Part shown: positions 1-64,000 of the stretch, one piece after another
How positions within the stretch are numbered: position 1 is the stretch's first letter
Layout of the letters: each line of letters starts with the position of its first letter
Assembly: GCF_003583925.1 (NCBI RefSeq)
Contig: NZ_QYCN01000003.1
Coordinates: forward strand, 62,001-126,000
Origin: Hymenobacter rubripertinctus
GTDB lineage: Bacteria; Bacteroidota; Bacteroidia; Cytophagales; Hymenobacteraceae
DNA: 64,000 nt
Direction of reading: 5' to 3'
Notes under the pieces: generated by a model
Database searches by the model: none
Told to the model about the DNA's origin: nothing
The model's input: only the letters and a program-made list of their open reading frames with translations
Translations under genes and position numbers: made by a program

Positions 1-1
1 G

Positions 2-2242
2 AAAGACCTCACGGACAACGTAAACACAATGGCCTCCAACCTGACGAGTCAGGTGCGCGACATTGCTAACGTGGCCACGGCCGTAGCCAAAGGCGACCTG
101 AGTCAGAAAGTATCCGTTGACGTGAAAGGCGAGCTATTCCAGCTCAAGGAAAACCTCAACCAGATGGTGGACTCGCTCAACACCTTCGGCGACGAAGTAA
201 CCCGGGTGGCCCGCGAAGTGGGCACCGAAGGCCGCCTCGGCGGCCAGGCCGTGGTACCCAACGTGCGCGGTACCTGGAAGGACCTGACCGACAACGTGAA
301 CTTCATGGCCGCCTCGCTCACCAGCCAGGTGCGCGACATTGCCAACGTAACCTCCGCCGTAGCCCGCGGCGACCTGAGCCAGAAGGTGTCTGTGGACGTG
401 AAGGGCGAACTGCTCGACCTCAAGGACAATATCAACCAGATGGTGGACTCGCTCAACGTGTTTGCCGGCGAGGTAACCCGGGTGGCCCAGGAAGTGGGCA
501 CCGAAGGCCGCCTTGGCGGCCAGGCCAACGTGCCCAACGTGAGCGGGGTGTGGAAGGACCTGACGGATAATGTGAACACGATGGCCGCCAACCTCACCAC
601 CCAGGTGCGGGGGCTGGTGAAAGTGGTAACCGCCGTTTCGCAGGGCGACCTGACCCAGAAGCTCACCCTTGATGCCCAGGGCGAAGTGGCCGAGCTGGCC
701 GAAACCATCAACCGGATGGTGGACGACCTCAACCGCCTGGCCGTGGAAGTAAGCCGGGTAGCCAAGGTGGCCGGCGTCGATGGCAAGCTCACCGAGCGGG
801 CCACCGTAACCGACGTATCGGGCTCCTGGAAGGAATTGGTGGACACGCTCAACGCCCTCATCGAATCCATTGCCTCGCCGGTGCTCGAAGTGAGCCGGGT
901 AGTACGGGCCATTTCGGAAGGTGACCTGCAACAGCAGGTGGAAATTGAAACCACCGGCGACATCCGGGCCATGGCCGATGCGCTGAACATCGCCGTCGAC
1001 AACCTCAACGAGCTGCTGGGCGAAATCAACGAGTCGTCGCAGATTGTGGGTGAGTCGTCGGAGGAGATGGTGGTGAAAGGCCAGGAGATGAGCCGGGTAA
1101 CGGTGGACGTGGCCCTGGCCATGCAGCAAATGGCCGAAGGAGCCCAGAATCAGGCCCTCAAGACCGATCAGGCCTTCAAGCTGATTGAGGAAATCATGCA
1201 GGCCACCAAGGAAACCGCCGGCAAGGCCGATGTGGGCATCAAGGCGGCTATCCTGGGCGAACAGACCTCCCAGCTCGGCCTCAAAACGGTGGCCGAAGTA
1301 GTGAAGAACATGGAGGAAATCAGCAGCGCCGCCGCCCAGACCTCCAAAACCATCGAAGTACTGAGCACCCGTTCGGGCGAAATCAGCAAGTCGCTGGGCG
1401 TGATTACCGACATTGCTTCCCAGACCAACCTGCTGGCCCTGAACGCCGCCATTGAGGCCGCCCGGGCCGGGGAAGCTGGTCGGGGTTTCGCGGTAGTAGC
1501 CGAAGAAATCCGCAAACTGGCCGAGGGCTCCCGCAAATCGGCCAGCGAAATTGCTACGCTGGTAGAAGATGTGCGCAAGGACACTACCTCCGCCGCCACC
1601 GCCATCAGCACCATGGAAGGCCGGGTACTGAAAGGCAAGAACGCCACCTTCGAGGCCAGCTCGGCCTTCAAGAACATTGCCACCAGCTCGGGCGAAACCC
1701 TGCGCACCAGCCGCGACATTCTCACGGCCACCGAAATTCAGAAAACGAGTATCGGCGACGTGGTCAAATACGTGGAGGAAGTGGTGGCCATTGCCGAGCA
1801 GACGGCCTCCGGCACCCAGCAGGTAGCCAGCACAGCCAAGCAGCTCTCCACCAGCATGCAGGAGCTGACCACCAGCAGCCAGAACCTGACCAACATTGCC
1901 GACGACCTGCAGCTGGGCCTCTCGGCCTTCCAGCTCATGGAAGACCTCGAACCCGAGCCCGAACCCGAGCCCATCCGCCGCCGCCTGACGCGCCGCGCTA
2001 CGCCGGCCCCGGCAGCCAAGGCCGAGCCGGCCGAAGCCGCCAAACCAGCCGCGTCTACCGCTCGTCAGGCCGCCGGCAAAGCCCGCCGAACAGTTCGCCA
2101 GCCAGCAGCGGCGCCCGCCCCGGCAAGCAACCCGGAGAAGGCGGCCGTCAAGCGTTCGGGCCGCAAAACGCCCCCTGCGGCCAAAACGCCCGAGCCAAGT
2201 ACTACCGGTAAGAGCAAAGCCGCCAAAGGCAAAACCAAGTAA
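2..2242 (+). CDS. Methyl-accepting chemotaxis-type receptor with HAMP array (5' partial)
   Basis: Signal-transducing receptor cut by the left window edge; the frame is open from base 2. The visible part has four tandem HAMP-like units of about 92 residues (starting near nt 29, 305, 581 and 857). The first two are almost identical, sharing [13 protein letters not shown] and [11 protein letters not shown] coiled-coil signalling domain follows, with the conserved hairpin tip [15 protein letters not shown] near nt 1430-1475. No membrane segment is visible. The last ~100 residues are low-complexity: an EPEPEPEP stretch, then an Ala/Lys/Pro/Arg-rich basic tail resembling histone H1-like proteins. 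It is first in a run with cheW, a cheY-like gene, cheB, cheA and cheC, so it probably feeds that kinase. HAMP arrays of this period are known from Nik1-type kinases; here the output is an MCP domain. Confidence 0.93.
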
Positions 2243-2300
2243 TCTTCCTTCGTTCCCGAATACGGACCGGCCTTCGGGCGGGCCGCCGTAGCGCACTCGT

Positions 2301-2837
2301 ATGACAGGCATGCCTGAATCTGAAAAAATAGCCAAACAGGACCCCATTATCCAGCTGATTGTTTTTCGGCTGGGGCAGGAGGAGTACGGCATCCGGATTG
2401 AGCAGGTGAAGGAGGTGACCATCACGCCCGATATTGCCCGGATGCCCAAAACACCTGCCTTCGTGAAGGGCATCGCCAATCTGCGCGGCGACATTATTGC
2501 CGTCATCGACCTGGAAGAACGCTTCAACCTGCGCGCGGCCGATCAGCCCATGCCAGCCGTGTCCTATACCATGGCCATTGAGGCCAAGGAATACACGATC
2601 GGCATTATGGTGCGGGAAGTGCCGCAGCCGCTCTCAATTGCTCAGTCGGTTATTGAGAAAGCCCCCGAATTCATTCAGGATGTGAACATTCACGACAAAT
2701 ACATTGAGGGCATCGCGAAAATCGGCCCCCGTATTATCGTGGTGCTCGACATGCTGAAACTGCTCACGCCGACCGAAATCATGCAGTTGCAGACAAAAGC
2801 AACATCTTCCGCTGCCGACAGCCGTACAAAGTCCTAA
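2301..2837 (+). CDS. cheW: CheW-like coupling protein
   Basis: Scaffold linking chemoreceptors to the CheA kinase. The 178-residue protein is a single CheW domain with the typical core GIANLRGDIIAVIDL near residues 57-71. A second ATG three codons downstream is an equally possible start. The last ~20 residues are a polar tail (Thr/Ser/Lys) not seen in minimal CheW. It lies 58 bp after the receptor and 51 bp before the response regulator on the same strand, so co-transcription is likely. CheA in this operon carries its own CheW-like domain for the same receptor contacts. Confidence 0.93.
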   Translation: MTGMPESEKIAKQDPIIQLIVFRLGQEEYGIRIEQVKEVTITPDIARMPKTPAFVKGIANLRGDIIAVIDLEERFNLRAADQPMPAVSYTMAIEAKEYTIGIMVREVPQPLSIAQSVIEKAPEFIQDVNIHDKYIEGIAKIGPRIIVVLDMLKLLTPTEIMQLQTKATSSAADSRTKS

Positions 2838-2888
2838 TCTGTTGGTACTGTCCAGCTACATCACTTCATTCTGCTTTTTGCACTCCTC

Positions 2889-3272
2889 ATGAAAAACCGC
2901 ATCCTCATCGTCGACGACTCTTTCTACATGCGTACGATGCTTAAGAATATGCTCACCGATGCCGGCTATGAAGTAGTTGGCGAAGCCGCCAACGGCCAGC
3001 AGGCCCTGGAAATGGCTACCGCTACCCGCCCTGACCTGATTACGCTGGACGTGATTCTGCCCGACAACACGGGCCTCGACGTGCTCAAAGGCATCCGCCA
3101 GGAACAGCCCGACGTGAAGGTGGTGATGTGCTCCGCCGTGGGCCAGGAAGTAATTGTGAGCGAGGCACTGGAAAGCGGCGCAACGGCCTATATCGTAAAG
3201 CCTTTCTCCGAGGAAAAGGTGCTCGAAATCGTTGGTTCGGCCCTGCAAGACGCCTCCTCCGACCAAGCGTAG
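2889..3272 (+). CDS. cheY: CheY-like single-domain response regulator
   Basis: A 127-residue stand-alone receiver domain. The full phosphorylation set is present: acidic pair D9/D10, phospho-acceptor D54 (in LITLDVILPD), switch S82 and K104 (AYIVKPF). No output domain is present, so it should act by protein-protein contact after phosphorylation by CheA. It sits between cheW and cheB. Because the CheB in this operon lacks a functional receiver, this protein is the only complete phospho-acceptor seen in the cluster and the obvious substrate of CheC. Its target, whether a motility motor, pili or something else, cannot be told from the window. Confidence 0.92.
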   Translation: MKNRILIVDDSFYMRTMLKNMLTDAGYEVVGEAANGQQALEMATATRPDLITLDVILPDNTGLDVLKGIRQEQPDVKVVMCSAVGQEVIVSEALESGATAYIVKPFSEEKVLEIVGSALQDASSDQA

Positions 3273-3326
3273 CCGTTCGCTCCCCGGACTCCGGCGGCCC
3301 GCTTCACCTCGCGTTTTATCCTACCC

Positions 3327-4397
3327 GTGCCTTCAATTTCTCCCGCTCTTACCTTTCTGCTCGGTAACCTGCCCGCTCCGGTGCGGGCCATCCTGAGCCG
3401 GCTCCCGCGCACCGATTCCTCCCTGGAATTGGTGGGCCCGGCCGCCGGCACAGCGGAACTGCCCGTGCTGGCCCGCCGCCTGCGTCCCGGGGTAGTAGTG
3501 GTGAGCGAGGATCAGCTGCTGGGGCTGGAGCAGTTGCACCGGCAGTATCCGGTGCCCGTGCTACTCTACAGCACCAGCCCGCCTCTGCCGGGCATGCTGC
3601 GCCAGGTGAAAAGCCTGGGCGTGTACGGCTACCTGCCGCCGGCCCCAACCGGCGGTCCGGAGTTGTGGGAATGGTGCCGGCAAGCCAAAGCCAAACTGGC
3701 GGCGGCCCGGCCCGAGCCCAGCATAAACGTGCCGGTTCGCAGCCTGACGGTACCACTGCCCCCGCGGGGCATCGTGGTTATCGGAGGCTCGACGGGGGGC
3801 GCGCCGGCGGTGGAGAGAATCCTGACGATGTTGCCGGCCAACTTCCCCTGGGCCGTGCTCGTGGCCGTGCATCTGCCCGTGCACTTCACCGGCTCGCTGG
3901 TCGACCGGTTGCGGCGGGCAACGACGTTGCCGGTGGCCGCGGCAAGCAGTGGTGCCCGCCTTGAGGCGGGCCGCGTGCTGGTGGCCCCGGGCGGCCACAA
4001 CCTGGTGGTGCGCCCGGTAGCGGAAGGACCCTGGCTGGGCTGGCAGACTGACTTCGCAAGTGGGGCCAGCCTCGACGTACCGTCAGTTGATATGCTGATG
4101 GAGTCGGTAGCCCGGCTGGCGGGCCGCCAGGTAGTGGGGGTGGTGCTGACGGGGCTGGGCCAGGATGGCACGGCCGGAGCCCGCGCCATCCGGCAGCTGG
4201 GGGGTACCGTTGTGGTGCAGAACGAGGCATCCTCGGTTGTCTTCAGTATGCCCAAATCAGTGATTCAGGCCGGCCATGCCAGTGCTGTACTACCCCTTGC
4301 CGATGTGGCCGAGTATTTGGTGCGCCATGTGCAACGGCCTGTCCCGTTGGTAGCCGCTACCGTTTTTTCCCGCTTTTCAAAGGCCCTGGCACAATGA
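3327..4397 (+). CDS. cheB: CheB-type protein-glutamate methylesterase with degenerate receiver
   Basis: Receptor methylesterase/deamidase. The C-terminal catalytic domain (residues ~145-345) has the triad S155 (GGSTGG), H182 (AVHLP) and D280 (GLGQDGTAGA). The N-terminal ~110 residues have the length of a receiver, but the positions expected for phospho-Asp and conserved Lys read VVVVSED and GYLPPAP, so phosphorylation looks impossible. The start is GTG, 54 bp after the cheY stop; no ATG lies nearby in frame. The stop overlaps the cheA start (ATGA), which implies translational coupling. No cheR partner is in view; it may lie upstream of the window. Confidence 0.9.
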   Translation: MPSISPALTFLLGNLPAPVRAILSRLPRTDSSLELVGPAAGTAELPVLARRLRPGVVVVSEDQLLGLEQLHRQYPVPVLLYSTSPPLPGMLRQVKSLGVYGYLPPAPTGGPELWEWCRQAKAKLAAARPEPSINVPVRSLTVPLPPRGIVVIGGSTGGAPAVERILTMLPANFPWAVLVAVHLPVHFTGSLVDRLRRATTLPVAAASSGARLEAGRVLVAPGGHNLVVRPVAEGPWLGWQTDFASGASLDVPSVDMLMESVARLAGRQVVGVVLTGLGQDGTAGARAIRQLGGTVVVQNEASSVVFSMPKSVIQAGHASAVLPLADVAEYLVRHVQRPVPLVAATVFSRFSKALAQ

Positions 4398-6028
4398 AAT
4401 CGCGGGAGCAGGAGTATCGGGAGATTTTTATGGCTGAGGCGTTGGAGTATTACAACGCCATGAGCCGCCATATCAGCGAGCTGGAGCGCGACCCGGCCGA
4501 TTCGGAAGCCCTGCGGGAGCTGTTCCGGCTCATGCACAACCTCAAATCGAACGCCCGGGCGATGGGCTACAACCCCATCGGGGAAGTGGCTCACCATATG
4601 GAAACCATTTTTGGCCTGATCCGGGATAAGGAGAAAACCTTTACCGGCAGCGTGGTGCCCGTGCTGTTTAGTGGCATCGATACCATTGGTGAGATGATCC
4701 GGGCCGTGGGCGAGAACGAGGAACTGCCCGCGGTCAACCGCCTCATGGACAACCTCGATCGGCTGGTGAAGGGCGAGGAACCCAACCTGGAGGACGAGGA
4801 GCAGGACGACGACGAAGACGTCAGCCGCAAGCTCGAACTCTCGGACCTGGTATACATCCAGGTGCGCAAGCTCGACCACCTGATGAACCTGGTAGGGGAG
4901 CTGATCATAGACCGGGACCGGATTCTGACCCTGAGCAAGGAAATCGGTAATCCGGCCCTGGCCACGGCCGCCGCTCACCTCGCGCGCATTGCCGATGAGC
5001 TCCAGTACAGCGTGATGGATGCCCGCCTGGTAGGGGTGGGCTCCTTGTTCAGCAAGTTTCCGCGCGTGGTGCGCGACGTGGCCACGACCGAGCAGAAGGA
5101 CGTAGAACTGACCATGACCGGGGAGGATATTCAGATTGACCGCAACATCCTCCAGATTATCACCGACGCCCTGCTCCACCTCGTGCGCAACGCCATCGGT
5201 CACGGCCTCGAAACGCCGGCCGAACGGGTGGCAGCCGGCAAGCCGGCCCAGGGCCACCTGACTTTATCGGCCCAGGCCGAGCGCGACGACGTGCTGGTGC
5301 AGGTGAAGGATGATGGCCGGGGCATCAATGTGGCCAGCGTGCGCCGCAAGGCCGTGGAGCGCGGCCTGGTGAGTGCGCAGGGCGCGGCCGGCCTCAACGA
5401 CGACGCGGTGCGGGCCTTCCTATTTGAGCCCGGCTTTTCGATGGCCAAGGAGGTGACTGAAATATCGGGCCGGGGCGTAGGCCTTGATGTGGTGAAGCTG
5501 GCCATCGACTCGCTCGGCGGGCAGCTGCGCGTGGCCTCAGTGCTGGGGGAAGGAACCACCTTTACGCTGGTGCTGCCTACTTCCATCGCCGTGAAGGGTG
5601 CCCTGCTCTTCGAGCTGGAAAACCGCAACTACGCCATTCCCCTCATGCACACCGACTCGGTGGTGTCGTTGCTGCCCGAGAGCTTCAACGTGGTGGGCGG
5701 CCTGCTGATGACCCGGATTCAGGACGAGAATGTGCCCGTCGTGTCCTTGCGCCGCCTGCTGCACAACGGCGACGGTCCGCTGTCTCCCGCCCAGAAAACC
5801 GACCTGACGGGTCGGCAGGATATCATCATCGTGAACTACAACAACCGGCGGCTCGGCCTGATCGTCGACCGCTTTTTGCGCCAGCAGGATATCGTGGTGA
5901 AACCCATGAGTAAACCGCTGGATACCATTGATTTGTTTGGTGGCGTGACGCTGCTGGGCAGCGGGCAGGTATGCCTGGTGCTCGACGTGCCCGCGCTGAC
6001 CCGGCTGTTTTTAGCCAAACGGCCCTAA
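4394..6028 (+). CDS. cheA: Chemotaxis histidine kinase CheA
   Basis: Sensor kinase of 544 residues. Order: HPt domain with phospho-acceptor H48 (LMHNLKSNA); acidic linker around 132-143; dimerisation helices ~145-215; HATPase domain with N266 in the N-box, G1 box DDGRGI and G2 box GRGVGLDVV; C-terminal CheW-like domain from ~395. The CheY/CheB-docking P2 domain is missing, as in many short CheAs. In the N-box the usual Asp is replaced by Gly (NAIGHG, G269). The start overlaps the cheB stop by four bases. It is expected to phosphorylate the upstream receiver; CheB here cannot accept phosphate on its receiver. Confidence 0.94.
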   Translation: MKSREQEYREIFMAEALEYYNAMSRHISELERDPADSEALRELFRLMHNLKSNARAMGYNPIGEVAHHMETIFGLIRDKEKTFTGSVVPVLFSGIDTIGEMIRAVGENEELPAVNRLMDNLDRLVKGEEPNLEDEEQDDDEDVSRKLELSDLVYIQVRKLDHLMNLVGELIIDRDRILTLSKEIGNPALATAAAHLARIADELQYSVMDARLVGVGSLFSKFPRVVRDVATTEQKDVELTMTGEDIQIDRNILQIITDALLHLVRNAIGHGLETPAERVAAGKPAQGHLTLSAQAERDDVLVQVKDDGRGINVASVRRKAVERGLVSAQGAAGLNDDAVRAFLFEPGFSMAKEVTEISGRGVGLDVVKLAIDSLGGQLRVASVLGEGTTFTLVLPTSIAVKGALLFELENRNYAIPLMHTDSVVSLLPESFNVVGGLLMTRIQDENVPVVSLRRLLHNGDGPLSPAQKTDLTGRQDIIIVNYNNRRLGLIVDRFLRQQDIVVKPMSKPLDTIDLFGGVTLLGSGQVCLVLDVPALTRLFLAKRP

Positions 6029-6086
6029 CTTTCGTATCGCTGACCCTGGCTGCGGCTTTAGTCGTTTGCCCTTTCAACTGACTCGT

Positions 6087-6725
6087 ATGGATTTGCACAT
6101 GACGGAACTGGAGCGGGATATCATCCGCGAAATCCTGAATATCGGGCTGGCTCGCGCCGCCGATTCATTCGCGGTTATCGCCCAGGAGAAGGTGCTGCTG
6201 GAGGTGCCTAATCTGGATATTGTATCGGGGCAAAACGTGCTGGAAAAAGTGCGCGACCTGCAAACCGGACACGTGGTCATTCAGTCCGATATCCGGGGCG
6301 ATTTTAACGGAACCACCCTGTTGTTCTTCTCCGGCCAGCACGTGCAGCGCCTCTCGCGGGTGTGCCTGCGCATGAGCACCTCCGATTCCATCGACATTGA
6401 TGAAATGCAGGAGTCGCTGCTGCTGGAAATCAGCAACATCATCACCGGCGCTCTGGTCACGCAGTTGGCCAACATCCTGAAGGCCCAGATTTACGGGGCC
6501 CCGCCCGTGCACCCGAGCGGCGACATGGCCGCCGCCCTCAAAAGCCTGCTCCTGGACCATCCGATGGTGCAGCCGCTCATCTTTTCGGTTATCACCCAGT
6601 TCTCCGACAAAGAGAACTCGGTGGAGCTACCGCTGATGATTTTCTTCGACCGCGAAACGTTTGAAAAGATTATTGACATCATCCGGACCTACGATTTTAT
6701 GGGCGGCCAGCAACTCGGTTCGTAA
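6087..6725 (+). CDS. cheC: CheC-family CheY-P phosphatase
   Basis: CheC/CheX-family protein that would dephosphorylate the receiver protein. Two copies of the family's E-x2-N active-site motif are visible: EILN in DIIREILNIG near the N-terminus and EISN in LLEISNIITGAL mid-protein, so both half-sites look intact, as in CheC and FliY. ATG at 6087 (MDLHMTELER) is preferred over an in-frame TTG 21 bp upstream; ATG at 6099 is also possible. It is the last gene of the chemosensory run, 58 bp after cheA. No CheD is visible next to it. Confidence 0.85.
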   Translation: MDLHMTELERDIIREILNIGLARAADSFAVIAQEKVLLEVPNLDIVSGQNVLEKVRDLQTGHVVIQSDIRGDFNGTTLLFFSGQHVQRLSRVCLRMSTSDSIDIDEMQESLLLEISNIITGALVTQLANILKAQIYGAPPVHPSGDMAAALKSLLLDHPMVQPLIFSVITQFSDKENSVELPLMIFFDRETFEKIIDIIRTYDFMGGQQLGS

Positions 6726-6866
6726 GTTTGCGGCGCCTCCCTGTCGCGGGACCACTCCCGGCAGCGGCCCCCACGCCGGTAACGCTTCCTGCCCTGTCTG
6801 GGAAGGGCGTTGCGCCGGGCGCGGGGGCCGCGCCGTTTCTTCTTCACCCCTCATTTGCTCTGCTGT

Positions 6867-7958
6867 ATGGCCGATTCCGCTGCCGCCTTCGAAAAAAAAC
6901 TCGCCGAATTTGATCCGAATGCCCTCGGCGACGCCGCCGGGGGCGTGTTCGGGCTGCCCTTCACGCCCGCCGAAGCGCAGGTAGTGGTGGTGCCCGTGCC
7001 CTGGGAAGTAACCGTGTCCTACCGGGCTGGTACCGCCGAAGGCCCCGAAGCCATGCGTACCGCTTCGTTGCAGGTAGATCTTTTCGACCCCGACCTGCCC
7101 AACGCCTGGCGTATGGGCCTGGCCATGGAAGAGTCCGACGAAACCATTGCGGCCGAAAGTCAGGCGCTGCGCCCCCGGGCCGAGGGCTACATCGGCTGGC
7201 TGGAAGAAGGTGAGCCGGAAGCCGGCCAAGCCGAGCATGCCGCCGTGCCCGCCCACATCAATGAGCGCGGCCAGGCCCTGCTGGAATGGCTCAAAAAGAA
7301 AACCGGGGCCCTGCTCGATGCCGGCAAGGGCGTGATGGTGCTCGGTGGCGACCACAGCACCCCGCTGGGCTACCTGCACGCGCTGGCCGAGCGTCACGAG
7401 GAGTTCGGCATTCTCCAGATTGACGCCCACTGCGACCTGCGCCCGGCTTACGAAGGCTTCGAGTTCTCCCACGCCTCCATCATGTACAACGCCCTCAAGC
7501 TGCCCCAGGTGAAGAAGCTGGTGCAGGTGGGCATCCGCGACTACTGCCAGCAGGAAGCCGATTACATTGACCAGAGCAACGGCCGGGTAGCCCTGTTCGC
7601 CGACCGGTTCCTGCAGGCCGAAATGCTGGGGGGCAAGTCGTGGAAGAAGGAGTGCAAGAAAATCATTGCCCAGCTGCCCGCCAAGGTGTACATCAGCTTC
7701 GATATCGACGGTCTCGACCCCAAGCTGTGCCCCGGCACCGGCACGCCCGTGCCCGGCGGCCTGGAGTTCGAGCAGGCCCTCTACCTGTTGCGGATGGTAG
7801 TGCGCTCGGGCCGCACCATCATCGGCTGTGACCTGAACGAAGTAGCTCCCGGCGACACCGAGTGGAACGCCATTGTGGGCGCCCGCCTGCTCTACCACAT
7901 GGCCAACTGGATGGGCGTTTCCCAGGGTTTGCTTCAAGCCAGGGCCACGGAGAAATAA
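6867..7958 (+). CDS. Agmatinase/arginase-family ureohydrolase
   Basis: Mn-dependent ureohydrolase, 363 residues. The metal-binding motifs are intact and in order: GGDHS, DAHCDLR and SFDIDGLDP. The substrate could be agmatine, arginine, formiminoglutamate or another guanidino compound; sequence reading does not decide. The ATG at 6867 is chosen over an in-frame start 57 bp upstream, because the added residues are Arg/Pro-rich and unlike the family. The N-terminal ~45 residues are longer than in minimal agmatinases. It is separated from cheC by 141 bp and appears to be its own unit, followed by a palindromic repeat. Confidence 0.9.
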   Translation: MADSAAAFEKKLAEFDPNALGDAAGGVFGLPFTPAEAQVVVVPVPWEVTVSYRAGTAEGPEAMRTASLQVDLFDPDLPNAWRMGLAMEESDETIAAESQALRPRAEGYIGWLEEGEPEAGQAEHAAVPAHINERGQALLEWLKKKTGALLDAGKGVMVLGGDHSTPLGYLHALAERHEEFGILQIDAHCDLRPAYEGFEFSHASIMYNALKLPQVKKLVQVGIRDYCQQEADYIDQSNGRVALFADRFLQAEMLGGKSWKKECKKIIAQLPAKVYISFDIDGLDPKLCPGTGTPVPGGLEFEQALYLLRMVVRSGRTIIGCDLNEVAPGDTEWNAIVGARLLYHMANWMGVSQGLLQARATEK

Positions 7959-7982
7959 GTTGTCAGTTGTCGGCCCGCAGCA

Positions 7983-8080
7983 CGTCATCCTGGCGCAGGA
8001 AGGATCCTGTCACGTGGAAACGGGCCGTTACCACGATCGTCATTCCTGAATAGAAGGATCCTTTCTTGGTCAGGATGACG
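7983..8080. repeat. Palindromic intergenic repeat, GTCAT family
   Basis: Imperfect inverted repeat of ~98 bp with outer arms CGTCATCCTG and CAGGATGACG and an inner pair around GGATCCT. It shares the GTCAT tips with elements at 30475, 32506, 34465 and, as a half copy, 35714. It looks like a REP-type dispersed palindrome. Confidence 0.7.
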
Positions 8081-8192
8081 GGCTTTTATTGGTGACAGGC
8101 AACTGCCAACTGGCAACTGAAAATGGCTGAACGCGTACTGTATTCAACTCCCTGAATTCTGTACATCTCTCACCAAAACCCTCTCCTGCCTT

Positions 8193-8528
8193 ATGGGCTT
8201 TATCCTCAAATTCATCCTTTCGGCCGTCATCACGTACCTGCTGGCCAATTTCCTGCCCGGTGCCCAGATTGGCGGTTTCGGCGACGCCATCATTCTGGTT
8301 ATCGTGATGGCCATTCTGAACGCGGTAGTAAAACCCATCCTGCAAATCATTGGCCTGCCCATTACCATTCTCACATTGGGCCTGTTCCTGTTCGTAATCA
8401 ACGCCCTGATTGTGATGCTGGCCAGCTACCTGCTTTCCGGTTTCGAGGTGGATGGTTTCGTCTCAGCCCTGATTTTCAGCGTGGTGCTCTCGCTGGTAAC
8501 TGCCGTAGTGGATATGGTTGTCGACTAA
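8193..8528 (+). CDS. Phage-holin-like (PF04020) four-helix membrane protein
   Basis: Small integral membrane protein of 111 residues, almost entirely hydrophobic with about four transmembrane helices (near 3-22, 29-50, 54-77 and 85-108). Residues such as NAVVKPILQIIGLPITILTLGLF match the conserved core of the PF04020 4TM family (YvlD-like). The family name does not imply a phage: no phage gene is nearby. Its role is unknown, with envelope stress suggested for relatives. A strong terminator follows 22 bp after the stop. Confidence 0.8.
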   Translation: MGFILKFILSAVITYLLANFLPGAQIGGFGDAIILVIVMAILNAVVKPILQIIGLPITILTLGLFLFVINALIVMLASYLLSGFEVDGFVSALIFSVVLSLVTAVVDMVVD

Positions 8529-8550
8529 TCAACCCCTGGTTCTTCGTAGT

Positions 8551-8588
8551 AAAAACGCCCCGTTGGCTTGTGCCAGCGGGGCGTTTTT
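8551..8588. terminator. Bidirectional intrinsic terminator
   Basis: A 12-nt stem AAAAACGCCCCG pairs with CGGGGCGTTTTT. Runs of A and T on the two sides let it serve both the 4TM protein gene (plus) and the converging DUF4349 gene (minus). Confidence 0.88.
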
Positions 8589-8793
8589 GGTAACCGGGAG
8601 CTTGGCTGTTACGGACTAACGGCCGCGCTGCGGGAGCGCCCGTGCCAGCAGGTCCAGCCAGCCCCAGCACTACGGGCCGCAGGAATGCCTGGGGAAAGGA
8701 TAGAAAAGCCGCGCAGCTTGTGCCGGTTCGCACGCCGCCCGGGCAAGTATAACCCGCCCCGGCCGCCCATATCTGGCTTATCGACCGGTGAGC

Positions 8794-9708
8794 TTAGGCC
8801 TTGCGTTGGCCGGCTCGCCGCCGCCAGGCCCGCAGACTGGCTACCGCAACGGCCAGCAGCAACAGCAACGGCCATCCCGCCACAAGGCCCAGCACGAGGT
8901 GGGTGAGCAACTCCCAGCCACTGTAGAAGGATTCCAGCAAGCGGCTGCCGAAGGAAAGCAGCGGCGCATCGGGCCGGGGCTGACTCAGGAGTTGGTAGTA
9001 GGTGAACGTGATGGTGGAGTAGCCCACTTCGTCGTTGAGGCTGCGCAGGCGGCTTTGGGTAGCCTCAATTTCCTCCCGGATTTCGCCCACTTTCTGCTCA
9101 ATTTCGAGCATGTCGGCTACCTTGTTGGCTTTCTTGAGCAATTCCAGATACCGCTGCTCCAGGGCCCGCTTGGAGGCCAGTCGGGCCGTTACGTCGGCGT
9201 GCTGGGCCGTCACGTCATCGGTGGTCTGTTCCCTGGATTCTAGGGTACCCAGCCGGCCCAAGCCACTCAGGATGGCCTGAAACCGGGCCGGCGCAACCCG
9301 GATTTTCATTTCGTGCCGCCATTCGTTATCCTCCCGCACCTCGGATGCAGCCTCCACGTAGGCCCCGAGAGCCTGCGTGAGGCTGTCCATGCGCTGGTTG
9401 GCCCGGGGCAGGTCGGCCACTTTTACCCGCACGGTGGCGTGGTAGATGAGCTTGCGGCTGGCCGCTGGTGCAACGGCCGAGGGCTCCGCGCTCTGGTCGG
9501 ATCCTGGAGGGGGGGCAGGGGCTTCCTGCAGCGCTTTGGTGGATATGTCCTTGTCCACCGAGCTCCCATCTGCTGCGCTTTCTTCCTCTGAGCTCCCATC
9601 CATCGAGCTGCTATCTGCCGAGCTTTCTTCCACCGACATTTCTCCTTGTTTGGCCTGTCCGCAACCCAGCAATGCAACTGCCAATACCAGTTTCAACAAA
9701 ATACGCAT
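8794..9708 (-). CDS. DUF4349-type lipoprotein with coiled coil
   Basis: Predicted lipoprotein of 304 residues: the signal peptide ends in LLGCGQ with lipobox Cys at 16. An acidic Ser/Glu/Asp-rich linker (to ~60) follows, then the DUF4349 region: LIYHATVRVKVADLPRA, a long helical segment around 165-225, VGYSTITFTYYQL, a C-terminal transmembrane helix (~265-290) and a basic end (RAWRRRAGQRKA). The combination of lipid anchor and C-terminal helix is typical of the family, whose function is unknown. It converges with the 4TM gene and shares its terminator. Confidence 0.83.
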   Translation of the reverse strand: MRILLKLVLAVALLGCGQAKQGEMSVEESSADSSSMDGSSEEESAADGSSVDKDISTKALQEAPAPPPGSDQSAEPSAVAPAASRKLIYHATVRVKVADLPRANQRMDSLTQALGAYVEAASEVREDNEWRHEMKIRVAPARFQAILSGLGRLGTLESREQTTDDVTAQHADVTARLASKRALEQRYLELLKKANKVADMLEIEQKVGEIREEIEATQSRLRSLNDEVGYSTITFTYYQLLSQPRPDAPLLSFGSRLLESFYSGWELLTHLVLGLVAGWPLLLLLAVAVASLRAWRRRAGQRKA

Positions 9709-9796
9709 ACATCAACCGTTTAGGAGAATACCCTTGGGACGACCGCCCGGCCTTGATACTCGCCGAAGAGCAAGGTAACCTCTGGCCCCAAATGAA

Positions 9797-9830
9797 ACTG
9801 CCCGACCCCCATACATGGGCGCCGGGCAGT
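9797..9830. terminator. Hairpin downstream of murA
   Basis: Stem ACTGCCCG/CGGGCAGT in the gap between murA (minus, ends 9947) and the DUF4349 gene. There is no U-run, so termination is uncertain. Confidence 0.4.
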
Positions 9831-9946
9831 CAGGAAATAAGGTATTGCAGATAACGCCTATCCGAACGGAATTCATCTACGCCCAATCAGGCATCAACCC
9901 AGGCTACGTTCCACTGCTGATCCGTAACGCGGGTGAACTGCCGGTG

Positions 9947-11251
9947 TTAGAGCCGCCGAATCTGGGCGCCGAGGGCGGTCAGGCGCTTGTCGATGTGCTG
10001 GTAGCCACGGTCAATCTGCTCCACGTTTTCAATCACGCTACGGCCTTCGGCCGAGAGGGCGGCAATGAGCAGGGCCACGCCCGCCCGGATGTCGGGGGAG
10101 GTCATGGTGATGCCGTGGAGGCGTTTCTGGTGGTTGAGGCCGATGACGGTGGCCCGGTGCGGGTCGCAGAGAATTACCTGGGCCCCCATGTCGATGAGCT
10201 TATCGACGAAGAACAGGCGCGACTCGAACATCTTCTGGTGAATGAGCACCGTGCCCTTGGCCTGGGTGGCCACTACCAGCACAATGCTGAGCAAATCGGG
10301 CGTGAAACCGGGCCAGGTGTGGTCGGAAATCGTGAGGATGCTGCCGTCGAGGTAGGTGTCGATTTCATAGTGCTGCTGAGCCGGAATGTGGATGTCGTCG
10401 CCCTGGAATTCGAGCTTAATCCCCAGCTTGCGGAACGTGTCGGGAATCAGGCCCAGTTCGGCAATCTGGCAGTCCTTGATAGTGATTTCGGAACCCGTCA
10501 TGGCCGCCAGGCCAATAAAGGAGCCGATTTCAATCATGTCGGGCAGCATGCGGTGGTCGGTGCCGCCGAGCTGCTCCACGCCTTCCACGGTGAGCAGGTT
10601 GGAGCCGATGCCGTTGATTTTCGCGCCCATGCGCACCAGCATTTTGCAGAGTTGCTGCAAATACGGCTCGCAGGCGGCGTTGTAGATGGTGGTGGTGCCC
10701 TGGGCCAGCACGGCGGCCATCACGATGTTGGCCGTACCCGTTACGGAGGCTTCGTCCAGCATCATATACGCACCGCTCAGGCCGTTTTCGGCCCTGATGC
10801 GGTAGAAATCCTTGCCTTCGAGGGTGAGCTTACCGCCCAGCTTTTCGAGGCCCAGAAAGTGCGTATCCATCGGCCGCCGGCCGATTTTGTCGCCGCCCGG
10901 CTTGGGCAGCTGGCAGCGTCCGAAGCGGGCCAGCATGGGCCCCAGAATCATGACGGAACCGCGCAACGCGCCGGCCTGGGCCACAAACTCGGGGGTATCG
11001 AGGTAGTCCAGGTTCACGCTGTCGGCCTGGAAACGGTAGGTATCGGAGGCCAGCTTGCCCACTTTCACGCCCATGTCGCGCAGCAGCTCAATGAGCTTGT
11101 TCACGTCGCGGATGTCGGGGATGTTGCTGATGGTGACCGGCTCGGCAGTGAGCAGCACGGCGCACAGAATCTGGAGGGCTTCGTTTTTCGCACCCTGGGG
11201 CACGATTTCCCCGTGCAGCGGCTTACCGCCAATTACTTCAAAAGAGGCCAT
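9947..11251 (-). CDS. murA: UDP-N-acetylglucosamine 1-carboxyvinyltransferase, Asp variant
   Basis: First committed enzyme of peptidoglycan precursor synthesis, adding enolpyruvate to UDP-GlcNAc. The protein has 434 residues, full length for the family, with K22 (QGAKNE) and the active-site loop present. In the loop, the position of E. coli Cys115 (PGGCTIG) reads PGGDKIG, so the residue is D121. Asp at this site keeps MurA active but prevents covalent attack by fosfomycin, as known from Mycobacterium and Chlamydia. It probably shares a transcript with the DUF4290 gene upstream, 229 bp away, in a gap carrying repeat sequences. Confidence 0.96.
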   Translation of the reverse strand: MASFEVIGGKPLHGEIVPQGAKNEALQILCAVLLTAEPVTISNIPDIRDVNKLIELLRDMGVKVGKLASDTYRFQADSVNLDYLDTPEFVAQAGALRGSVMILGPMLARFGRCQLPKPGGDKIGRRPMDTHFLGLEKLGGKLTLEGKDFYRIRAENGLSGAYMMLDEASVTGTANIVMAAVLAQGTTTIYNAACEPYLQQLCKMLVRMGAKINGIGSNLLTVEGVEQLGGTDHRMLPDMIEIGSFIGLAAMTGSEITIKDCQIAELGLIPDTFRKLGIKLEFQGDDIHIPAQQHYEIDTYLDGSILTISDHTWPGFTPDLLSIVLVVATQAKGTVLIHQKMFESRLFFVDKLIDMGAQVILCDPHRATVIGLNHQKRLHGITMTSPDIRAGVALLIAALSAEGRSVIENVEQIDRGYQHIDKRLTALGAQIRRL

Positions 11252-11257
11252 ATCTTA

Positions 11258-11290
11258 AGCTGATAGCTGTCAGCTGATAGCTGTCAGCTT
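11258..11290. repeat. Direct repeat of the AGCTGNTAGC family
   Basis: Two copies of the 14-mer AGCTGATAGCTGTC in a row plus a partial third, directly upstream of murA. Related motifs recur at 11442, 25953, 27309, 30234 and 55134. Confidence 0.7.
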
Positions 11291-11441
11291 GATGTTCGAT
11301 ACTAAATCAAATACTACGGTTACGCCGCAGTTGCGCCAGTGCCTTAGCAAATTCCTTCGGCTGCTTCCAAAAAGGTCCTTGTCAAGCGACCCGCCAAGAC
11401 GGTGCATGACAGCCGCCAGATGCAGCCGAGCGCTGAAAAAA

Positions 11442-11472
11442 CTACTAGCTGACAGCAGCGACAGCTAGTAGC
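11442..11472. repeat. Small palindrome of the AGCTGNTAGC family
   Basis: ACTACTAGCTG and CAGCTAGTAGCT flank a ~9 bp loop, just downstream of the DUF4290 gene (minus). It may act as a weak terminator. Confidence 0.5.
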
Positions 11473-11480
11473 TCAACAAA

Positions 11481-12224
11481 TTACTGCGGGGGCTGCTGGG
11501 GCTCCTGGCGGTTTTTGCGCCCGCCGCCGCGCCGCTGTTTGTCGCGGCGGTTGCCGCCGTTGTTGCCACCGCCACCGTTGCTGCCCCGGCGGTTACCACC
11601 GCTGCTCTCGCGCTCCTGCCGGGGCTGGGCCACGATGAAAGGCGCGGGCCGGCCGCCGCCGGTGTTAGTAGCCGCAAATTCGAACAGGTTCTGGGCGTCC
11701 ACCTGGTCGGGGTCGAGGGTGAGCGCGCCGCCGGAGAGCTCCTTGAGGTGCTTGAGAATCGTGACGTCCTTGGCGTTTTCCTTGTTGTGGGAGCGGTAGA
11801 GGAACTTCATGGTCCGCCCGATGATGACGGTGGCCTGTTCCCGCTCGGCGGGGTCTTCCAGGGTTAGGGCCTGGGCCACGAGCTGCTCTACGGCCTGGCC
11901 ATACGCCCGGAATTTGGGGCCTTTAGCGGGGTAAGGAATGCGCTGGGGCGGGGCCAGGTTTACCTGGGCCACCAGCGGGAAGGGCGCGTCCACGTCCAGC
12001 TCGCCATCGGCCATTTCAAACACGTGGTTCCAGACTTTGGCCTGGCTATCGGGCTGGTCGCGCAGGGCGGGCTGGAGGCGGAAGATGAGCTGCACAATCT
12101 GCTGGGCCCGGCGGGTGCGCTCGGCGCGGTCCTCGATGCCGGCCAGCTGCTGCACGAGGATAAACGTGCTCTGGCCGTATTCGCGCTGGAGCAGCTCGTG
12201 TTTATGAAGGGAAGGTAGGGTCAT
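11481..12224 (-). CDS. DUF4290 protein with Gly/Arg-rich tail
   Basis: Bacteroidota-specific DUF4290 protein of 247 residues; function unknown. The globular part (1-~205) contains ERTRRAQQIVQLIF and MKFLYRSHNKENAKDV. The last ~40 residues are Gly/Asn/Arg/Gln-rich (GGNRRGSNGGGGN, RRGGGRKNRQ), an RGG-like tail suggesting RNA or DNA contact (inference). ATG at 12224 (MTLPSLHKHELL) is chosen because a TATATTTG promoter element lies 21 bp upstream of it, inside the longer open frame. Its position ahead of murA suggests joint transcription. Confidence 0.85.
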   Translation of the reverse strand: MTLPSLHKHELLQREYGQSTFILVQQLAGIEDRAERTRRAQQIVQLIFRLQPALRDQPDSQAKVWNHVFEMADGELDVDAPFPLVAQVNLAPPQRIPYPAKGPKFRAYGQAVEQLVAQALTLEDPAEREQATVIIGRTMKFLYRSHNKENAKDVTILKHLKELSGGALTLDPDQVDAQNLFEFAATNTGGGRPAPFIVAQPRQERESSGGNRRGSNGGGGNNGGNRRDKQRRGGGRKNRQEPQQPPQ

Positions 12225-12244
12225 GAAAATGGTATTCGGGAGGT

Positions 12245-12252
12245 CAAATATA
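12245..12252 (-). promoter_or_regulatory. -7 element of the DUF4290 gene
   Basis: TATATTTG on the minus strand, a perfect match to the Bacteroidota TAnnTTTG consensus, about 20 bp before the start codon. A clear -33 TTTG at the usual distance is not evident. Confidence 0.65.
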
Positions 12253-12260
12253 CGCCAAAC

Positions 12261-12306
12261 CTTGCCCCGTTGACGCTGCGTTTTGTACAGAAGCCAACGG
12301 GGCAAG
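12261..12306. repeat. Inverted repeat upstream of the DUF4290 gene
   Basis: Perfect 12-bp arms CTTGCCCCGTTG/CAACGGGGCAAG around 22 bp. It lies between the end of uvrD and the DUF4290 promoter, which is also where the DUF4290 -33 region would fall. Confidence 0.5.
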
Positions 12307-12310
12307 ACTG

Positions 12311-12352
12311 GGAAGCCGGCCAGTGGCCGGCCAAGGCTACGGGCCGGCTTCC
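12311..12352 (-). terminator. Terminator-like hairpin of uvrD
   Basis: Arms GGAAGCCGGCC/GGCCGGCTTCC, with a further GC-rich inner palindrome, 40 bp beyond the helicase stop. No long U-run. Confidence 0.5.
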
Positions 12353-12392
12353 TGAATTAACGCAAAAGCGCACAACTAAGCCGAAAACCGGC

Positions 12393-14654
12393 CTAATGCA
12401 CCCGCAGCTTAGCGAAGCTCAGCAGCAGCGTTTTCTCACCCACTTCCTCGAACTGAATAATGGCTTTGGTGGAGCCCTGCACGGTTTCGAGGCTGGTGAC
12501 TTTGCCAAACCCGAACTTGGGGTGCTCCACGCGCTGACCGGTTTGCAGGTTGCTCGTGTCGGAGGGCGTAAAGTCGGCGGGGGCCACGTATTTGGTGGCG
12601 GCCGTTTTGCGGGGCGGGGGCGGAATCAGGTTCGAGCGGCGCTCAAACACGTGGCCGAAGGGCGACTCGCCCGGGCCGGCGCGGTCGGGACCGGGGCCGG
12701 CCGAGAACTTGAAGTCGACGTACTTGGGGTCGATTTCGTCCAGGAAACGGCTTTTCTCGCAGCTGCGCAGGTTACCCCACTGGTAGCGGGAAGTGGCGTA
12801 GCTCAGGGTGAGCTTCTTCTCGGCCCGGGTGATGGCCACGTAGAACAGGCGGCGCTCCTCCTCCAAATCGGCGCGGGAGGTAATCATCATCTGGCTCGGG
12901 AACAGGTTTTCCTCCATGCCCACGATGTAAACGTTGCGGAATTCCAGACCCTTGGCCGAGTGAATGGTCATCATGGTGACCTGCTCACCCTCGGCCTGGG
13001 CGTCCTTGAGGTCCGAGTCGGTTACCAAGGCAATGTCCTGCAGAAAAGCCCCGAGGCTCTTTTCCTCGCGCTCCGGGTCCTCCACGAAGGCCTTGATGCC
13101 GTTGAGCAGCTCCTGGATGTTCTCGTAGCGGCTCAGGCCCTCGATGCTCTTGTCGGCGTAGAGCTCCTCCACCATGCCCGAATTTTTGGCAATGAACTTG
13201 GCGGCCTCAAACGCGTCGTCTTTGGCCGCCGCCGCGGTGTAGGCCTTGATTTTCTCCGCGAAATCCACAATCGGGTTGGCCGTGCGGGTGGGCAGGAACT
13301 GGTCGGCATTGCTGACGACCTCCCAGATGGTGTGGTTGCTTTCCTCGGCCGAGGCAATGAGCTTGCCCAGCGTGGTGTCGCCGATGCCGCGCTTGGGGTA
13401 GTTGATGACCCGGCGCAGGGCCTGCTCGTCGTTGGGGTTCACCGTGAGGCGTAGGTAAGCCACCAAGTCCTTGATTTCCTTGCGCTGGTAAAAGCTCAGG
13501 CCGCCCACAATCTTGTACTTGATGTTGAGCTTGCGCAAGGATTCCTCCATGGCCCGGCTCTGGGCGTTGGTGCGGTAGAGGATGGCAAAATCATCGTACG
13601 ACAAGTGCTGGTTCATCTTGTCCTCGTAGATGCTCTGGGCCACCAGCTTGCCTTCCTCGTTATCGGACGACGCCTTGAATACCTCAATCAGCGGGCCTTC
13701 CTCGTTGTCGGAAAACACGTCTTTGCGCAGCTGGGCCTGGTTGTTTTTGATAACCGAGTTGGCCGCCTTCACAATGGTTTGGGTGGAGCGGTAATTTTGC
13801 TCCAGCTTGAACACCTGTAGCTCCGGGTAGTCCTTCTCGAAGTTGAGGATGTTCTGGATATCGGCGCCCCGGAAGGCGTAGATGCTCTGGGCGTCGTCGC
13901 CGACCACGCAGATGTTACGCTCCTTGGCCGCCAGCTTGCGGGCAATCAGGTATTGGGAGTAGTTGGTGTCCTGGTACTCGTCCACCATCACGTACCGGAA
14001 AATATGCTGGTACTTGTTCAGCACGTCGGGGTGGTCCTTGAACAGCACGTTGGTCTGGTAGAGCAAATCGTCGAAGTCCATGGCCCCGGCCTTGAAGCAG
14101 CGGTTGGCGTACTGCTGGTAAATCACGCCCAGCTTGGGCCGCAGCGCCGCCTCGTCGTCCTGCTTGATAACCGGATCATTGAGGTACTGCTGCACCGAAA
14201 TGAGCTTGTTTTTGGCCCCCGAAATCCGGCCCAGCACCATATTGGGCTTGTAGAGCTTGTCGTCGAGCTCCAGCTCCTTGAGAATCTGCCCGATGAGCGT
14301 TTTGGAGTCCTGGGTATCGTAAATGGTGAAGGAGCGGGGGTAGCCGATTTTATCGGCCTCGGAGCGTAGGATGCGGGCGAAAATACTGTGGAACGTGCCC
14401 ATCCACAGGTTTTTAGCCTCCGGGCCGACCACCTTTTCAATCCGGGCGCGCATTTCCTTGGCGGCCTTGTTGGTGAAGGTGAGGGCCAGGATATTGAACG
14501 GGTTGACCTGCTGTTCGAGCAGGTTGGCGATGCGGTAGGTGAGCACCCGGGTTTTGCCCGAGCCGGCGCCCGCGATAATCATGCAGGGGCCGTCGATTTG
14601 CATCACGGCGGCGGCCTGCGAGGGGTTCAGTAACGAATGATAATCGAGTCCCAT
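12393..14654 (-). CDS. uvrD: UvrD/PcrA-type superfamily 1 DNA helicase
   Basis: 3'-5' DNA helicase of 753 residues, normal length for UvrD/PcrA. Seen: LNPSQAAAV Q-motif region, Walker A AGAGSGKT (28-35), Walker B VDEYQDTN, motif III region VGDDAQSIYAFRGAD, LEQNYRSTQ (motif IV), MTIHSAKGLEF (motif V) and YVAITRAEKKLTLSYA (motif VI). The C-terminal ~60 residues (RVEHPKFGFGKVTSLE) form the small Tudor-like domain found in UvrD/PcrA. Roles expected from the family: nucleotide excision and mismatch repair, and clearing stalled RNA polymerase. The start is ATG with no clear SD. Confidence 0.95.
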   Translation of the reverse strand: MGLDYHSLLNPSQAAAVMQIDGPCMIIAGAGSGKTRVLTYRIANLLEQQVNPFNILALTFTNKAAKEMRARIEKVVGPEAKNLWMGTFHSIFARILRSEADKIGYPRSFTIYDTQDSKTLIGQILKELELDDKLYKPNMVLGRISGAKNKLISVQQYLNDPVIKQDDEAALRPKLGVIYQQYANRCFKAGAMDFDDLLYQTNVLFKDHPDVLNKYQHIFRYVMVDEYQDTNYSQYLIARKLAAKERNICVVGDDAQSIYAFRGADIQNILNFEKDYPELQVFKLEQNYRSTQTIVKAANSVIKNNQAQLRKDVFSDNEEGPLIEVFKASSDNEEGKLVAQSIYEDKMNQHLSYDDFAILYRTNAQSRAMEESLRKLNIKYKIVGGLSFYQRKEIKDLVAYLRLTVNPNDEQALRRVINYPKRGIGDTTLGKLIASAEESNHTIWEVVSNADQFLPTRTANPIVDFAEKIKAYTAAAAKDDAFEAAKFIAKNSGMVEELYADKSIEGLSRYENIQELLNGIKAFVEDPEREEKSLGAFLQDIALVTDSDLKDAQAEGEQVTMMTIHSAKGLEFRNVYIVGMEENLFPSQMMITSRADLEEERRLFYVAITRAEKKLTLSYATSRYQWGNLRSCEKSRFLDEIDPKYVDFKFSAGPGPDRAGPGESPFGHVFERRSNLIPPPPRKTAATKYVAPADFTPSDTSNLQTGQRVEHPKFGFGKVTSLETVQGSTKAIIQFEEVGEKTLLLSFAKLRVH

Positions 14655-14752
14655 GGGAAGTAGTCAGCAGCGGAAACTAAGCCGGTTGGCTTCTTAGCAA
14701 AGGTAAGGCTTTCGGGTGGGGGATGGAAGGGGGAATGAGTTTGTGGCGTAGC

Positions 14753-14832
14753 ATTTCCCGCAGAGGGCGTAGTGGTTGCGCAGTGCCGTTCTTGAACCGC
14801 ACTGCGCAACTACTGCGCCCTCTGCGAGAAAT
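14753..14832. repeat. Long inverted repeat, GCAGAGGGCGC family (copy 1)
   Basis: Arms of 34 nt (14753-14786 and 14799-14832) match at 31 positions; the three mismatches would still pair as G-U in RNA of one strand. The tips, CCCGCAGAGGGCG and GCGCCCTCTGCG, recur in the element at 16021, marking a dispersed family. It lies just upstream of the glycosyltransferase promoter. Confidence 0.8.
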
Positions 14833-14842
14833 GGTGGCCGCG

Positions 14843-14850
14843 TATCTTCG
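14843..14850 (+). promoter_or_regulatory. Probable -7 element, glycosyltransferase gene
   Basis: TATCTTCG, one base off TAnnTTTG, ending 4 bp before the ATG at 14855. If used, the mRNA would be leaderless or nearly so. Confidence 0.5.
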
Positions 14851-14854
14851 CCCC

Positions 14855-15994
14855 ATGAACAAGCAAAGCCCGTTTCCGCTGTCCATTTTGTGCCTCTCCG
14901 AGAGCTGGGGCGGACTGGAGCTGAACACGGCCCGGTTCGCGGGCTGGATGCGGGCGCGGGGCTGGCCGGTGCAGGTGATAACCCGGGCCGGCTCGCCGCT
15001 GGCCGCCCGCGCCGCCGAGCTGGGCGCCACCGTGGTAGCGCTCGACAACCGCTGGAAAGCCCTTGATGTGCCCGCCGCCGGCCGCTTAGCCGGGCTGCTG
15101 CGCGGGTTCGGCACGGGGGCGTTGCTCATCAGCCGCAACGGCGACCTGGGCCTGGCCGTGCTCTGTAAGCGGCTGTTTCTGCCGAAGCTACCACTCATTT
15201 ACCAGCAGCACATGCAGCTGGGACTGGCTAAGCGCGGCCTCGTGCATACGCTGCGCTACCGGGCCCTGGCGGCTTGGCTGGCCCCGCTGCCCGGCCTGGC
15301 CCGGCAGGTACTCGAAAAGACCCGCCTGCCCGCCGACCGTCTCCACGTGGTGCCCCTGGGCGTGGAGCTGGAGAAATTCGCCGATGAGCAGCTGACCACT
15401 GCCGAAGCCCGCCGCCAATTAAACCTGACGCTGCCCCCCGAAACCGTACTGCTGGGCCTCATTGGCCGCCTGGATGATGGCAAGGGCCAGGATTTTGTGG
15501 TGGAGGCCTTGGCCGGGCTGCGGCGGCAGTTTCCGCAGTTGCACCTGCTGCTGGTAGGGGAGCCCACCCGCAACGAGGGCACCGCCTACGCCGACGCCCT
15601 GCACGCCCGCATCCGGGCGCTGAACCTGACGGACGTAGTGCACCTGCGCGGCTTCACGCCCCAGCCCGAAGTGGCCTACCGGGCCCTCGATATTTCCATC
15701 ACGGCCTCCACCAACGAAACCTACGGTATGGTGACCATTGAAGCCCTGGCCGCCGCCCGCCCCGTGCTGGGCGCGGCGGCCGGAGGCACCCGCGAGCTAC
15801 TCGCCGACAACCGGACCGGGCTGTTGTTCACGCTGCGCGATGAGGATTCGTTTGGGGCGGCCGTGGCGCGGTTGCTCCGGGAGCCTGGCCTGCGGGAGCG
15901 GTTGGGCCGGGAAGGGCAGCGGGAGGCGCTGGCTACCTACTCCCACCACCGCCAATGCGAGCTGACCGAGGAAATTCTGCGGGCCGTAGTTTGA
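14855..15994 (+). CDS. Family 4-type glycosyltransferase
   Basis: GT-B fold sugar transferase, 379 residues. N-terminal lobe: [21 protein letters not shown], typical of GT4 acceptor domains. C-terminal lobe: [18 protein letters not shown] and the nucleotide-sugar signature [20 protein letters not shown] with GGTRELL. Acceptor and sugar are unknown; lipopolysaccharide, exopolysaccharide or glycolipid are all possible. ATG at 14855 is preferred over the longer frame from 14723, because the extra residues are encoded by the palindromic repeat. No other sugar gene is adjacent. Confidence 0.87.
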
Positions 15995-16000
15995 TTGGGG

Positions 16001-16008
16001 TATCTTTG
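16001..16008 (+). promoter_or_regulatory. -7 element upstream of the DUF3109 gene
   Basis: TATCTTTG, a perfect TAnnTTTG match, 7 bp after the glycosyltransferase stop. A 90-bp palindrome lies between it and the DUF3109 start, so that hairpin would sit in the 5' leader. Confidence 0.55.
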
Positions 16009-16020
16009 CGGACATTATTG

Positions 16021-16110
16021 CCCGCAGAAGGCGCGGTGTTTTCGCAGCGGACGCCGTGTCGTTCCGGAGCAACACGGCGTCCGCTGCGAAAACACCGCGC
16101 CCTCTGCGGG
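16021..16110. repeat. Long inverted repeat, GCAGAGGGCGC family (copy 2)
   Basis: 39-nt arms (16021-16059, 16072-16110) match at 38 positions. The single difference gives a G-U pair in RNA of one strand. The tips match the element at 14753 (CCGCAGA-GGCGC / GCGCCCTCTGCGGG), while the cores differ. It ends 8 bp before the DUF3109 ATG. Confidence 0.85.
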
Positions 16111-16118
16111 AACTCCTT

Positions 16119-16691
16119 ATGATTCAGATTCAAAATACCCTGATTTCCGACGACGTTCGGGACAACTTCTTCGTCTGCAACCTCGACGCCTGCAAGGGTG
16201 CCTGCTGCGTGGAGGGCGACCTGGGCGCGCCCCTGGAACCCGAGGAGTTGGACATCCTCAACCAGGAATACGAGAACATCAAGCCCTTCCTCACTGAAGC
16301 CGGCCGCCAGGCCATCGAGCAGCAGGGGCGCTACATTAAGGACTGGGAGGGCGACTTCAGTACCACCACCATCAACGACCGGGAGTGCGCCTACGCTTTG
16401 TATGATGAGCGCGGCATCCTCAAGTGCGGCATCGAGCAGGCCTACCTGGCCGGGTCCACCAGCTTCAAAAAGCCCATCAGCTGCCACTTGTACCCCATCC
16501 GCATCACGAAGTACGACGGCTTCGAGGCCCTGAACTACGACCGGTGGAGTATCTGCTCGCCCGCCTGCTCCTTCGGGGCCAACCTGGGCGTGCGCGTCTA
16601 CCAGTTCCTGAAGGAACCCCTGATCCGCAAGTACGGGGAAGGCTGGTACGGGGAGCTGGTGGCGGAGATTGAGGGGGATAATCCGAACTAA
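16119..16691 (+). CDS. DUF3109 family cysteine-rich protein
   Basis: Conserved Bacteroidota protein of 190 residues. Cysteine clusters suggest a metal or Fe-S site: [11 protein letters not shown] near residues 20-30, [27 protein letters not shown] and WSICSPAC. It resembles the broader YkgJ/UPF0153-like cysteine-cluster proteins; function is not established. ATG at 16119 is chosen because upstream codons fall in the palindrome. The stop overlaps the stop of the converging Uma2 gene by three bases. Confidence 0.85.
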
Positions 16692-17311
16692 TCCGGTAGC
16701 CGCAGCAAGGCCGATCCTTCTTCCGGCCCGGTTTCCACGTCTTCGTAAATAGCCGTTACCGTCAACTCAACCTGAAGCGCCGTTAAGGGTACTGTGTGCT
16801 CTGGCTCTCGCACTGAAGTCAGCAGCCAGGTGCCGCCCTCGGTGCGGGTGTAGCACTCCACCAGCCGCCGCCGTTGCGAGACCAGCACGTAATGCTGGAG
16901 TGAGGACACCAGTTGATACTGCTGAAATTTCCAGCCCCGGTCGCGGGCCTCGGTAGAAGCTGACAGTACCTCGATAATGAGCACCGGCCTGTACACGGTG
17001 CGCGGGTCGTTGTCCGTTGGGTCGCAACCCACTACCACATCAGGGTAGTTGTAGTGCTGGTTTTCATCCACGGCCATCCGCACATTTTCGGCAAAAACCG
17101 AGCAGCCCCGGCCCTTCAAACTTCTTCGTAAGGCGGCCACGCAATTTTGAATCAGTAGGTTGTGGCGCTTGGTGCCACCGGCCCGGCTGGTGAGCGTATC
17201 GAGCGGGAAAATCTCGCCGTGGTAAAACTCATACCGGACATCGGACGCCTCTTCCAGCGCAAGGTATTCTTCCACGGTATAGCGGCGGGTGTCGTGGGGT
17301 TGCGTGGGCAT
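16688..17311 (-). CDS. Uma2 family (DUF820) putative endonuclease
   Basis: Uma2/DUF820 fold protein of 207 residues, distantly PD-(D/E)xK nuclease-like. Family hallmarks: [25 protein letters not shown] at the N-terminus, the [10 protein letters not shown] segment with the acidic residue, and [22 protein letters not shown]. The family is expanded in cyanobacteria and some Bacteroidota and is often solitary; its activity is largely unproven. The gene ends inside the converging DUF3109 stop region. Confidence 0.85.
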
Positions 17312-17430
17312 GGCTCGCAGAAAGAATGTTCAGATAAGTAAAGATACTGCTGTTCGGTTGCCGAGGCATTTGCTTCATTCGAACGAAAGCCATTGGTACC
17401 CAGCCGCCAGAGCCGTTGAGAAACGAAAAA

Positions 17431-17456
17431 GAAGGCCGACCTACTGGCCGGCCTTC
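17431..17456 (-). terminator. Terminator of the CBM20 amylase gene
   Basis: GAAGGCCG/CGGCCTTC stem followed on the minus strand by CTTCTTTTTCG, 24 bp past the amylase stop. Confidence 0.7.
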
Positions 17457-17479
17457 TCTCAAAAATCAAGCACAACTGA

Positions 17480-19300
17480 CTAATTCTGCCACGTATCGGT
17501 GCGGGTGGCGGTGGCGCCGCTGGGCGTGAAGGCGCGGTTGGCCCCGCCTTCCCAGAGCACGTTACCGGCCGCGTCCTTGCGGAGGTACTTGTACTGCACG
17601 GCCGTGCCGCTGGTCAGGTTCACGGTGCCGCTCCATTTGGGCCAGGCCGCGCCGCTGAGCTTAATGGCGCTGGCCGCGTTCCAGCTGCCGAGCTGGGCAG
17701 TGCTGCCCACTACGTACACGTCCTGGCCGCTTACGGTATTGCTGTAGGTCACGTTGAAGGTCACGGCCGTGGTGGTGCCGCCGGTAGGAGGGGGCGTGGT
17801 GGTGGTGCCGCCGGTGGGCACCCACACGGCGTAGCTGCGGGCCGGCACCGAGAACGTGGCGAAACCGTTGGCGTCGGTGGTGGTGGTGCCACTCACGTTG
17901 CCGGTCTGGTCGGTGAGGGTGGCGTTTTTGAAAGGCGTCGTGATGCCTTTGCTGCGGCTGGAGCCGCCGTCGTTCAGCAGCACCAGCAGGCCTTTGTGGG
18001 TGGCGTCGCCGGCGCGGGAGTAGGCGTACACGTCGGCGTCATTTACGCTGGTATACTCAGTGGCGGCTCCGAAGCCGTTGGCCTGCCGGATCTGGATGAG
18101 CTTCTTGATCTGGGCGCCCAGGCCGTACTCGTAGTAATCCCGGTAGAACACGCAGGGGTAGCCCTTCTCGCGGGTCAGGATGTAGGCGTAGGCCAGCATC
18201 TTGAGGTTGGAAACCGGCGAAAACAACGCGCCGCCCGTCTGGTCGGTGTCGTGGTTATCGACGAAGGAAACCGACAGCGCCCCGTTGGCTTCCGTGAAGC
18301 CGGCGAACTGGAGGCCGCGCATGTCCCAGTTGCCGTTGCCGTTGCTCATGTCGGCGAAAGTATAGTGCAAAGGCACGTCGAAGAGGCTGGTCCGGCCGCC
18401 GGTGGCACTGGCGTAGTTGTTCATGTCCGACAGATTCCGGAACCAGGCCTCGCTCACGGCAAAGCGGCCGTTGGTCTTCACGTTATCGAGCCAGCGGTTC
18501 ACATAGGCCGTCTGGATGTGCTTGGTGGCATCGAGGCGGTAACCATCCAGGTTGAGCTTGGTGGTAATCCAGTTGCCCCAGTTGATGGTTTCGTTGGCGT
18601 TATTGATGTCGTTGTACCGGATTTCGGAGCCCAGCAGGTTGTCGTAGGCGTCGTTGTTGGCGTAGGGCTGAAAATCGTAGGCGGCCCACTGGTACCAGCC
18701 GTTGTTGGGGGCCTGCTGGGTGGCCGAGAAGTTGTACCAGTGCCACTGGTAGTTGCTGTAGGTATTGTTGCGGCCGGGGTAGGTGAAGCTGGTGTACACG
18801 TTGTACTGGTTGTTGGCCAGCTCCTGGTTGTCGGCGAAGGTGAGGTGGTTCATCACCATATCCTCGTACACCTGAATGCCCTGGCCGTGCAGCGCCCCAA
18901 TGGCCGACTGCAACTGCCCGATGGTGCCGTAACGGGTAGCCACGCTGCCCTTCTGGTTGAATTCGCCCAAGTCGTAGCGGTCATACACGCCGTAGCCCAC
19001 GTCAAATTTGCTGCCGCCCTTGTAAGCCGGCGGCAGCCACATGGCCGTGATGCCGGCCGCTTTCAGCTCGGTGGCCTTGGCGCCCAGGTTCTGCCACCAG
19101 GTGCCGGCGGCGGTGGTTACGGGCACGTCCCAGTAGAAGCCCTGCATCATCACGCCGTTGGCTACGGTGGCGTTCTGGGCGGTGGAAGCCAGCGGAGCCG
19201 GCGTGCTGATTGGCTGGAGGTTCTCCTTACTGCAAGATGACAGCAACGAGCCCGCCGCCAGCAGCCCCGCCAGGGAGGCCGCCGCGAAAACGTTTTTCAT
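17480..19300 (-). CDS. GH13 alpha-amylase lipoprotein with C-terminal CBM20
   Basis: Starch-degrading alpha-amylase, 606 residues. Lipoprotein signal with lipobox Cys23 (LLSSC) places it on the cell surface or in the periplasm. The GH13 barrel spans ~48-490 with catalytic D257 (GYRLDATKH), E284 (AVSEAW) and D351 (VDNHDTD). A Thr/Pro/Gly linker (TTTTPPPTGGTTT) leads to a starch-binding CBM20 (~512-606; VYVVGSTAQLGSWNAASAI and PKWSGTVNL). ATG at 19300 is chosen since it begins the signal peptide. Its close paralog lies upstream, 128 bp away, with a hairpin between them. The barrel resembles the subfamily 5 type of bacterial liquefying amylases. Confidence 0.93.
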   Translation of the reverse strand: MKNVFAAASLAGLLAAGSLLSSCSKENLQPISTPAPLASTAQNATVANGVMMQGFYWDVPVTTAAGTWWQNLGAKATELKAAGITAMWLPPAYKGGSKFDVGYGVYDRYDLGEFNQKGSVATRYGTIGQLQSAIGALHGQGIQVYEDMVMNHLTFADNQELANNQYNVYTSFTYPGRNNTYSNYQWHWYNFSATQQAPNNGWYQWAAYDFQPYANNDAYDNLLGSEIRYNDINNANETINWGNWITTKLNLDGYRLDATKHIQTAYVNRWLDNVKTNGRFAVSEAWFRNLSDMNNYASATGGRTSLFDVPLHYTFADMSNGNGNWDMRGLQFAGFTEANGALSVSFVDNHDTDQTGGALFSPVSNLKMLAYAYILTREKGYPCVFYRDYYEYGLGAQIKKLIQIRQANGFGAATEYTSVNDADVYAYSRAGDATHKGLLVLLNDGGSSRSKGITTPFKNATLTDQTGNVSGTTTTDANGFATFSVPARSYAVWVPTGGTTTTPPPTGGTTTAVTFNVTYSNTVSGQDVYVVGSTAQLGSWNAASAIKLSGAAWPKWSGTVNLTSGTAVQYKYLRKDAAGNVLWEGGANRAFTPSGATATRTDTWQN

Positions 19301-19366
19301 AGAAAGGGGGAATTGGGTTGTGGAAGAGCCCTGGACCAGCGCAGTCCGGAACCGTAGAAAAGGCCG

Positions 19367-19407
19367 AGCACCCGGCCAGTGGCCCACCGGGCCGCCACCC
19401 GGGTGCT
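19367..19407 (-). terminator. Hairpin between the two amylase genes
   Basis: AGCACCCGG/CCGGGTGCT with a GC-rich inner stem, 22 bp after the upstream amylase stop. It may reduce read-through into the CBM20 amylase. Confidence 0.5.
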
Positions 19408-19428
19408 AAGCGGAAGCGAGGGGAGAGT

Positions 19429-20922
19429 TTAGTTCGGGACCCAGACCGAGTAGGAGCGGGCCGGCACCGGGAAGTTGGCGTAGCCGTTGGCGTCGGTGGT
19501 GATGGTGCCGCCGTAGTTGCCGGTTTTGTCGGTGAGGGTTTTGCTCTTGAAGGGCGACGTGATGCCCTTACTGCGGCTGGAGCCGCCGTCGTTGAGCACC
19601 AGCAGCAGGCCCTTGTGGGTGGCGTCGCCGGCGCGGGAGTAGGCGTAGTAGTCGGCGTCGTCTACGCTGGTGTACTCGTAGGAAGCGCCGTAGGCGTTGG
19701 CCTTGCGGATGCCCATCAGGGTTTTGATGGCGGTGCCGAGGTTGTAGTTGTAGTAGTCCTTGTAGAACACGCAGGGGTAGCCCTTTTCCCGGGTCAGGAT
19801 GTAGGCGTAGGCCAGCATCTTGAGGTTGACCACCGGCGAGTTCAGCCCGCCGCCCACCTGGTCGGTGTCGTGGTTATCGACGAAGGAAACCGAGAGTGTG
19901 GGGTTCGACTCGGTGAAGCCCGCGAACTGCAGCCCGCGCATGTCCCAGCTGCCGTTGCCGTTGCTCATGTCCACGAAGGTGTAGTGCAGGGGCACGTCGA
20001 AGAGGCTGGTGCGGCCGCCGGTGGCGCTGGCGTAATTCTTCAGGTCCTGGAGGTTGCGGAACCAGGCCTCGCTCACGGCAAACCGGCCGTTGGTTTTCAC
20101 CGCGTCCAGCCAACTGTTTACAAACGAGGTTTGCATGTGCTTGGTGGCGTCGAGGCGGTAGCCATCCAGGTTGAGCTTGGTGGTAATCCAGTTGCCCCAG
20201 TTCTTGGTTTCGGTGGCGTTGCTGGCGTCAGCGTAGCGGATTTCGGAGCCCAGCAGGTTGTCGTAGGCGTCGTTGTTGGCGTAGGGCTGGAAGTCCCAGG
20301 CGTTCCACTGGTACCAGCCGTTATTGGGGGCCTGCTGGGTGCCGTTGAAGTTGTAGTAGTGCCACTTGTAGGAGCTGTACGTATTGCCCCGGCCCGGGTA
20401 ATTGAAGGCCGTGTACACGTTGTAGTTGGTGCCGCCCACGTTGAACTGCTCCTGGGCATCGGCCGAGGTCAGGTGGTTCATCACCATGTCCTCGTACACC
20501 TGAATGCCCTTGCCGTGCAGGGCCGTAACGCAGGTTTGCAGCTGGGCCAGGGTGCCGTAGCGGGTGGCCACGGTGCCCTTCTGGTTGAATTCGCCCAGGT
20601 CGTAACGGTCGTACACGCCGTAGCCCACGTCGTTCTTGCTGCCGCCCTTGTAGGCCGGCGGGAGCCACACGGCCGTGAAGCCGGCGGTTTGGAATTCGGT
20701 GGCCCGGGAGCCCAGTACCTGCCACCAGGTGCCCTGGGTGTTCGTGATGGGCACATCCCAGTAGAAACCCTGCAGCATCACGCCATTCGCTACGGTGGCA
20801 TCCTGAGTGCTCGGGGCGGCCTGGGGAGCCGCTGCCGGGGCGGCCGTTTCTTTGGTGCAGGCCGACAATAAGGAGCCGGCCGCCAGTAGCCCCATAAGGG
20901 CCGCTGCCGATTTTGTAGACAT
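19429..20922 (-). CDS. GH13 alpha-amylase lipoprotein without CBM
   Basis: Paralog of the downstream amylase; 497 residues, highly similar through the catalytic domain but ending right after it (VPARSYSVWVPN). Lipobox Cys22 (LLSAC). Catalytic set D258, E285 and the D of VDNHDTD are all present, so both copies should be active. The tandem arrangement suggests duplication followed by gain or loss of the CBM20, giving one enzyme for soluble oligomers and one for granular starch (inference). A TATACTTG element lies 38 bp upstream. Confidence 0.93.
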   Translation of the reverse strand: MSTKSAAALMGLLAAGSLLSACTKETAAPAAAPQAAPSTQDATVANGVMLQGFYWDVPITNTQGTWWQVLGSRATEFQTAGFTAVWLPPAYKGGSKNDVGYGVYDRYDLGEFNQKGTVATRYGTLAQLQTCVTALHGKGIQVYEDMVMNHLTSADAQEQFNVGGTNYNVYTAFNYPGRGNTYSSYKWHYYNFNGTQQAPNNGWYQWNAWDFQPYANNDAYDNLLGSEIRYADASNATETKNWGNWITTKLNLDGYRLDATKHMQTSFVNSWLDAVKTNGRFAVSEAWFRNLQDLKNYASATGGRTSLFDVPLHYTFVDMSNGNGSWDMRGLQFAGFTESNPTLSVSFVDNHDTDQVGGGLNSPVVNLKMLAYAYILTREKGYPCVFYKDYYNYNLGTAIKTLMGIRKANAYGASYEYTSVDDADYYAYSRAGDATHKGLLLVLNDGGSSRSKGITSPFKSKTLTDKTGNYGGTITTDANGYANFPVPARSYSVWVPN

Positions 20923-20959
20923 AAAAGTGGGTGTTTTGGTTGGTGGGAATAGAACAATG

Positions 20960-20967
20960 CAAGTATA
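20960..20967 (-). promoter_or_regulatory. -7 element of the upstream amylase gene
   Basis: TATACTTG (one base off TAnnTTTG) on the minus strand; TTG occurs 22 bp further upstream. Confidence 0.5.
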
Positions 20968-21121
20968 AAGTAGGAAAGTGGGAAATGTGCAATAGTATTC
21001 GGGTTGATATAAAATAAATAGTGAGTGCTTACTTACGGTTAATTACCTGTTTTATGGCTCCTAATGATGCTTCATTAACGCTTTTCAGTATAATTTACAA
21101 AGATTGAGTTATCGATAATGT

Positions 21122-21129
21122 TATATTTG
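21122..21129 (+). promoter_or_regulatory. Orphan plus-strand -7 element
   Basis: TATATTTG, a perfect match, on the plus strand with TTG about 15 bp upstream. No plus-strand gene follows; a hairpin lies 60 bp downstream. Confidence 0.35.
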
Positions 21130-21188
21130 CATCAACTGGTGCTGGGTTGACTGCGTGGTTTTTGGTCGCAGGCAGCCCGTAAAACGAC

Positions 21189-21218
21189 AAAGGGCTGACC
21201 CGTGAGAGTCAGCCCTTT
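21189..21218 (-). terminator. Terminator of the accB-accC operon
   Basis: Perfect 11-bp stem AAAGGGCTGAC/GTCAGCCCTTT with an 8-nt loop, 24 bp past the accC stop. On the minus strand it is followed by GTCGTTTTAC. Confidence 0.75.
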
Positions 21219-21241
21219 GGCAATGGTGGAAGCGCGGAAGC

Positions 21242-22588
21242 CTACAGTTCCGAAAAATCAAACGAAGTTTCCAGGAACTTGGTCGTGAAGTCGCCCTCTT
21301 TGAACTGGGCGTTGTCCATGAGCTTGAGGTGGAACGGAATGGTCGTTTTCACGCCCTCCACCACAAACTCGCTCAGCGCCCGCTTCATTTTCACGATGCA
21401 CTCCTCCCGGGTCTGGGCCACGGTGATGAGCTTGGCAATCATGGAATCGTAGTTGGGCGGAATCTGGTAGCCCGCGTACACGTGCGTATCCACGCGCACG
21501 CCGTGGCCGCCGGGAATGTGCAGCACCGTGATTTTGCCCGGCGAAGGGCGGAACCCGTTGGCCGGGTCCTCGGCGTTGATGCGGCACTCCATGGCGTGCA
21601 TCTGGGGGTAGTAGTTGTCGCCCGAAATCGGGATGCCGGCCGCTACCTTGATCTGCTCCTTGATGAGGTCGTAGTTGATGACTTCCTCCGTCACAGGATG
21701 CTCCACCTGAATGCGGGTGTTCATCTCCATGAAGTAGAAGTCCCGGTTTTTGTCTACCAGGAATTCGATGGTGCCCACGCCCTCGTAGCCGATGGATGAT
21801 GCTCCGGCAATGGCTGCGCGGCCCATTTTCTCGCGCAGCTCATCGGTCATGAAAGGCGAAGGCGCTTCTTCCACCAGTTTCTGGTGGCGGCGCTGAATGG
21901 AGCAGTCGCGCTCCGAGAGGTGGCAGACGTGGCCGTACTGGTCGCCGCATACCTGAATCTCGATGTGGCGGGGCTCCTCCACAAATTTCTCCAGGTACAT
22001 GCCGTCGTTGCCGAAGGCTGCCTTGGACTCGGTGCGGGCGTCGTTCCAGGCTTTCTCAAACTCGTCATCGGAGTTGATGATGCGCATGCCGCGCCCGCCG
22101 CCGCCGGCCGTAGCCTTCAGAATAACGGGGTACTTGATTTTGGCAGCAATTTTCTTGCCCTGCTCCACCGACTCCAACAACCCTACCGAGCCGGGCACTA
22201 CCGGCACGCCAGCCTCAATCATGGTGGCTTTGGCCGAGGCCTTGTCGCCCATGCGGTTAATCATATCGGGCGAGGCGCCGATAAACTTGATGCCGTTTTC
22301 CTGACATACGCGCGAAAATTCGGCGTTTTCACTCAGGAAGCCATAGCCGGGATGAATCGCGTCGGCGTTGGTGATTTCGGCGGCGGCAATCAGCGTGGGG
22401 ATGCTCAGGTAGCTCTTGGCCGAAGCCGCCGGCCCGATGCACACGGCCTCATCGGCGAAGCGCACGTGCAGGCTTTCCTTATCGGCAGTGGAGTAGACGG
22501 CCACCGTCTTGATGCCCATTTCCTTGCAGGTCCGAATCACGCGCAGCGCAATTTCGCCCCGGTTGGCAATCAGTATTTTTTTGAACAC
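21242..22588 (-). CDS. accC: Acetyl-CoA carboxylase biotin carboxylase subunit
   Basis: ATP-dependent carboxylation of biotin on AccB, the first half-reaction of malonyl-CoA synthesis. 448 residues, full length. N-terminal [27 protein letters not shown]-grasp glycine loop [27 protein letters not shown]; catalytic [15 protein letters not shown]. Last gene of the yceD-rpmF-plsX-fabH-efp-accB-accC run, with an intrinsic terminator after it. The spacer to accB (108 bp) carries an AT-rich inverted repeat. Confidence 0.97.
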
Positions 22589-22599
22589 AGCTTCTGGGG

Positions 22600-22696
22600 A
22601 ATTATGAATTAAGAATTAAGAATTATGCAGTATGGTTCGGACGAGTCAGGCTATCAGCGCGGCCAATTCATACTTCATAATTTATAATTCATAATT
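22600..22696. repeat. AT-rich inverted repeat between accB and accC
   Basis: AATTATGAATTAAGAATTAAG on the left is answered by TTCATAATTTATAATTCATAA on the right around a GC-rich loop. It fills almost the whole accB-accC spacer and differs strongly from flanking base composition. Confidence 0.7.
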
Positions 22697-23173
22697 CTAG
22701 AGTGGTTCAATCAGGAACAATGGCTGATCATACTCGACGGGCGTCGCGTTTTCGACCAGGGCCTTCATCACGCGGCCCGATTGCTCGGCCTCGATTTCGT
22801 TGAATAGTTTCATGGCCTCAATGATGCAGATCACCTGCCCTTTCTCCACCGTATCGCCCACCTGCACGAACACCGGCGTCTCGGGGCTGCTGCTGCGGTA
22901 AAACGTGCCAATCATCGGCGACTTGAGCGGTACGAGGGTGCTGGCGGCTGGCTCGGCGGGCGCTGGCGCAGCGGCTTCCGGAGCGGCCGGAGCTGCAACC
23001 GGGGCAGCAGCGGGCGCCGGCGCGGCGGCGGGCGCTGCCGACATCGTTACCTGGGGCTTATAGCTGGCGTCACGTTGCACGGAGATCTTAAACTCATCCG
23101 TCTCGATGTTGACTTTGTTCAAACCGGACTTCGCGATGAAGTCGATGAGGTCTTGTAGTTCTTTGGCTTTCAT
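22697..23173 (-). CDS. accB: Biotin carboxyl carrier protein of acetyl-CoA carboxylase
   Basis: Carries biotin between AccC and the carboxyltransferase. 158 residues: N-terminal helical part (1-45), an Ala/Pro-rich flexible linker (~46-78), then the biotinyl domain with the acceptor K122 in IIEAMKLFNEI. PMIGTFYRSSSPE near 86-98 is the characteristic acetyl-CoA carboxylase signature and separates it from other biotinyl proteins. Sits 27 bp after efp. Confidence 0.97.
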   Translation of the reverse strand: MKAKELQDLIDFIAKSGLNKVNIETDEFKISVQRDASYKPQVTMSAAPAAAPAPAAAPVAAPAAPEAAAPAPAEPAASTLVPLKSPMIGTFYRSSSPETPVFVQVGDTVEKGQVICIIEAMKLFNEIEAEQSGRVMKALVENATPVEYDQPLFLIEPL

Positions 23174-23200
23174 GTGGTGGGGGAAGGCGTGGCAGGCTGC

Positions 23201-23764
23201 TTATTTAACGCGCTCGACGTAGCTGTAGTCGCTGGTTTTGATTCGGATCTTGGTGTCGGTATCAACGAATAGCGGCACCTGAATGCGCGCGCCCGTTTCC
23301 ACGGTAGCGGGCTTGAGCGTGTTGGTGGCGGTGTCGCCCTTCAGGCCGGGCTCGGTGTAGGTCACCATCAGCTCCACGGTGGTCGGCAGCTCGGCCGTGA
23401 GGGGCAGCTCGGTTTCGGCGTGGAAGAGGATGCTCACCTCCTGGCCTTCCTTCATCAGGTCGGCAAAGGGCACCATCTCCTCATTAATCACCACCTGCTC
23501 GAAAGTAGCGTTGTCCATGAAGGTGTAGCCGTAATCGTCCTTGAACAGGTACTGGTGGGGGCGTTGCTCCACCCGGGCCGTTTCCACCTTCACGCCCGCG
23601 TTGAACGTGTTGTCGATGGTACGACCGGTTTTGATGTTGCGCATCTTGGTGCGCACGAAGGCCGGGCCTTTGCCGGGCTTCACGTGCTGGAATTCGGTGA
23701 TGACGTGCAGCTCGTTGTTGTAATTCAGCACGAGCCCGTTGCGAAAATCTGCGGTGGTGGCCAT
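23201..23764 (-). CDS. efp: Translation elongation factor P
   Basis: Relieves ribosome stalling at proline runs, which fits the Pro-rich linkers common in this window (AccB linker, receptor tail). 187 residues, three beta-barrel domains. The loop that reaches the peptidyl-transferase centre reads KPGKGPAFV with K32 at the modification site. A TATACTTG element 94 bp upstream suggests an internal promoter inside the fatty-acid operon. Confidence 0.97.
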   Translation of the reverse strand: MATTADFRNGLVLNYNNELHVITEFQHVKPGKGPAFVRTKMRNIKTGRTIDNTFNAGVKVETARVEQRPHQYLFKDDYGYTFMDNATFEQVVINEEMVPFADLMKEGQEVSILFHAETELPLTAELPTTVELMVTYTEPGLKGDTATNTLKPATVETGARIQVPLFVDTDTKIRIKTSDYSYVERVK

Positions 23765-23857
23765 GAGGTGGGAAGAGGAAATGAGTCAGTCACAACCAGG
23801 GAGTAAGGCGAAGCGGCCGTGCGGCGGGCGTCTTGTTCCCTGATTAAAGCGAGAGTG

Positions 23858-23865
23858 CAAGTATA
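23858..23865 (-). promoter_or_regulatory. -7 element upstream of efp
   Basis: TATACTTG on the minus strand in the 130-bp fabH-efp gap; same sequence as at the amylase promoter. Confidence 0.45.
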
Positions 23866-23894
23866 GGTGGTTTTCCGGTTTTGCGCCGTGCGGA

Positions 23895-24908
23895 CTACTG
23901 CGCGGCCGTGGCGGGCCGGGGGTCGTAGGCCCATTTGAGGTAGAGCGAACCCCAGGTGAAGCCCCCACCAAAGGCGGCAATAATCAGGTTGTCGCCTTTG
24001 CGCAGCTGGTGCTCGTAATCGGAGAGGCAGAGCGGAATGGTGCCGTTGGTGGTGTTGCCGTAGCGGTGAATGTTGAGCATCACCTTCTCGGGGCCAATGC
24101 CTACGCGGTGGGCGGTGGCATCAATAATGCGCTTGTTGGCCTGGTGGGGCACCAGCCAGTCGATGGTATCGGCGTTGAGGCCGTTGCGCTCGGCCACCTG
24201 GGCGGCCACGTCGGCCATGTTTTTCACCGCAAACTTGAACACGGCCGCGCCTTCCTGGTACACGTAGTGCTCCCGGCGGGCCACGGTTTCGGCCGAGGGC
24301 GGGCGGCGCGAGCCGCCGGCTTTCTGGTGCAGGTACTGCTCCCCGTTACCGTCGGAGTGCAGTTCCTGGTCGAGCAGGCCCAGGCCCTCGTGGTTGGGTT
24401 CGAGCAGGACTGCGCCGGCCCCGTCGCCGAAAATGATGCAGGTGGAGCGGTCGGTGTAGTCGATGATACTCGACATCTTATCGGCACCCACCACAATTAC
24501 CTTTTTGCAGGTGCCGCTGGCAATGAACTGGGAGCCAGTGGCCAGCGCGTACATAAAGCCCGAGCAGGCCGCCTGCATATCGAAGCTAAAGGCCTTGGTG
24601 GCCCCCACGGCCGCCGAAATGATGTTGGCCGTGGCCGGAAATACCAGGTCGGGCGTGGTGGTGGCGCAGATAATCAGGTCAATGTCGGCGGCGGCCACGC
24701 CGGTTTTGGCCAGCAGGTTCTCCACCGCCTTGATGCCCATCACGGAAGTGCCCTGGTCGTCGCCTTTCAGAATGTGCCGCTCCTTGATTCCGGTGCGGCT
24801 CATGATCCATTCGTCGGTCGTGTCCACCAGGGTTTCGAGCTCCTGGTTGGTCAGTACATAGTCGGGCACGTACGAGCCCACCCCGGAAATGGCAGCGGTA
24901 ATCTTCAT
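23895..24908 (-). CDS. fabH: 3-oxoacyl-ACP synthase III
   Basis: Starts fatty-acid elongation by condensing an acyl-CoA primer with malonyl-ACP. 337 residues. Catalytic Cys115 ([12 protein letters not shown]), His in [12 protein letters not shown] and Asn in the [14 protein letters not shown] region form the triad. [13 protein letters not shown] closes the fold. Bacteroidota FabH enzymes often accept branched primers, which sequence alone does not show. Next to plsX as in most bacteria; 73 bp separate them. Confidence 0.97.
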
Positions 24909-24981
24909 TAGAGGAGAGAAGAGGGCGGAAGGCGCGGCACGGAAAAAGCCCGACCCCGTAGGACCGGACTCACCGCCGCGT

Positions 24982-25923
24982 TCAGGACTTAAAGGTGGAT
25001 TTTATCTGGTCGGCAATGCCGGAGCTGGCCATTTGGTAGCCTTGCAGCAGCATGTTGCAGATGGCGGTGGGCGTACTCACCCCGTGCCCGATAATGGCGT
25101 TATCGTTGATGCCCAGAATGGGCGACCCGCCGATGGACTCGTAATTGAAATGGTCAAAAAACGGGTCGTGCATGTTTTTTTCGGCCATGATGTCGTACAC
25201 CGATTCGGCCATTTTCAGCAGTACGTTGCCCGTAAACCCGTCGCAGACCACTACGTCGGCTTTATCGTTGAACAGGTCGCGGCCCTCGATATTGCCGATG
25301 AAGTGGATATGAGGGTTCACCTTCAGCAGCTGGTGGGCGGCCTGGGTAATGGCCGTGCCCTTGCCTTCTTCCTCGCCCAGGTTCATCAGGCCTACTTTGG
25401 GCTGCGCGATACCCAGCACGTAGTGCGCGTACAAAGAGCCCAGCTCGCCGAATTGCTCCAGCATTTCGGGCTTGCATTCGGCGTTAGCCCCCACGTCGAG
25501 CATGATGCCCATACCCCCGTGGAGCTTGGGCACAAAGTTGGCAATGGCCGGGCGCATAACGCCGGGCACTGCCTTCACGCTGAACATAGCCCCCACGAGC
25601 ATGGCCCCGGTGTTGCCGGCCGAGCAGAAGGCCTCGACCTCGCCGGTGGCCAGCAGGCGGTAGCCCACGGCAATGCTGGAATCCTGCTTCTGTTGGTAAG
25701 CCTTGGCCGGATGCTCGCCCATCTCAATGATCTGGGAAGCGGGCACCAGGGTGAGGTTCTCGGCGGCCGCTCCGTGGGCCTCGAGCAGGGGGCGCACGGC
25801 GTTTTCCTGGCCGATGAGCACTATCTGAGCCTTGCCGGCCAGCAATTGGGCGGCCAGCACGGCCCCATCGACGGCGGCTTGAGGAGCAAAATCACCCCCC
25901 ATTGCGTCCAGGGCTATCTTCAT
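24982..25923 (-). CDS. plsX: Phosphate acyltransferase PlsX
   Basis: Makes acyl-phosphate from acyl-ACP for glycerolipid synthesis. 313 residues; [14 protein letters not shown] at the N-terminus, [34 protein letters not shown] and a C-terminal [27 protein letters not shown] are diagnostic. Start ATG at 25923. The upstream spacer to rpmF contains a 37-bp-arm palindrome. Confidence 0.97.
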
Positions 25924-25952
25924 GAAAGAAAAGTCAAGAGGTCAGAATTGAT

Positions 25953-26035
25953 TTAAGCTGTTAGCTGGTAGCTAATGGCTGTTAGCTTTCGTTGTGAAAA
26001 AGCTAACAGCCATCAGCTACCAGCTAACAGCTTAA
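25953..26035. repeat. Long palindrome, AGCTGTTAGC family
   Basis: 37-nt arms (25953-25989 and 25999-26035) match at 36 positions, with a 9-nt loop. It fills most of the rpmF-plsX spacer and is built from AGCTGTTAGC-like units. Confidence 0.85.
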
Positions 26036-26044
26036 CCCTGGCGG

Positions 26045-26269
26045 CTATTCGTCGTCGCTGTCGAGCGGGGCGGCGGCGGCAACGGGGGCATAGTCCTTGA
26101 TGGCTACTTTACCATTCAGGTACAGGTCGCCGTCTACCACGTAGGCCTTGTGGCGCAGGTGCAGCTCGCCGGTGTTGGCGCACAGCGTTACGGCTTTGGG
26201 GGTCAGCTTGTAGTGGCTACGACGCTTGTCGCGGGTAGCGGAGGAGGTCCGGCGTTTAGGATGTGCCAT
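26045..26269 (-). CDS. rpmF: 50S ribosomal protein L32
   Basis: 74 residues; MAHPKRRTSSATRDKRRSHY is the classic L32 N-terminus, followed by CANTGELHLRHKAY. Only one Cys of the zinc-binding set remains, so this is a zinc-independent form. The acidic C-terminal tail (PLDSDDE) is an extension seen in some Bacteroidota. It lies between yceD and plsX as usual. Confidence 0.96.
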   Translation of the reverse strand: MAHPKRRTSSATRDKRRSHYKLTPKAVTLCANTGELHLRHKAYVVDGDLYLNGKVAIKDYAPVAAAAPLDSDDE

Positions 26270-26324
26270 GGGTCAAAAAAAGTAAAAGGGAAACGTTAAA
26301 AAGGCAAAAGGCCGGCGGTGGCCG

Positions 26325-26855
26325 TTAGTTCAGGTTGCGCAGCGCGTTCCAGCGTGGGTCGGAGTCATCCTCGTCGTCGTCAGGGTTCTCGCCGCGGGTT
26401 GTGAAGATGAGCTTGGTTTTGGCGTCGGGTTCGTCGTCGGGCTCGTTCTGGAAGCGTGGGTGCAGTTTTTTCATCGGCAGGGCCAGCCCGATAAAGTCGA
26501 ACAGGTGCTGAGCCAGCGGCAGCGTCTGGGTGTCGGGCGTAATTTGCAGCACGTTGTCGTCGAGCTCCTTTTGCTCGTCGCCGAAGCGCACAAGCAGCTG
26601 CTCCTGGGTATCAATTTCCTGGTCGTAATCGTCGAGGCTCCGGTCGCACACCTGGCGCACGGTGCCCTTCAGGTCGAAATTAACCGTAATCAGGCGCTCG
26701 GTTTTAATCAGCGTCACGTCGGCATGCACCTGGCCATCGGGAATAAGCTCCTGGTCGAATTGCTCGAAGAAGGCCCGGTCGAGGTCGAACGCAAAGTGGT
26801 GCGTTTTATCGGCCAGCCGGGCGATGTTGATGTTGTAGGGCGAATCCTTCTTCAC
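26325..26855 (-). CDS. YceD/DUF177 family protein
   Basis: DUF177 protein that usually precedes rpmF and is linked to 23S rRNA maturation or ribosome assembly in plants and bacteria. 176 residues from GTG at 26855 (start KKDSPYNINIARL). This start matches the family's usual beginning, and the longer frame (GTG at 26888) has a TACTTTTG promoter element inside it. C-terminal part is acidic (ENPDDDEDDSDPRW). It is the first gene of the fatty-acid/ribosome run. Confidence 0.85.
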   Translation of the reverse strand: MKKDSPYNINIARLADKTHHFAFDLDRAFFEQFDQELIPDGQVHADVTLIKTERLITVNFDLKGTVRQVCDRSLDDYDQEIDTQEQLLVRFGDEQKELDDNVLQITPDTQTLPLAQHLFDFIGLALPMKKLHPRFQNEPDDEPDAKTKLIFTTRGENPDDDEDDSDPRWNALRNLN

Positions 26856-26875
26856 GGGAGGTAGTTGCAAGGGGG

Positions 26876-26883
26876 CAAAAGTA
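26876..26883 (-). promoter_or_regulatory. -7 element of the yceD-rpmF-plsX-fabH operon
   Basis: TACTTTTG on the minus strand, a perfect TAnnTTTG match, 20 bp before the GTG at 26855. Confidence 0.6.
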
Positions 26884-26924
26884 GGCACTTTTACCCGGTA
26901 TCGAAAAGGCGAAGGGCAGTAGCG

Positions 26925-27293
26925 TCAGGCGTTCTTAAGAATAAAATCCGACGGAATGCCCAGCCGCTCGTACAGGCGCTTGGCCAGATCGAGCGTCACG
27001 CGGCGCTTGCCACTCAGGATCTGGGAGAGGCGGCCGGCGGGTACTTCGAGCAGCTCGGCCAGTTCCTTCTGCTTGAGGCGCATCTGCTGGCGTTTGAGCT
27101 CGATCATCTCGGCCAGCGAGGTAGGCAGGTTCGGAATTGGCAGCAGCCCTAGCTTGCCTTCGTAGATGTCGAGGGCCGCAATCAGCTCCCGGAACTCGGT
27201 TTCCAGCGCCACGTTGCCCTCCACACCGGCCGCGGCCAGCGCATCGAGGCGGCGCAGGGCAGTACGGTAGTCGAGGGGCGTTTGGAGGAGCAT
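26925..27293 (-). CDS. HTH (XRE/HigA-like) transcriptional regulator
   Basis: 122 residues. The C-terminal half is a helix-turn-helix of the XRE family (MRLKQKELAELLEVPAGRLSQILSGKR, about 71-97), resembling HigA-type antitoxins. The N-terminal half (YRTALRRLDALAAAGVEGN...FRELIAALDIYEGK) matches the N-terminal region of HigA-like proteins that lack a toxin partner. No toxin-sized ORF is adjacent on either side, so a complete toxin-antitoxin pair is not supported. The upstream region is unusual: consensus promoter, then a hairpin at the transcript start. Confidence 0.82.
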   Translation of the reverse strand: MLLQTPLDYRTALRRLDALAAAGVEGNVALETEFRELIAALDIYEGKLGLLPIPNLPTSLAEMIELKRQQMRLKQKELAELLEVPAGRLSQILSGKRRVTLDLAKRLYERLGIPSDFILKNA

Positions 27294-27308
27294 AGTTCGT
27301 GTGAGCTG

Positions 27309-27333
27309 TTAGCCATTAGCTTTTAGCTGCTAG
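27309..27333. repeat. AGCTGTTAGC-family repeat upstream of the HTH gene
   Basis: Short interrupted copies (GCTGTTAGC, TTAGC, TTTAGCTGCTAGC) in the 5' leader of the HTH gene. Confidence 0.55.
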
Positions 27334-27346
27334 CGACGGGCAAGCA

Positions 27347-27376
27347 AAACGCCGGAGCCTAGTGGTTCCGGCGTTT
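27347..27376 (-). terminator. Terminator-like hairpin at the HTH gene leader
   Basis: AAACGCCGGAGCC pairs with GGTTCCGGCGTTT (one internal wobble) and is followed on the minus strand by TTTTGC. It can end pdxA transcripts, but it also lies exactly where the HTH promoter would initiate. Confidence 0.65.
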
Positions 27377-27382
27377 CTGCTG

Positions 27383-27413
27383 CAAAGGTAAAACTCAATT
27401 CCGAATCTGCAAA
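27383..27413 (-). promoter_or_regulatory. Full consensus promoter of the HTH gene
   Basis: TTTG at 27410-27413, a 19-bp spacer, then TACCTTTG at 27383-27390 on the minus strand. Both boxes and the spacing match the Bacteroidota housekeeping consensus. Confidence 0.75.
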
Positions 27414-27454
27414 CAAACTTTCATTATTGAAAAGAAAGTTTCGAAAATGTATGC

Positions 27455-27519
27455 AGAGGCGAGAAGTCAGAGCATTATTCAGAGCACAGCTCTGAATAAT
27501 GCTCTGACTTCTCGCCTCT
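27455..27519. repeat. Perfect 31-bp inverted repeat behind pdxA
   Basis: Arms 27455-27485 and 27489-27519 are exact reverse complements with a 3-nt loop. It begins 3 bp after the pdxA stop. No U-run follows, so it is more a palindromic element or mRNA 3' stabiliser than a classical terminator. Confidence 0.9.
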
Positions 27520-27522
27520 CAT

Positions 27523-28584
27523 TTACTCCCTTCTCCCCCGGTCGCGGGGGGCGGGGCCGGGGATGAGGGGCTTGATTTCGGCTTCGGCCTGGCGGTAACG
27601 CACCAGCTCGCAGGCCAGGTAAAGGGCTTCGCGGAAGGAGGTTTCGTCGGCTTTAAACTGGCCGGCAATGCCGTAGGCAGTGCCGTGGTCGGGGGAGGTG
27701 CGCACAACGGGCAGGCCAGCCGTGTAGTTGACGCCGCGCTCGAAGGCCAGGGTTTTGAACGGAATCAATCCCTGATCGTGGTAGAGCGAGAGCGTAGCGT
27801 CGAACTGCTGGTACTGGCCGGTGCCGAAGTAGCCGTCGGCGGGGTAGGGGCCATAGGTGAGGTGGCCGCTCTGCTGCAACTGCTGGAGCACGGGCGACAC
27901 CACGGCGGCTTCCTCGGTGCCGAGCAGACCGTTTTCGCCAGCGTGGGGGTTAAGGCCCAGCACGGCAATCTTAGGCTTCTCAATGCCGAAATCGTTCTTG
28001 AGTGACGCCAGCAGAATGCGCAACTTGGCCAGCAGCAGCTCCTTGGTGAGGCGGGCGGGCACATCCTTGAGCGGAATGTGGCCCGTGACGGTGGCCACCC
28101 GCAACTCGTCGGCCACGAGCAGCATCAGGCTTTCCTTGGCCCCGAAGAAGCTGGTCAGGAATTCGGTGTGGCCGGGGAAGCGGAAGTCGTCGGCCTGGGT
28201 GTTTTCCTTGCTGATGGGGGCCGTCACGAGGCCGTCGAGCAGGCCGGCCTTGAGGTCGCGGGCGGCAGCGAGCAGGCTCTGGCGGGCCGCCGCGCCGCTG
28301 GCCGCGCTGGGCTGGCCGGGCGTGAGCTGCACGTCGTCGTCGCCTTCCCAGCAGCTCACGGCGTTGTGCTTGCCGGGGGCAATATCGGCCGCCTCGCGCA
28401 CCTGCCGGAACCGCAACGGCTCCAGGTCGGGGTCGGCGGGGAAATCGTCGAAGAGCACGGCGGCCGTGCCGTACACCACGGGCGTGCAGAACTTGAGCAG
28501 GCGTGGATCAAGGAAGGTTTTATAGATGACCTCGGGGCCGATACCGGCCAGGTCACCGACGGAAATGCCAATACGTGGGAGCAT
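27523..28584 (-). CDS. pdxA: 4-hydroxythreonine-4-phosphate dehydrogenase
   Basis: NAD-dependent step of deoxyxylulose-5-phosphate-dependent vitamin B6 synthesis. 353 residues. Seen: RIGISVGDLAGIGPEV at the N-terminus, DGLVTAPISKENTQADDFRFPGHTEFL, the GHIPLKDVPARLT region with a metal-ligand His, LGLNPHAGENG and LYHDQGLIPFKTLAFERGVNYTAGLPVVRTSPDHGTAYGIAG (described by segments). The start ATG is at 28584. It is transcribed away from ksgA, and the region upstream holds a GC-rich palindrome. Confidence 0.95.
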   Translation of the reverse strand: MLPRIGISVGDLAGIGPEVIYKTFLDPRLLKFCTPVVYGTAAVLFDDFPADPDLEPLRFRQVREAADIAPGKHNAVSCWEGDDDVQLTPGQPSAASGAAARQSLLAAARDLKAGLLDGLVTAPISKENTQADDFRFPGHTEFLTSFFGAKESLMLLVADELRVATVTGHIPLKDVPARLTKELLLAKLRILLASLKNDFGIEKPKIAVLGLNPHAGENGLLGTEEAAVVSPVLQQLQQSGHLTYGPYPADGYFGTGQYQQFDATLSLYHDQGLIPFKTLAFERGVNYTAGLPVVRTSPDHGTAYGIAGQFKADETSFREALYLACELVRYRQAEAEIKPLIPGPAPRDRGRRE

Positions 28585-28637
28585 TCTTTTGTTAGTGCTT
28601 AGTGCTTAGGCTGTTTGAGCGTTTCGGTGCTGCGTCG

Positions 28638-28758
28638 CACCCCACCCCCCGGCCCCCGGCCCCCTCCCCTCCGGGAGAGGGGGAGCCTGACGCGAGTTCA
28701 AAACAAATCGTTGAACGCACCCCCTCTCCCGGAGGGGAGGGGGCCGGGGGGTGGGGTG
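28638..28758. repeat. GC-rich palindromic element between pepA and pdxA
   Basis: Left arm built from CACCCCACCCCCCGGCCCC and CTCCCCTCCGGGAGAGGGGG; the right arm is its reverse complement, around a ~36-bp loop. It fills the pepA-pdxA gap and may act as pepA terminator. Confidence 0.75.
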
Positions 28759-28770
28759 AATGCAAGAACC

Positions 28771-30222
28771 TTACGCCCGGTTCTTCAGAAACTCATACGT
28801 CATGCGCACGGCCGTGCCGGTGCCGCCTTTGCCGCGGTAGGAGTCGGGGGCAGTGAGGAAGGCGGGGCCGGCAATATCGAAGTGCACCCAGGGGTAGCCT
28901 TCAGCGTAGCGCTCCAGGAACTTACCGGCCGAAATGGCGCCGGCTTCGGCCTTGCCCAGGTTGGTCATGTCGGCAATGGGGCTCTTGATGTGGTCGGCGT
29001 ACTCGTCCCAGAGCGGAAACTCGACCAGCCGCTCGTGGGTGGTGTGGCCGGCCTTCTTCAGGTCGGCCATGACCTGCTCGTCGGCGGTGCCCATGTACAC
29101 GATGCCCTCGATGCCGATGGCGCGGGCCGCCGAGCCGGTGAGCGTGGCGTAGTCCATGACCAGCTCGGGGTCGTACTTTTTGGCGAAGGCCAGCGCATCG
29201 GCCAGAATCAGGCGGCCTTCGGCGTCGGTGTTGAGCACTTCCACGGTCAGGCCGCTGTACATCGTAATCACGTCGCCGGGAGCCAGGGCGGGGCCGCCGG
29301 GGCGGTTGTCGGTGGCCGGCACCAGCCCGATAACGTGCAGGGGCACCTTGTTTTTGGCCAGGGCCGTGAGCACGCCCACTACCACGGCCGAGCCGCCCAT
29401 ATCGCACTTCATCAGGTCCATGCTGTTGGGCGTGGGCTTGAGGCTGAGCCCGCCGGTATCGAACACCACCCCCTTACCTACCAGCACGATGGGCTTGGCG
29501 TTGGTAGCGCCTTCGGGCTTGTACTCCATAATGGTGAAGGTGGGCGGCTCGGGGCTGCCCTGGTTGACGGCCAGCAAGCCACCCATGCGCAGGGCCTCAA
29601 TGCGTACCAGATCCAGGATTTCCACGTCGAAGCCGGCTGCGTCGCCGGCCTGCTCGAACTGCTGGGCCAGCTGGGTGGCATTCAGGTGGCTGTAGGGCAT
29701 ATTCACCAGGTCGCGGGCCAGGTACACGCCCTGGAGGATGCCGTCGAGCTCGGCCACTTTCTCGGCCGACAACTCGGGGCCGACCAGCGTGAGGCGTTCG
29801 AGCACCGGCGATTTCTTCGATTTCTCGTCGGTTTTGTAGCCCTCGAACTGGTAGGCCGTCAGGGCCAGGCCCTCGGCCAAAGCCAGCGAACCGCCGGCCG
29901 GGGTGAGGTTGCAAATGAATAGTTCCTCTACTTTATCGGCCTTGAGGCGGGCGTGGAGCTGGTGGCCGGCCTTGCGCAAGGCCTCGCAGCCCAGAGCCGC
30001 CGTTTTCTTGTCCTCGGCCACCACGTAGTAGTGGTGGTGGGAGTACTGGTTCACGGCCACGAACTTCTCGTCGGCGGCCAGCTGGGCAGCCACGTACTGG
30101 CGGGCGGCCTCGGGCAAATCGGCGGCGGCCGTTACGGGCAGCTCCCGGGTGCCGCTGGGCAGAATGAAAACGGTGCTGGCCGTGGCGGGAAAATCGGCGG
30201 CGTAGGCGAGGGATAGGGGCAT
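28771..30222 (-). CDS. pepA: Leucyl aminopeptidase (M17 family)
   Basis: Cytosolic di-metal aminopeptidase of 483 residues. The M17 signature NTDAEGRLILADAL is present, as are GKGVVFDTGGLSLKP (metal and catalytic Lys region) and KCDMGGSAVVVG. The N-terminal domain (1-~170) is divergent, as usual. Typical roles are peptide turnover; some PepA proteins also bind DNA, which cannot be judged here. ATG at 30222. The region upstream is a long repeat-rich gap shared with the divergent ksgA gene. Confidence 0.95.
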   Translation of the reverse strand: MPLSLAYAADFPATASTVFILPSGTRELPVTAAADLPEAARQYVAAQLAADEKFVAVNQYSHHHYYVVAEDKKTAALGCEALRKAGHQLHARLKADKVEELFICNLTPAGGSLALAEGLALTAYQFEGYKTDEKSKKSPVLERLTLVGPELSAEKVAELDGILQGVYLARDLVNMPYSHLNATQLAQQFEQAGDAAGFDVEILDLVRIEALRMGGLLAVNQGSPEPPTFTIMEYKPEGATNAKPIVLVGKGVVFDTGGLSLKPTPNSMDLMKCDMGGSAVVVGVLTALAKNKVPLHVIGLVPATDNRPGGPALAPGDVITMYSGLTVEVLNTDAEGRLILADALAFAKKYDPELVMDYATLTGSAARAIGIEGIVYMGTADEQVMADLKKAGHTTHERLVEFPLWDEYADHIKSPIADMTNLGKAEAGAISAGKFLERYAEGYPWVHFDIAGPAFLTAPDSYRGKGGTGTAVRMTYEFLKNRA

Positions 30223-30233
30223 GGGAAGATGTT

Positions 30234-30283
30234 GAGCTGTTAGCTTTTAGCTGTTAGCTTTTAGCTGTTGGCTATTAGCTTTT
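30234..30283. repeat. AGCTGTTAGCTTTT direct repeats
   Basis: Three to four copies of AGCTGTTAGCTTTT-like units in a row (two exact, then GCTGTTGGCTATTAGCTTTT), 11 bp upstream of pepA. Confidence 0.8.
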
Positions 30284-30399
30284 GGTTTGATTAATAAGAG
30301 TTTGCTCTGGAAGTCAGGGACGTTTGCTGACGTGCAGGGGCGGCAAAGCCAGGCGGAACAGGAATTGAGCGGGCCCGGCAGAAACGGCCGGCATCGGCG

Positions 30400-30407
30400 T
30401 ATCTTTG
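30400..30407 (+). promoter_or_regulatory. -7 element upstream of ksgA
   Basis: TATCTTTG, perfect TAnnTTTG, 223 bp before the ksgA ATG with a palindrome in between. Confidence 0.45.
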
Positions 30408-30474
30408 ACCGTGAAGGTAGGAAGTTTGGAAGTTTAGGAGTTGAGAAGTTAGAAAGTGATGGTCGTGGAGGGAA

Positions 30475-30568
30475 CGTCATGCAGAGCGCCGCGAAGTATC
30501 TCGCGGTCGGTCGTTACGTTCCCGGCCAGCAGCTGTACGCGAGATGCTTCGCAGCGCTCTGCATGACG
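30475..30568. repeat. Palindromic repeat, GTCAT family
   Basis: CGTCATGCAGAGCGC...GCGAAG-ATCTCGCG is mirrored by CGCGAGATGCTTCGC...GCGCTCTGCATGACG. The best-conserved member of the family in this window. Confidence 0.82.
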
Positions 30569-30630
30569 CTCATCTTCGCCCTTACAGCCTAACTTTCTAA
30601 CTTCTCAACTTAGAAACTTCTCAACTGAAA

Positions 30631-31419
30631 ATGGATTCCGTTAAAGCCAAAAAGCACCTCGGTCAGCACTTTCTCAACGACCCCAACATTGCCCGCAACA
30701 TCGTGGAGGCCCTGCGCCTACCCGATGAGGTAAAGCACGTGCTCGAAATCGGGCCGGGCATGGGTGTGCTGACCCAAACGCTGCTGCTGCACCCGGAGTA
30801 CGAAACGGCCGTAGTGGAAATCGACCGCGACTCGGTAACCTACCTGCAGAAGCACTACCCGGCCCTCGAAGACCGGATTTACTCCCAGGACTTCCTGAAA
30901 ATGGACCTGACGGCGCTCTACGGCGAGCAACCGCTAAGCATCATCGGCAACTTCCCTTACAACATCAGCACCCAGATTTACTTCCAGATTCTGGCCCACC
31001 GCCAGCAGGTACGCGAAAGCGTGGGCATGCTGCAAAAGGAAGTAGCCGACCGCCTGGCCACCGGCCCCGGCTCAAAAACCTACGGCATTCTGAGCGTGCT
31101 GCTCCAGGCCTTTTACACCATCGAATACCTGTTCACGGTGCCCCCGCACGTGTTCAGCCCGCCGCCCAAGGTGCAGTCGGCCGTCATCCGCCTCACCCGC
31201 AACGATACCAAGCAGTTGGCCTGCGACGAAAAACTGTTCTTCCGCGTCGTGAAACAAGCTTTCCAGACCCGCCGCAAAACCCTGCGCAACGCCCTCAAGC
31301 CCTTCGGCATGCCCCCCGAAACCACCACGGATGCCATCTTCGACCTCCGCGCCGAGCAGCTCAGCGTGGCCGATTTCGTGGGCCTGACGAACCGGGTGGC
31401 CGAGAACAAGAGCGAGTAG
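30631..31419 (+). CDS. rsmA: 16S rRNA dimethyladenosine transferase
   Basis: RsmA/KsgA dimethylates two adjacent adenines near the 3' end of 16S rRNA as a late 30S assembly check. 262 residues. Seen: KKHLGQHFLNDPNIARNIV, SAM site LEIGPGMGVLT, catalytic IIGNFPYNIST (NxPY motif) and the C-terminal QAFQTRRKTLRNALK. Loss of this gene gives kasugamycin resistance in other bacteria. Read divergently from pepA. Confidence 0.96.
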   Translation: MDSVKAKKHLGQHFLNDPNIARNIVEALRLPDEVKHVLEIGPGMGVLTQTLLLHPEYETAVVEIDRDSVTYLQKHYPALEDRIYSQDFLKMDLTALYGEQPLSIIGNFPYNISTQIYFQILAHRQQVRESVGMLQKEVADRLATGPGSKTYGILSVLLQAFYTIEYLFTVPPHVFSPPPKVQSAVIRLTRNDTKQLACDEKLFFRVVKQAFQTRRKTLRNALKPFGMPPETTTDAIFDLRAEQLSVADFVGLTNRVAENKSE

Positions 31420-31553
31420 ACTGTCAGCACGCCGTAGGGGCGGGGCTTGTCCCCGCCCGCCGTATGCATCGTTATACGATTACCGTTGAAACAGCGTGCT
31501 GCATAACGTGGCCTGCTCATGGCCCCATTAACTCTCAACTCTCAACCACTAAA

Positions 31554-32495
31554 ATGTCCCTCTGCCTCGTCATCGACGACATGCACCCCAGCCTGCCCGC
31601 CTACCTGGAGCCGCTGGGCGTTACGCTGCACTACCGGCCCGGTTTAACGGCCGCCGAGGTGCCCGCCGCCCTGGCTGCCCACCCCTACGAGGGGCTGGTG
31701 GTGCGCTCCAAGCTGCGCGTGACGCGGGAGTTGCTGGCCCACGGCCCGCACCTGCGCTACGTGTGCCGGGCGGGGGCCGGGGTCGATAATGTTGATGAAA
31801 CGGCCCTGTCCGAGGCGGGCGTAACGCTGCTCAACGCCCCCGAGGGCAACCGCGACGCGGTGGGCGAGTACGCCGTGGGCCTGCTGCTGGCCTTGTTGCG
31901 GCACCTGCCGCGGGCCGATGCCGAGGTGCGGGCCGGGCAGTGGCACCGCGAGGCCAACCGGGGCGAGGAAATCGGCGGAAAAACCATCGGGCTGCTGGGC
32001 TACGGGCACATGGGCCGGGCGTTTGCCCGCCGCCTCAGCGCCTTCGGCTGCACCGTGCTGGCCCACGACGCCGACCCCGCCTGCCCGCCCGACGACTACG
32101 CCACGCTGGTGCCTCTGGCTGAACTCCAGGCCCGGGCCGAGGTGCTGAGTTTGCACATTCCCTACTCGGCGGCCAACCACCAGTTCGTGAACGAAGACTT
32201 CCTGGCCGGTTTTGCCAACGCCATCTGGCTGCTGAACACGGCCCGCGGCGAAGTGCTCGACCACGCCGCGCTGGTGAGCCGCCTGCGCACCGGCCAGGTG
32301 CGTGGCGCGGCCCTCGACGTGCTCGAAAACGAGAAGCTTCTGACCCTCAACCCCGACCAGCAAACCCGTTTCGACTACCTGCGCGCGGCCCCCAACGTGG
32401 TGCTCGCGCCCCATATTGGTGGCTGGACAGTTCAGAGCTACGAGCGCATCAACGCGGTGCTGGCCCGCAAGCTGGGCGGGTTTCTGGGGCAGTAA
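31554..32495 (+). CDS. D-2-hydroxyacid dehydrogenase (NAD-binding)
   Basis: 313-residue dehydrogenase of the phosphoglycerate dehydrogenase-like family. Rossmann motif GLLGYGHMGRAFARRL; catalytic Arg in NTARGEVL and downstream His in VLAPHIGGWT. No ACT or ASB domain, so it is the short form; substrate could be 3-phosphoglycerate or another 2-oxoacid. The ATG at 31554 (MSLCLVIDDMHPS) is chosen over an in-frame start 90 bp upstream that lacks family similarity. A short GC-rich inverted repeat (GGGGCGGGGCTTGTCCCCGCC) lies near 31436. Confidence 0.88.
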   Translation: MSLCLVIDDMHPSLPAYLEPLGVTLHYRPGLTAAEVPAALAAHPYEGLVVRSKLRVTRELLAHGPHLRYVCRAGAGVDNVDETALSEAGVTLLNAPEGNRDAVGEYAVGLLLALLRHLPRADAEVRAGQWHREANRGEEIGGKTIGLLGYGHMGRAFARRLSAFGCTVLAHDADPACPPDDYATLVPLAELQARAEVLSLHIPYSAANHQFVNEDFLAGFANAIWLLNTARGEVLDHAALVSRLRTGQVRGAALDVLENEKLLTLNPDQQTRFDYLRAAPNVVLAPHIGGWTVQSYERINAVLARKLGGFLGQ

Positions 32496-32505
32496 AGCAG
32501 TAAAT

Positions 32506-32594
32506 TGTCCTTCCGACGAAGGAAGAATCCGGGTAAATAGTTGAAAGATGTTATTCGACGATTTACCCCAGATTCCTGCTTCGTCGGAAGGACA
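32506..32594. repeat. Palindromic repeat, GTCAT/GTCCT family
   Basis: 16-bp perfect outer arms TGTCCTTCCGACGAAG/CTTCGTCGGAAGGACA and inner GATTC and GGTAAAT pairs. It shares CCGACGAAGGA with the element at 34465. Confidence 0.8.
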
Positions 32595-32649
32595 GTTCCG
32601 CCGTCCGGCCATTCCGCATGCAACCGACCCGTTTTCCCGCCGCGTTTCG

Positions 32650-32657
32650 TATATTTG
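32650..32657 (+). promoter_or_regulatory. -7 element of greA
   Basis: TATATTTG, perfect TAnnTTTG. A start site ~7 bp downstream would lie only ~9 bp before the leader terminator. Confidence 0.65.
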
Positions 32658-32672
32658 CCTAAACCTACGAGG

Positions 32673-32712
32673 GGAGAACGGCCAGCGACGCTGGCCGTTC
32701 TCCTTGTTTTTT
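32673..32712 (+). terminator. Intrinsic terminator inside the greA leader
   Basis: 13-bp perfect GC-rich stem GGAGAACGGCCAG/CTGGCCGTTCTCC with loop CGACG and a TTGTTTTTT tail, i.e. a textbook intrinsic terminator. It sits between the greA promoter element and the greA ATG, 19 bp before the start codon. Confidence 0.88.
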
Positions 32713-32731
32713 GAGCTTACATCACCTTCCC

Positions 32732-33205
32732 ATGTCTACCATCAACTACTATACTCCCGAAGGCCTTCAGAAGCTGAAAGATGAGCTTCAGGACCTCAAA
32801 ATCCGGGGCCGGGCCAAGGCCGCCGAGGACCTGCGCGAAGCCCGGGACAAGGGCGACCTGAGCGAAAACGCGGAGTACGACGCCGCCAAGGACGCCCAGG
32901 GCCTGCTGGAGTTGAAAATCTCGAAGCTGGAGGAAGTGATGGGCAACGCCCGCCTGCTCGACGAATCGAACCTGGACCTGACCAAGGTGCTCATCATGAG
33001 CAAGGTGAAACTCAAGAACCTGAAGAATAACATGGTGCTCGACTACACCCTCGTCGCCGAGGAGGAAGCCAACCTGGCCGCCGGCAAAATCTCCGTCAAG
33101 TCGCCCATCGGCAAAGGCCTGCTGGGCAAATCGGCCGGCGACACGGCCGAAATCACGGTGCCCGCCGGCAAGCTCCAGTTCCAGATCCTGGAAATCAGCC
33201 GCTAG
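32732..33205 (+). CDS. greA: Transcription elongation factor GreA
   Basis: Rescues backtracked RNA polymerase by stimulating transcript cleavage. 157 residues: N-terminal coiled coil with the acidic tip residues in ARDKGDLSENAEYDAAKDAQ, then the C-terminal globular domain (SVKSPIGKGLLGKSAGDTAEI). ATG at 32732. The short distance to the upstream terminator means any transcript reaching greA from the visible promoter must pass it. A second strong terminator follows the gene. Confidence 0.96.
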   Translation: MSTINYYTPEGLQKLKDELQDLKIRGRAKAAEDLREARDKGDLSENAEYDAAKDAQGLLELKISKLEEVMGNARLLDESNLDLTKVLIMSKVKLKNLKNNMVLDYTLVAEEEANLAAGKISVKSPIGKGLLGKSAGDTAEITVPAGKLQFQILEISR

Positions 33206-33220
33206 CTTCTTGTTAGAAGT

Positions 33221-33266
33221 AAAAAAGAAGAGGTGAGACCCAAATGGGCCTCACCTCTTCTTTTTT
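33221..33266. terminator. Terminator of greA
   Basis: Perfect 17-nt arms AAAAAAGAAGAGGTGAG/CTCACCTCTTCTTTTTT, ending in a T-run; usable in both directions. Confidence 0.92.
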
Positions 33267-33354
33267 GCGCGAAGTTCGTAGACTTGCTACTCAGCATAAT
33301 CTCACCATTGTGCTGAGTCCCGTCCCGTTTCTCACTTCTCACTTCCAATAAAGT

Positions 33355-34263
33355 ATGCCTTCCATTTTCTCCCGCATTGTTTCGGGTGAGCTGCCCGCTC
33401 ACAAGGTTGCCGAAGACGAGCACCACTTGGCCTTCCTCGATATTACGCCGCTTGTGGAAGGGCACACGCTCGTGATTCCGAAGCGCGAAGTCGATTATAT
33501 CTTTGATTTGCCTCCGAGTGAGCTGGCGGCCTTGCACCTGTTTGCCCAGCGCGTGGCCCGAGGCGTGAAGGCGGCCGTGCCCTGTAAGCGCGTGGGCGTG
33601 GCCGTAATCGGGCTCGAAGTGCCCCACGCCCACATCCACCTGATTCCGATGAACAAGGTGGCCGATATGAACTTCGCCAACCCCAAGATTAAGGTGGATG
33701 AGCGGCGGATGAACGAGTTGGCCGCCGCCATCGGGGCGCAGGTGCCTACCGTGGTACCCGGCACGCCCGAACTGCCCGACGACCCCCGCGACACGAAAGG
33801 CGGCCGCGAAACCGTGGAAGCCTCCGAGCCCGAAGCGCAGGCCCCGCAGGGTGCTGATAATGCCGCCGCCGATAACCCGGCCCTGGCCCCCATCCGGGAG
33901 ATGACCAAGGGCCTGATGTTCATCAGCGAGTCGGATGCGGCGCTGGAGCCGGTGAGCTTCGCGGCCCCGGCCGGCGGCCTCACCGACGACGCCCTCGGCC
34001 AGCTGGCGGGGGTGCCGGCCGGTACGCCCGTGGAAAAGCAGGAGCTGACCTACTTCCTGCGCAACCACACCGCCGACCAGGGCGTGCTGGGCGACCCGGC
34101 GCTGGCCAACCGCTACAAAGGGCTGCAAATGTACCTCAAGCAGGAGCTGAGCGGCACCCAGGTCTACCGCTTCGGCAGCGGCCCCCAAATTCCGGTGCTG
34201 GTGCTGGGCGAGGGCGAAGGCGGCCGGCTGCTGGGCTTCAAAACGGTACTCACCGAAACCTAA
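33355..34263 (+). CDS. HIT-domain protein fused to a NuiA-like nuclease inhibitor domain
   Basis: 302 residues, about twice a normal HIT protein. Residues 1-~130: HIT (histidine triad) nucleotide-binding domain with H91-H93-H95 (PHAHIHLIP). Residues ~131-178: acidic Pro/Glu/Ala linker. Residues ~180-302: a domain that reads like nuclease A inhibitor NuiA (PF07924), with GLMFISES (E192), a QVYR.G strand, VLVLGEG.GG.LLGF.T, and the exact C-terminus ...TET, T302 being the last residue as in cyanobacterial NuiA. No signal peptide, so cytosolic. A NucA-family exported nuclease is encoded 1.5 kb downstream on the other strand. The fusion is unusual; the HIT part alone would be called a HINT-type hydrolase. 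Confidence 0.85.
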   Translation: MPSIFSRIVSGELPAHKVAEDEHHLAFLDITPLVEGHTLVIPKREVDYIFDLPPSELAALHLFAQRVARGVKAAVPCKRVGVAVIGLEVPHAHIHLIPMNKVADMNFANPKIKVDERRMNELAAAIGAQVPTVVPGTPELPDDPRDTKGGRETVEASEPEAQAPQGADNAAADNPALAPIREMTKGLMFISESDAALEPVSFAAPAGGLTDDALGQLAGVPAGTPVEKQELTYFLRNHTADQGVLGDPALANRYKGLQMYLKQELSGTQVYRFGSGPQIPVLVLGEGEGGRLLGFKTVLTET

Positions 34264-34288
34264 GCCGCAGTCCGTTGCCCGCTGAATC

Positions 34289-34318
34289 AGCCCGCTCCGG
34301 TTTCGGAGCGGGCTTTTT
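34289..34318 (+). terminator. Terminator of the HIT-NuiA gene
   Basis: AGCCCGCTCC/GGAGCGGGCT stem with six-nt loop followed by TTTTT, 25 bp after the stop. Confidence 0.9.
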
Positions 34319-34338
34319 GCTGAATTTGCACCTTCCTC

Positions 34339-34497
34339 ATGGAACGTCCCTGCCTTTACCTCGATATCGACGACGTGCTGCTCACCAACCGCTACCCAGC
34401 GCCGCCCTCTGGAAACGGATCGGCTGCGGCTCCTGCTGGAGCGGTTGAGCTCCTGAAAAAGGCGTGTCATTCCGACGAAGGAAAAATTGGGAAATAA
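34339..34497 (+). pseudogene. Remnant of a HAD-like protein gene
   Basis: An ATG with LYLDIDDVLLTN looks like the first motif (DxDxV) of a HAD-fold phosphatase, but the frame soon turns into low-complexity and ends after 52 codons. Reading one frame over after codon 22 gives PLETDRLRLLLERLS, a plausible continuation, so a frameshift is likely. The rest is lost where the GTCAT-family palindrome at 34465 begins. Confidence 0.45.
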
Positions 34498-34541
34498 CCG
34501 TTCGATAAGTCTCTCCAGATTCCTCCTTCGTCGGCATGACA
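34465..34541. repeat. Palindromic repeat, GTCAT family
   Basis: TGTCATTCCGACGAAGG mirrored by CCTTCGTCGGCATGACA around a ~40-bp centre. It lies at the broken end of the HAD remnant and 5 bp from the end of the AI-2E-family gene. Confidence 0.78.
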
Positions 34542-34545
34542 TGCC

Positions 34546-35640
34546 CTATGCCGGCGGTAATGGGGGCGGTAGTGGCGTTGCCTCCTCCGCGGCTTCGCGG
34601 CGGCCCAGCAGGGTGCGGCGGCGGGTGCGGTTTTCGCGCTCGAACACCGTTATCAGCACGATGAAGTAGGAGAGCAGCAGCGGCCCCATCACGAGGCCCA
34701 GAATGCCGAAGATTTCGACCCCTAGCACCACCCCGGCCAGTGTAATGAGCGGGTGGATGTCGCCCATGCGGCGGGCCAGCACGATGCGCAGCAGATTATC
34801 GATGTTGATGATGACGATGGTGCCCACCAGCAGAATACCCACGCCCTCGCCGGTGTGGCCCTGGGTGAGCTTGAGAATGGCCGCCGGTCCCCACACCAGG
34901 GGCGTGCCCAGCACCGGAATAAAGGCCGTGAAGAAGGAAAGCGTACCCCAGAACCAGGCGTCGGCTACCCCGAAAATCTGGAGGGTGAGGGCCGTGAGCA
35001 GGGCCTGCACCAGGGCAATGAGGGCCTGACCGAGTACGTTGGCGTTCACCGTGTTGCGCAGCGCGTCGCCCAGCTCACGCAGGGTGCTGCTGCGGAAGGG
35101 CAGGTAGCGGCGCAGACCCCGCAGAAACGCCTCTTCCTCCATGTACATGAAGTAGAGCGTGAACAGCATCAGCCCGATAATGACGGTGAAGTGCAACAGC
35201 CCGCTGGCCAGCGACGGAATGCGCGTACTCAGCCAGCTCACCACCTGCTGCACCAGGTCACGCACGTTGTTTTCCGTGGTGAACTGGTAGCCCGTTTTCT
35301 GCTCAATGGTGTGCAGCACCACCATAATCTGGCTGGTATCCTGGGCGTAGAGGCGGATGCGGTTGACGAGCATGAACACCAGGGCCGTGAAGGGCAGAAT
35401 TATCACTACGAAGGCGAACAGCAGCAGCCCGCCCGTAACCAGCTGCCGGCTCCAGCGGCGGCGGTGCACGAGGGCCGTAAACCAGGGCCGCAGCACCACG
35501 TAGAGCACGCCCGCGCCCAGAAACGCCGTGATGTAGCTGCCCAGCCCCACCAGAATCAGTACCGAGAGGCCCACCAGGCACAGAATCAGCAGCACGTACT
35601 GTTGGCGGGGCGTGTAGATGTTCTCGGAAGCCATAGGCAA
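34546..35640 (-). CDS. AI-2E family transporter (UPF0118)
   Basis: Polytopic membrane protein of 364 residues with the family's pattern of paired helices at the N-terminus, a central amphipathic region (~110-160) and four to five C-terminal helices. Family motif region GTPLVWGPAAILKLTQGHTGEG and GIEIFGILGLVMGPLLLSY-like end (here GVEIFGILGLVMGP). Members include AI-2 exporters and Na+/H+ antiporters; substrate not predictable here. It stands between the HIT-NuiA and nuclease genes, on the nuclease strand, but 140 bp separate it from the nuclease stop. Confidence 0.9.
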   Translation of the reverse strand: MPMASENIYTPRQQYVLLILCLVGLSVLILVGLGSYITAFLGAGVLYVVLRPWFTALVHRRRWSRQLVTGGLLLFAFVVIILPFTALVFMLVNRIRLYAQDTSQIMVVLHTIEQKTGYQFTTENNVRDLVQQVVSWLSTRIPSLASGLLHFTVIIGLMLFTLYFMYMEEEAFLRGLRRYLPFRSSTLRELGDALRNTVNANVLGQALIALVQALLTALTLQIFGVADAWFWGTLSFFTAFIPVLGTPLVWGPAAILKLTQGHTGEGVGILLVGTIVIINIDNLLRIVLARRMGDIHPLITLAGVVLGVEIFGILGLVMGPLLLSYFIVLITVFERENRTRRRTLLGRREAAEEATPLPPPLPPA

Positions 35641-35713
35641 TAGGAAGAGTCGGGAAGTGGAAAGTTAGGAAGGTGGGCAGTTACAAAGTAGGATGATTAA
35701 TTAGTCTGGCGGT

Positions 35714-35754
35714 CGAGATGCTTCGCCTGCGGCTCCGCTTTGCTCAGCATGACA
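35714..35754. repeat. Half copy of the GTCAT-family repeat
   Basis: Its reverse complement reads TGTCATGCTGAGCAAAGCG...GCGAAGCATCTCGACC, i.e. one arm of the family without its mirror half. Confidence 0.55.
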
Positions 35755-35780
35755 CCTCTTTTCCAACCACCAGCCAACCC

Positions 35781-37223
35781 CTACCGCACCGGCCCGGTAT
35801 CCACCTGGGCTTCCAGCTTATCCTGCACCGCCGGGGGCAGGGCCGAGAGCAGGTCGAGGCCGGTGGCGGCTTCCAGGGCGTCGAGGCTGACGCGGTAGCG
35901 GCTCCAGTCGGGGCTTACCTGCTGGTCGTTGGGTGTGTCGATGGCGATGAGGCGGGCCTGGCCGGCGGCAATGCGGCGCAGGTCGTCGGGGCCTTCGGGC
36001 AGCACTACGAGTACTTTCCAGATGCGGGCCGGCACCGTCACGCGGCCCTCATCCAGGGTGGTTTTGAAGCCCGCCGTGCCGGTGCCGCCCTGGCCGTAGC
36101 TGCCCATGATGACGTAGATTTCCTGGCCCCGGCGCACCTGGGCGCGCGCCCACTCCTCCAGGTTGCCCCAGGTGCGCTGGTTGTTGGCCCCCGCCTGCGG
36201 AATCATGTTGGTCATCAGAAAGGTGGCCGAGTTGTCGTCCAGCGTCAGGCTGCGGTCGGCGCTGGGGCAGTTGTGGCCCCGGTCGAAGCCCGAGCCGGAG
36301 TAGGAGCGGGGCGTGACCTGGTAGAACTGCCGGGGCAGGGCGGGGTCGGGGCGGAAGTCGTCCTGGCGCGGGGCCGCGCCCAGCCAGGCCGCACTCAGGT
36401 GCCAGCTCACCCAGGTAGGCGTGCCACGGCGCGCGTTATAGCCCACGGCGTACTGGGGCCGCGTGAGCAGGTAGTTGTTGGGCGTGCTCAGCGAAGCCGT
36501 GGCCCCGCTGGGGTTGCCCAGGGCCAGGTTAGCATCTTGTTGGGAACCGGCCGGCACTCCGGCCGTTCGGGGGCTCGGGCTGGGGAGGGGCGTCTGGGCG
36601 GGGAAATCGGGCGCGCTGCCGGCTACGGCGGTGCCAGCAGCGGTTTCCAGCGTTACGTCATCGAGGTTGAGGCGGCCGGGGCCGGTATCGGTCTTGCGGA
36701 TTTCCAGGCGCAGGCCCCGGGCGCTGCCCCCCTCGAAGGTGGCAACCGCCAGGCGCGGCCCCTGGGTGCGCACGGCCGCCCCGATGCGGCGGTAATTGCG
36801 GCCCTGGTCCTGGCTGCCCCACAGCTCCCAGGTGCTGGCCGCGTCCTGGCCGTAGGCGGCGCTGCTGATGCGGATGCGCTGCACGCCGGCCGGAGCATCG
36901 AAGTTCATGGTGAGCCGGCCCCCGGCCCGCAGGCGGGCGGCGTGGGCACCGTTCTTATGGTCCTGGTCGGAGCTGCCGATGAGGGCTTCCGTGAGGCGCC
37001 AAGAGCCCGAGCCCAGCGTTTCGTCGGCGGCGGCGTAGCTGCCCTTGCCGGCCGTTTCAAAGGTTTCAAGCAAGGTGGCGGCCACCAGACTAGCTGATGG
37101 GCCGGCCGATTCTACGGGAATGGCGGGCGGCCCGGTGGGAGCACCGGGAAGACGGGTTTCGGAGGCCGGCGAAGAGCAGGCCGTCAGCAGCAGGGGCAAC
37201 AGGGCGGAGAGCAGGCGAATCAT
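35781..37223 (-). CDS. Exported DNA/RNA non-specific endonuclease (NucA family) lipoprotein
   Basis: 480 residues. Lipobox Cys16 (LLLTAC) marks an exported lipoprotein. Residues ~50-195 look like a jelly-roll binding module (ETFETAGKGSYAAADETLGSG start, then RIRISSAAYG, GRLNLDDVTLE), unusual for this family. The catalytic domain (~240-480) carries the beta-beta-alpha-metal signature DRGHNCPSADR (D314, H317) with NMIPQAGANNQRTWGNLEEW supplying the metal-binding Asn and Glu. It would cut nucleic acids outside the cytosol. A TATATTGG element lies 5 bp before the ATG, so the transcript would be near-leaderless. The HIT-NuiA gene lies 1.5 kb away. Confidence 0.9.
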   Translation of the reverse strand: MIRLLSALLPLLLTACSSPASETRLPGAPTGPPAIPVESAGPSASLVAATLLETFETAGKGSYAAADETLGSGSWRLTEALIGSSDQDHKNGAHAARLRAGGRLTMNFDAPAGVQRIRISSAAYGQDAASTWELWGSQDQGRNYRRIGAAVRTQGPRLAVATFEGGSARGLRLEIRKTDTGPGRLNLDDVTLETAAGTAVAGSAPDFPAQTPLPSPSPRTAGVPAGSQQDANLALGNPSGATASLSTPNNYLLTRPQYAVGYNARRGTPTWVSWHLSAAWLGAAPRQDDFRPDPALPRQFYQVTPRSYSGSGFDRGHNCPSADRSLTLDDNSATFLMTNMIPQAGANNQRTWGNLEEWARAQVRRGQEIYVIMGSYGQGGTGTAGFKTTLDEGRVTVPARIWKVLVVLPEGPDDLRRIAAGQARLIAIDTPNDQQVSPDWSRYRVSLDALEAATGLDLLSALPPAVQDKLEAQVDTGPVR

Positions 37224-37227
37224 GCCA

Positions 37228-37235
37228 CCAATATA
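37228..37235 (-). promoter_or_regulatory. Possible -7 element of the nuclease gene
   Basis: TATATTGG on the minus strand (one base off TAnnTTTG), 4 bp upstream of the start codon. Confidence 0.4.
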
Positions 37236-37397
37236 CCCGGCCGCCACCGAACGGCTGTTTTTTCGGCGGCAAACCAGGCCATTCGGCCGCTAACGAGCCC
37301 CGTTTCGGCGGCCGCGGCGGTCGGGCCGGCCGGTCGGGCGCAACCCTGGGTGGAGCGGTTACGCTATATTCACACCTGCCAATCCTGTCTTTTTGCC

Positions 37398-37826
37398 GTG
37401 AATTCTTCCCTTCTGCGCTCCGAGGAGCTGAGTATTGACTATCGTTCCGACCTTGGTGTACTCATTGTACGCTGGCTGACGGATGCATCGGCGGCCGAGC
37501 TGCGCCAGCACTATGCCGCCCTGCTCACTGCCGCCCAGCAGGTGGGCTGCACCCACTGGCTGCTGGACGTACGTCGCCGCCTCACGCCCCACCCTGAACA
37601 CACGCAGTGGGCGGCCAGCGAATGGATGCCCACTGCGCTGAGCGCGCTGGGTCCTCAAACAGTGTACATAGCCTGTCTGCTGGCTCCGTTGCGGGCCGTG
37701 CAGTTCAGCCCCGACGAGGCCATCAACAACGCCATTGCTGAGCAGCTGGAAGCCGCCCGCCGCGCCTATCACTTCGAAACCTTCACCGACGAGGGCGAGG
37801 CTATCCGCTGGCTCCGGCACTTTTAA
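37398..37826 (+). CDS. Small alpha/beta protein, unknown function
   Basis: 142 residues from GTG at 37398 (upstream alternative 37350). No recognised family. The layout LGVLIVRWL ... GCTHWLLDVRRR ... AIRWLRHF with an amphipathic helix after each strand resembles STAS/SpoIIAA-like folds. A TATATTCA element lies 26 bp upstream. It shares strand with the EEP protein that follows 44 bp later. A role in either sensing or regulation is a guess only. Confidence 0.6.
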   Translation: MNSSLLRSEELSIDYRSDLGVLIVRWLTDASAAELRQHYAALLTAAQQVGCTHWLLDVRRRLTPHPEHTQWAASEWMPTALSALGPQTVYIACLLAPLRAVQFSPDEAINNAIAEQLEAARRAYHFETFTDEGEAIRWLRHF

Positions 37827-37870
37827 CCCTTCTGGCTCCGCCGCCCGGGGCCATCGTTTTTCTGTTCATT

Positions 37871-38884
37871 ATGCTCCGCCTGCAAGCTTTCCTGCTTTAT
37901 CTGCTTTTGCTGATTAGTGTCCTGGCCCTGGTGGGCACGCTGCTCTCGTTGCTGGCCGCTGAGGTCTGGTGGCTGCAAGTGCTGGATTTTTTGCGCTTCC
38001 AGTTTGTAGCCGCGCAGCTGCTGGTACTGGCCGGGCTGGGCCTGCTGCTGTGGTGGGGGCGGCGCCAGCACCAGCCGGTTCGCCGCTGGGTGCTGGTTAC
38101 GGCCCTGCTGGGACTGGCCATCCAGTTCTACTTCCTGCTGCCCTACGCCCCGCTGGCCCCGCGCCCCGTGGCCGATGCCACTGCTGCCCAGGCCGCCGAT
38201 ACCAGCGCCCGCCTGCGCCTGCTGGAAATCAACGTGCTCCAGAAAAACCGCCGCGCCGATCTGGTGCTGGCCCAGGTGCGCGCCCAGCGGCCCGACGTGG
38301 TGCTGGCCCTCGAAACCGACCAGTGGTGGGCCGAGGCCCTGCGCCCGCTGCGCCACGACTACCCCTATGTCGTGGAGCTGCCCCGGTCCAATACCTACGG
38401 CATGGTGCTCTACTCGCGCCTGCCGCTGCTCAACCCCGAAAGCCGCAACCTCCAGCAGCCCAACGTGCCGGCCATCCTCACGGGCGTGCGTCTGCCCAAC
38501 GGCCGGGCCGTGCGCCTGTTCGCGGTGCATCCCACGCCCCCCGTCCCCGATAACCACCCCACCAGCCTGGGCATGCAGGACGTGGCGCTGGTGAAAGTGG
38601 GCCAGCTCGTGCAGCAGCAGCCCGGTCCGGCCCTGGTGCTGGGCGACTTCAACGACGTGTCGTGGTCGTTCACAACGCGCATGTTTGAGGCCAGCGGGCA
38701 GCTGCGCAACGTGCGTCTGGGCCGGGGTTTGTTCAACACCTTCAATGCCACCATTCTTCCCCTGCGCTGGCCCCTCGACCACCTGTTCGTGACCCGGGAG
38801 TTTAAGGTGGTAACGCTCGAACGCCTGCCCGGTGTCGGCTCCGACCACTTCCCGCTGCTGGCCGAACTGGTGCTGGTGGAGTAG
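37871..38884 (+). CDS. Membrane-anchored endonuclease/exonuclease/phosphatase-family protein
   Basis: 337 residues: three N-terminal transmembrane helices (~5-30, 42-62, 73-92), then an EEP domain (~112-337). EEP motifs: LEINVLQKN (Asn), ALETDQ (Glu metal ligand), VLGDFND (catalytic Asp/Asn) and the final GSDHFPLLAEL (catalytic His). The catalytic part would lie outside the membrane. Family members cut DNA, phosphoinositides or sphingomyelin, so the substrate is open. Second potential nuclease within 2 kb of the NucA-type lipoprotein. Confidence 0.87.
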   Translation: MLRLQAFLLYLLLLISVLALVGTLLSLLAAEVWWLQVLDFLRFQFVAAQLLVLAGLGLLLWWGRRQHQPVRRWVLVTALLGLAIQFYFLLPYAPLAPRPVADATAAQAADTSARLRLLEINVLQKNRRADLVLAQVRAQRPDVVLALETDQWWAEALRPLRHDYPYVVELPRSNTYGMVLYSRLPLLNPESRNLQQPNVPAILTGVRLPNGRAVRLFAVHPTPPVPDNHPTSLGMQDVALVKVGQLVQQQPGPALVLGDFNDVSWSFTTRMFEASGQLRNVRLGRGLFNTFNATILPLRWPLDHLFVTREFKVVTLERLPGVGSDHFPLLAELVLVE

Positions 38885-39060
38885 GGCGGAAGGGCGGTTA
38901 GCACAGAAAGCGGTCAGGCGGCCTTACAGGCATCGGGGGTTGATTGTCCGCACGCCTCAGGCCGCCGCGCTTTCGGCTAAGGAGAGGCGCGGGGCACGTT
39001 GGCGGAATTTTTGCACGGGGCCGCCGGAACTATTCCGGTTTCCCTAGCTCCCAGATTATT

Positions 39061-39510
39061 ATGAAAAAACTACTGCTGCTGGCGGCCCTGGCCCTGGCCG
39101 GCCCCCGCACTTTTGCCCAGCTTCCTGCGCTGCACGCCCAACCCGATAAGCAGGACGATACCATCGTGCTCACCTTGCCCGATGAGGGGCGGGCGGCCTG
39201 GCAGCGGGCCGCCGGCGTGCTGGCCGCCCGGGGCTATACTTTCCGCTACTCCGATGCCGACCTGCTCACGCTCAGTACCGACTACATCATTCTGGAAAGA
39301 ATGGGTCCTATCGGGGTGTTTGTGCGGGTAGAGGGCCACCAGCTGCTGGTGCGGTGCCGGTACCTGAACAGCGCCGACGACTCCATCAGTAAGGCACAGG
39401 CCGTGCGCATGGGCGGACTGTTGGGCACCAGCCGCGAGTGGCCGGAGCTGGTGGCCATTGCCCGGGAGCTGGGTGGCACGGCGGCCTACTACAACTCGGG
39501 GGCCTACTGA
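39061..39510 (+). CDS. Exported protein of unknown function
   Basis: 149 residues with a clear signal peptide (MKKLLLLAALALAGPRTFAQ, cleavage after FAQ near 20). The mature part has ILERMGPIGVFVRVEGHQLLVRCRY and no family that I recognise. ATG at 39061 is chosen because it begins the signal peptide; the longer frame adds a basic, unrelated stretch. Confidence 0.65.
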   Translation: MKKLLLLAALALAGPRTFAQLPALHAQPDKQDDTIVLTLPDEGRAAWQRAAGVLAARGYTFRYSDADLLTLSTDYIILERMGPIGVFVRVEGHQLLVRCRYLNSADDSISKAQAVRMGGLLGTSREWPELVAIARELGGTAAYYNSGAY

Positions 39511-39631
39511 GCCGACGCGGCGCGCGCGCAGGCATGTTGGGCCGGGGCATCGCGGGTACGGGCCAGAACCGCGCAACGCCCCGGCCCAACTTCCGTCCTT
39601 GGCCCGTACCTTGCCCGCCTAACTCCCCGCT

Positions 39632-41419
39632 ATGCCCCACCGCTACCTGCTCCCCGCCGCCGCTCTGCTGGCCGGTACCCTCGCCCTGTCCGCCTGCGAT
39701 TCGGGCTCGAAACCCACTTCCGGCACGGCCGAAACGCTCGACGCGGATTTCGACGCCTATAAAAAGCGCTTCATCGACTCGCTCTGGTACTACAACCCCG
39801 AGTGGGCCAGCGGCGCAGGCTACCACCGCTACGATTCGCTGCTGGTGGTGCCCTCGGCCGGCCGCCGCCAAACCGAAGCCGCCGCCCGAACCCGCCGCCG
39901 CAAGGAGCTGTTCACCTACCCCGTCGGCCAGCTCTCGGTCAATAACCAGACGGATTACCGGCTCATGGAAAATTACCTGGAGTCGGCCCGGTTCTACACC
40001 GATTCGCTGCGCGACTGGCAGTGGAACCCGGCCAACTACAACGTGGGTGGGTCGGTGGCCGAAATCCTGAACGGCCGCTACCACCCCCTCGACCGCCGCC
40101 TGCGCGCCATCAGCAGCAAACTTATTCAAGTGGCCGACTACTACGAGGCGGCCAAGCAGAACCTGGAGCGCCCCACCCGCGAGCACACTAACCTGGCCAT
40201 CCGCCAGACCCAGGGCGGGCTGGCCGTGTTCGGCCCGGCCCTGCTCGACTCGGTAGCCAAATCGGGCCTGACGGCGGCCGAGCAGCAGGAACTGCGGGGC
40301 CGCATTGCCACCACCCGCCTCACCATGGAAGGCTACCTGCGCTTCCTGCAAACCGATGTGCTGCCGGCCGGCAACTTTCGCTCCTTCCGCATTGGCCCGG
40401 AGCTGTTCAACCGCAAGTTCGCCCTCGACATCCAGAGCCGCTACCCGGCCGGCGAAGTATACCGCAAGGCCCTGGCCCACAAGCAGGAGCTGCTGCGCGA
40501 TATGAAGCAGCGCGCCGCCCGGCTCTACCCCCAGTACTACCCCAGCCAGCTCCGCCCCGCCGACTCGCTGGCCGTGGTGCAGGCCGTAATTCAGGCTCTG
40601 TCGCGGCAGCACGCCACACCGGCCGGCTTCGTGCCGGCCGTGCGCGACCAGATGCCCACGCTCGTGCGCTGGGTTGATGAGCACCAGCTCCTGACCCAGG
40701 ACCCCACCAAGCCGCTGGTGGTGCGCGAAACCCCGCTCTACATGCGCGGCAGCGGGGCCGGAGCCAGCGTGTCGGCCCCGGGACCTTATGATACGGGAGC
40801 CGATACCTACTACAACGTGGAGCCCCTCGACGGGCAGTCGGCTGCCCAGGCCGAGAGCTACCTGCGCGAGTACAACACCTACACGCTGCAAATTCTCAAC
40901 ATCCACGAAGCCATTCCGGGCCACTACACCCAGCTGGTGTACGCCAACCGCAGCCCCTCGCTCATTAAGTCCATCTTCGGCAACGGGGCCATGATTGAGG
41001 GCTGGGCCGTGTACGCCGAGCGCATGATGCTGGAAAGCGGCTACGGCGGCAACACCGACGAATTCTGGCTGGCCTGGGACAAGTGGAATATGCGCGTAAC
41101 GCTCAATGCCATCCTCGACCACGAAGTGCAGGCTGGCACCATCACCGAGGAAGCCGCCGTGCGGATGCTGCGCCAGGAGGGGTTCCAGGAGGAAGCCGAG
41201 GCCCGCAACAAGTGGCTGCGCGCCACCCTGAGCCAGGTACAGCTCAGCAGCTACTTCACCGGCTACACCGAAATCTATGACCTGCGCCAGGAGCTCAAGC
41301 AGCGGCAGGAAGCAAAATTCGACCTCAAGGCTTTCCACGAGCAGTTCCTGAGCTACGGCAGCGCCCCGGTAAAGTACATCCGCCAGATGATGCTCAAGGA
41401 CGCTGCCCCCGCCGGCTAA
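39632..41419 (+). CDS. DUF885 family lipoprotein, putative metallopeptidase
   Basis: 595 residues. Lipoprotein signal (LAGTLALSAC, Cys ~22). The DUF885 core includes a zinc-binding-like HEAIPGHYTQ, a downstream EGWAVYAERMMLE that supplies a Glu, and TLDLQSRYP-like regions (here ALDIQSRYPAGEVYRKAL). Relatives act as carboxypeptidases or peptidases in the envelope. Promoter-like TACCTTG lies ~20 bp upstream. Full length. Confidence 0.9.
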   Translation: MPHRYLLPAAALLAGTLALSACDSGSKPTSGTAETLDADFDAYKKRFIDSLWYYNPEWASGAGYHRYDSLLVVPSAGRRQTEAAARTRRRKELFTYPVGQLSVNNQTDYRLMENYLESARFYTDSLRDWQWNPANYNVGGSVAEILNGRYHPLDRRLRAISSKLIQVADYYEAAKQNLERPTREHTNLAIRQTQGGLAVFGPALLDSVAKSGLTAAEQQELRGRIATTRLTMEGYLRFLQTDVLPAGNFRSFRIGPELFNRKFALDIQSRYPAGEVYRKALAHKQELLRDMKQRAARLYPQYYPSQLRPADSLAVVQAVIQALSRQHATPAGFVPAVRDQMPTLVRWVDEHQLLTQDPTKPLVVRETPLYMRGSGAGASVSAPGPYDTGADTYYNVEPLDGQSAAQAESYLREYNTYTLQILNIHEAIPGHYTQLVYANRSPSLIKSIFGNGAMIEGWAVYAERMMLESGYGGNTDEFWLAWDKWNMRVTLNAILDHEVQAGTITEEAAVRMLRQEGFQEEAEARNKWLRATLSQVQLSSYFTGYTEIYDLRQELKQRQEAKFDLKAFHEQFLSYGSAPVKYIRQMMLKDAAPAG

Positions 41420-41542
41420 CTCCCGGCATCGGGCCGGCCCGTACGGCCCCGAAAAACTGTGCCCGCCGGAATCTTTCGGGGCCTACTTCTTGTCTGTCTG
41501 GCACCACCAGCTGGTGCCTGTTCTCTTGTACTTATTTACGGC

Positions 41543-41884
41543 ATGAAAGTCATTGACACGAATGATGAGGGTCTGCGGACGCTCATTCACGATTATCCCC
41601 GGGTGCTGGCCAAGTTTACGTCGGAAAACTGCCCGGTCTGTGACTTGCTCGCCCCCGCCTTCGAAAAGTATTCGGTGGAGTCAGCTTACCAGAACACCGT
41701 GTTTCTGCGCCTCGACGTGGACGAAAACCCGGTGGCCCGCAAGCTGATGGATACCCAGATAGCTCCCTTCTTCGTGGCCTACTGCCGGGGCCGCCTCACC
41801 GAGTGCGACACGCTGCGCACCGAGGCCGGCGTGGAGCAGATGCTGCACAACCTGCAAACCTGCCCCGAGTCCGGCGGGCAGTAG
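41543..41884 (+). CDS. Thioredoxin-like protein with CPVC motif
   Basis: 113 residues from ATG at 41543. Thioredoxin-fold with the redox motif C30-P-V-C33 (SENCPVCDLLAPAF) and RLDVDENPVARK with the cis-Pro region as QIAPFFVAY. The CPVC sequence is atypical (thioredoxin CGPC), which would shift the redox potential. No signal peptide in this start; the longer frame from 41459 would add a hydrophobic leader (GLLLVCLAPPAGACSLVLIYG), so an exported form cannot be excluded. Confidence 0.75.
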   Translation: MKVIDTNDEGLRTLIHDYPRVLAKFTSENCPVCDLLAPAFEKYSVESAYQNTVFLRLDVDENPVARKLMDTQIAPFFVAYCRGRLTECDTLRTEAGVEQMLHNLQTCPESGGQ

Positions 41885-41940
41885 CTTCGCTTCGTTCCGG
41901 CGCTGAAATGCCCCCAACGCTGCGTCAGGAAATCCTGCCG

Positions 41941-41948
41941 TAGTTTTG
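41941..41948 (+). promoter_or_regulatory. -7 element of the YdcF-like gene
   Basis: TAGTTTTG, perfect TAnnTTTG, ending 5 bp before the ATG at 41954; implies a leaderless mRNA. Confidence 0.6.
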
Positions 41949-41953
41949 GGGGC

Positions 41954-42727
41954 ATGTTTTTTATCCTCTCCAAGCTGCTCGATTTTCTGCTGTCGCCGGC
42001 CCTGTGGCTGGTAGGCCTGCTGGGGCTGGGCCTGCTGGTGCGCAATGCCCGCTGGCGGCCCCGGCTGCTGTGGGGCGCCCTGGGGTTGCTGCTGGTGCTC
42101 ACCAACCCGATGCTGGTAAACGAGGCGCTGCTGGCCTGGGAGCGGCCGCCGGTGCGGCTCCGCCAACTACTGCCCCACGCCGACGCGGGCATTCTGCTCA
42201 CCGGCATCACCGAGGCCCGCAAGTTGCCCCACGACCGGGTGTACGTGCAGCAGAGCGCCGACCGGCTCCTGCACACGCTCTGGCTCTACCGCGCCGGCCG
42301 CATCCGCCGGGTGATTATCTCGGGCGGCTCGGGCGCGCTGCATCCGCCGCCGGGTACTCGCTCCGAAGCCCGGGAGCTGCATACGCTGCTACGCCTGGCC
42401 GGCGTGCCCGACTCGGTGATTCTGGTGGAGGAGCGCAGCCGCAATACCCGCGAAAATGCCCGCTTCACCCAGCAGCTGCTGGCCCGGCATCCCCGTATCC
42501 GCAGCACGGTGCTGGTTACCTCGGCCTTTCACATGCGCCGGGCCGAGGGTTGCTTCAGGCAAGCCGGACTGCGCCCCGCCACTTTTCCGGCCGGCTACTA
42601 TTCCGTCAACCGCCGCGCCCTACCCGCCTTTGGGCTCATGCCCGCCGAGGAACCCCTGCGCCTATGGGGTATCCTGCTCCACGAAATGGCCGGCTACGCG
42701 GTTTATAAGCTGCTGGGGTATTTGTGA
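41954..42727 (+). CDS. ElyC/SanA/YdcF family (DUF218) membrane protein
   Basis: 257 residues: two N-terminal transmembrane helices (~5-28, 36-53), then the DUF218 domain with ILLTGITEARKL, RRVIISGGSG, VILVEERSRNTRENARFTQQLL and VLVTSAFHMRRAEGCF. ElyC-type proteins act in envelope biogenesis, possibly lipid-carrier metabolism. The stop codon (TGA at 42725) lies inside the tetranucleotide microsatellite: the last coding bases are already the first repeat unit. Confidence 0.88.
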   Translation: MFFILSKLLDFLLSPALWLVGLLGLGLLVRNARWRPRLLWGALGLLLVLTNPMLVNEALLAWERPPVRLRQLLPHADAGILLTGITEARKLPHDRVYVQQSADRLLHTLWLYRAGRIRRVIISGGSGALHPPPGTRSEARELHTLLRLAGVPDSVILVEERSRNTRENARFTQQLLARHPRIRSTVLVTSAFHMRRAEGCFRQAGLRPATFPAGYYSVNRRALPAFGLMPAEEPLRLWGILLHEMAGYAVYKLLGYL

Positions 42728-42797
42728 GTGAGTGAGTGAGTGAGTGAGTGAGTGAGTGAGTGAGTGAGTGAGTGAGTGAGTGAGTGAGTGAGTGAGT
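42724..42797. repeat. GTGA tetranucleotide microsatellite
   Basis: About 18.5 uninterrupted copies of GTGA (74 bp). It contains the stop codon of the YdcF-like gene and separates it from the converging aldehyde dehydrogenase gene, which ends at 42840. Confidence 0.97.
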
Positions 42798-42839
42798 ACG
42801 GCAGGTAGCAAGGACGACCGTCATTCAGCACCTCAACTC

Positions 42840-44204
42840 CTACGCTATCCAGACCGACTTCTGGTTGACGAACTCGCGGATGCCCAGGTAGGAAAGCTCC
42901 CGGCCGTAGCCCGACTTCTTGATGCCCCCGAACGGCATCTGGGGCGACGACTTGACGAGGCTGTTCACGAACACCGCGCCGGCTTCCACCCGGCGGGCCA
43001 GTTGCTCGCCCCGTTCCAGGTCGCGGGTCCAGACGGAGCCGCCCAGGCCGAAGCGGGAGTCATTGGCTATACGCACGGCGTCGTCGGCATCCTTGGCTTC
43101 GAGCACAATGGCCACGGGACCGAAGAACTCCTCGGCGTAAGCCCGCTGGCCGGGCTTAACGTGGCTCAGAATAACGGGGCGGAACAAGGCCGTGCCGGGC
43201 TGGCTCTGGCCGCCGTGCAGCTCCACTTTCGCACCCTGCTTCACCGAATCCGCCACCTGTTCGGTCAGCTCGTCGGCCAGGTCGGGGCGGGCCAGGGGGC
43301 CGTAGTCGGTGGTTGGTACCAGGGGGTCGCCGGGGCGCAGGGCCAGCAGATGGGTCTTGAGTTGCGCGATAAACTCCTTGATAACGGGCTTCTCCACGAT
43401 AAAGCGCTTGGCCGCGATGCAGCTCTGGCCCGAGTTAATCATGCGGGCCTGGGCGGCCGTTTTGGCGGCCCGCTCCAGGTCGGCGTCGGCCAGCACGATG
43501 AAGGCATCGGAACCGCCCAGCTCCAGCACCGTTTTCTTGATCTGGCGGCCGGCGGTGGCGGCCACGGCCGCCCCGGCCGGCTCCGAGCCGGTGAGCGTTA
43601 CGGCCCGCACCCGGTCGTCCTCAATGAGCTTCTCTACCAGATCGGAGCCGATGAGCAGAGTGCGGAAGGTGGCGGGTGGAAACCCGGCATCGTGAAAGAT
43701 TTTTTCCAGGGCCAGGGCGCACTGGGGCACATTGGAAGCGTGCTTGAGCAACCCCACGTTGCCCGCCATCAGGGCCGGGGCCGCGAAACGCACTACCTGC
43801 CAGAACGGAAAGTTCCAGGGCATCACGGCCAGCACCACGCCAAGGGGTTCGTAGGCAATGAAGCTGCTGCGGGCCTCGGTTGCAATTTGCTCATCGGCCA
43901 GAAATCCGGCAGCGTGCTCGGCGTAGTAGTCGCAGCACAGGGCGCACTTGAGGGCTTCGGCGCGGCCGTCGGCCAGGGGTTTGCCCATTTCCACGGCCAT
44001 CAGGCGGGCCAATGCGTCGGCCCGTTCGCGCAGCAGCCCGGCGGCCCGGCGCATCAGGCGCGCCCGGTGCTCGAAGGTGGTCGTGCGCCAGTCGGCAAAC
44101 GCCCGGTGGGTCTGGCCCAGAATCCGCTCGGTTTTGGGCCAGCTGAAGGCGCGGAACCGCCGCTCGGTGCGGCCAGTGTACGGGTTGATTGATTCAATGG
44201 GCAT
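42840..44204 (-). CDS. NAD(P)-dependent aldehyde dehydrogenase, succinate-semialdehyde type
   Basis: 454 residues, ALDH superfamily. Seen: PWNFPFWQVVRFAAPALMAGN, FTGSEPAG-like segment (TLTGSEPAGAAV), catalytic Glu region KTVLELGGSDAFIVL and catalytic Cys in NSGQSCIAAKR. The overall layout resembles GabD/YneI-type succinate-semialdehyde dehydrogenases, but the substrate is not proven. ATG at 44204 (MPIESINPYTG) is family-typical; the longer open frame upstream is Pro/Arg-rich and rejected. Confidence 0.92.
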   Translation of the reverse strand: MPIESINPYTGRTERRFRAFSWPKTERILGQTHRAFADWRTTTFEHRARLMRRAAGLLRERADALARLMAVEMGKPLADGRAEALKCALCCDYYAEHAAGFLADEQIATEARSSFIAYEPLGVVLAVMPWNFPFWQVVRFAAPALMAGNVGLLKHASNVPQCALALEKIFHDAGFPPATFRTLLIGSDLVEKLIEDDRVRAVTLTGSEPAGAAVAATAGRQIKKTVLELGGSDAFIVLADADLERAAKTAAQARMINSGQSCIAAKRFIVEKPVIKEFIAQLKTHLLALRPGDPLVPTTDYGPLARPDLADELTEQVADSVKQGAKVELHGGQSQPGTALFRPVILSHVKPGQRAYAEEFFGPVAIVLEAKDADDAVRIANDSRFGLGGSVWTRDLERGEQLARRVEAGAVFVNSLVKSSPQMPFGGIKKSGYGRELSYLGIREFVNQKSVWIA

Positions 44205-44517
44205 GGCTAGAGGGAAAACAAGGAGGGTGGGAGAGAAGCTCGGCAGTAGTGGTGGTAACCGGCGGGGTGCCCGTTTGGTTGGCCCCGTTGCCGCGCCCCG
44301 CCCGTTGCTACGGGGCAGTTGCCTATCATTGCTGCCCCGGAGCCGATACGCCAGGGCCTGTAACCTCCTGCCCGGCGGGGGCGTAGCAGTGACCAATGCG
44401 GCGCAGAGGCGGAACTTTTAGCCCTTCGCGTGCCGAAATAAAGCTTTATCGTGTACTTTCGTCTCATCCGCGGGATTGTGTTGTGCTACGCCATCCCGTT
44501 TCCCTTAGTTGCTGCCC
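44205..44517. other. Divergent promoter region, aldehyde dehydrogenase / ECF sigma
   Basis: 313 bp without a gene. Contains the sigma-factor promoter candidate at 44454 and GC-rich sequence with no strong palindrome. No ORF supported. Confidence 0.5.
44454..44461 (+). promoter_or_regulatory. -7 element of the ECF sigma operon
   Basis: TACTTTCG, one base off TAnnTTTG, 56 bp before the GTG at 44518. Confidence 0.45.
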
Positions 44518-45075
44518 GTGTCTGCTTCTACCCCCGAGTCAGTTGCCCTTGAAAACGAAGTTCTGCTCGTGCAACGCCTGCGCGACCGGGACGAAGGGGC
44601 CATGACCATCTTCTACGACAAATATTCGGCGGCCCTCTACGGTGTGATTCTGCGCATTGTCAAGAAAGAGGAAACCGCCGAAGACGTTTTACAGGAGGCG
44701 ATGGTCAAAATCTGGCACGCCTTTCCCTCCTACGACGCCAGTAAAGGGCGCCTGTTTACGTGGGTAATGAATGTGAGCCGAAATTTAGCCATCGACAAAA
44801 TCCGGTCCCGACAGTACCGCGTATCTAGTCGCACGCAGCCCATTGAAGAAAGTGCCGCGCTGCGCCAGGCCGCCGAACCCTCGTTCCGGCCCGAGCACAT
44901 TGGCTTGCAGGAAATGACGCGCCAGCTGAATCCGGATCAGCGGCAAATCGTGGACTTGCTTTATTTCGGCGGATTTACGCAAAGCGAAGTGGCTGAAGAA
45001 CTAAACCTCCCCCTGGGCACCGTCAAGACCCGTGCCCGGGCCGCAATCAAAGTCCTCTCTAAACTGATTCGGTAA
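44518..45075 (+). CDS. RNA polymerase ECF sigma factor (SigK-like)
   Basis: 185 residues from GTG at 44518. Region 2: MTIFYDKYSAALYGVILRIV...EDVLQEAMVKIWHAFPSYD, then LFTWVMNVSRNLAIDKIR. Region 4: LNPDQRQIVDLLYFGGFTQSEVAEELNLPLGTVKTRARAAI. Its partner anti-sigma factor follows after 2 bp, a classic ECF pair. A TTG three codons earlier is an alternative start. Expected to direct envelope or stress regulons; likely autoregulated from the promoter in front. Confidence 0.93.
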   Translation: MSASTPESVALENEVLLVQRLRDRDEGAMTIFYDKYSAALYGVILRIVKKEETAEDVLQEAMVKIWHAFPSYDASKGRLFTWVMNVSRNLAIDKIRSRQYRVSSRTQPIEESAALRQAAEPSFRPEHIGLQEMTRQLNPDQRQIVDLLYFGGFTQSEVAEELNLPLGTVKTRARAAIKVLSKLIR

Positions 45076-45077
45076 TC

Positions 45078-45965
45078 GTGGATACTCAGGAATACATCGA
45101 ATCTGGCATCCTTGAAGAGTACGCTCTGGGCGTACTCAGCGAGGTCGAGCGCGCCAACGTTGAGCGCATCGCACGGGAACACTTGGTTATCAACCAGGAG
45201 TTGAAAGACATCATTGCGGGCCTGGACGGCTATGCCCAGGCCCACGCCCTGCCCCCGCCGCCCGCCCTGCGGGAGCGGGTGCTTGAGGCCTGGCAACAGG
45301 CTGCCCGCGAAATGGCCCCTCCGCAAAAGGCCGCCGCAACGGCCGCCGAGGCCCTGCCGCGCATGGTGGCTTCTTCCGCCCCAATGCCCGAGGCCGCCGC
45401 CCCCCGCGAAGCCGTGGTCCGGCAGATGCCGGCCGCCGCCAACGCGGGCCGGCGCTGGATGATAGCCGCCTCCGTGGCCCTGCTGCTGCTGAGTGCCCTG
45501 GGCAACTACCTGCTCTATAGCCGCCTGAAAGAAACGGAGGCCAACCTCCAGGTTGCCCAGACGGAGCAGTCGCGCTATGCGGCCACCCAGAAAGCGGCCC
45601 TCAACGAGCGGGACCAGCAACTGGCCGTACTCCGCAACGAGGCCTTCCAGCCCGTTGACCTGAAAGGCACGCCCAAAGCCCCCGACGCCCTGGCCCGCGT
45701 GTACTACAATGCCCGCACCAAGGCCGTGTATGTGGACGTGCGCAACCTGCCCGCCCTGCCCGAGGGCAAGCAATATCAGCTCTGGGCCCTCGATAACGGC
45801 CAGCCGGTAGATGCCGGGATGCTGGCCAATGCTACCGCCGCCGGCGACAGCATCCAGCAGATGAAGAACATTGCCAGCGCCCAGGCCTTCGCCCTGACGG
45901 TGGAAGATATTGGCGGGGTGGTTTCGCCCACCATGAGCACGCTCACCGTGGTTGGCAATATCTAA
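45078..45965 (+). CDS. Anti-sigma factor with RskA C-terminal domain
   Basis: 295 residues, GTG start two bases after the sigma stop. N-terminal zinc-less anti-sigma helical part (YIESGILEEYALGVLSEVERANVERI), an Ala/Pro linker, one transmembrane helix (~128-148), a coiled coil (~150-190) and an extracytoplasmic RskA domain (YYNARTKAVYVDVRNLPALPEGKQYQLWALDNGQP). It would hold the sigma factor at the membrane until an envelope signal releases it. Confidence 0.92.
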   Translation: MDTQEYIESGILEEYALGVLSEVERANVERIAREHLVINQELKDIIAGLDGYAQAHALPPPPALRERVLEAWQQAAREMAPPQKAAATAAEALPRMVASSAPMPEAAAPREAVVRQMPAAANAGRRWMIAASVALLLLSALGNYLLYSRLKETEANLQVAQTEQSRYAATQKAALNERDQQLAVLRNEAFQPVDLKGTPKAPDALARVYYNARTKAVYVDVRNLPALPEGKQYQLWALDNGQPVDAGMLANATAAGDSIQQMKNIASAQAFALTVEDIGGVVSPTMSTLTVVGNI

Positions 45966-45975
45966 CTCAAGCAAA

Positions 45976-46086
45976 AGCTGAGAAGTAGAAGTTAAGAATT
46001 GGGTTCTGATATTGTGGTCCGGTCTGTAGAGATGAACCCGCAACGTCAGAACCGAATTTCTACCTTCTACTTCTTCGTTTTCAGCT
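45976..46086. repeat. Imperfect palindrome between anti-sigma and H-NOX genes
   Basis: AGCTGAGAAGTAGAAGTTAAG and GGTTCTGA on the left, TCAGAACC and ACCTTCTACTTC...TTCAGCT on the right. Fills the spacer and ends 6 bp before the H-NOX ATG. Confidence 0.6.
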
Positions 46087-46092
46087 ACCCCC

Positions 46093-46635
46093 ATGCACGG
46101 CACTATTTTCACCCTGCTCAAGCGCTACGTTCAGACCCAGTACGACCACAGTACCTGGATTCAGCTACTGGAAAACGCGGACCTGACGGCCGCCGACTTC
46201 GACCATAAGCACGTGTACCCCGACGAGCACTTGTACCGGCTAGTGGGCGAAGCGGCCACCATGACGGGCCTTTCGGCCGATGAGCTGCACGAAAAGTTTG
46301 GCGAGTACCTGGTGCCCGACCTCATGTACATGTACCAGAAACTGCTCCGGCCCGAGTGGACCACGCTGGACATGCTTGAGCACACGGAATCCACGATGCA
46401 CAAGCAGGTGCGCCAGGAAAACGCCGGCAATACCCCGCCCGTGCTGCACGTAACCCGGATTTCGCCGGACGAGCTGTTTATCGACTATGTATCGGCACGG
46501 CGCATGAGCGCGCTGGCAGTCGGCATCGTGCGGGGCGTGGCCCGGTATTACGATGAGGCTGAGAGCATCGAAGTGGAGCCTACCACCAGCGAAAACGGCG
46601 AGCAGGTGCGCATCCGGGTGCGGCGCATTCGCTGA
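46093..46635 (+). CDS. H-NOX heme nitric-oxide/oxygen-binding protein
   Basis: 180 residues, a stand-alone heme NO-binding domain. N-terminus MHGTIFTLLKRYV is typical. The heme set is complete: proximal H103, P116 and the Y132-V-S134-A-R136 motif that grips the heme propionates. No fused kinase or cyclase and no adjacent histidine kinase, so its partner is not in view. The gene is 128 bp behind the anti-sigma gene and 57 bp ahead of the arsenosugar-type cluster. Confidence 0.92.
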   Translation: MHGTIFTLLKRYVQTQYDHSTWIQLLENADLTAADFDHKHVYPDEHLYRLVGEAATMTGLSADELHEKFGEYLVPDLMYMYQKLLRPEWTTLDMLEHTESTMHKQVRQENAGNTPPVLHVTRISPDELFIDYVSARRMSALAVGIVRGVARYYDEAESIEVEPTTSENGEQVRIRVRRIR

Positions 46636-46691
46636 CAAGTGCCCGAAAATTCGTTGTTTACCGCGTCATTCCTCTTTTAGCTCTCCCTCCC

Positions 46692-47024
46692 ATGAACACG
46701 TACTACAATCCGGCCGATCTGGCCAAGTTTGGTAACATCACCCAGTGGCAGCCCGAAATGGGGAATAAGTTCTTCGCCTACTACGCTGAGGTGTTCAAGG
46801 ACGGTGCCCTGTCGGAGCGGGAGAAAGCGCTGATTGCCCTGGCCGTGGCCCACGCCGTGCAGTGCCCCTACTGCATCGATGCCTACACGACCGACTCGCT
46901 CCAGAAAGGGGCCGATGAAGCCCAGATGATGGAAGCCGTGCACGTAGCGGCGGCCATCAAGGGCGGGGCCGCCCTGGTCCACGGGGTGCAGATGATGAAC
47001 AAGGCCAAGGAGCTGACGATGTAA
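46692..47024 (+). CDS. Arsenosugar-cluster AhpD/carboxymuconolactone decarboxylase-like protein
   Basis: 110 residues, CMD/AhpD fold with the redox pair C58-P-Y-C61 (AVQCPYCIDAYTTD) and downstream GADEAQMMEAVHVAAAIKGGA. This is the alkylhydroperoxidase-like protein regularly found next to ArsS radical SAM genes. It could reduce a peroxide or act as a thiol oxidoreductase on arsenic intermediates. 121 bp separate it from arsS. Confidence 0.88.
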   Translation: MNTYYNPADLAKFGNITQWQPEMGNKFFAYYAEVFKDGALSEREKALIALAVAHAVQCPYCIDAYTTDSLQKGADEAQMMEAVHVAAAIKGGAALVHGVQMMNKAKELTM

Positions 47025-47145
47025 AAGCAAGGTGGGTACTATGAGAAATGTACTGGAGGCGGCAAGCTGAGGTAGTGGTTTTTCATCAGCATATATCCCC
47101 GCTCCGTTTCCCGCATTCTTCTCGTTTGCCACATCCCGCCCATTT

Positions 47146-48198
47146 ATGATCAAGTCTCTCCAGGCCCGCCATGCCCCTCTGGCCGATACCGGATATCAGC
47201 TGACGGTGCTTACGGAAGCAGAGGCGGCCGGTGCCCGGTTGCCGGCCTTCGCCGAAAAGCTGCGCGAAACGGGCCTGCTGCCCCTGCGCCCGACCCGGCT
47301 CCAGATCATGCAGATCAACGTGGGCCGCATGTGCAACCAGGTGTGCAAGCACTGCCACGTAGATGCCGGACCCGACCGCACCGAAATTATGACCCGCGCC
47401 ACCATGCAGCTCTGTCTGGACGCGCTGGCCCGGACCGATATCGAGCTGGTGGACCTGACGGGGGGGGCTCCCGAAATGAACCCCGACTTCCGGTGGCTGG
47501 TGGAGCAGATTTCGGCCCTGGGCCTCCGCACCATCGTGCGCTGCAACCTCACCATCATCGTGGCCAACAAGAAATACCACGACCTGCCCGAGTTCTTTGC
47601 CCGGCACAACGTGGAGGTGGTATCGTCGCTGCCCCACTTTTCGGCCGGCCGCACCGATGCCCAGCGCGGCGACGGGGTATTTGAGAAGTCGATCCGGGCC
47701 CTGAAAATGCTGAATGCCGTGGGCTACGGGCAACAAGGAACGGGCCTCACCCTGGACCTGGTCTATAACCCTTCGGGGGCCTTTATGCCGGGTGCCCAGC
47801 AGAGCCTGGAGCGCGAGTTCAAGCAGCGGCTGGGCCGGGAGCACGGCATCGTTTTCAATAGCCTGCTCACCATCACCAACCTGCCCGTGAGCCGGTTTCT
47901 GGATTATCTGCTGGAAAGTGGCAACTACGAAAGCTACATGCAGCAGCTGGTGGCCGCCTACAACCCCGTGGCGGCCGCCAACGTGATGTGCCGCACCACG
48001 CTCAGCATCGGCTGGGACGGGCAGCTCTACGACTGCGACTTCAACCAGCAGCTCGACCTGCTGGTGGCGGGCAATGCCCCCAAACACATCGGCGACTTCG
48101 ACGAAGCCCGGCTCCAGGACCGCGCCATCGTGGTCAATCAGCACTGCTACGGCTGCACGGCCGGGGCGGGTTCCAGCTGCGGGGGCGCGACTACGTAA
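47146..48198 (+). CDS. arsS: Arsenosugar biosynthesis radical SAM protein ArsS
   Basis: 350 residues. Radical SAM cluster C63-x3-C67-x2-C70 (RMCNQVCKHCH), with GGAPEMNPDFRW as the SAM-contacting glycine region. The C-terminal part (DUF3641) has VMCRTTLSIGWDGQLYDCDFNQQLDL and ends with HCYGC...SSCGG, likely ligands for auxiliary clusters. ArsS is known to transfer the 5'-deoxyadenosyl group to dimethylarsenite, giving the arsenosugar precursor. No ArsM methyltransferase is seen in the window. Confidence 0.92.
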   Translation: MIKSLQARHAPLADTGYQLTVLTEAEAAGARLPAFAEKLRETGLLPLRPTRLQIMQINVGRMCNQVCKHCHVDAGPDRTEIMTRATMQLCLDALARTDIELVDLTGGAPEMNPDFRWLVEQISALGLRTIVRCNLTIIVANKKYHDLPEFFARHNVEVVSSLPHFSAGRTDAQRGDGVFEKSIRALKMLNAVGYGQQGTGLTLDLVYNPSGAFMPGAQQSLEREFKQRLGREHGIVFNSLLTITNLPVSRFLDYLLESGNYESYMQQLVAAYNPVAAANVMCRTTLSIGWDGQLYDCDFNQQLDLLVAGNAPKHIGDFDEARLQDRAIVVNQHCYGCTAGAGSSCGGATT

Positions 48199-48224
48199 CC
48201 CCCCGCCATCTTTTCCCCTTTCTC

Positions 48225-48800
48225 ATGGCTGCTTCCTGGCTCAAATCTTCCCGGCTTCGCGTCCGCACCCTGGCCCTGCTGGCTCTGGTGCCGGCTTCGC
48301 TGGCCGCCTGCGGCCAGCAGCCGGAGCGGGCCAGATCCGGCGCCGCCACTCCCGATATGACCGCTTACGACCGGATGCTGGGCGTGCTCTACAAGCATAC
48401 CGTGCCCGTAGTGCAGCCCGCCGAGTTGGCCGCCGCCCTGCAAAAAAAGCCCCAGAGCGTACTGCTGCTCGATACCCGCACCCCCGAGGAATACCAGGTG
48501 AGCCACCTGCGGGACGCGCGCTTCGTCGACTACGACCACTACCAGCAGCTCGACCTGAGCGCCATTGCGCGCACCCGGCCGGTGGTGGTGTACTGCACCG
48601 TGGGGGCGCGCAGCGAACAGGTGGGCGCCTGGTTGCGCCAGCAGGGCTTCCGGGACGTGCGCAACCTCTACGGCGGCATTTTCCAGTGGATGAACGACGG
48701 CCAGCCAGTCGTAAACGCCCAGGGTCCGACCACCAACGTTCACCCATACTCCATTCTGTGGCGGCCCTGGCTGAAAACCGGCAACCCGGTGTATAAGTGA
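48225..48800 (+). CDS. Rhodanese-like lipoprotein
   Basis: 191 residues. Lipobox Cys near residue 26 (PASLAAC). One rhodanese domain: LLDTRTPEEYQVSHLRDARFVDYDHY and active-site YCTVGARSEQVGAWL, catalytic Cys present. The end (TTNVHPYSILWRPWL) is seen in rhodaneses that follow ArsS in other Bacteroidota (recollection, not searched). Its exported location suggests handling sulfur or arsenic species outside the membrane. ATG at 48225, 26 bp after arsS. Confidence 0.87.
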   Translation: MAASWLKSSRLRVRTLALLALVPASLAACGQQPERARSGAATPDMTAYDRMLGVLYKHTVPVVQPAELAAALQKKPQSVLLLDTRTPEEYQVSHLRDARFVDYDHYQQLDLSAIARTRPVVVYCTVGARSEQVGAWLRQQGFRDVRNLYGGIFQWMNDGQPVVNAQGPTTNVHPYSILWRPWLKTGNPVYK

Positions 48801-48895
48801 AATGGTGAGGTGGTGAGTTTGATGTGCTGAACCCCTAGCTGCGCCAATTGCGCCATTAGGGGTTCAGCACATCAAACTCACCCCCTTACCATTTC
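48799..48895. repeat. Long inverted repeat in front of the cluster glycosyltransferase
   Basis: Perfect 24-bp arms (48814-48837, 48857-48880) with a 19-bp loop, plus an outer imperfect pair AATGGTGAGG/TTACCATT. It starts inside the rhodanese stop codon. Confidence 0.87.
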
Positions 48896-48924
48896 ACCAC
48901 CTCATCATTTCACCCCCTCACCTT

Positions 48925-49545
48925 CTGGAAACGCTTATCATTTTTGCCCGCCACCCGGAGCTGGGCCGCGTGAAAACCCGGCTGGCGGCCGGCATCGGCA
49001 ACGAGGCCGCCCTGGTTGTGTACCGCCGGCTGCTGGCCCATACCCGGGCCGTGGTGGCCCCGTTGGCCGCGCACAAAACCGTGTGGCTGGTCGGCGAGGG
49101 TTCGGAAACGGCCGCCGACTGGGCCGGCTTCGAGCAGCGGCCCCAGCCCACCGGCGACCTGGGCGAAAAGATGCAGGCCGCCTTCGCCCACGATTTTGCC
49201 CGGCCGGCTCAAGCCGCCGTAATTATCGGTACCGACTGCCCGGGGCTCACCACGGCGCATCTTACCGAGGCCTACGCCGCCCTGCGCACCCATGATCTGG
49301 TACTGGGGCCAGCGGTTGATGGTGGGTATTACCTGCTGGGTACGCGCGCGCTGCACGCCAGCTTGTTCGAGCACAAACCCTGGAGCACGGCCACCGTCCG
49401 GGCCGAAACCCTGGCCGACGCGGCCCGCCTGGGACTACGGGTGCATTTGCTGCCGGAATTGCAGGACGTGGACACGGCCGCCGACCTGCGCGCCTGGCAC
49501 GAAGTGGCCGGCCCCAGCGCAAGCCCCGATTTGCGCGTACTTTAG
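48925..49545 (+). CDS. TIGR04282-type (DUF2064) arsenosugar-cluster glycosyltransferase
   Basis: Nucleotide-sugar transferase of the family tied to arsenosugar clusters. 206 residues from CTG at 48925. The N-terminal motif LIIFARHPELGRVKTRLA, needed for nucleotide binding, starts right at that CTG; no ATG/GTG/TTG lies at the right place, and a GTG at 48970 would delete half the motif. Central IIGTDCPGLTTAHL and GPAVDGGYYLLG match the family. It follows the rhodanese gene after a 24-bp-arm palindrome. Confidence 0.82.
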   Translation: METLIIFARHPELGRVKTRLAAGIGNEAALVVYRRLLAHTRAVVAPLAAHKTVWLVGEGSETAADWAGFEQRPQPTGDLGEKMQAAFAHDFARPAQAAVIIGTDCPGLTTAHLTEAYAALRTHDLVLGPAVDGGYYLLGTRALHASLFEHKPWSTATVRAETLADAARLGLRVHLLPELQDVDTAADLRAWHEVAGPSASPDLRVL

Positions 49546-49573
49546 CGCTTTCAGCGCTTTGTTCCCTGCCCCT

Positions 49574-50470
49574 ATGTTTCGTGTAGTTCCGCTCGCGGCG
49601 GCCCTGGCCCTCACGGCCAGTCTGGTTTCGTGCTCCTCCGATGCGGGGCAGCAGCCTGCCACCGCCAGCGCGCCCACTCCCTCCGACAACCCCCTCACGC
49701 GCCGCGACGGCGTGTTTCAGCAGGACTGGGCCATGAACCGGCTCTGGGAAGACGGGCTGGCTGAGGTGGCCACCTACAACGCCGAGCGGGTGGTGTACGG
49801 GGGCGTGCGCCGCTTCGAGTACACGCTCATTACGGTGAAGGAGGAATTCAACCAGCAGTTCAACGTCAAAACCGACGACTACCAGCGCAAGGACTTGTTC
49901 CCGGTGATGAAGGTCAATCAGTTTTGTAGCATTGCCACCGAAAACTACCCCTACCACTACCTGACGTCGCTGTTTTTCCGCCGCGACCAGCCGGTGCAGC
50001 TGCTCAAGCTCACCACGTCGTCGCAGGAGTGGTGCGGCAACACGTTCAAAGCCATTGCCGACGACGGCCTCCAGTACCAGCAGACCTACAACTCGTACTG
50101 GGACGGGCAGGGCACGGGCCAGCGCGCCCTGCACCGCGACGTGCTGTTTGAGGATGCGCTGCCCTACACGCTGCGGGCGCTGCGCTTCGAGCAAAAACCC
50201 GAGTTCCTGGCCCGTATCTACGCCTTACAGCAAACCAGTAAGGCCTCGGCCCCGGAACTCTACGGAGCCCAGATCAAGGTAGAAGAGGGGCAGCCAACCG
50301 ACACCGCCGAGCCCGCCTGGCGGGTGCGGGTACGGCTCAGCGACAAGCAGGAAAACGGCTACTGGTTTGCCAAAGCCTACCCCAACGTGCTGCTGCGCCA
50401 AACCACCTGGGACGGCCGCAACCTCTGGCTCAAGCAGGTCCGCCGCTACGCCTACTGGCCCGGAAAATAG
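49574..50470 (+). CDS. Exported lipoprotein of unknown function
   Basis: 298 residues; lipobox Cys20 (LTASLVSC). Mature protein begins with a Ser/Ala/Pro linker, then FQQDWAMNRLWEDGLAEVATY and VVYGGVRRFEYTLITVKEEF. It matches a widespread Bacteroidota lipoprotein type that I cannot name with a function. A TACTTTAG element lies 28 bp upstream, inside the glycosyltransferase end. Whether it belongs to the arsenosugar cluster is unclear. Confidence 0.68.
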   Translation: MFRVVPLAAALALTASLVSCSSDAGQQPATASAPTPSDNPLTRRDGVFQQDWAMNRLWEDGLAEVATYNAERVVYGGVRRFEYTLITVKEEFNQQFNVKTDDYQRKDLFPVMKVNQFCSIATENYPYHYLTSLFFRRDQPVQLLKLTTSSQEWCGNTFKAIADDGLQYQQTYNSYWDGQGTGQRALHRDVLFEDALPYTLRALRFEQKPEFLARIYALQQTSKASAPELYGAQIKVEEGQPTDTAEPAWRVRVRLSDKQENGYWFAKAYPNVLLRQTTWDGRNLWLKQVRRYAYWPGK

Positions 50471-50483
50471 CAGTGCCTGGTTC

Positions 50484-51854
50484 TTAGGGCTTCGTAGTTA
50501 GGGCTTCGTTTCGGTAATCCCTAAGCCGGCCCTGGCGGGCATCCAGCACCAGCACGACCAGCACGACCGTGTATTCCAGGGCTATCAGCGCGAGGTTTTC
50601 GGTGTAGGCCGTGGTGCGGTAGGCGGCGTAGGAGAGCCCGATCAGGCCCGACCACACCAGTGCGTAGCGGGCACGCGTGAACGTGCTCAGCAGCACTAAC
50701 GGGGCCAGGTACCAGGGGTGAACAGTGGTAGCCAGCAAAAAATACAGCGTGAGCAGCAGCAGCAGCGCCCGGGGCAGGGTGGCCCAGGTGGGCCGGCGCT
50801 CGGTGAACGCGAGCAGCAACCCCCCCAGGGCCGTGAGCAGGGCCAGCGCCGGCCCGATCAGGGCAATCTGGTTGTAGCCCGTGAGCCACTGGCCGCCCGC
50901 CCGGGCCAGGTAATAAAAGCTGGCGTTGAACTCGAAATTGCGGAAGTACAAATCCAGGCTGCGGCTGATGTTGCCGAGCAGCTCCAGGCTCAGAAACGGC
51001 AGAAACAGCGCCGCCAGCCCCACGCCCAAGGCCGCCCCGAAGCCCAGTAGCCGCTGCCAGGGCAGGCGGCGCAGCAGCAGCGGCAGCACCAGCAGGGGCA
51101 GCAGCTTGGTGGCCACGGCCAGGGCCAGGGCCGCGCCGCCCGCCGCCCCCCGGCCCCGGGCCAGCAGCCAGAGCATGAGCAGCAGCAGGCCCCCTACCAG
51201 GCCCTCGAAGTGCAGGTTGCCGGTCAGCTCCACCACCACCAGCGGATTGAGCAGGTACCACAGCGCCCGCTCCCGGGGCACTCCAAACTGCCGCAGCAAT
51301 GCCAGCACCAACCCGGCCGTGGCCGCTTCGCCCAGCAGCAGCAGCACCCGCAGCGCCCCCACGAAACCCCGCTCCGAGTGCGGAAACAGCCCCGCGGCCA
51401 GCCCAAATACCGCCTGATCCACGGGCGGGTACACGGAGTAGTAGTGGGGCGAATTCAGGCGGGGGTACAGGGTGGTTAGGGGGTGGTTGTTGGTTTTTGG
51501 GGGTTGGGGGGTGGCTGGGAGAAGGGCCGCTGGCTCCTGGGCCGGGGCCACCAGCTCATCGGGGCGGTAGCGGTAGGGGTTTTGGCCCTGGCTCAGCAGC
51601 AGGCCGTCCCAGCGGAAGCGGTGGTAGTCATCGGAGAAGGCGGGCAGGGCGGGCAGCCAGAGCAGGCGCAGCAGCAGGGCCGCCAGCAGCCCCTGCTTCA
51701 GGGGCAGCCCCGTTCTCAGCAGCCACCAATAGGCCCCGAACGCCACCGCCAGCAGCCCGGCCAGCTGCCCGAAGGCCGGGCGCGGCGTTGCGTAGGCCAG
51801 GAGCCCGTAAGCGGCCGCGCTCAGCAGCAGGGCAACGAAATGGGATGGCTTCAT
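50484..51854 (-). CDS. Polytopic mannosyltransferase-like glycosyltransferase (GT87-type)
   Basis: 456 residues and about 12 transmembrane helices. A periplasmic loop between early helices holds DDYHRFRWDGLLLSQGQNPYRYRPDEL, with the acidic pair expected of GT-C enzymes. It would use a lipid-linked sugar (polyprenyl-phosphate mannose-like) at the outer face of the membrane. ATG at 51854 is used; the longer frame runs through an unrelated stretch. Next to two GT2 enzymes on the same strand, which could make its donor. Confidence 0.85.
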   Translation of the reverse strand: MKPSHFVALLLSAAAYGLLAYATPRPAFGQLAGLLAVAFGAYWWLLRTGLPLKQGLLAALLLRLLWLPALPAFSDDYHRFRWDGLLLSQGQNPYRYRPDELVAPAQEPAALLPATPQPPKTNNHPLTTLYPRLNSPHYYSVYPPVDQAVFGLAAGLFPHSERGFVGALRVLLLLGEAATAGLVLALLRQFGVPRERALWYLLNPLVVVELTGNLHFEGLVGGLLLLMLWLLARGRGAAGGAALALAVATKLLPLLVLPLLLRRLPWQRLLGFGAALGVGLAALFLPFLSLELLGNISRSLDLYFRNFEFNASFYYLARAGGQWLTGYNQIALIGPALALLTALGGLLLAFTERRPTWATLPRALLLLLTLYFLLATTVHPWYLAPLVLLSTFTRARYALVWSGLIGLSYAAYRTTAYTENLALIALEYTVVLVVLVLDARQGRLRDYRNEALTTKP

Positions 51855-51871
51855 AGAAGGGAGGAAAATCC

Positions 51872-51961
51872 TGTGCTGTACTCTACCAAAATCAGAAAAA
51901 ACCGCACAGAATTCCAAGGTTTTTTGTGCGGTTTTTTCTGATTCTGGTAAAGAACAGCACA
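51872..51961. terminator. Nested inverted repeat / bidirectional terminator
   Basis: Outer pair TGTGCTGT/ACAGCACA and inner ATCAGAAAAAACCGCAC/GTGCGGTTTTTTCTGAT. The inner stem has a T-run, so it probably ends the GT2 transcript read from 53521 to 52034. Lies directly upstream of the GT87-type gene. Confidence 0.7.
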
Positions 51962-52033
51962 CCGTTTACGTTTGCCATCCCGGGCTGCCGCGTCATCGGC
52001 TAAGCTGCCTGATACACCAAGTCTTCAACCTGC

Positions 52034-53521
52034 CTAGGAAGCGTGGCGGAGCGAGTAGTAAAATACCAGTCCGTAGCCGGTGGCCAGCAGCAGGTGGGTG
52101 GGGAGCAGGCCGTATTCTTGCAGGTAAATGCCGGCCCCGATGCCGAAGAGAAAGTAGGCCGCCAGCAGGCCTTCGAGCAGGGTGAGGCCGCTGAGCAGCG
52201 AGCTGGTGCGGTAGCGGCGGCCCCGCCAGCTACCCGCCCCGGCCAGCATCCCGAGCTTGGGCGTGCGGATAAAGGCGCTGCGCTGCCCCACCAGGCCCAG
52301 CACCACGGCCCGGGCGTTGTGCAGACTCAGCCCCATGGAGAAGGCCAGAAACAGCAGCAGTTGCTCCGTGAAGCCCGCCGGCGCGGGCCGGCGGCGGGCC
52401 GCCTGCTGCCACGACGTGCGGAAATACAGCGTGAGCGGCACCAGCGTGAGCAGGAACAGGGCCGCCATGTGGAACACCGGCCGCAGCTGCTCGGCCCCCA
52501 ATGCCCGCACGAACACGAGTGGCACGCTCAGCACGGCCATCAGCAGAATGGCCACGAACACGGCGCTGTTGAGCAGATGAAACGTGGCGTGCAGGCGCGT
52601 GCCCACCGACTGACCCGAATTCCAAACCTGCCGCAGGTGCTTGCGGGCGGTTTCGGCGGCGCCCTTGGTCCAGCGGAACTGCTGCGACTTGAGCGCGTCC
52701 ATGGTGGCGGGCAGCTCGGCGGGGGCGGCCACGGCGGGCAGGTACCGGAACTGCCAGCCCCGCAGCTGGGCCCGGTAACTCAGGTCGAGGTCTTCGGTGA
52801 GCGTATCGGCGTGCCAGCCGCCGGCATCCTCAATGCAGGCGCGCCGCCAGATGCCGCCCGTACCGTTAAAGTTGAGGAAGTGCCCGCCGGCCTGCCGGCC
52901 CACCTGCTCCACGAAAAAATGGGCGTTCAGTCCGAAGGCCTGCAACTCGGTGAGCAGCGAGTAGTCCTCGTTGAGGTGGCCCCAGCGGGTTTGCACCACG
53001 CCGGTGCGGGCGTTGTCGGTGGTGGGGTGGTAGAAGTGCGGCACTGCCCGGCGCAGGAAATCGGGTTCGGGCAGGAAATCGGCGTCGAAAATGGCAATCA
53101 GCTCCCCGTCGGTGCAGCCGAGGCCGTAGGCCAGGGCACCGGCCTTGTAGCCGGTGCGCTCGGGCCGGCGCACGTGGCTCACGTGCACGCCCCGGGCGCG
53201 GTGGTAGGCCACCCGGGCCGCTGCCAGGGCCACCGTATCATCGGTCGAGTCGTCGAGCACCTGCACGTGCAGGCGGTCGGGGGGGTAGTCGAGGGCGGCA
53301 GCGGCGTCGATCAGGCGCTCCACCACGTTCTGCTCGTTGTAGATGGGGAGCTGCACCGTAAGCCGGGGCCAGGTGGCCGGGGGCGGTGGTTCGGGCAGGG
53401 CGGGGGCACTGTAGGCTCGTCGGGCCAGCCGCGTAAGCTGCCATTGCGTGAGGCTGAAGCCCAGCAGTAGCAGCAGACACAGGCCGTAAAGGGCCATCAA
53501 CAGAACTTGCAAAACGAGCAT
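52034..53521 (-). CDS. Processive-type family 2 glycosyltransferase
   Basis: 495 residues. One N-terminal and three to four C-terminal transmembrane helices around a cytoplasmic GT2 domain: LPIYNEQNVVERLIDAAAALDYP, VLDDSTDDT, IFDADFLP, TEDLDLSYRAQ and the QQFRWTKG (QxxRW) motif. This D-D-D-QxxRW set is that of beta-glycan synthases such as cellulose or hyaluronan synthase and glucomannan synthases. Product not predictable. Start ATG at 53521. Confidence 0.9.
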   Translation of the reverse strand: MLVLQVLLMALYGLCLLLLLGFSLTQWQLTRLARRAYSAPALPEPPPPATWPRLTVQLPIYNEQNVVERLIDAAAALDYPPDRLHVQVLDDSTDDTVALAAARVAYHRARGVHVSHVRRPERTGYKAGALAYGLGCTDGELIAIFDADFLPEPDFLRRAVPHFYHPTTDNARTGVVQTRWGHLNEDYSLLTELQAFGLNAHFFVEQVGRQAGGHFLNFNGTGGIWRRACIEDAGGWHADTLTEDLDLSYRAQLRGWQFRYLPAVAAPAELPATMDALKSQQFRWTKGAAETARKHLRQVWNSGQSVGTRLHATFHLLNSAVFVAILLMAVLSVPLVFVRALGAEQLRPVFHMAALFLLTLVPLTLYFRTSWQQAARRRPAPAGFTEQLLLFLAFSMGLSLHNARAVVLGLVGQRSAFIRTPKLGMLAGAGSWRGRRYRTSSLLSGLTLLEGLLAAYFLFGIGAGIYLQEYGLLPTHLLLATGYGLVFYYSLRHAS

Positions 53522-53663
53522 TTACGGGAAACTTGGGGGCTTGGGGTGGGGGAGAGAGTCGGGCGCGGGGTGGGCGGCCGCCGACGGGGTAAGCGGGTGG
53601 CAAAGGGGCTCCGGCCGCGCGAAGCCGCCTACAACGCCCCTTGGCCGCCGCGCTTTTTCCGCC

Positions 53664-54353
53664 TTACAAGTACCGGAAAATCGTCCAGAGGATTTTGTAG
53701 CCGGCCCCCAGGGTGCCTTTTACGGTGCCCGACACCTTGCTCACGCCAATGCGGCGGCGGTAGCGGACGGGCACTTCCACGGAGCGCAGCCGGAGCTTGG
53801 CGGCCTTGAGCTGCATCTCCACCGTCCAGCCGTAGGTGGTATCGCGCATATCGATACGTTGCAGGGCCTCGCGCCGGATTGCCCGGAACGGCCCCAGGTC
53901 GGTGAAGCGGGTGCCGTAGAAGCGGTGCAGTAGGGTAGTGGCCAGCCAGTTGCCAAACAGCTGCTGGGGCAGCATGGAGCCCGCTTCCCGCTCGCCCAGG
54001 GCCCGGGATCCAATCACCAGATCGGCCTCGTCGCGCAGAATGGGCTGCACCAGGGCCGTCATGTCGGCCGGAAAATCGGAGTAGTCGCCGTCGAGAAACA
54101 CGATGATGTCGGCCTGCTCGGGCAGGGGGCGGGCGAAGCAGTGGGCCATGCCGGCCAGGCAGGCGTGGCCGTAGCCGGGGCGGGGCTCGCGCAGCACGGT
54201 GGCCCCGGCCGCCCGGGCCACCGGACCGGTCTGGTCCCGGGAGTTGTTATCAACCACGATGACCTCCCGCACCAGGCCCGCCGGAATTTCGGCCAGCACC
54301 CTGGCAATAGACTGCTCCTCGTTGAAGGCAGGAATGATGACGTCGATGACCAT
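53664..54353 (-). CDS. Family 2 glycosyltransferase, polyprenyl-phosphate sugar synthase type
   Basis: 229 residues. DVIIPAFNEEQSIARVLAEIP, VVDNNSRDQTG, EPRPGYGHACLAGM and VFLDGDYSDFPADM give a GT-A domain like dolichol/polyprenyl-phosphate mannose or glucose synthases. No transmembrane helices at the C-terminus, so it is the soluble short form. It may provide the lipid-linked sugar for the GT87-like enzyme two genes away (inference). ATG at 54353. Confidence 0.87.
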   Translation of the reverse strand: MVIDVIIPAFNEEQSIARVLAEIPAGLVREVIVVDNNSRDQTGPVARAAGATVLREPRPGYGHACLAGMAHCFARPLPEQADIIVFLDGDYSDFPADMTALVQPILRDEADLVIGSRALGEREAGSMLPQQLFGNWLATTLLHRFYGTRFTDLGPFRAIRREALQRIDMRDTTYGWTVEMQLKAAKLRLRSVEVPVRYRRRIGVSKVSGTVKGTLGAGYKILWTIFRYL

Positions 54354-54499
54354 GCGGGCGGGCGGAAGCAGCGGGGGCGGATCAGGCCGGCCCGGCTGCG
54401 GGCAAATCAAAAGAAGTGCAAAGATGCACAGTTGCGCCGGCTTGAGTCCTCACAAAAGTATCCCGGGCCGGGTTTTCGGGTCGGTTGATCGTTTTGGCC

Positions 54500-54507
54500 T
54501 ACTTTTG
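54500..54507 (+). promoter_or_regulatory. -7 element of bcp
   Basis: TACTTTTG, perfect TAnnTTTG, 70 bp before the ATG at 54578. Confidence 0.55.
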
Positions 54508-54577
54508 CGCTGCCCCGTTTTGGGGCTGAACCCGCGCGGTCCGCCGTGCCTTATGCCGGCTCCGCGCCGTTTTGCTT

Positions 54578-55042
54578 ATGCTCCAGATTGGCGACCAGGC
54601 CCCCGATTTCACCCTGAACACAACGTCGGGCGAACCGTTCCGGCTCAGCGACCTGCGCGGCCAGCGCAACGTAGTGCTCTACTTCTACCCCAAAGACGAT
54701 ACGCCCGGCTGCACGGCCGAAGCCTGCTCCTTCCGCGACCAGTACCAGGACTTTCAGGACCTCGGGGCCGAGGTCATCGGTGTCAGCTCCGATTCGGAAG
54801 CTTCGCACCAGAAATTCACCCAGAAGCACCGCCTGCCCTTCCCGCTGCTGGCCGACGCCGGCGGCCAGGTGCGCAAGCGCTACGAAGTGCCCCGCGCTCT
54901 GCTGGGCCTGCTGCCCGGCCGCGTCACGTTCGTCATCGACAAGCAGGGCCTCATTCAGTACGTGTTCAACTCCATGAGCCGCGCCACCGACCACGTGAGC
55001 ACGACCAAGGACGTGCTCAAGAAGCTGCTGGCGGATGGCTGA
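54578..55042 (+). CDS. bcp: Peroxiredoxin Q / bacterioferritin comigratory protein
   Basis: Thiol peroxidase of 154 residues. Peroxidatic C45 ([13 protein letters not shown]) and resolving C50, spaced as in E. coli [27 protein letters not shown] is the family N-terminus. ATG at 54578 is the natural start (a TTG two codons earlier is possible). Divergent from the polyprenyl sugar synthase gene and read with its own promoter. Confidence 0.95.
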
Positions 55043-55133
55043 TGGTAGCCGTTCAACCTGTTGGCCGTTCTACCGATATGCCGCCCCGCCGGGGCTCAGG
55101 GAACCGGTACTGCCTTCTGTCCTACGTTTACTC

Positions 55134-55168
55134 AGCTAACAGCTAACAGCTAACAGCTAACAGCTAAC
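55134..55168. repeat. AGCTAAC heptamer tandem repeat
   Basis: Five perfect copies of AGCTAAC, ending 11 bp before the ATG of the next gene. Reverse complement is of the AGCTGTTAGC type. Confidence 0.9.
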
Positions 55169-55179
55169 AACCCCAAACC

Positions 55180-55749
55180 ATGTCCGGCTTATTCCAGGAA
55201 GTATTTGAACGGGCCCGCCAGGAGAAGCGGCTGCTGGGCGTGCGCACCAGCCAGAGCGAACCGGGCCGGTTTTCGGTGGGCTACGTGCTGAGCTTCTCCG
55301 ACGAGGTGGTGGTGCTGCGCATCATCAACCGCGACGGGATGTCCACCGCCATCCAGTCGTTCAACATGGCGGAGGTGTTCCAGCTCGATTACGACGACCA
55401 GTACATCCGCCACGTGGAGTTCAAGGCCGATAATCTCGACAAAGTGTACGCCGGCCTCAAGTCGCCCGCGTTTTTGGAGCAGGAGTACGTAACGGTGCCG
55501 CTGCTGCTGGCGCGCGCCCACGAGCAGGGCCAGCTCGTGAACGTGTACACCCACCTGGGCATGGATTACTACGGCTACGTGCGCCGCCTCACGGCCGAGC
55601 AGATTCTGATGGAGTGCTACACCGAGTACGGCACCCCCGACGGGCTGGTGGTGTTTCGCGTTGAAGACGTGCGCAACTTCATCTGGAGCAACGAGGATAC
55701 CCGGGTGCTGGAGCTGCGCCTCAAGCCGCGGGGCAGCCTGGAGGGGTAG
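55180..55749 (+). CDS. Conserved Bacteroidota protein, unknown function
   Basis: 189 residues, no signal peptide, no transmembrane helix. N-terminal half has an SH3/Sm-like beta pattern (GRFSVGYVLSFSDEVVVLRIIN), with a second similar stretch later (VNVYTHLGMDYYGYVRRL...DGLVVFRVEDVRNFIWS), so it may be an internal duplication. I do not recognise a family. Start ATG at 55180 right after the AGCTAAC repeats; followed by a strong terminator. Confidence 0.65.
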   Translation: MSGLFQEVFERARQEKRLLGVRTSQSEPGRFSVGYVLSFSDEVVVLRIINRDGMSTAIQSFNMAEVFQLDYDDQYIRHVEFKADNLDKVYAGLKSPAFLEQEYVTVPLLLARAHEQGQLVNVYTHLGMDYYGYVRRLTAEQILMECYTEYGTPDGLVVFRVEDVRNFIWSNEDTRVLELRLKPRGSLEG

Positions 55750-55775
55750 CCCGCCCGCCGGATGCCCCGGCCGGA

Positions 55776-55830
55776 CACGAAAGGGGCCGTAGGGCGGAAC
55801 CTATTTCCGCTCGCTACGGCCCCTTTTGTG
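55776..55830 (+). terminator. Terminator behind the 189-residue protein gene
   Basis: Stem CACGAAAGGGGCCGTAG pairs with CTACGGCCCCTTTTGTG, with a further inner GCGGA/TCCGC stem. Confidence 0.85.
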
Positions 55831-56037
55831 TTCAGCATGTTTTCCGTAAATTGACCGTATTTCACCTGGTTCGCCCCTTGAAAACGGGCATAGGCCGCTG
55901 AGCTGTCCGGCAAAGTAGCCACTCGTGGTGCCCACGCATACTGTTTGCCGGCTGGTAAGTATCAGTCGCAACCCTGTTTTTTTACGTAATCCGGGTACTG
56001 ACAAAGAGAAACTGTCTTTGCGCCAGCCCGTTTGCCG

Positions 56038-56088
56038 CCCTGCCCTGCCCTGCCCTGCCCTGCCCTGCCCTGCCCTGCCCTGCCCTGC
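56038..56088. repeat. CCCTG pentanucleotide microsatellite
   Basis: Ten uninterrupted copies of CCCTG, 100 bp upstream of the ATG at 56188. Five-base units change spacing by 5 bp per copy and shift any frame through them. Confidence 0.95.
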
Positions 56089-56187
56089 CGTCCTCGAGTC
56101 CTTTCCGACTTCCATTCGCATGTCCACACCTACCTTTTGCCTCTTTTCATGCCGAACTCACGAGTGCCTTCCCGGGCAGCCTCCAAC

Positions 56188-56484
56188 ATGTCACTGGTCA
56201 TCTCCTATGAGGAGTGCCTTCAGTACGTTCAGAACGAGTTGAATTCCTTTATGCACGGCGAGCTGAAACCGTGGACCGAGCGCCAGCAGCTCAACTACTC
56301 CATGATCGTGAACGTGAAGAACGGCCGGGTACCCCGCCCGATTCCGAAGCTGGTGCAGAAGATTATGGGCGTATTCGGGTTCCATCTGGAAGCCCGGCGC
56401 ATCAGGCAGGAAGACCGGTTTGTGGCGGAATATACCCTTGTGGATGCCGACGAGATAAAGGCCTTCTGTTCGCAGAGCGTCTAA
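56188..56484 (+). CDS. Small conserved hypothetical protein
   Basis: 98 residues from ATG at 56188 (MSLVISYEECL). No signal peptide. HGELKPWTERQQLNYSMIVNVKNGR and FHLEARRIRQEDRFVAEYTLV suggest a small alpha+beta fold; family unknown. The open frame extends upstream through the CCCTG repeat (PALPC repeats in translation), but those codons look non-coding. ATGs at 56119 and 56149 are out of frame or less likely starts. Confidence 0.55.
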   Translation: MSLVISYEECLQYVQNELNSFMHGELKPWTERQQLNYSMIVNVKNGRVPRPIPKLVQKIMGVFGFHLEARRIRQEDRFVAEYTLVDADEIKAFCSQSV

Positions 56485-56608
56485 TTGCTTGCTTCGGGGA
56501 GTACGGTAGCCTGCTGTTCACTCATTCGGGAAGTGCCCTAACCGGGGACCGGCAAACAACGCCTGTTTCCAAAAACCGCGCGTACGCCGGTGGGCCAGCC
56601 CCGGGCCG

Positions 56609-59335
56609 CTACTTCCACTTTTCGGGAAATACACTGACGCCCAGCATCAGGAACCGGGGCAGGCGGTCGACGGCTTCTTCGCGCTGCACATAGTTGGAGA
56701 AGGAGTTGGTGTAGAAGGATTGCACGTTCAGGGCGTTGCGAAGGGTAAGGGCCACTTTTACCCGGTCGTTGCTGCCCAGGTACTTGCTCGCCGTCAGGTC
56801 GAGCAGGGAATTGACGTTCATGCCCCCCCGGGCGTAGCGGTTGACGAAGCCGGCGTACATGCCTTCCACGTAGAAATTGCCGGCCCACTTCTTCTCCACG
56901 CGTAGCGTAGGCTCGGCGCGCCCGTTGAGCACGTTGGCGGCCGTGGTCGGGGTGCTCTGGCGGGTCAGGGTGGTGCGAACATCGAGTTTGGCGCTTAGCG
57001 TAGGCGTTACCCGCCACTTGGTGCCCAACGCCACCACCGTCACCATCGTCCGCAGCGGAATCACGGCGGCCTGGGTGATGAGGTAGCCGTTCAGCCACTG
57101 GGTAGTTGCCAGGCCATAGAGGCTATACGGCCGGAGCTGATGATACTGGTACCAGAGCAGCGAAACCCCGGTCGTCCTCACCGAGCGGTACTGCTGGTAG
57201 GACTGGGTGAGAAATCCCAGCGAATTTATCCGGGTGCTCGTCAGCACGGGGTTGTCGTCGAGGCCGTAGCGACCCGTCAGGCTGAGGCGGTTGCTGCGGT
57301 AGTCCGTGCTCAGGCTTACTTCCGCGCTCTGGCGCGCGGTGCTGGTCAGCCAGGCATTGCCCACGCGGATGGTCTGAAGGTTGGTGCTGTCGGCAACGGG
57401 AAAAAGCTGCTCGGTGGTCGGCAGGGCCTGGGTCTGACCGTAGCGCAAAGACAGCTTGGTCACCGCGTCGGGGCGGTATTCCAGAAACAAGCCGGGCAGC
57501 CAGGCCGTCCGGCTCAGGCCGTCCTGCTGGTCGGGGGCAATGCGTCGGTGGGTGCGCCAGTGCCAAAGCGCAACGCTGCCCAGCGCGCTGAACCGCGGGG
57601 TTTTGTAGTAGAGGGCTGTCTGGGCCGTCTGCTGGGTGTTGTCAACCCGGAAATCCGGCAAGCTCAGCCCGGCCGCGCCAAGCTGCCGGCCCTGGTCGTC
57701 GTACCGATACCCCCGCTGGTCTACTGGCAGCAGTTCGCGGAGCCAGCTTGCTTTCGCTTCCACCAGCACCCGCCGGCTTATGGGCAGCGCGTGCAGGGCT
57801 TGCAGCTCGAAGCGCTGCTCGGGGGCCGTCCGGTCAATCCGGTTGCGGAATTCGGCCCGCTGCTGCTCCCGGACCAGGGCGTTGTCGTAGCGCTGATCCA
57901 GGTTGCGGGTGCCGTAGCCGTAGCGGGCATACAGGGAGCTGACGTGGGCCGGGCGCTTGTGCCGGTACACGCCCACCGCCTGCTGGGTGGTGTAGAGCTG
58001 TTGCTCGGTCTGGTCGTTGAACCGGCGCAGCGCCGTGGCCGCCAGCAGGGTGTCGGCCCTTCGTAGCCGGGTATCAAATTCGGCCCGTAACGTAGTCTGG
58101 GCATGCTGCCAGTAGTTGGTACTGGCCACGGCCAGCGTCAGGCGGGGCGCGAGTGTCCACTTCGCGTTGAAATAGGCCGTTATCTTGGTCCGCTGGCTGG
58201 TATCGTCGATGCGGCCGCTTTCCGTTTGCTCCAGCGGGGGCAGGAAGCGGGTGGTCAGCAGCGAGCGGGTGGCCGCCTGCCGGGTCCGGTCGAACAACAC
58301 GTAGCCGAACATTTCGCTGGCCTTACCGCTGCGGTTGTAGTTGAGCCCCCCGTTGGTAGAAGCAACGTCGCCCACGTTCAGGGGCGACTCCACCAGGTTC
58401 TGCACCGTGCGGTCGGCCTGCACGGCGGCCGGGCGGGGCAGCGCCGATTCGGTAACGGAATAAACGCCCTGCATGCCTTTGAACACCACATCCCGCACCA
58501 GGTTGTTGCGCTCGTCGTTCGTGAGGGCCTGCTCATACACGTTGTTGGTGGTGAGGAAGGCGTTCAGAAAAGAGCCCGGGCGCAGGCGACTCATCCGGCC
58601 GGTGGCCAGGTAGGTGCCGGACGTACCGGCCAGCCCTTCCAGTTTGCCGTAGCTACCCGCCTTACGGTCGTCCTTGAGCCGGATATTCAGGGCCGATTTC
58701 TGGTCGCCCTCCGCGCCGGTGGCGGCCATCACTTCCAGGTCCTTGATCATGTCGGCATTAAGGGCCTCCAGGGTGGCCTTGGCATTGCCCCCGTATAAGG
58801 TCTTGCCATCAACTGTCACCTGATCCACGGTTTTGCCCATGATCCGGACCTGGCCGTTGGCATCAACCGAGGCTCCCGGCACGTTGTTGAGCAGGTCCGT
58901 TGCGCTGGCGTGGGGTTGGGTTTTCACGCTGTCTACGCTGATAACCAGCGTGTCGCCCCGGTACCGAACGGCCCGGTCGGAGGCAATTTTCACCTCGTCC
59001 AGCATCACCACGCGCGGCTCCAAGGTGAGGTGCAGCGGCCGGCCGGAAAGCGTGTCGGTCCGCACCGTCAGACGCCGCATCGCGTAGCCTTCGGCCTCCA
59101 CTACCAGCGTAGTGGGGGGGCTGCCCGGGCCGTACCCCACCCACAGGCAGGTGTCGGCGGTTATCACCAACTGCGGTCCGGCGTTAATCGATACCTTTTT
59201 CGTGGGCGGCATACTACCCACGTCGCCTGCCGCAAAGTGCAGGCACAACCGGAGCTGCCGGTTCTGCTGGCCGTGGGCGGCGCTCAGGACCAGCAGCAGC
59301 AACAGCAACAGCAGACTAAGTAGGGGTTTGCGCAT
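56609..59335 (-). CDS. Outer-membrane beta-barrel protein with plug-like domain
   Basis: 908 residues; signal peptide (MRKPLLSLLLLLLLLVLSAAHG). After it a ~90-residue domain, then a TonB-receptor-like plug: ATDLLNNVPGASVDANGQVRIMGK, VTVDGKTLYGG and AALNADMIKDLEVM-like text (here EALNADMIKDLEVM). The rest is a large barrel rich in alternating strands, ending in MLGVSVFPEKWK. No clear TonB box or SusD partner gene. Such plug-bearing barrels without SusD are common in Bacteroidota; the ligand is unknown. Confidence 0.85.
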   Translation of the reverse strand: MRKPLLSLLLLLLLLVLSAAHGQQNRQLRLCLHFAAGDVGSMPPTKKVSINAGPQLVITADTCLWVGYGPGSPPTTLVVEAEGYAMRRLTVRTDTLSGRPLHLTLEPRVVMLDEVKIASDRAVRYRGDTLVISVDSVKTQPHASATDLLNNVPGASVDANGQVRIMGKTVDQVTVDGKTLYGGNAKATLEALNADMIKDLEVMAATGAEGDQKSALNIRLKDDRKAGSYGKLEGLAGTSGTYLATGRMSRLRPGSFLNAFLTTNNVYEQALTNDERNNLVRDVVFKGMQGVYSVTESALPRPAAVQADRTVQNLVESPLNVGDVASTNGGLNYNRSGKASEMFGYVLFDRTRQAATRSLLTTRFLPPLEQTESGRIDDTSQRTKITAYFNAKWTLAPRLTLAVASTNYWQHAQTTLRAEFDTRLRRADTLLAATALRRFNDQTEQQLYTTQQAVGVYRHKRPAHVSSLYARYGYGTRNLDQRYDNALVREQQRAEFRNRIDRTAPEQRFELQALHALPISRRVLVEAKASWLRELLPVDQRGYRYDDQGRQLGAAGLSLPDFRVDNTQQTAQTALYYKTPRFSALGSVALWHWRTHRRIAPDQQDGLSRTAWLPGLFLEYRPDAVTKLSLRYGQTQALPTTEQLFPVADSTNLQTIRVGNAWLTSTARQSAEVSLSTDYRSNRLSLTGRYGLDDNPVLTSTRINSLGFLTQSYQQYRSVRTTGVSLLWYQYHQLRPYSLYGLATTQWLNGYLITQAAVIPLRTMVTVVALGTKWRVTPTLSAKLDVRTTLTRQSTPTTAANVLNGRAEPTLRVEKKWAGNFYVEGMYAGFVNRYARGGMNVNSLLDLTASKYLGSNDRVKVALTLRNALNVQSFYTNSFSNYVQREEAVDRLPRFLMLGVSVFPEKWK

Positions 59336-59523
59336 AGTCGATAGTCTCCCTGGTCCTCTCCGCCTCTCTGCTCTGATGCTTATGTAGGGCGTCGCCCGTA
59401 TGGCCTGCTCGCAGCAGGGCGGCCGAGGCGCTGGGGCTGACCGATCAGGCAAAAACAGGGGTAGGGGCCGCGGGCCAAATTAGCATTTCTTTGCCGCTGG
59501 TGAGCCAGGGTAAACAACCAAAA

Positions 59524-59590
59524 GTACCCTAACCTCCCCCGGCCGTCCCCTTCTGGCAGAGGAGGACATCCGGAAAGGCGGTTAGGGTAC
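59524..59590. repeat. Inverted repeat upstream of the barrel gene
   Basis: Perfect 10-bp arms GTACCCTAAC/GTTAGGGTAC around a 47-bp centre, between the barrel gene and the small exported protein gene. Could terminate the latter. Confidence 0.5.
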
Positions 59591-59621
59591 CAGCAGGCAA
59601 TGGGCTCACCGAAAGCAGGAA

Positions 59622-59906
59622 TTAGTCCTGGATGATGATGATGATGACCGTACCATCATCGAAAATGATGATGATGACGGTGGTTTCCTGCAGGACGGAC
59701 TTTTTAATCGAGTAGTTTGACTGGTTGGCCGTCAGGGTGCTGATAAGCGCATCGGCTTCCTGCTGGGAGGCCACGGTGATGGTTTGCTTGGTGGGGGCCG
59801 TTGCCAGCGTGGTAGCCGGGGCAACGGTAGTGGCCGTAGCAGAGGCGGCGAAGCTAGCCGAGGAGGCGGCGAAGAGGACGGCGAGGGAGAAGAATAATTT
59901 TTTCAT
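59622..59906 (-). CDS. Small exported protein with poly-isoleucine C-terminus
   Basis: 94 residues: signal peptide (MKKLFFSLAVLFAASSASFA), an Ala/Thr linker, TITVASQQEADALISTLTANQSNYSIKK (in two parts) and a striking end, TTVIIIIFDDGTVIIIIIQD. The two strands of Ile (4 and 5 in a row) around a DDGT turn form a natural beta-hairpin. The Ile codons are ATC/ATT runs, i.e. GAT-type trinucleotide repeats on the plus strand. No family recognised. It has its own short transcript space between two other genes. Confidence 0.65.
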   Translation of the reverse strand: MKKLFFSLAVLFAASSASFAASATATTVAPATTLATAPTKQTITVASQQEADALISTLTANQSNYSIKKSVLQETTVIIIIFDDGTVIIIIIQD

Positions 59907-60117
59907 GATGGCTGAAGTTTGTTTTGGTTGCTTGAAAACGTGTGAGTTAAGCGGTGAGCCTGCGACAAGAATAGAGAAGAAAAATGAGAAAAGAAATACC
60001 GAGTGTATATTTTATAAATAGATTAAATAACCTTGCTTTTCCCACCTTATTCAGCCTACTTGGCGGTTGAATGCGCTCCGAATTGCTTCCTTGTTCCTTG
60101 CCCTACTCTCAGCACAT

Positions 60118-61035
60118 ATGAAAACGAACCGGACCTTATGGCTTGCCACTCTCTTAAGCGCCGGCCTGGTTGGTGCCCAGGCCCCAACAGCCGATGGCCG
60201 CCTGCCGGCGCTACCCAAGGGGTTTGATCCGGCTTACCTGGCGGGCAAGAAAATCGTTAGCACCATCAAGCTATCCAAAGTGGAAAACGGGGCCTCGCCG
60301 GCCGCTACCGGCGGCAGCAGTATTTCGGTAGCCGGACCCAGCGACCAGCTTATCTCCCGGCGGCTACAGGTGAAGAAAACGGGCAGCAGCGGGGAGCTGT
60401 CATTGGAGCGGATCGTGCAGCAGGTGCAGATGACCGTTGTTTCCGTGCTGGGAAAAAGCGTGTACGACTCCGAGAATACATTCGAGCAGGACCAGGTGGC
60501 CGCCGCCCTCGGGCAGCGCTACGACCCCTACGTGCGCAAAACGTTCAAATCGGTTTACCAGCCCACGACCGGTACGCTGAGCCAGCAGGATACTGACCCC
60601 AAGTTTGATAACCTGTGGAGTCAGAATGTTCCCAACCTTATTTCGGTGCCGGCCTTCCAGGGTTTTTTCCTGCGCCTGCCCCCTAAAAGCGTAAGTCCGG
60701 GCAGCAGCTGGAAGGATAGCGTGGTGGTGGGCTCAACCACGTGGCTCAATACCTACAAAGTGCTGAGCCAGCAGGGCGAAATACTGGTCGTACGGATTGA
60801 AAACCGGGGCCTGACCGGGGCCGGCTCCACGTCGCAAACCAATCGGAGCGGGGCCGTAACGGCGACCAGCACGAGCGATACCAGCTACGAAGGGGAAGCC
60901 AGAGTGAGGCAAAGCAGCGGGTTTATTGAAGAACTCGACGTGATGAAGAAATCGAACGCAACGGTTTTAGCGCTGGGGCAAAACATGCGCAATAGCACGA
61001 CATCCCGCATCACGGTGAAAAACACAGTGGACTAG
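60118..61035 (+). CDS. Exported protein of unknown function
   Basis: 305 residues with signal peptide (MKTNRTLWLATLLSAGLVGAQ). Mature part: two halves, with VYQPTTGTLSQQDTDPKFDNLW and FFLRLPPKSVSPGSSWKDSVVVGSTTW, then ITVKNTVD at the end. The GSSWKDS segment is reminiscent of DUF6263-type exported proteins (uncertain). ATG at 60118; upstream ~200 bp is AT-rich and holds no gene. Confidence 0.68.
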   Translation: MKTNRTLWLATLLSAGLVGAQAPTADGRLPALPKGFDPAYLAGKKIVSTIKLSKVENGASPAATGGSSISVAGPSDQLISRRLQVKKTGSSGELSLERIVQQVQMTVVSVLGKSVYDSENTFEQDQVAAALGQRYDPYVRKTFKSVYQPTTGTLSQQDTDPKFDNLWSQNVPNLISVPAFQGFFLRLPPKSVSPGSSWKDSVVVGSTTWLNTYKVLSQQGEILVVRIENRGLTGAGSTSQTNRSGAVTATSTSDTSYEGEARVRQSSGFIEELDVMKKSNATVLALGQNMRNSTTSRITVKNTVD

Positions 61036-61192
61036 CCCCCACTCCACCTGCTCTGGTAAGGTGCCAGAGTCGCCACTTCAGGCTGCGGACCGGAAACCAG
61101 GTCTGGTTCCTCGCCTTGCCAAGGAGGGAACCCCGTTTTCTGCCCCTGAATACAGTAGCTCGTAACTGGGGCTACTATAGCCGTCCCGATCC

Positions 61193-62455
61193 ATGAGTAG
61201 AGGTAGCGCCGTGCTTGTTCCGCTTACCGGCCCGGCCCAGCCTGCGCTGGGCATAGAGGCGCTGGATACATTGGTGGTGGCGCTCAACACGCAATCAACG
61301 GCAGTTCTGGAACCCTACCTGCGGGCCGACACCCGCATCGACCAGCTGCCGGCCGCTTACACCGCGCTGGTGCTGGCGCAGCTGGTGGCGCGGGCGCTTC
61401 CCGTGGAGGATGCCCGGCTGGTGCGCCAGGGCGCGGAAGAGGAAAATACGCGCTACGCCTGCTCCTTTGCCCGGGCCGGAGTCTGGAAAGAGTACAATTT
61501 TCTGCTGGATTCCACGGGGCAATTCCTGGAGCTCAACCTGGCGAAGGCCCACGTTAAAAAGATAGCGCCGCAGCTACCGGCGCAAAACCTGACGTTGCCT
61601 GAAAGAGTGACGATGCCGTTTCGGCTGGTCAGCGGCCTTGTGGTGGTTACCGCCTCGGTGGATGGCCGGCGGGGCGACTTCGTTCTGGATACCGGCTGCC
61701 CCACCTTGCGCCTCAACAATGCGTACTTCGCGCCCCCGGCCGGACAGCAAACCTTAGTGGGGGGCGGTTCTACTGGTATCGGGGGCCTCGTTGGGGGGGC
61801 TTCTTTTTATCAGATCGGGGAGTTTGACTGGCAAGGAATCGTCGGTCGCCACCTGGAGGTGGCCACTTTCGACCTGACCACGCTGGAGGCCGGGCTGGGC
61901 CAACAGCCGATTCTGGGGTTGATTGGCTACAGCTTGCTCAGCCAGTACGCACTCACGCTCGATTACCAGCAAAAACAGCTGTGGCTGGACAAGCCCCCGC
62001 CCGTGGCGGCGGGCTCCGCCGTGGCGGAAGGCACGTTTTCTTTTCTCCAGCGCGGCCACCTGCCAGTAGTCGCCTTCAGGGCAGGCGGTCAAACGTTGCG
62101 TCTGGGCATAGACTCGGGGGCTCAGAACAACTTGCTCGACGAGAAATACGCTTCGGTTCTGGCACCCGTTACCCGCCGGTGGCAAACCTGTACCGTGGTG
62201 GGACTTGATGCCACTCCCGGCCGCGTACTGCGGGGCGAACTGTCGGCCATTGAGCTGGGGCCGCACCTTGTCTTTAAAAGGCAGCCGACGGTGTTTGCCA
62301 CAACCGAACACCTCAATCGGAACGCCCCGCAAACGCCCTTGGATGGATTAGCCGGTTACCCGCTGCTACGGAAATATGTCACGACCATTGATTACGTCCA
62401 TAAAACGATTCGCTGGGCATCATCGGGCCAGAGGACGGGCGGGGGCGGGGGGTGA
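61193..62455 (+). CDS. Two-lobed retropepsin-like aspartic protease family protein
   Basis: 420 residues. N-terminal ~125-residue region, then two retropepsin-like lobes: D166 in FVLDTGCPTLRLN and D307 in LGIDSGAQNNLLD, each with its own flap-like Gly-rich segment (first: GGGSTGIGGLVGG). The two Asp together would form one active site, as in pepsin. Homologs of this exported type usually have a signal peptide; here an in-frame stop at 61178 limits the start to ATG 61193, so it may be N-terminally shortened. No neighbour suggests its substrate. Confidence 0.8.
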   Translation: MSRGSAVLVPLTGPAQPALGIEALDTLVVALNTQSTAVLEPYLRADTRIDQLPAAYTALVLAQLVARALPVEDARLVRQGAEEENTRYACSFARAGVWKEYNFLLDSTGQFLELNLAKAHVKKIAPQLPAQNLTLPERVTMPFRLVSGLVVVTASVDGRRGDFVLDTGCPTLRLNNAYFAPPAGQQTLVGGGSTGIGGLVGGASFYQIGEFDWQGIVGRHLEVATFDLTTLEAGLGQQPILGLIGYSLLSQYALTLDYQQKQLWLDKPPPVAAGSAVAEGTFSFLQRGHLPVVAFRAGGQTLRLGIDSGAQNNLLDEKYASVLAPVTRRWQTCTVVGLDATPGRVLRGELSAIELGPHLVFKRQPTVFATTEHLNRNAPQTPLDGLAGYPLLRKYVTTIDYVHKTIRWASSGQRTGGGGG

Positions 62456-62563
62456 TCCAGGCGCCGCCTACTAGAGGCCGCGAAACGGGTAGAGCTCGAA
62501 GGCATCGGCCTCATTCCGTTCCTTGGAGTAACAGCGGCACTGCTCGCGTTTCCGCAATAGAAC

Positions 62564-63643
62564 TCACTTGCGGTTGGGGTACGAAGCCTGGCTCACGCAC
62601 CGGAAGCCCACGTTGGGGGCCGGGCCGGCATAGGTGCCGCGGGCCGTTACGGTGCAGGCTTCGAGCGGGTCGAGGTAGCTGCCGCCCTTGCTGATGCCGC
62701 GCTCCTGCACCATTTCCGCCGCGTTGCCCAGTAGTTGGTAGAGGCCGTAGTCGTTGGCAGGAGTCTGGAAGACGTAGGCGGGTGCCAACAGGCGCAGAAA
62801 ATACGGCTGCTTCGGCTGCCGGCAGCTAATGCCGAAGCTGACGGGCCTGGTTTGGTTGTACGCCTTGATGTCGGTGGCCACCTGCGCGGGGCTGGCTTCA
62901 GTGCCCGAATACTGCCGCAGATATGCTGCTGCGCGCGGATTCACGGTGAGGGGCCAGGTGGGGCAGCTGGTGCCGTAGGGTTGGTTGCGGTCGGCTAGGG
63001 CGGCACGCTCCCATTCGGCTTCGGTGGGCAGGCGCAGTTCGTAGCGCACGTAACGCTCGGAAAGGCTATCGGCTGCGTTGGCCGGGTCGGCGTTGTAGAG
63101 GTGAGTAATGGTACGGCCCCGCCAGCGGCAAAAGGCTGTGACCTGTTCGTAGCTCAGACCTACCACCGGCGCGTAATCGTAGAACGGGTTGGTGTAATAG
63201 TCGGGAACGGGCAGGGCGGTGGCGCTGGGCTCGGCGGCGGCACCCTGGCCCGTCAGACGCAGCTGCATCTGATAGCGCCGCCACTCGTTGTTGGTCACCT
63301 CCGTCTCATCCATACTCAGCCCATCGGGCCGGATGAGCACGCAGCCGGGTGCCACAACATGCGGTACCAGGGGGTTAGCCTTCAGGTTTTGGTTGAGCGG
63401 CGCGCCCGGTGGTAACGGATTTTGGCAGGCGGTTCCTTTGCCAAACTCCAGCACGGCGTAATCGTCGTAGCCCTTCCACGGGGTCTGCATTCCCACCTCA
63501 TTTGGCAGACCAGTCGTGCTGCTGTAATAGGTCGGCGTAATGCTGCTGGGAAACCTCGGTCCACAGCCCGCAGCGAGCAGCAACAGCGCCGAGAGTAGCG
63601 TGGCAACCCCGAGCCGCCGCGAAGAACAGGATAAACTGCCCAT
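62564..63643 (-). CDS. SUMF1/FGE-sulfatase-domain lipoprotein
   Basis: 359 residues. Lipobox Cys26 (LLLLAAGC). The formylglycine-generating-enzyme fold is seen in MDETEVTNNEWRRYQ, VVGLSYEQVTAFCRWRG, ELRLPTEAEWERAA and GISKGGSYLDPLEA...GFRCV. The paired active-site Cys of true FGE is not evident, and it is exported, so it is more likely a GldJ/GldK-like or other structural FGE-fold protein than an enzyme. No sulfatase gene adjacent. Confidence 0.85.
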   Translation of the reverse strand: MGSLSCSSRRLGVATLLSALLLLAAGCGPRFPSSITPTYYSSTTGLPNEVGMQTPWKGYDDYAVLEFGKGTACQNPLPPGAPLNQNLKANPLVPHVVAPGCVLIRPDGLSMDETEVTNNEWRRYQMQLRLTGQGAAAEPSATALPVPDYYTNPFYDYAPVVGLSYEQVTAFCRWRGRTITHLYNADPANAADSLSERYVRYELRLPTEAEWERAALADRNQPYGTSCPTWPLTVNPRAAAYLRQYSGTEASPAQVATDIKAYNQTRPVSFGISCRQPKQPYFLRLLAPAYVFQTPANDYGLYQLLGNAAEMVQERGISKGGSYLDPLEACTVTARGTYAGPAPNVGFRCVSQASYPNRK

Positions 63644-63699
63644 GGGGGAAAACGTGATTGTCGGTATGCTTATCAGTATAAAAAGAAGCGCAGCAATAC

Positions 63700-64000
63700 T
63701 TAGCTCAGAATCCGCAGCGAGTCGGCCGAGATGAGTTGGGAGCCTTGGTAGCGGTTGTCGCGGGGGCCGTTTTCGAGGTTGAGCACGCCGCGCGGGCAGG
63801 CGGTGGAGCACATGCCGCAGCCCACGCAGGAGGCCCGGATGATGGGCTCGCCGCGCTGGGCGTACTGCTTCACATCGATGCCCATTTCGCAGACGTTGGA
63901 GCAGTTGCCGCACGAGATGCACTGGGCGCCGTTGGTGGTGATGCGGAAGCGCGAGAAGTGCTTCTGAATCAGGCCCAGGTAAGCCGCCATGGGGCAGCCG
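63700..64000 (-). CDS. 4Fe-4S ferredoxin-type protein, C-terminal part (5' partial)
   Basis: C-terminal part of a larger protein cut by the right window edge (the frame stays open: ...GCPMAAYLGL). Two 4Fe-4S motifs: CISCGNCSNVCEMG and CVGCGMCSTACPRG, each CxxCxxCxxxC, followed by a short tail. Resembles the C-terminus of membrane-linked NapH/CcoG-like proteins, where transmembrane helices would lie upstream. The Met at 63990 is probably internal. Confidence 0.8.
   Translation of the reverse strand, partial: GCPMAAYLGLIQKHFSRFRITTNGAQCISCGNCSNVCEMGIDVKQYAQRGEPIIRASCVGCGMCSTACPRGVLNLENGPRDNRYQGSQLISADSLRILS

Follow-up and report, generated by a model that had tools for sequence, protein, structure and literature searches.

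In the window analysed here, a stretch of 64,000 nucleotides from Hymenobacter rubripertinctus, a single gene joins a HIT domain to a nuclease inhibitor domain, NuiA, and a gene for a NucA-type nuclease lies close by. The locus raises the question of whether the inhibitor guards the cell against its own nuclease, and what the HIT half contributes. The reading favoured here, which we hold to be the probable one, is that HIT–NuiA works in the cytosol to restrain the NucA-type nuclease or nucleases which the cell itself is predicted to export, with the HIT half serving as a carrier. The region contains the following features, in window coordinates.

32729..33205, plus strand: greA (Pfam GreA_GreB; synteny), the upstream neighbour at each of the 60 fusion loci that were counted
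33221..33266, plus strand: 22-nt inverted repeat with A/T ends in the gap between greA and the fusion, a putative terminator-like element
33289-33318: 12-nt inverted repeat just 5' of the fusion start, possibly part of an operator or promoter
33355..34263, plus strand: HIT–NuiA fusion gene, an ORF of 302 aa (Pfam HIT and NuiA; AlphaFold2 model)
33355..33744, plus strand: HIT domain, residues 1-130
33625-33639, plus strand: histidine triad H91-A-H93-I-H95 within the HIT domain
33745..33891, plus strand: variable linker, residues about 131-179 (length variation, low pLDDT)
33892..34260, plus strand: NuiA domain, residues 180-302
33928-33930 and 34258-34260, plus strand: codons of E192 and of the C-terminal T302
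34289..34314, plus strand: terminator-like hairpin right after the fusion
34546..35634, minus strand: AI-2E-type permease gene (Pfam PF01594), between fusion and nuclease, present in 21 of 60 fusion loci
35781..37223, minus strand: NucA-type nuclease of 480 aa, a predicted lipoprotein, with its start codon at 37223
35799..36533, minus strand: catalytic domain of the nuclease, residues 231-475 (2o3b_A/1zm8, E about 1e-74)
36273-36284, minus strand: DRGH motif of the nuclease, residues 314-317

Residues 176-302 of the fusion match the Pfam NuiA profile (PF07924) at 104.1 bits, over profile positions 3-130 of 130 and against a curated cut-off of 22.1 bits, while residues 11-100 match Pfam HIT (PF01230) at 68 bits (cut-off 21.5 bits). 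A sequence search of the PDB returns the NuiA chain 2o3b_B both with the whole protein (E 1.9e-7) and with residues 180-302 alone (E 3e-7). In the alignment with Anabaena NuiA, E192 pairs with the Glu of the SES stretch and T302 with the terminal Thr of that protein. The preliminary description had placed a NuiA domain at residues 180-302, marked by E192 and a conserved terminal Thr, and had staked this on the PF07924 profile; the profile match, 2o3b_B and both aligned residues bear it out. Within the HIT half, HAHIHLI at residues 91-97 forms a histidine triad with hydrophobic spacing. Its HIT profile is accompanied by a HIT fold in the structure comparison of the predicted model, and the NuiA half shows the NuiA fold; HIT folds fill most of the matches in this comparison, and absent matches carry no meaning. 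The AlphaFold2 model consists of two folded domains joined by a low-confidence linker (pLDDT below 50 at residues 135-171), with a pTM of 0.50 and an uninformative relative placement of the HIT and NuiA domains. No signal peptide is seen by eye at the N-terminus, and the HIT domain is the sole HIT match in the host genome.

The nuclease matches Endonuclease_NS (PF01223) at 165.5 bits against a cut-off of 23, and Anabaena NucA (2o3b_A) at E 8.7e-75. It was first described as a lipoprotein nuclease with the NucA signature DRGHNC, an assignment upheld by these matches and by DRGHNC at residues 314-319. The N-terminus reads as a lipobox, LLTAC, with Cys16, and export of the product of 35781..37223 is predicted; each of the four NucA-type nucleases of the host genome starts with a lipobox or signal peptide, judged by eye. 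Anabaena NucA is exported via a signal peptide, according to the excerpt of PMC4890671. Compared with Anabaena NucA, the window nuclease carries ~150 additional aa in its N-terminal part (window 36624-37076, minus strand); they have no Pfam match, and by eye the paralogue L005 contains a look-alike. Its DRGH aligns to ARGH in 2o3b_A. A change, D121A, is placed in NuiA by the consulted part of PMC5374557; given this ARGH in the nuclease chain 2o3b_A, the change seems to lie in NucA, not in NuiA.

The fusion on the plus strand and the nuclease on the minus strand are separate, convergent genes, the nuclease lying 1.5 kb downstream in the window. They had been taken to adjoin, which does not hold, since the permease gene lies in between. 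Terminator-like hairpins number 5 in the region against 4.2 expected, so that the one at 34289..34314 is weak when taken alone.

The fusion is widespread in the genus. A database search with it returns 903 proteins, and all 120 matches listed contain both domains. Among these 120 fusions, the three triad His are kept in every one, E192 is kept in 119, and the position of T302 holds T in 118 and S in 2, while the linker, rich in Ala, Thr, Pro and Glu, spans 29-62 aa. In a count of 203 rows, made up of database proteins and locus frames, some of them the same gene, and leaving out five locus frames with no recognisable start, no residue follows the terminal Thr or Ser (197 T, 6 S), which fits what a C-terminal-Thr mechanism needs. 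The 160 NuiA frames at the fetched loci, some of which overlap, end in T in 156 cases and in S in 4. Unlike Anabaena NuiA, the window NuiA half has no Trp of the DWY stretch, and this residue is absent from the family rows aligned, fused and unfused alike. Within the genus, the fusion query matches in 120 of 120 genomes, and 115 show one uninterrupted fusion frame (88 as a single alignment, 27 as two pieces of one frame); five are without such a frame among the matches listed. In G193 and G196 the query is matched from residues 54 and 52 onward, respectively; the frame is broken in G186 and G189, yet their nucleases remain, and the NuiA half is missing among the matches listed for G197. Databases thus already record the domain content, since NCBI calls many of the matched proteins nuclease A inhibitor family protein. 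As to novelty, the fusion is common in Hymenobacter and annotated at the domain level, but no publication describing it was found among the literature matches listed, in a search with most subscription journals outside its range. The HIT–NuiA fusion is real and conserved, and apparently without a published description so far.

Beyond the genus, NuiA is found in 197 of 200 genomes of the family sample, 81 of 241 of the order sample and 23 of 395 of the phylum sample, and it co-occurs strongly with the nuclease. In genome-level Fisher tests, which ignore kinship, the family sample holds 192 genomes with both, 0 with the nuclease only, 5 with NuiA only (G187, G046, G091, G101, G131) and 3 with neither (p 4.3e-5), and the order sample 79, 70, 2 (G308, G384) and 90, respectively (p 5.7e-19). 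Counted by hand over 103 genera, the tally is 29 with both, 37 with the nuclease only, 2 with NuiA only and 35 with neither (p 3.2e-5). The pattern raised earlier as contrary to self-protection, a fusion universal in genomes lacking NucA, is not what is seen: only G187, among 116 same-genus genomes of the family sample, has the inhibitor domain without a nuclease. Relaxed selection on NuiA in G187 was considered and rejected: of the 40 NuiA positions that are most conserved, 2 are changed in G187, and just as many in its nuclease-bearing relative L068. Genome G227 carries, at C1:2677857-2678537, a pseudogene-like Endonuclease_NS match with three stop codons.

Physical linkage was counted at 78 loci kept from 576 matches, namely 69 fusions and 9 HIT genes without NuiA, and the fusion counts leave out HIT-only and stand-alone NuiA rows. 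A nuclease lies downstream in 60 of the 69 fusion loci, near but not next door (0.3-6.5 kb; gap 339-6493 bp) and convergent in 60 of 60; no nuclease is nearby in 9, three of them on short contigs. Where at least 7.5 kb of downstream sequence is present (n=60), the nuclease is found in 54 loci and the permease that separates the two genes in 21. Genes upstream of the fusion are retained as often as the nuclease at these 60 loci (LAP 52, KsgA 57, dehydrogenase 59, greA 60), and shared gene order alone may thus account for some of the linkage. DUF885, EEP and ORF188 (23, 7 and 5 of 60) were rejected as an unfair yardstick because they lie beyond the nuclease, where the fetched flank may cut them off. 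At the 9 unfused HIT loci, three on stretches under 10 kb, neither nuclease nor NuiA is seen. Unfused HIT genes of other Bacteroidota occupy the greA-linked position in 7 of 9 loci, as does the fusion. A closer view of linkage comes from the family sample, in which 24 Hymenobacter genomes have just one or two matches to the nuclease. The linked copy is retained in 23, at 0.14-7.0 kb from the fusion, and in G192 fusion and nucleases are on different contigs. In the single-nuclease genomes G031, G090 and G173, plus G191 with its split frame, the remaining nuclease is the linked one. Because the linked copy is retained where copies are few, this is in our view the best sign that the fusion and the linked nuclease belong together.

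At unfused loci of the family the inhibitor gene adjoins the nuclease gene, with the nuclease within 326 bp of NuiA in 16 of 21; the other 5 show no nuclease in the fetched flank. A fixed arrangement in which stand-alone NuiA always follows the nuclease on one strand proved wrong (11 convergent, 5 on the same strand). Adjacency is seen only at L159 among 22 order-level loci outside the family (L145-L164, L166, L169), and only at L212 among 11 phylum-level loci (L212-L222).

The trees suggest that the pairing preceded the fusion. The nuclease tree covers a selection of 66 sequences, from which L194 was dropped as no nuclease frame was found; the 19 fusion-linked nucleases in it form one clade (100/99). 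Its sister clade (99/96) unites two unlinked nucleases with four from sister genera that adjoin NuiA. Another 15 nucleases adjoining NuiA make up a clade of their own, closer to paralogues such as L002 of the host genome. In a tree of 73 NuiA domains, all 28 fused domains group as one clade (100/100), which lies among the stand-alone domains of their family. From these trees, the nuclease and its NuiA were probably already a pair before the fusion, and the fusion probably goes back to a single joining of NuiA with the greA-linked HIT gene. The earlier proposal of self-protection against the exported nuclease gains support, by comparison, from co-occurrence, linkage and the nuclease tree, and such a role is likely.

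NuiA is stand-alone in most other lineages among the matches listed, and 18 inspected genomes with a stand-alone NuiA have a separate HIT gene. A second HIT–NuiA fusion occurs in a Chloroherpetonaceae-like lineage, where the HIT domain is of the Ap4A-phosphorylase type, a different subfamily from that in Hymenobacter; L214, L215, L217 and L216 comprise this fusion and, from a different genus of that family, a HIT gene and a NuiA gene that overlap. The joining appears to have arisen separately in these relatives of green sulfur bacteria. No nuclease is found within about 9.5 kb of these fusions. In addition, genome G337 has a frame of 499 aa (L145:1498-2997, minus strand) in which chorismate synthase is fused to NuiA. 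It is the only such protein found in a database search of long proteins with its NuiA part, and could be an assembly artefact.

The favoured reading starts from domains, motifs, distribution, linkage and trees. A NucA–NuiA complex of 1:2 is known. Ghosh et al. 2007 reportedly saw the C-terminal Thr and a Glu of NuiA contact the NucA active site. By homology with the action of Anabaena NuiA on NucA, nuclease molecules that fold ahead of export would be bound by the NuiA half, which would cover their nucleic-acid site, with the C-terminal Thr reaching the active-site metal. In the available parts of the sources, NuiA and nucleic acid are competitors for the site on NucA (PMC5758888) and NuiA–NucA binding is very tight, with a pKd of 11.49 (PMC5374557). 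The HIT half, beside greA, is probably a steadily expressed, dimeric carrier. Homodimers are known among HIT proteins, E. coli HinT being an example (excerpt of PMC3130732), and each dimer particle would then hold two inhibitor heads. A single fused inhibitor probably acts on several paralogous nucleases, of which the host genome has four. Binding, inhibition, location, expression level and dimerisation are the predicted parts of this account.

The presence of HIT in two separate fusions suggests more than a carrier, and leaves room for the tie to nucleotide metabolism raised in the preliminary description. The HIT half might sense a nucleotide, Ap4A or an AMP-linked ligand, whose occupancy tightens or frees the grip of NuiA, and would thereby tie nuclease control to stress or nucleotide state; both steps we consider unlikely. 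The repeated choice of HIT, with another subfamily in the separate fusion, is suggestive of it, and HINT1 in mast cells releases a partner on binding Ap4A (consulted part of PMC6789022). Weighing on the other side are a linker that varies in length and is of low confidence in the model, the stand-alone state of NuiA elsewhere, and the chorismate synthase that carries NuiA in one genome; this last fusion and the variable linker fit HIT as a mere carrier better. A wider version, which looks quite doubtful, is a nucleotide-responsive immunity that evolved at least twice and from different HIT enzymes, greA-linked in Hymenobacter and Ap4A-phosphorylase-type in Chloroherpetonaceae, in which Ap4A or a related alarmone at the HIT site sets the grip of NuiA on NucA-type nucleases. 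If it were true, stress could release a nuclease that kills the cell or recycles DNA.

It is improbable that NuiA guards against NucA-type nucleases which competitors or phages deliver, and not against the one that the cell makes itself. Seven genomes (5 of 200 in the family sample, 2 of 241 in the order sample) do hold NuiA without an own nuclease match, and NucA-type domains are known in polymorphic toxins (excerpt of PMC3482391); however, the own nuclease strongly co-occurs and stays linked, the immunity families given in that excerpt for Tox-NucA are Imm36, SUKH and NTF2, and NuiA has 0 occurrences in the 300,000 characters of the paper that were covered. Very improbable is a repurposed NuiA half that binds no nuclease and only stabilises or regulates the HIT enzyme. 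The absent Trp and the persistence of the fusion in nuclease-less G187, no more changed than in L068, would suit such a role, but E192 and the C-terminal Thr/Ser are almost invariant, and unfused NuiA genes beside nucleases show the same loss of Trp.

Compared with NucA–NuiA of Anabaena sp. PCC 7120, the window inhibitor, whose activity is predicted, differs in being fused behind a HIT domain. It is like the HIT-family hydrolases (Hint, FHIT, Ap4A phosphorylase) in its intact triad and HIT fold, but as a putative hydrolase/transferase it adds a C-terminal NuiA domain. Nit-Fhit (1ems), among the structure matches of the fusion model, is also a two-domain protein with a HIT-family half; its partner, unlike the inhibitor here, is presumably a nitrilase-like domain at the opposite end. 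Nuclease and inhibitor also form gene pairs in Nin/ComJ–NucA of Bacillus (PMC5758888), where Nin has no meaningful sequence homology to NuiA, and, with immunity proteins, in Imm36/SUKH against Tox-NucA (PMC3482391); the consulted parts of these two accounts name no HIT fusion. No account of NuiA dosing in non-cyanobacterial cells was found in the searched portions of the literature. The genus-wide fusion to the sole HIT match of the genome, the second, apparently independent HIT fusion and the chorismate synthase example point to a solution that recurs, in which a core enzyme has an inhibitor tethered to it. The wide conservation of bacterial HIT proteins is called enigmatic in the excerpt of PMC3130732. 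The role of the HIT half is the interesting part of the fusion, which offers a direct test of the non-catalytic roles that bacterial HIT proteins may have.

Around the greA–fusion unit, two inverted pairs of GTCMTTCCGACGAAGGA-like 17-mers (window 32507-32593 and 34466-34540) form REP-like palindromic elements that flank it on both sides, with 4 matches at up to 3 mismatches against 0.1 expected.
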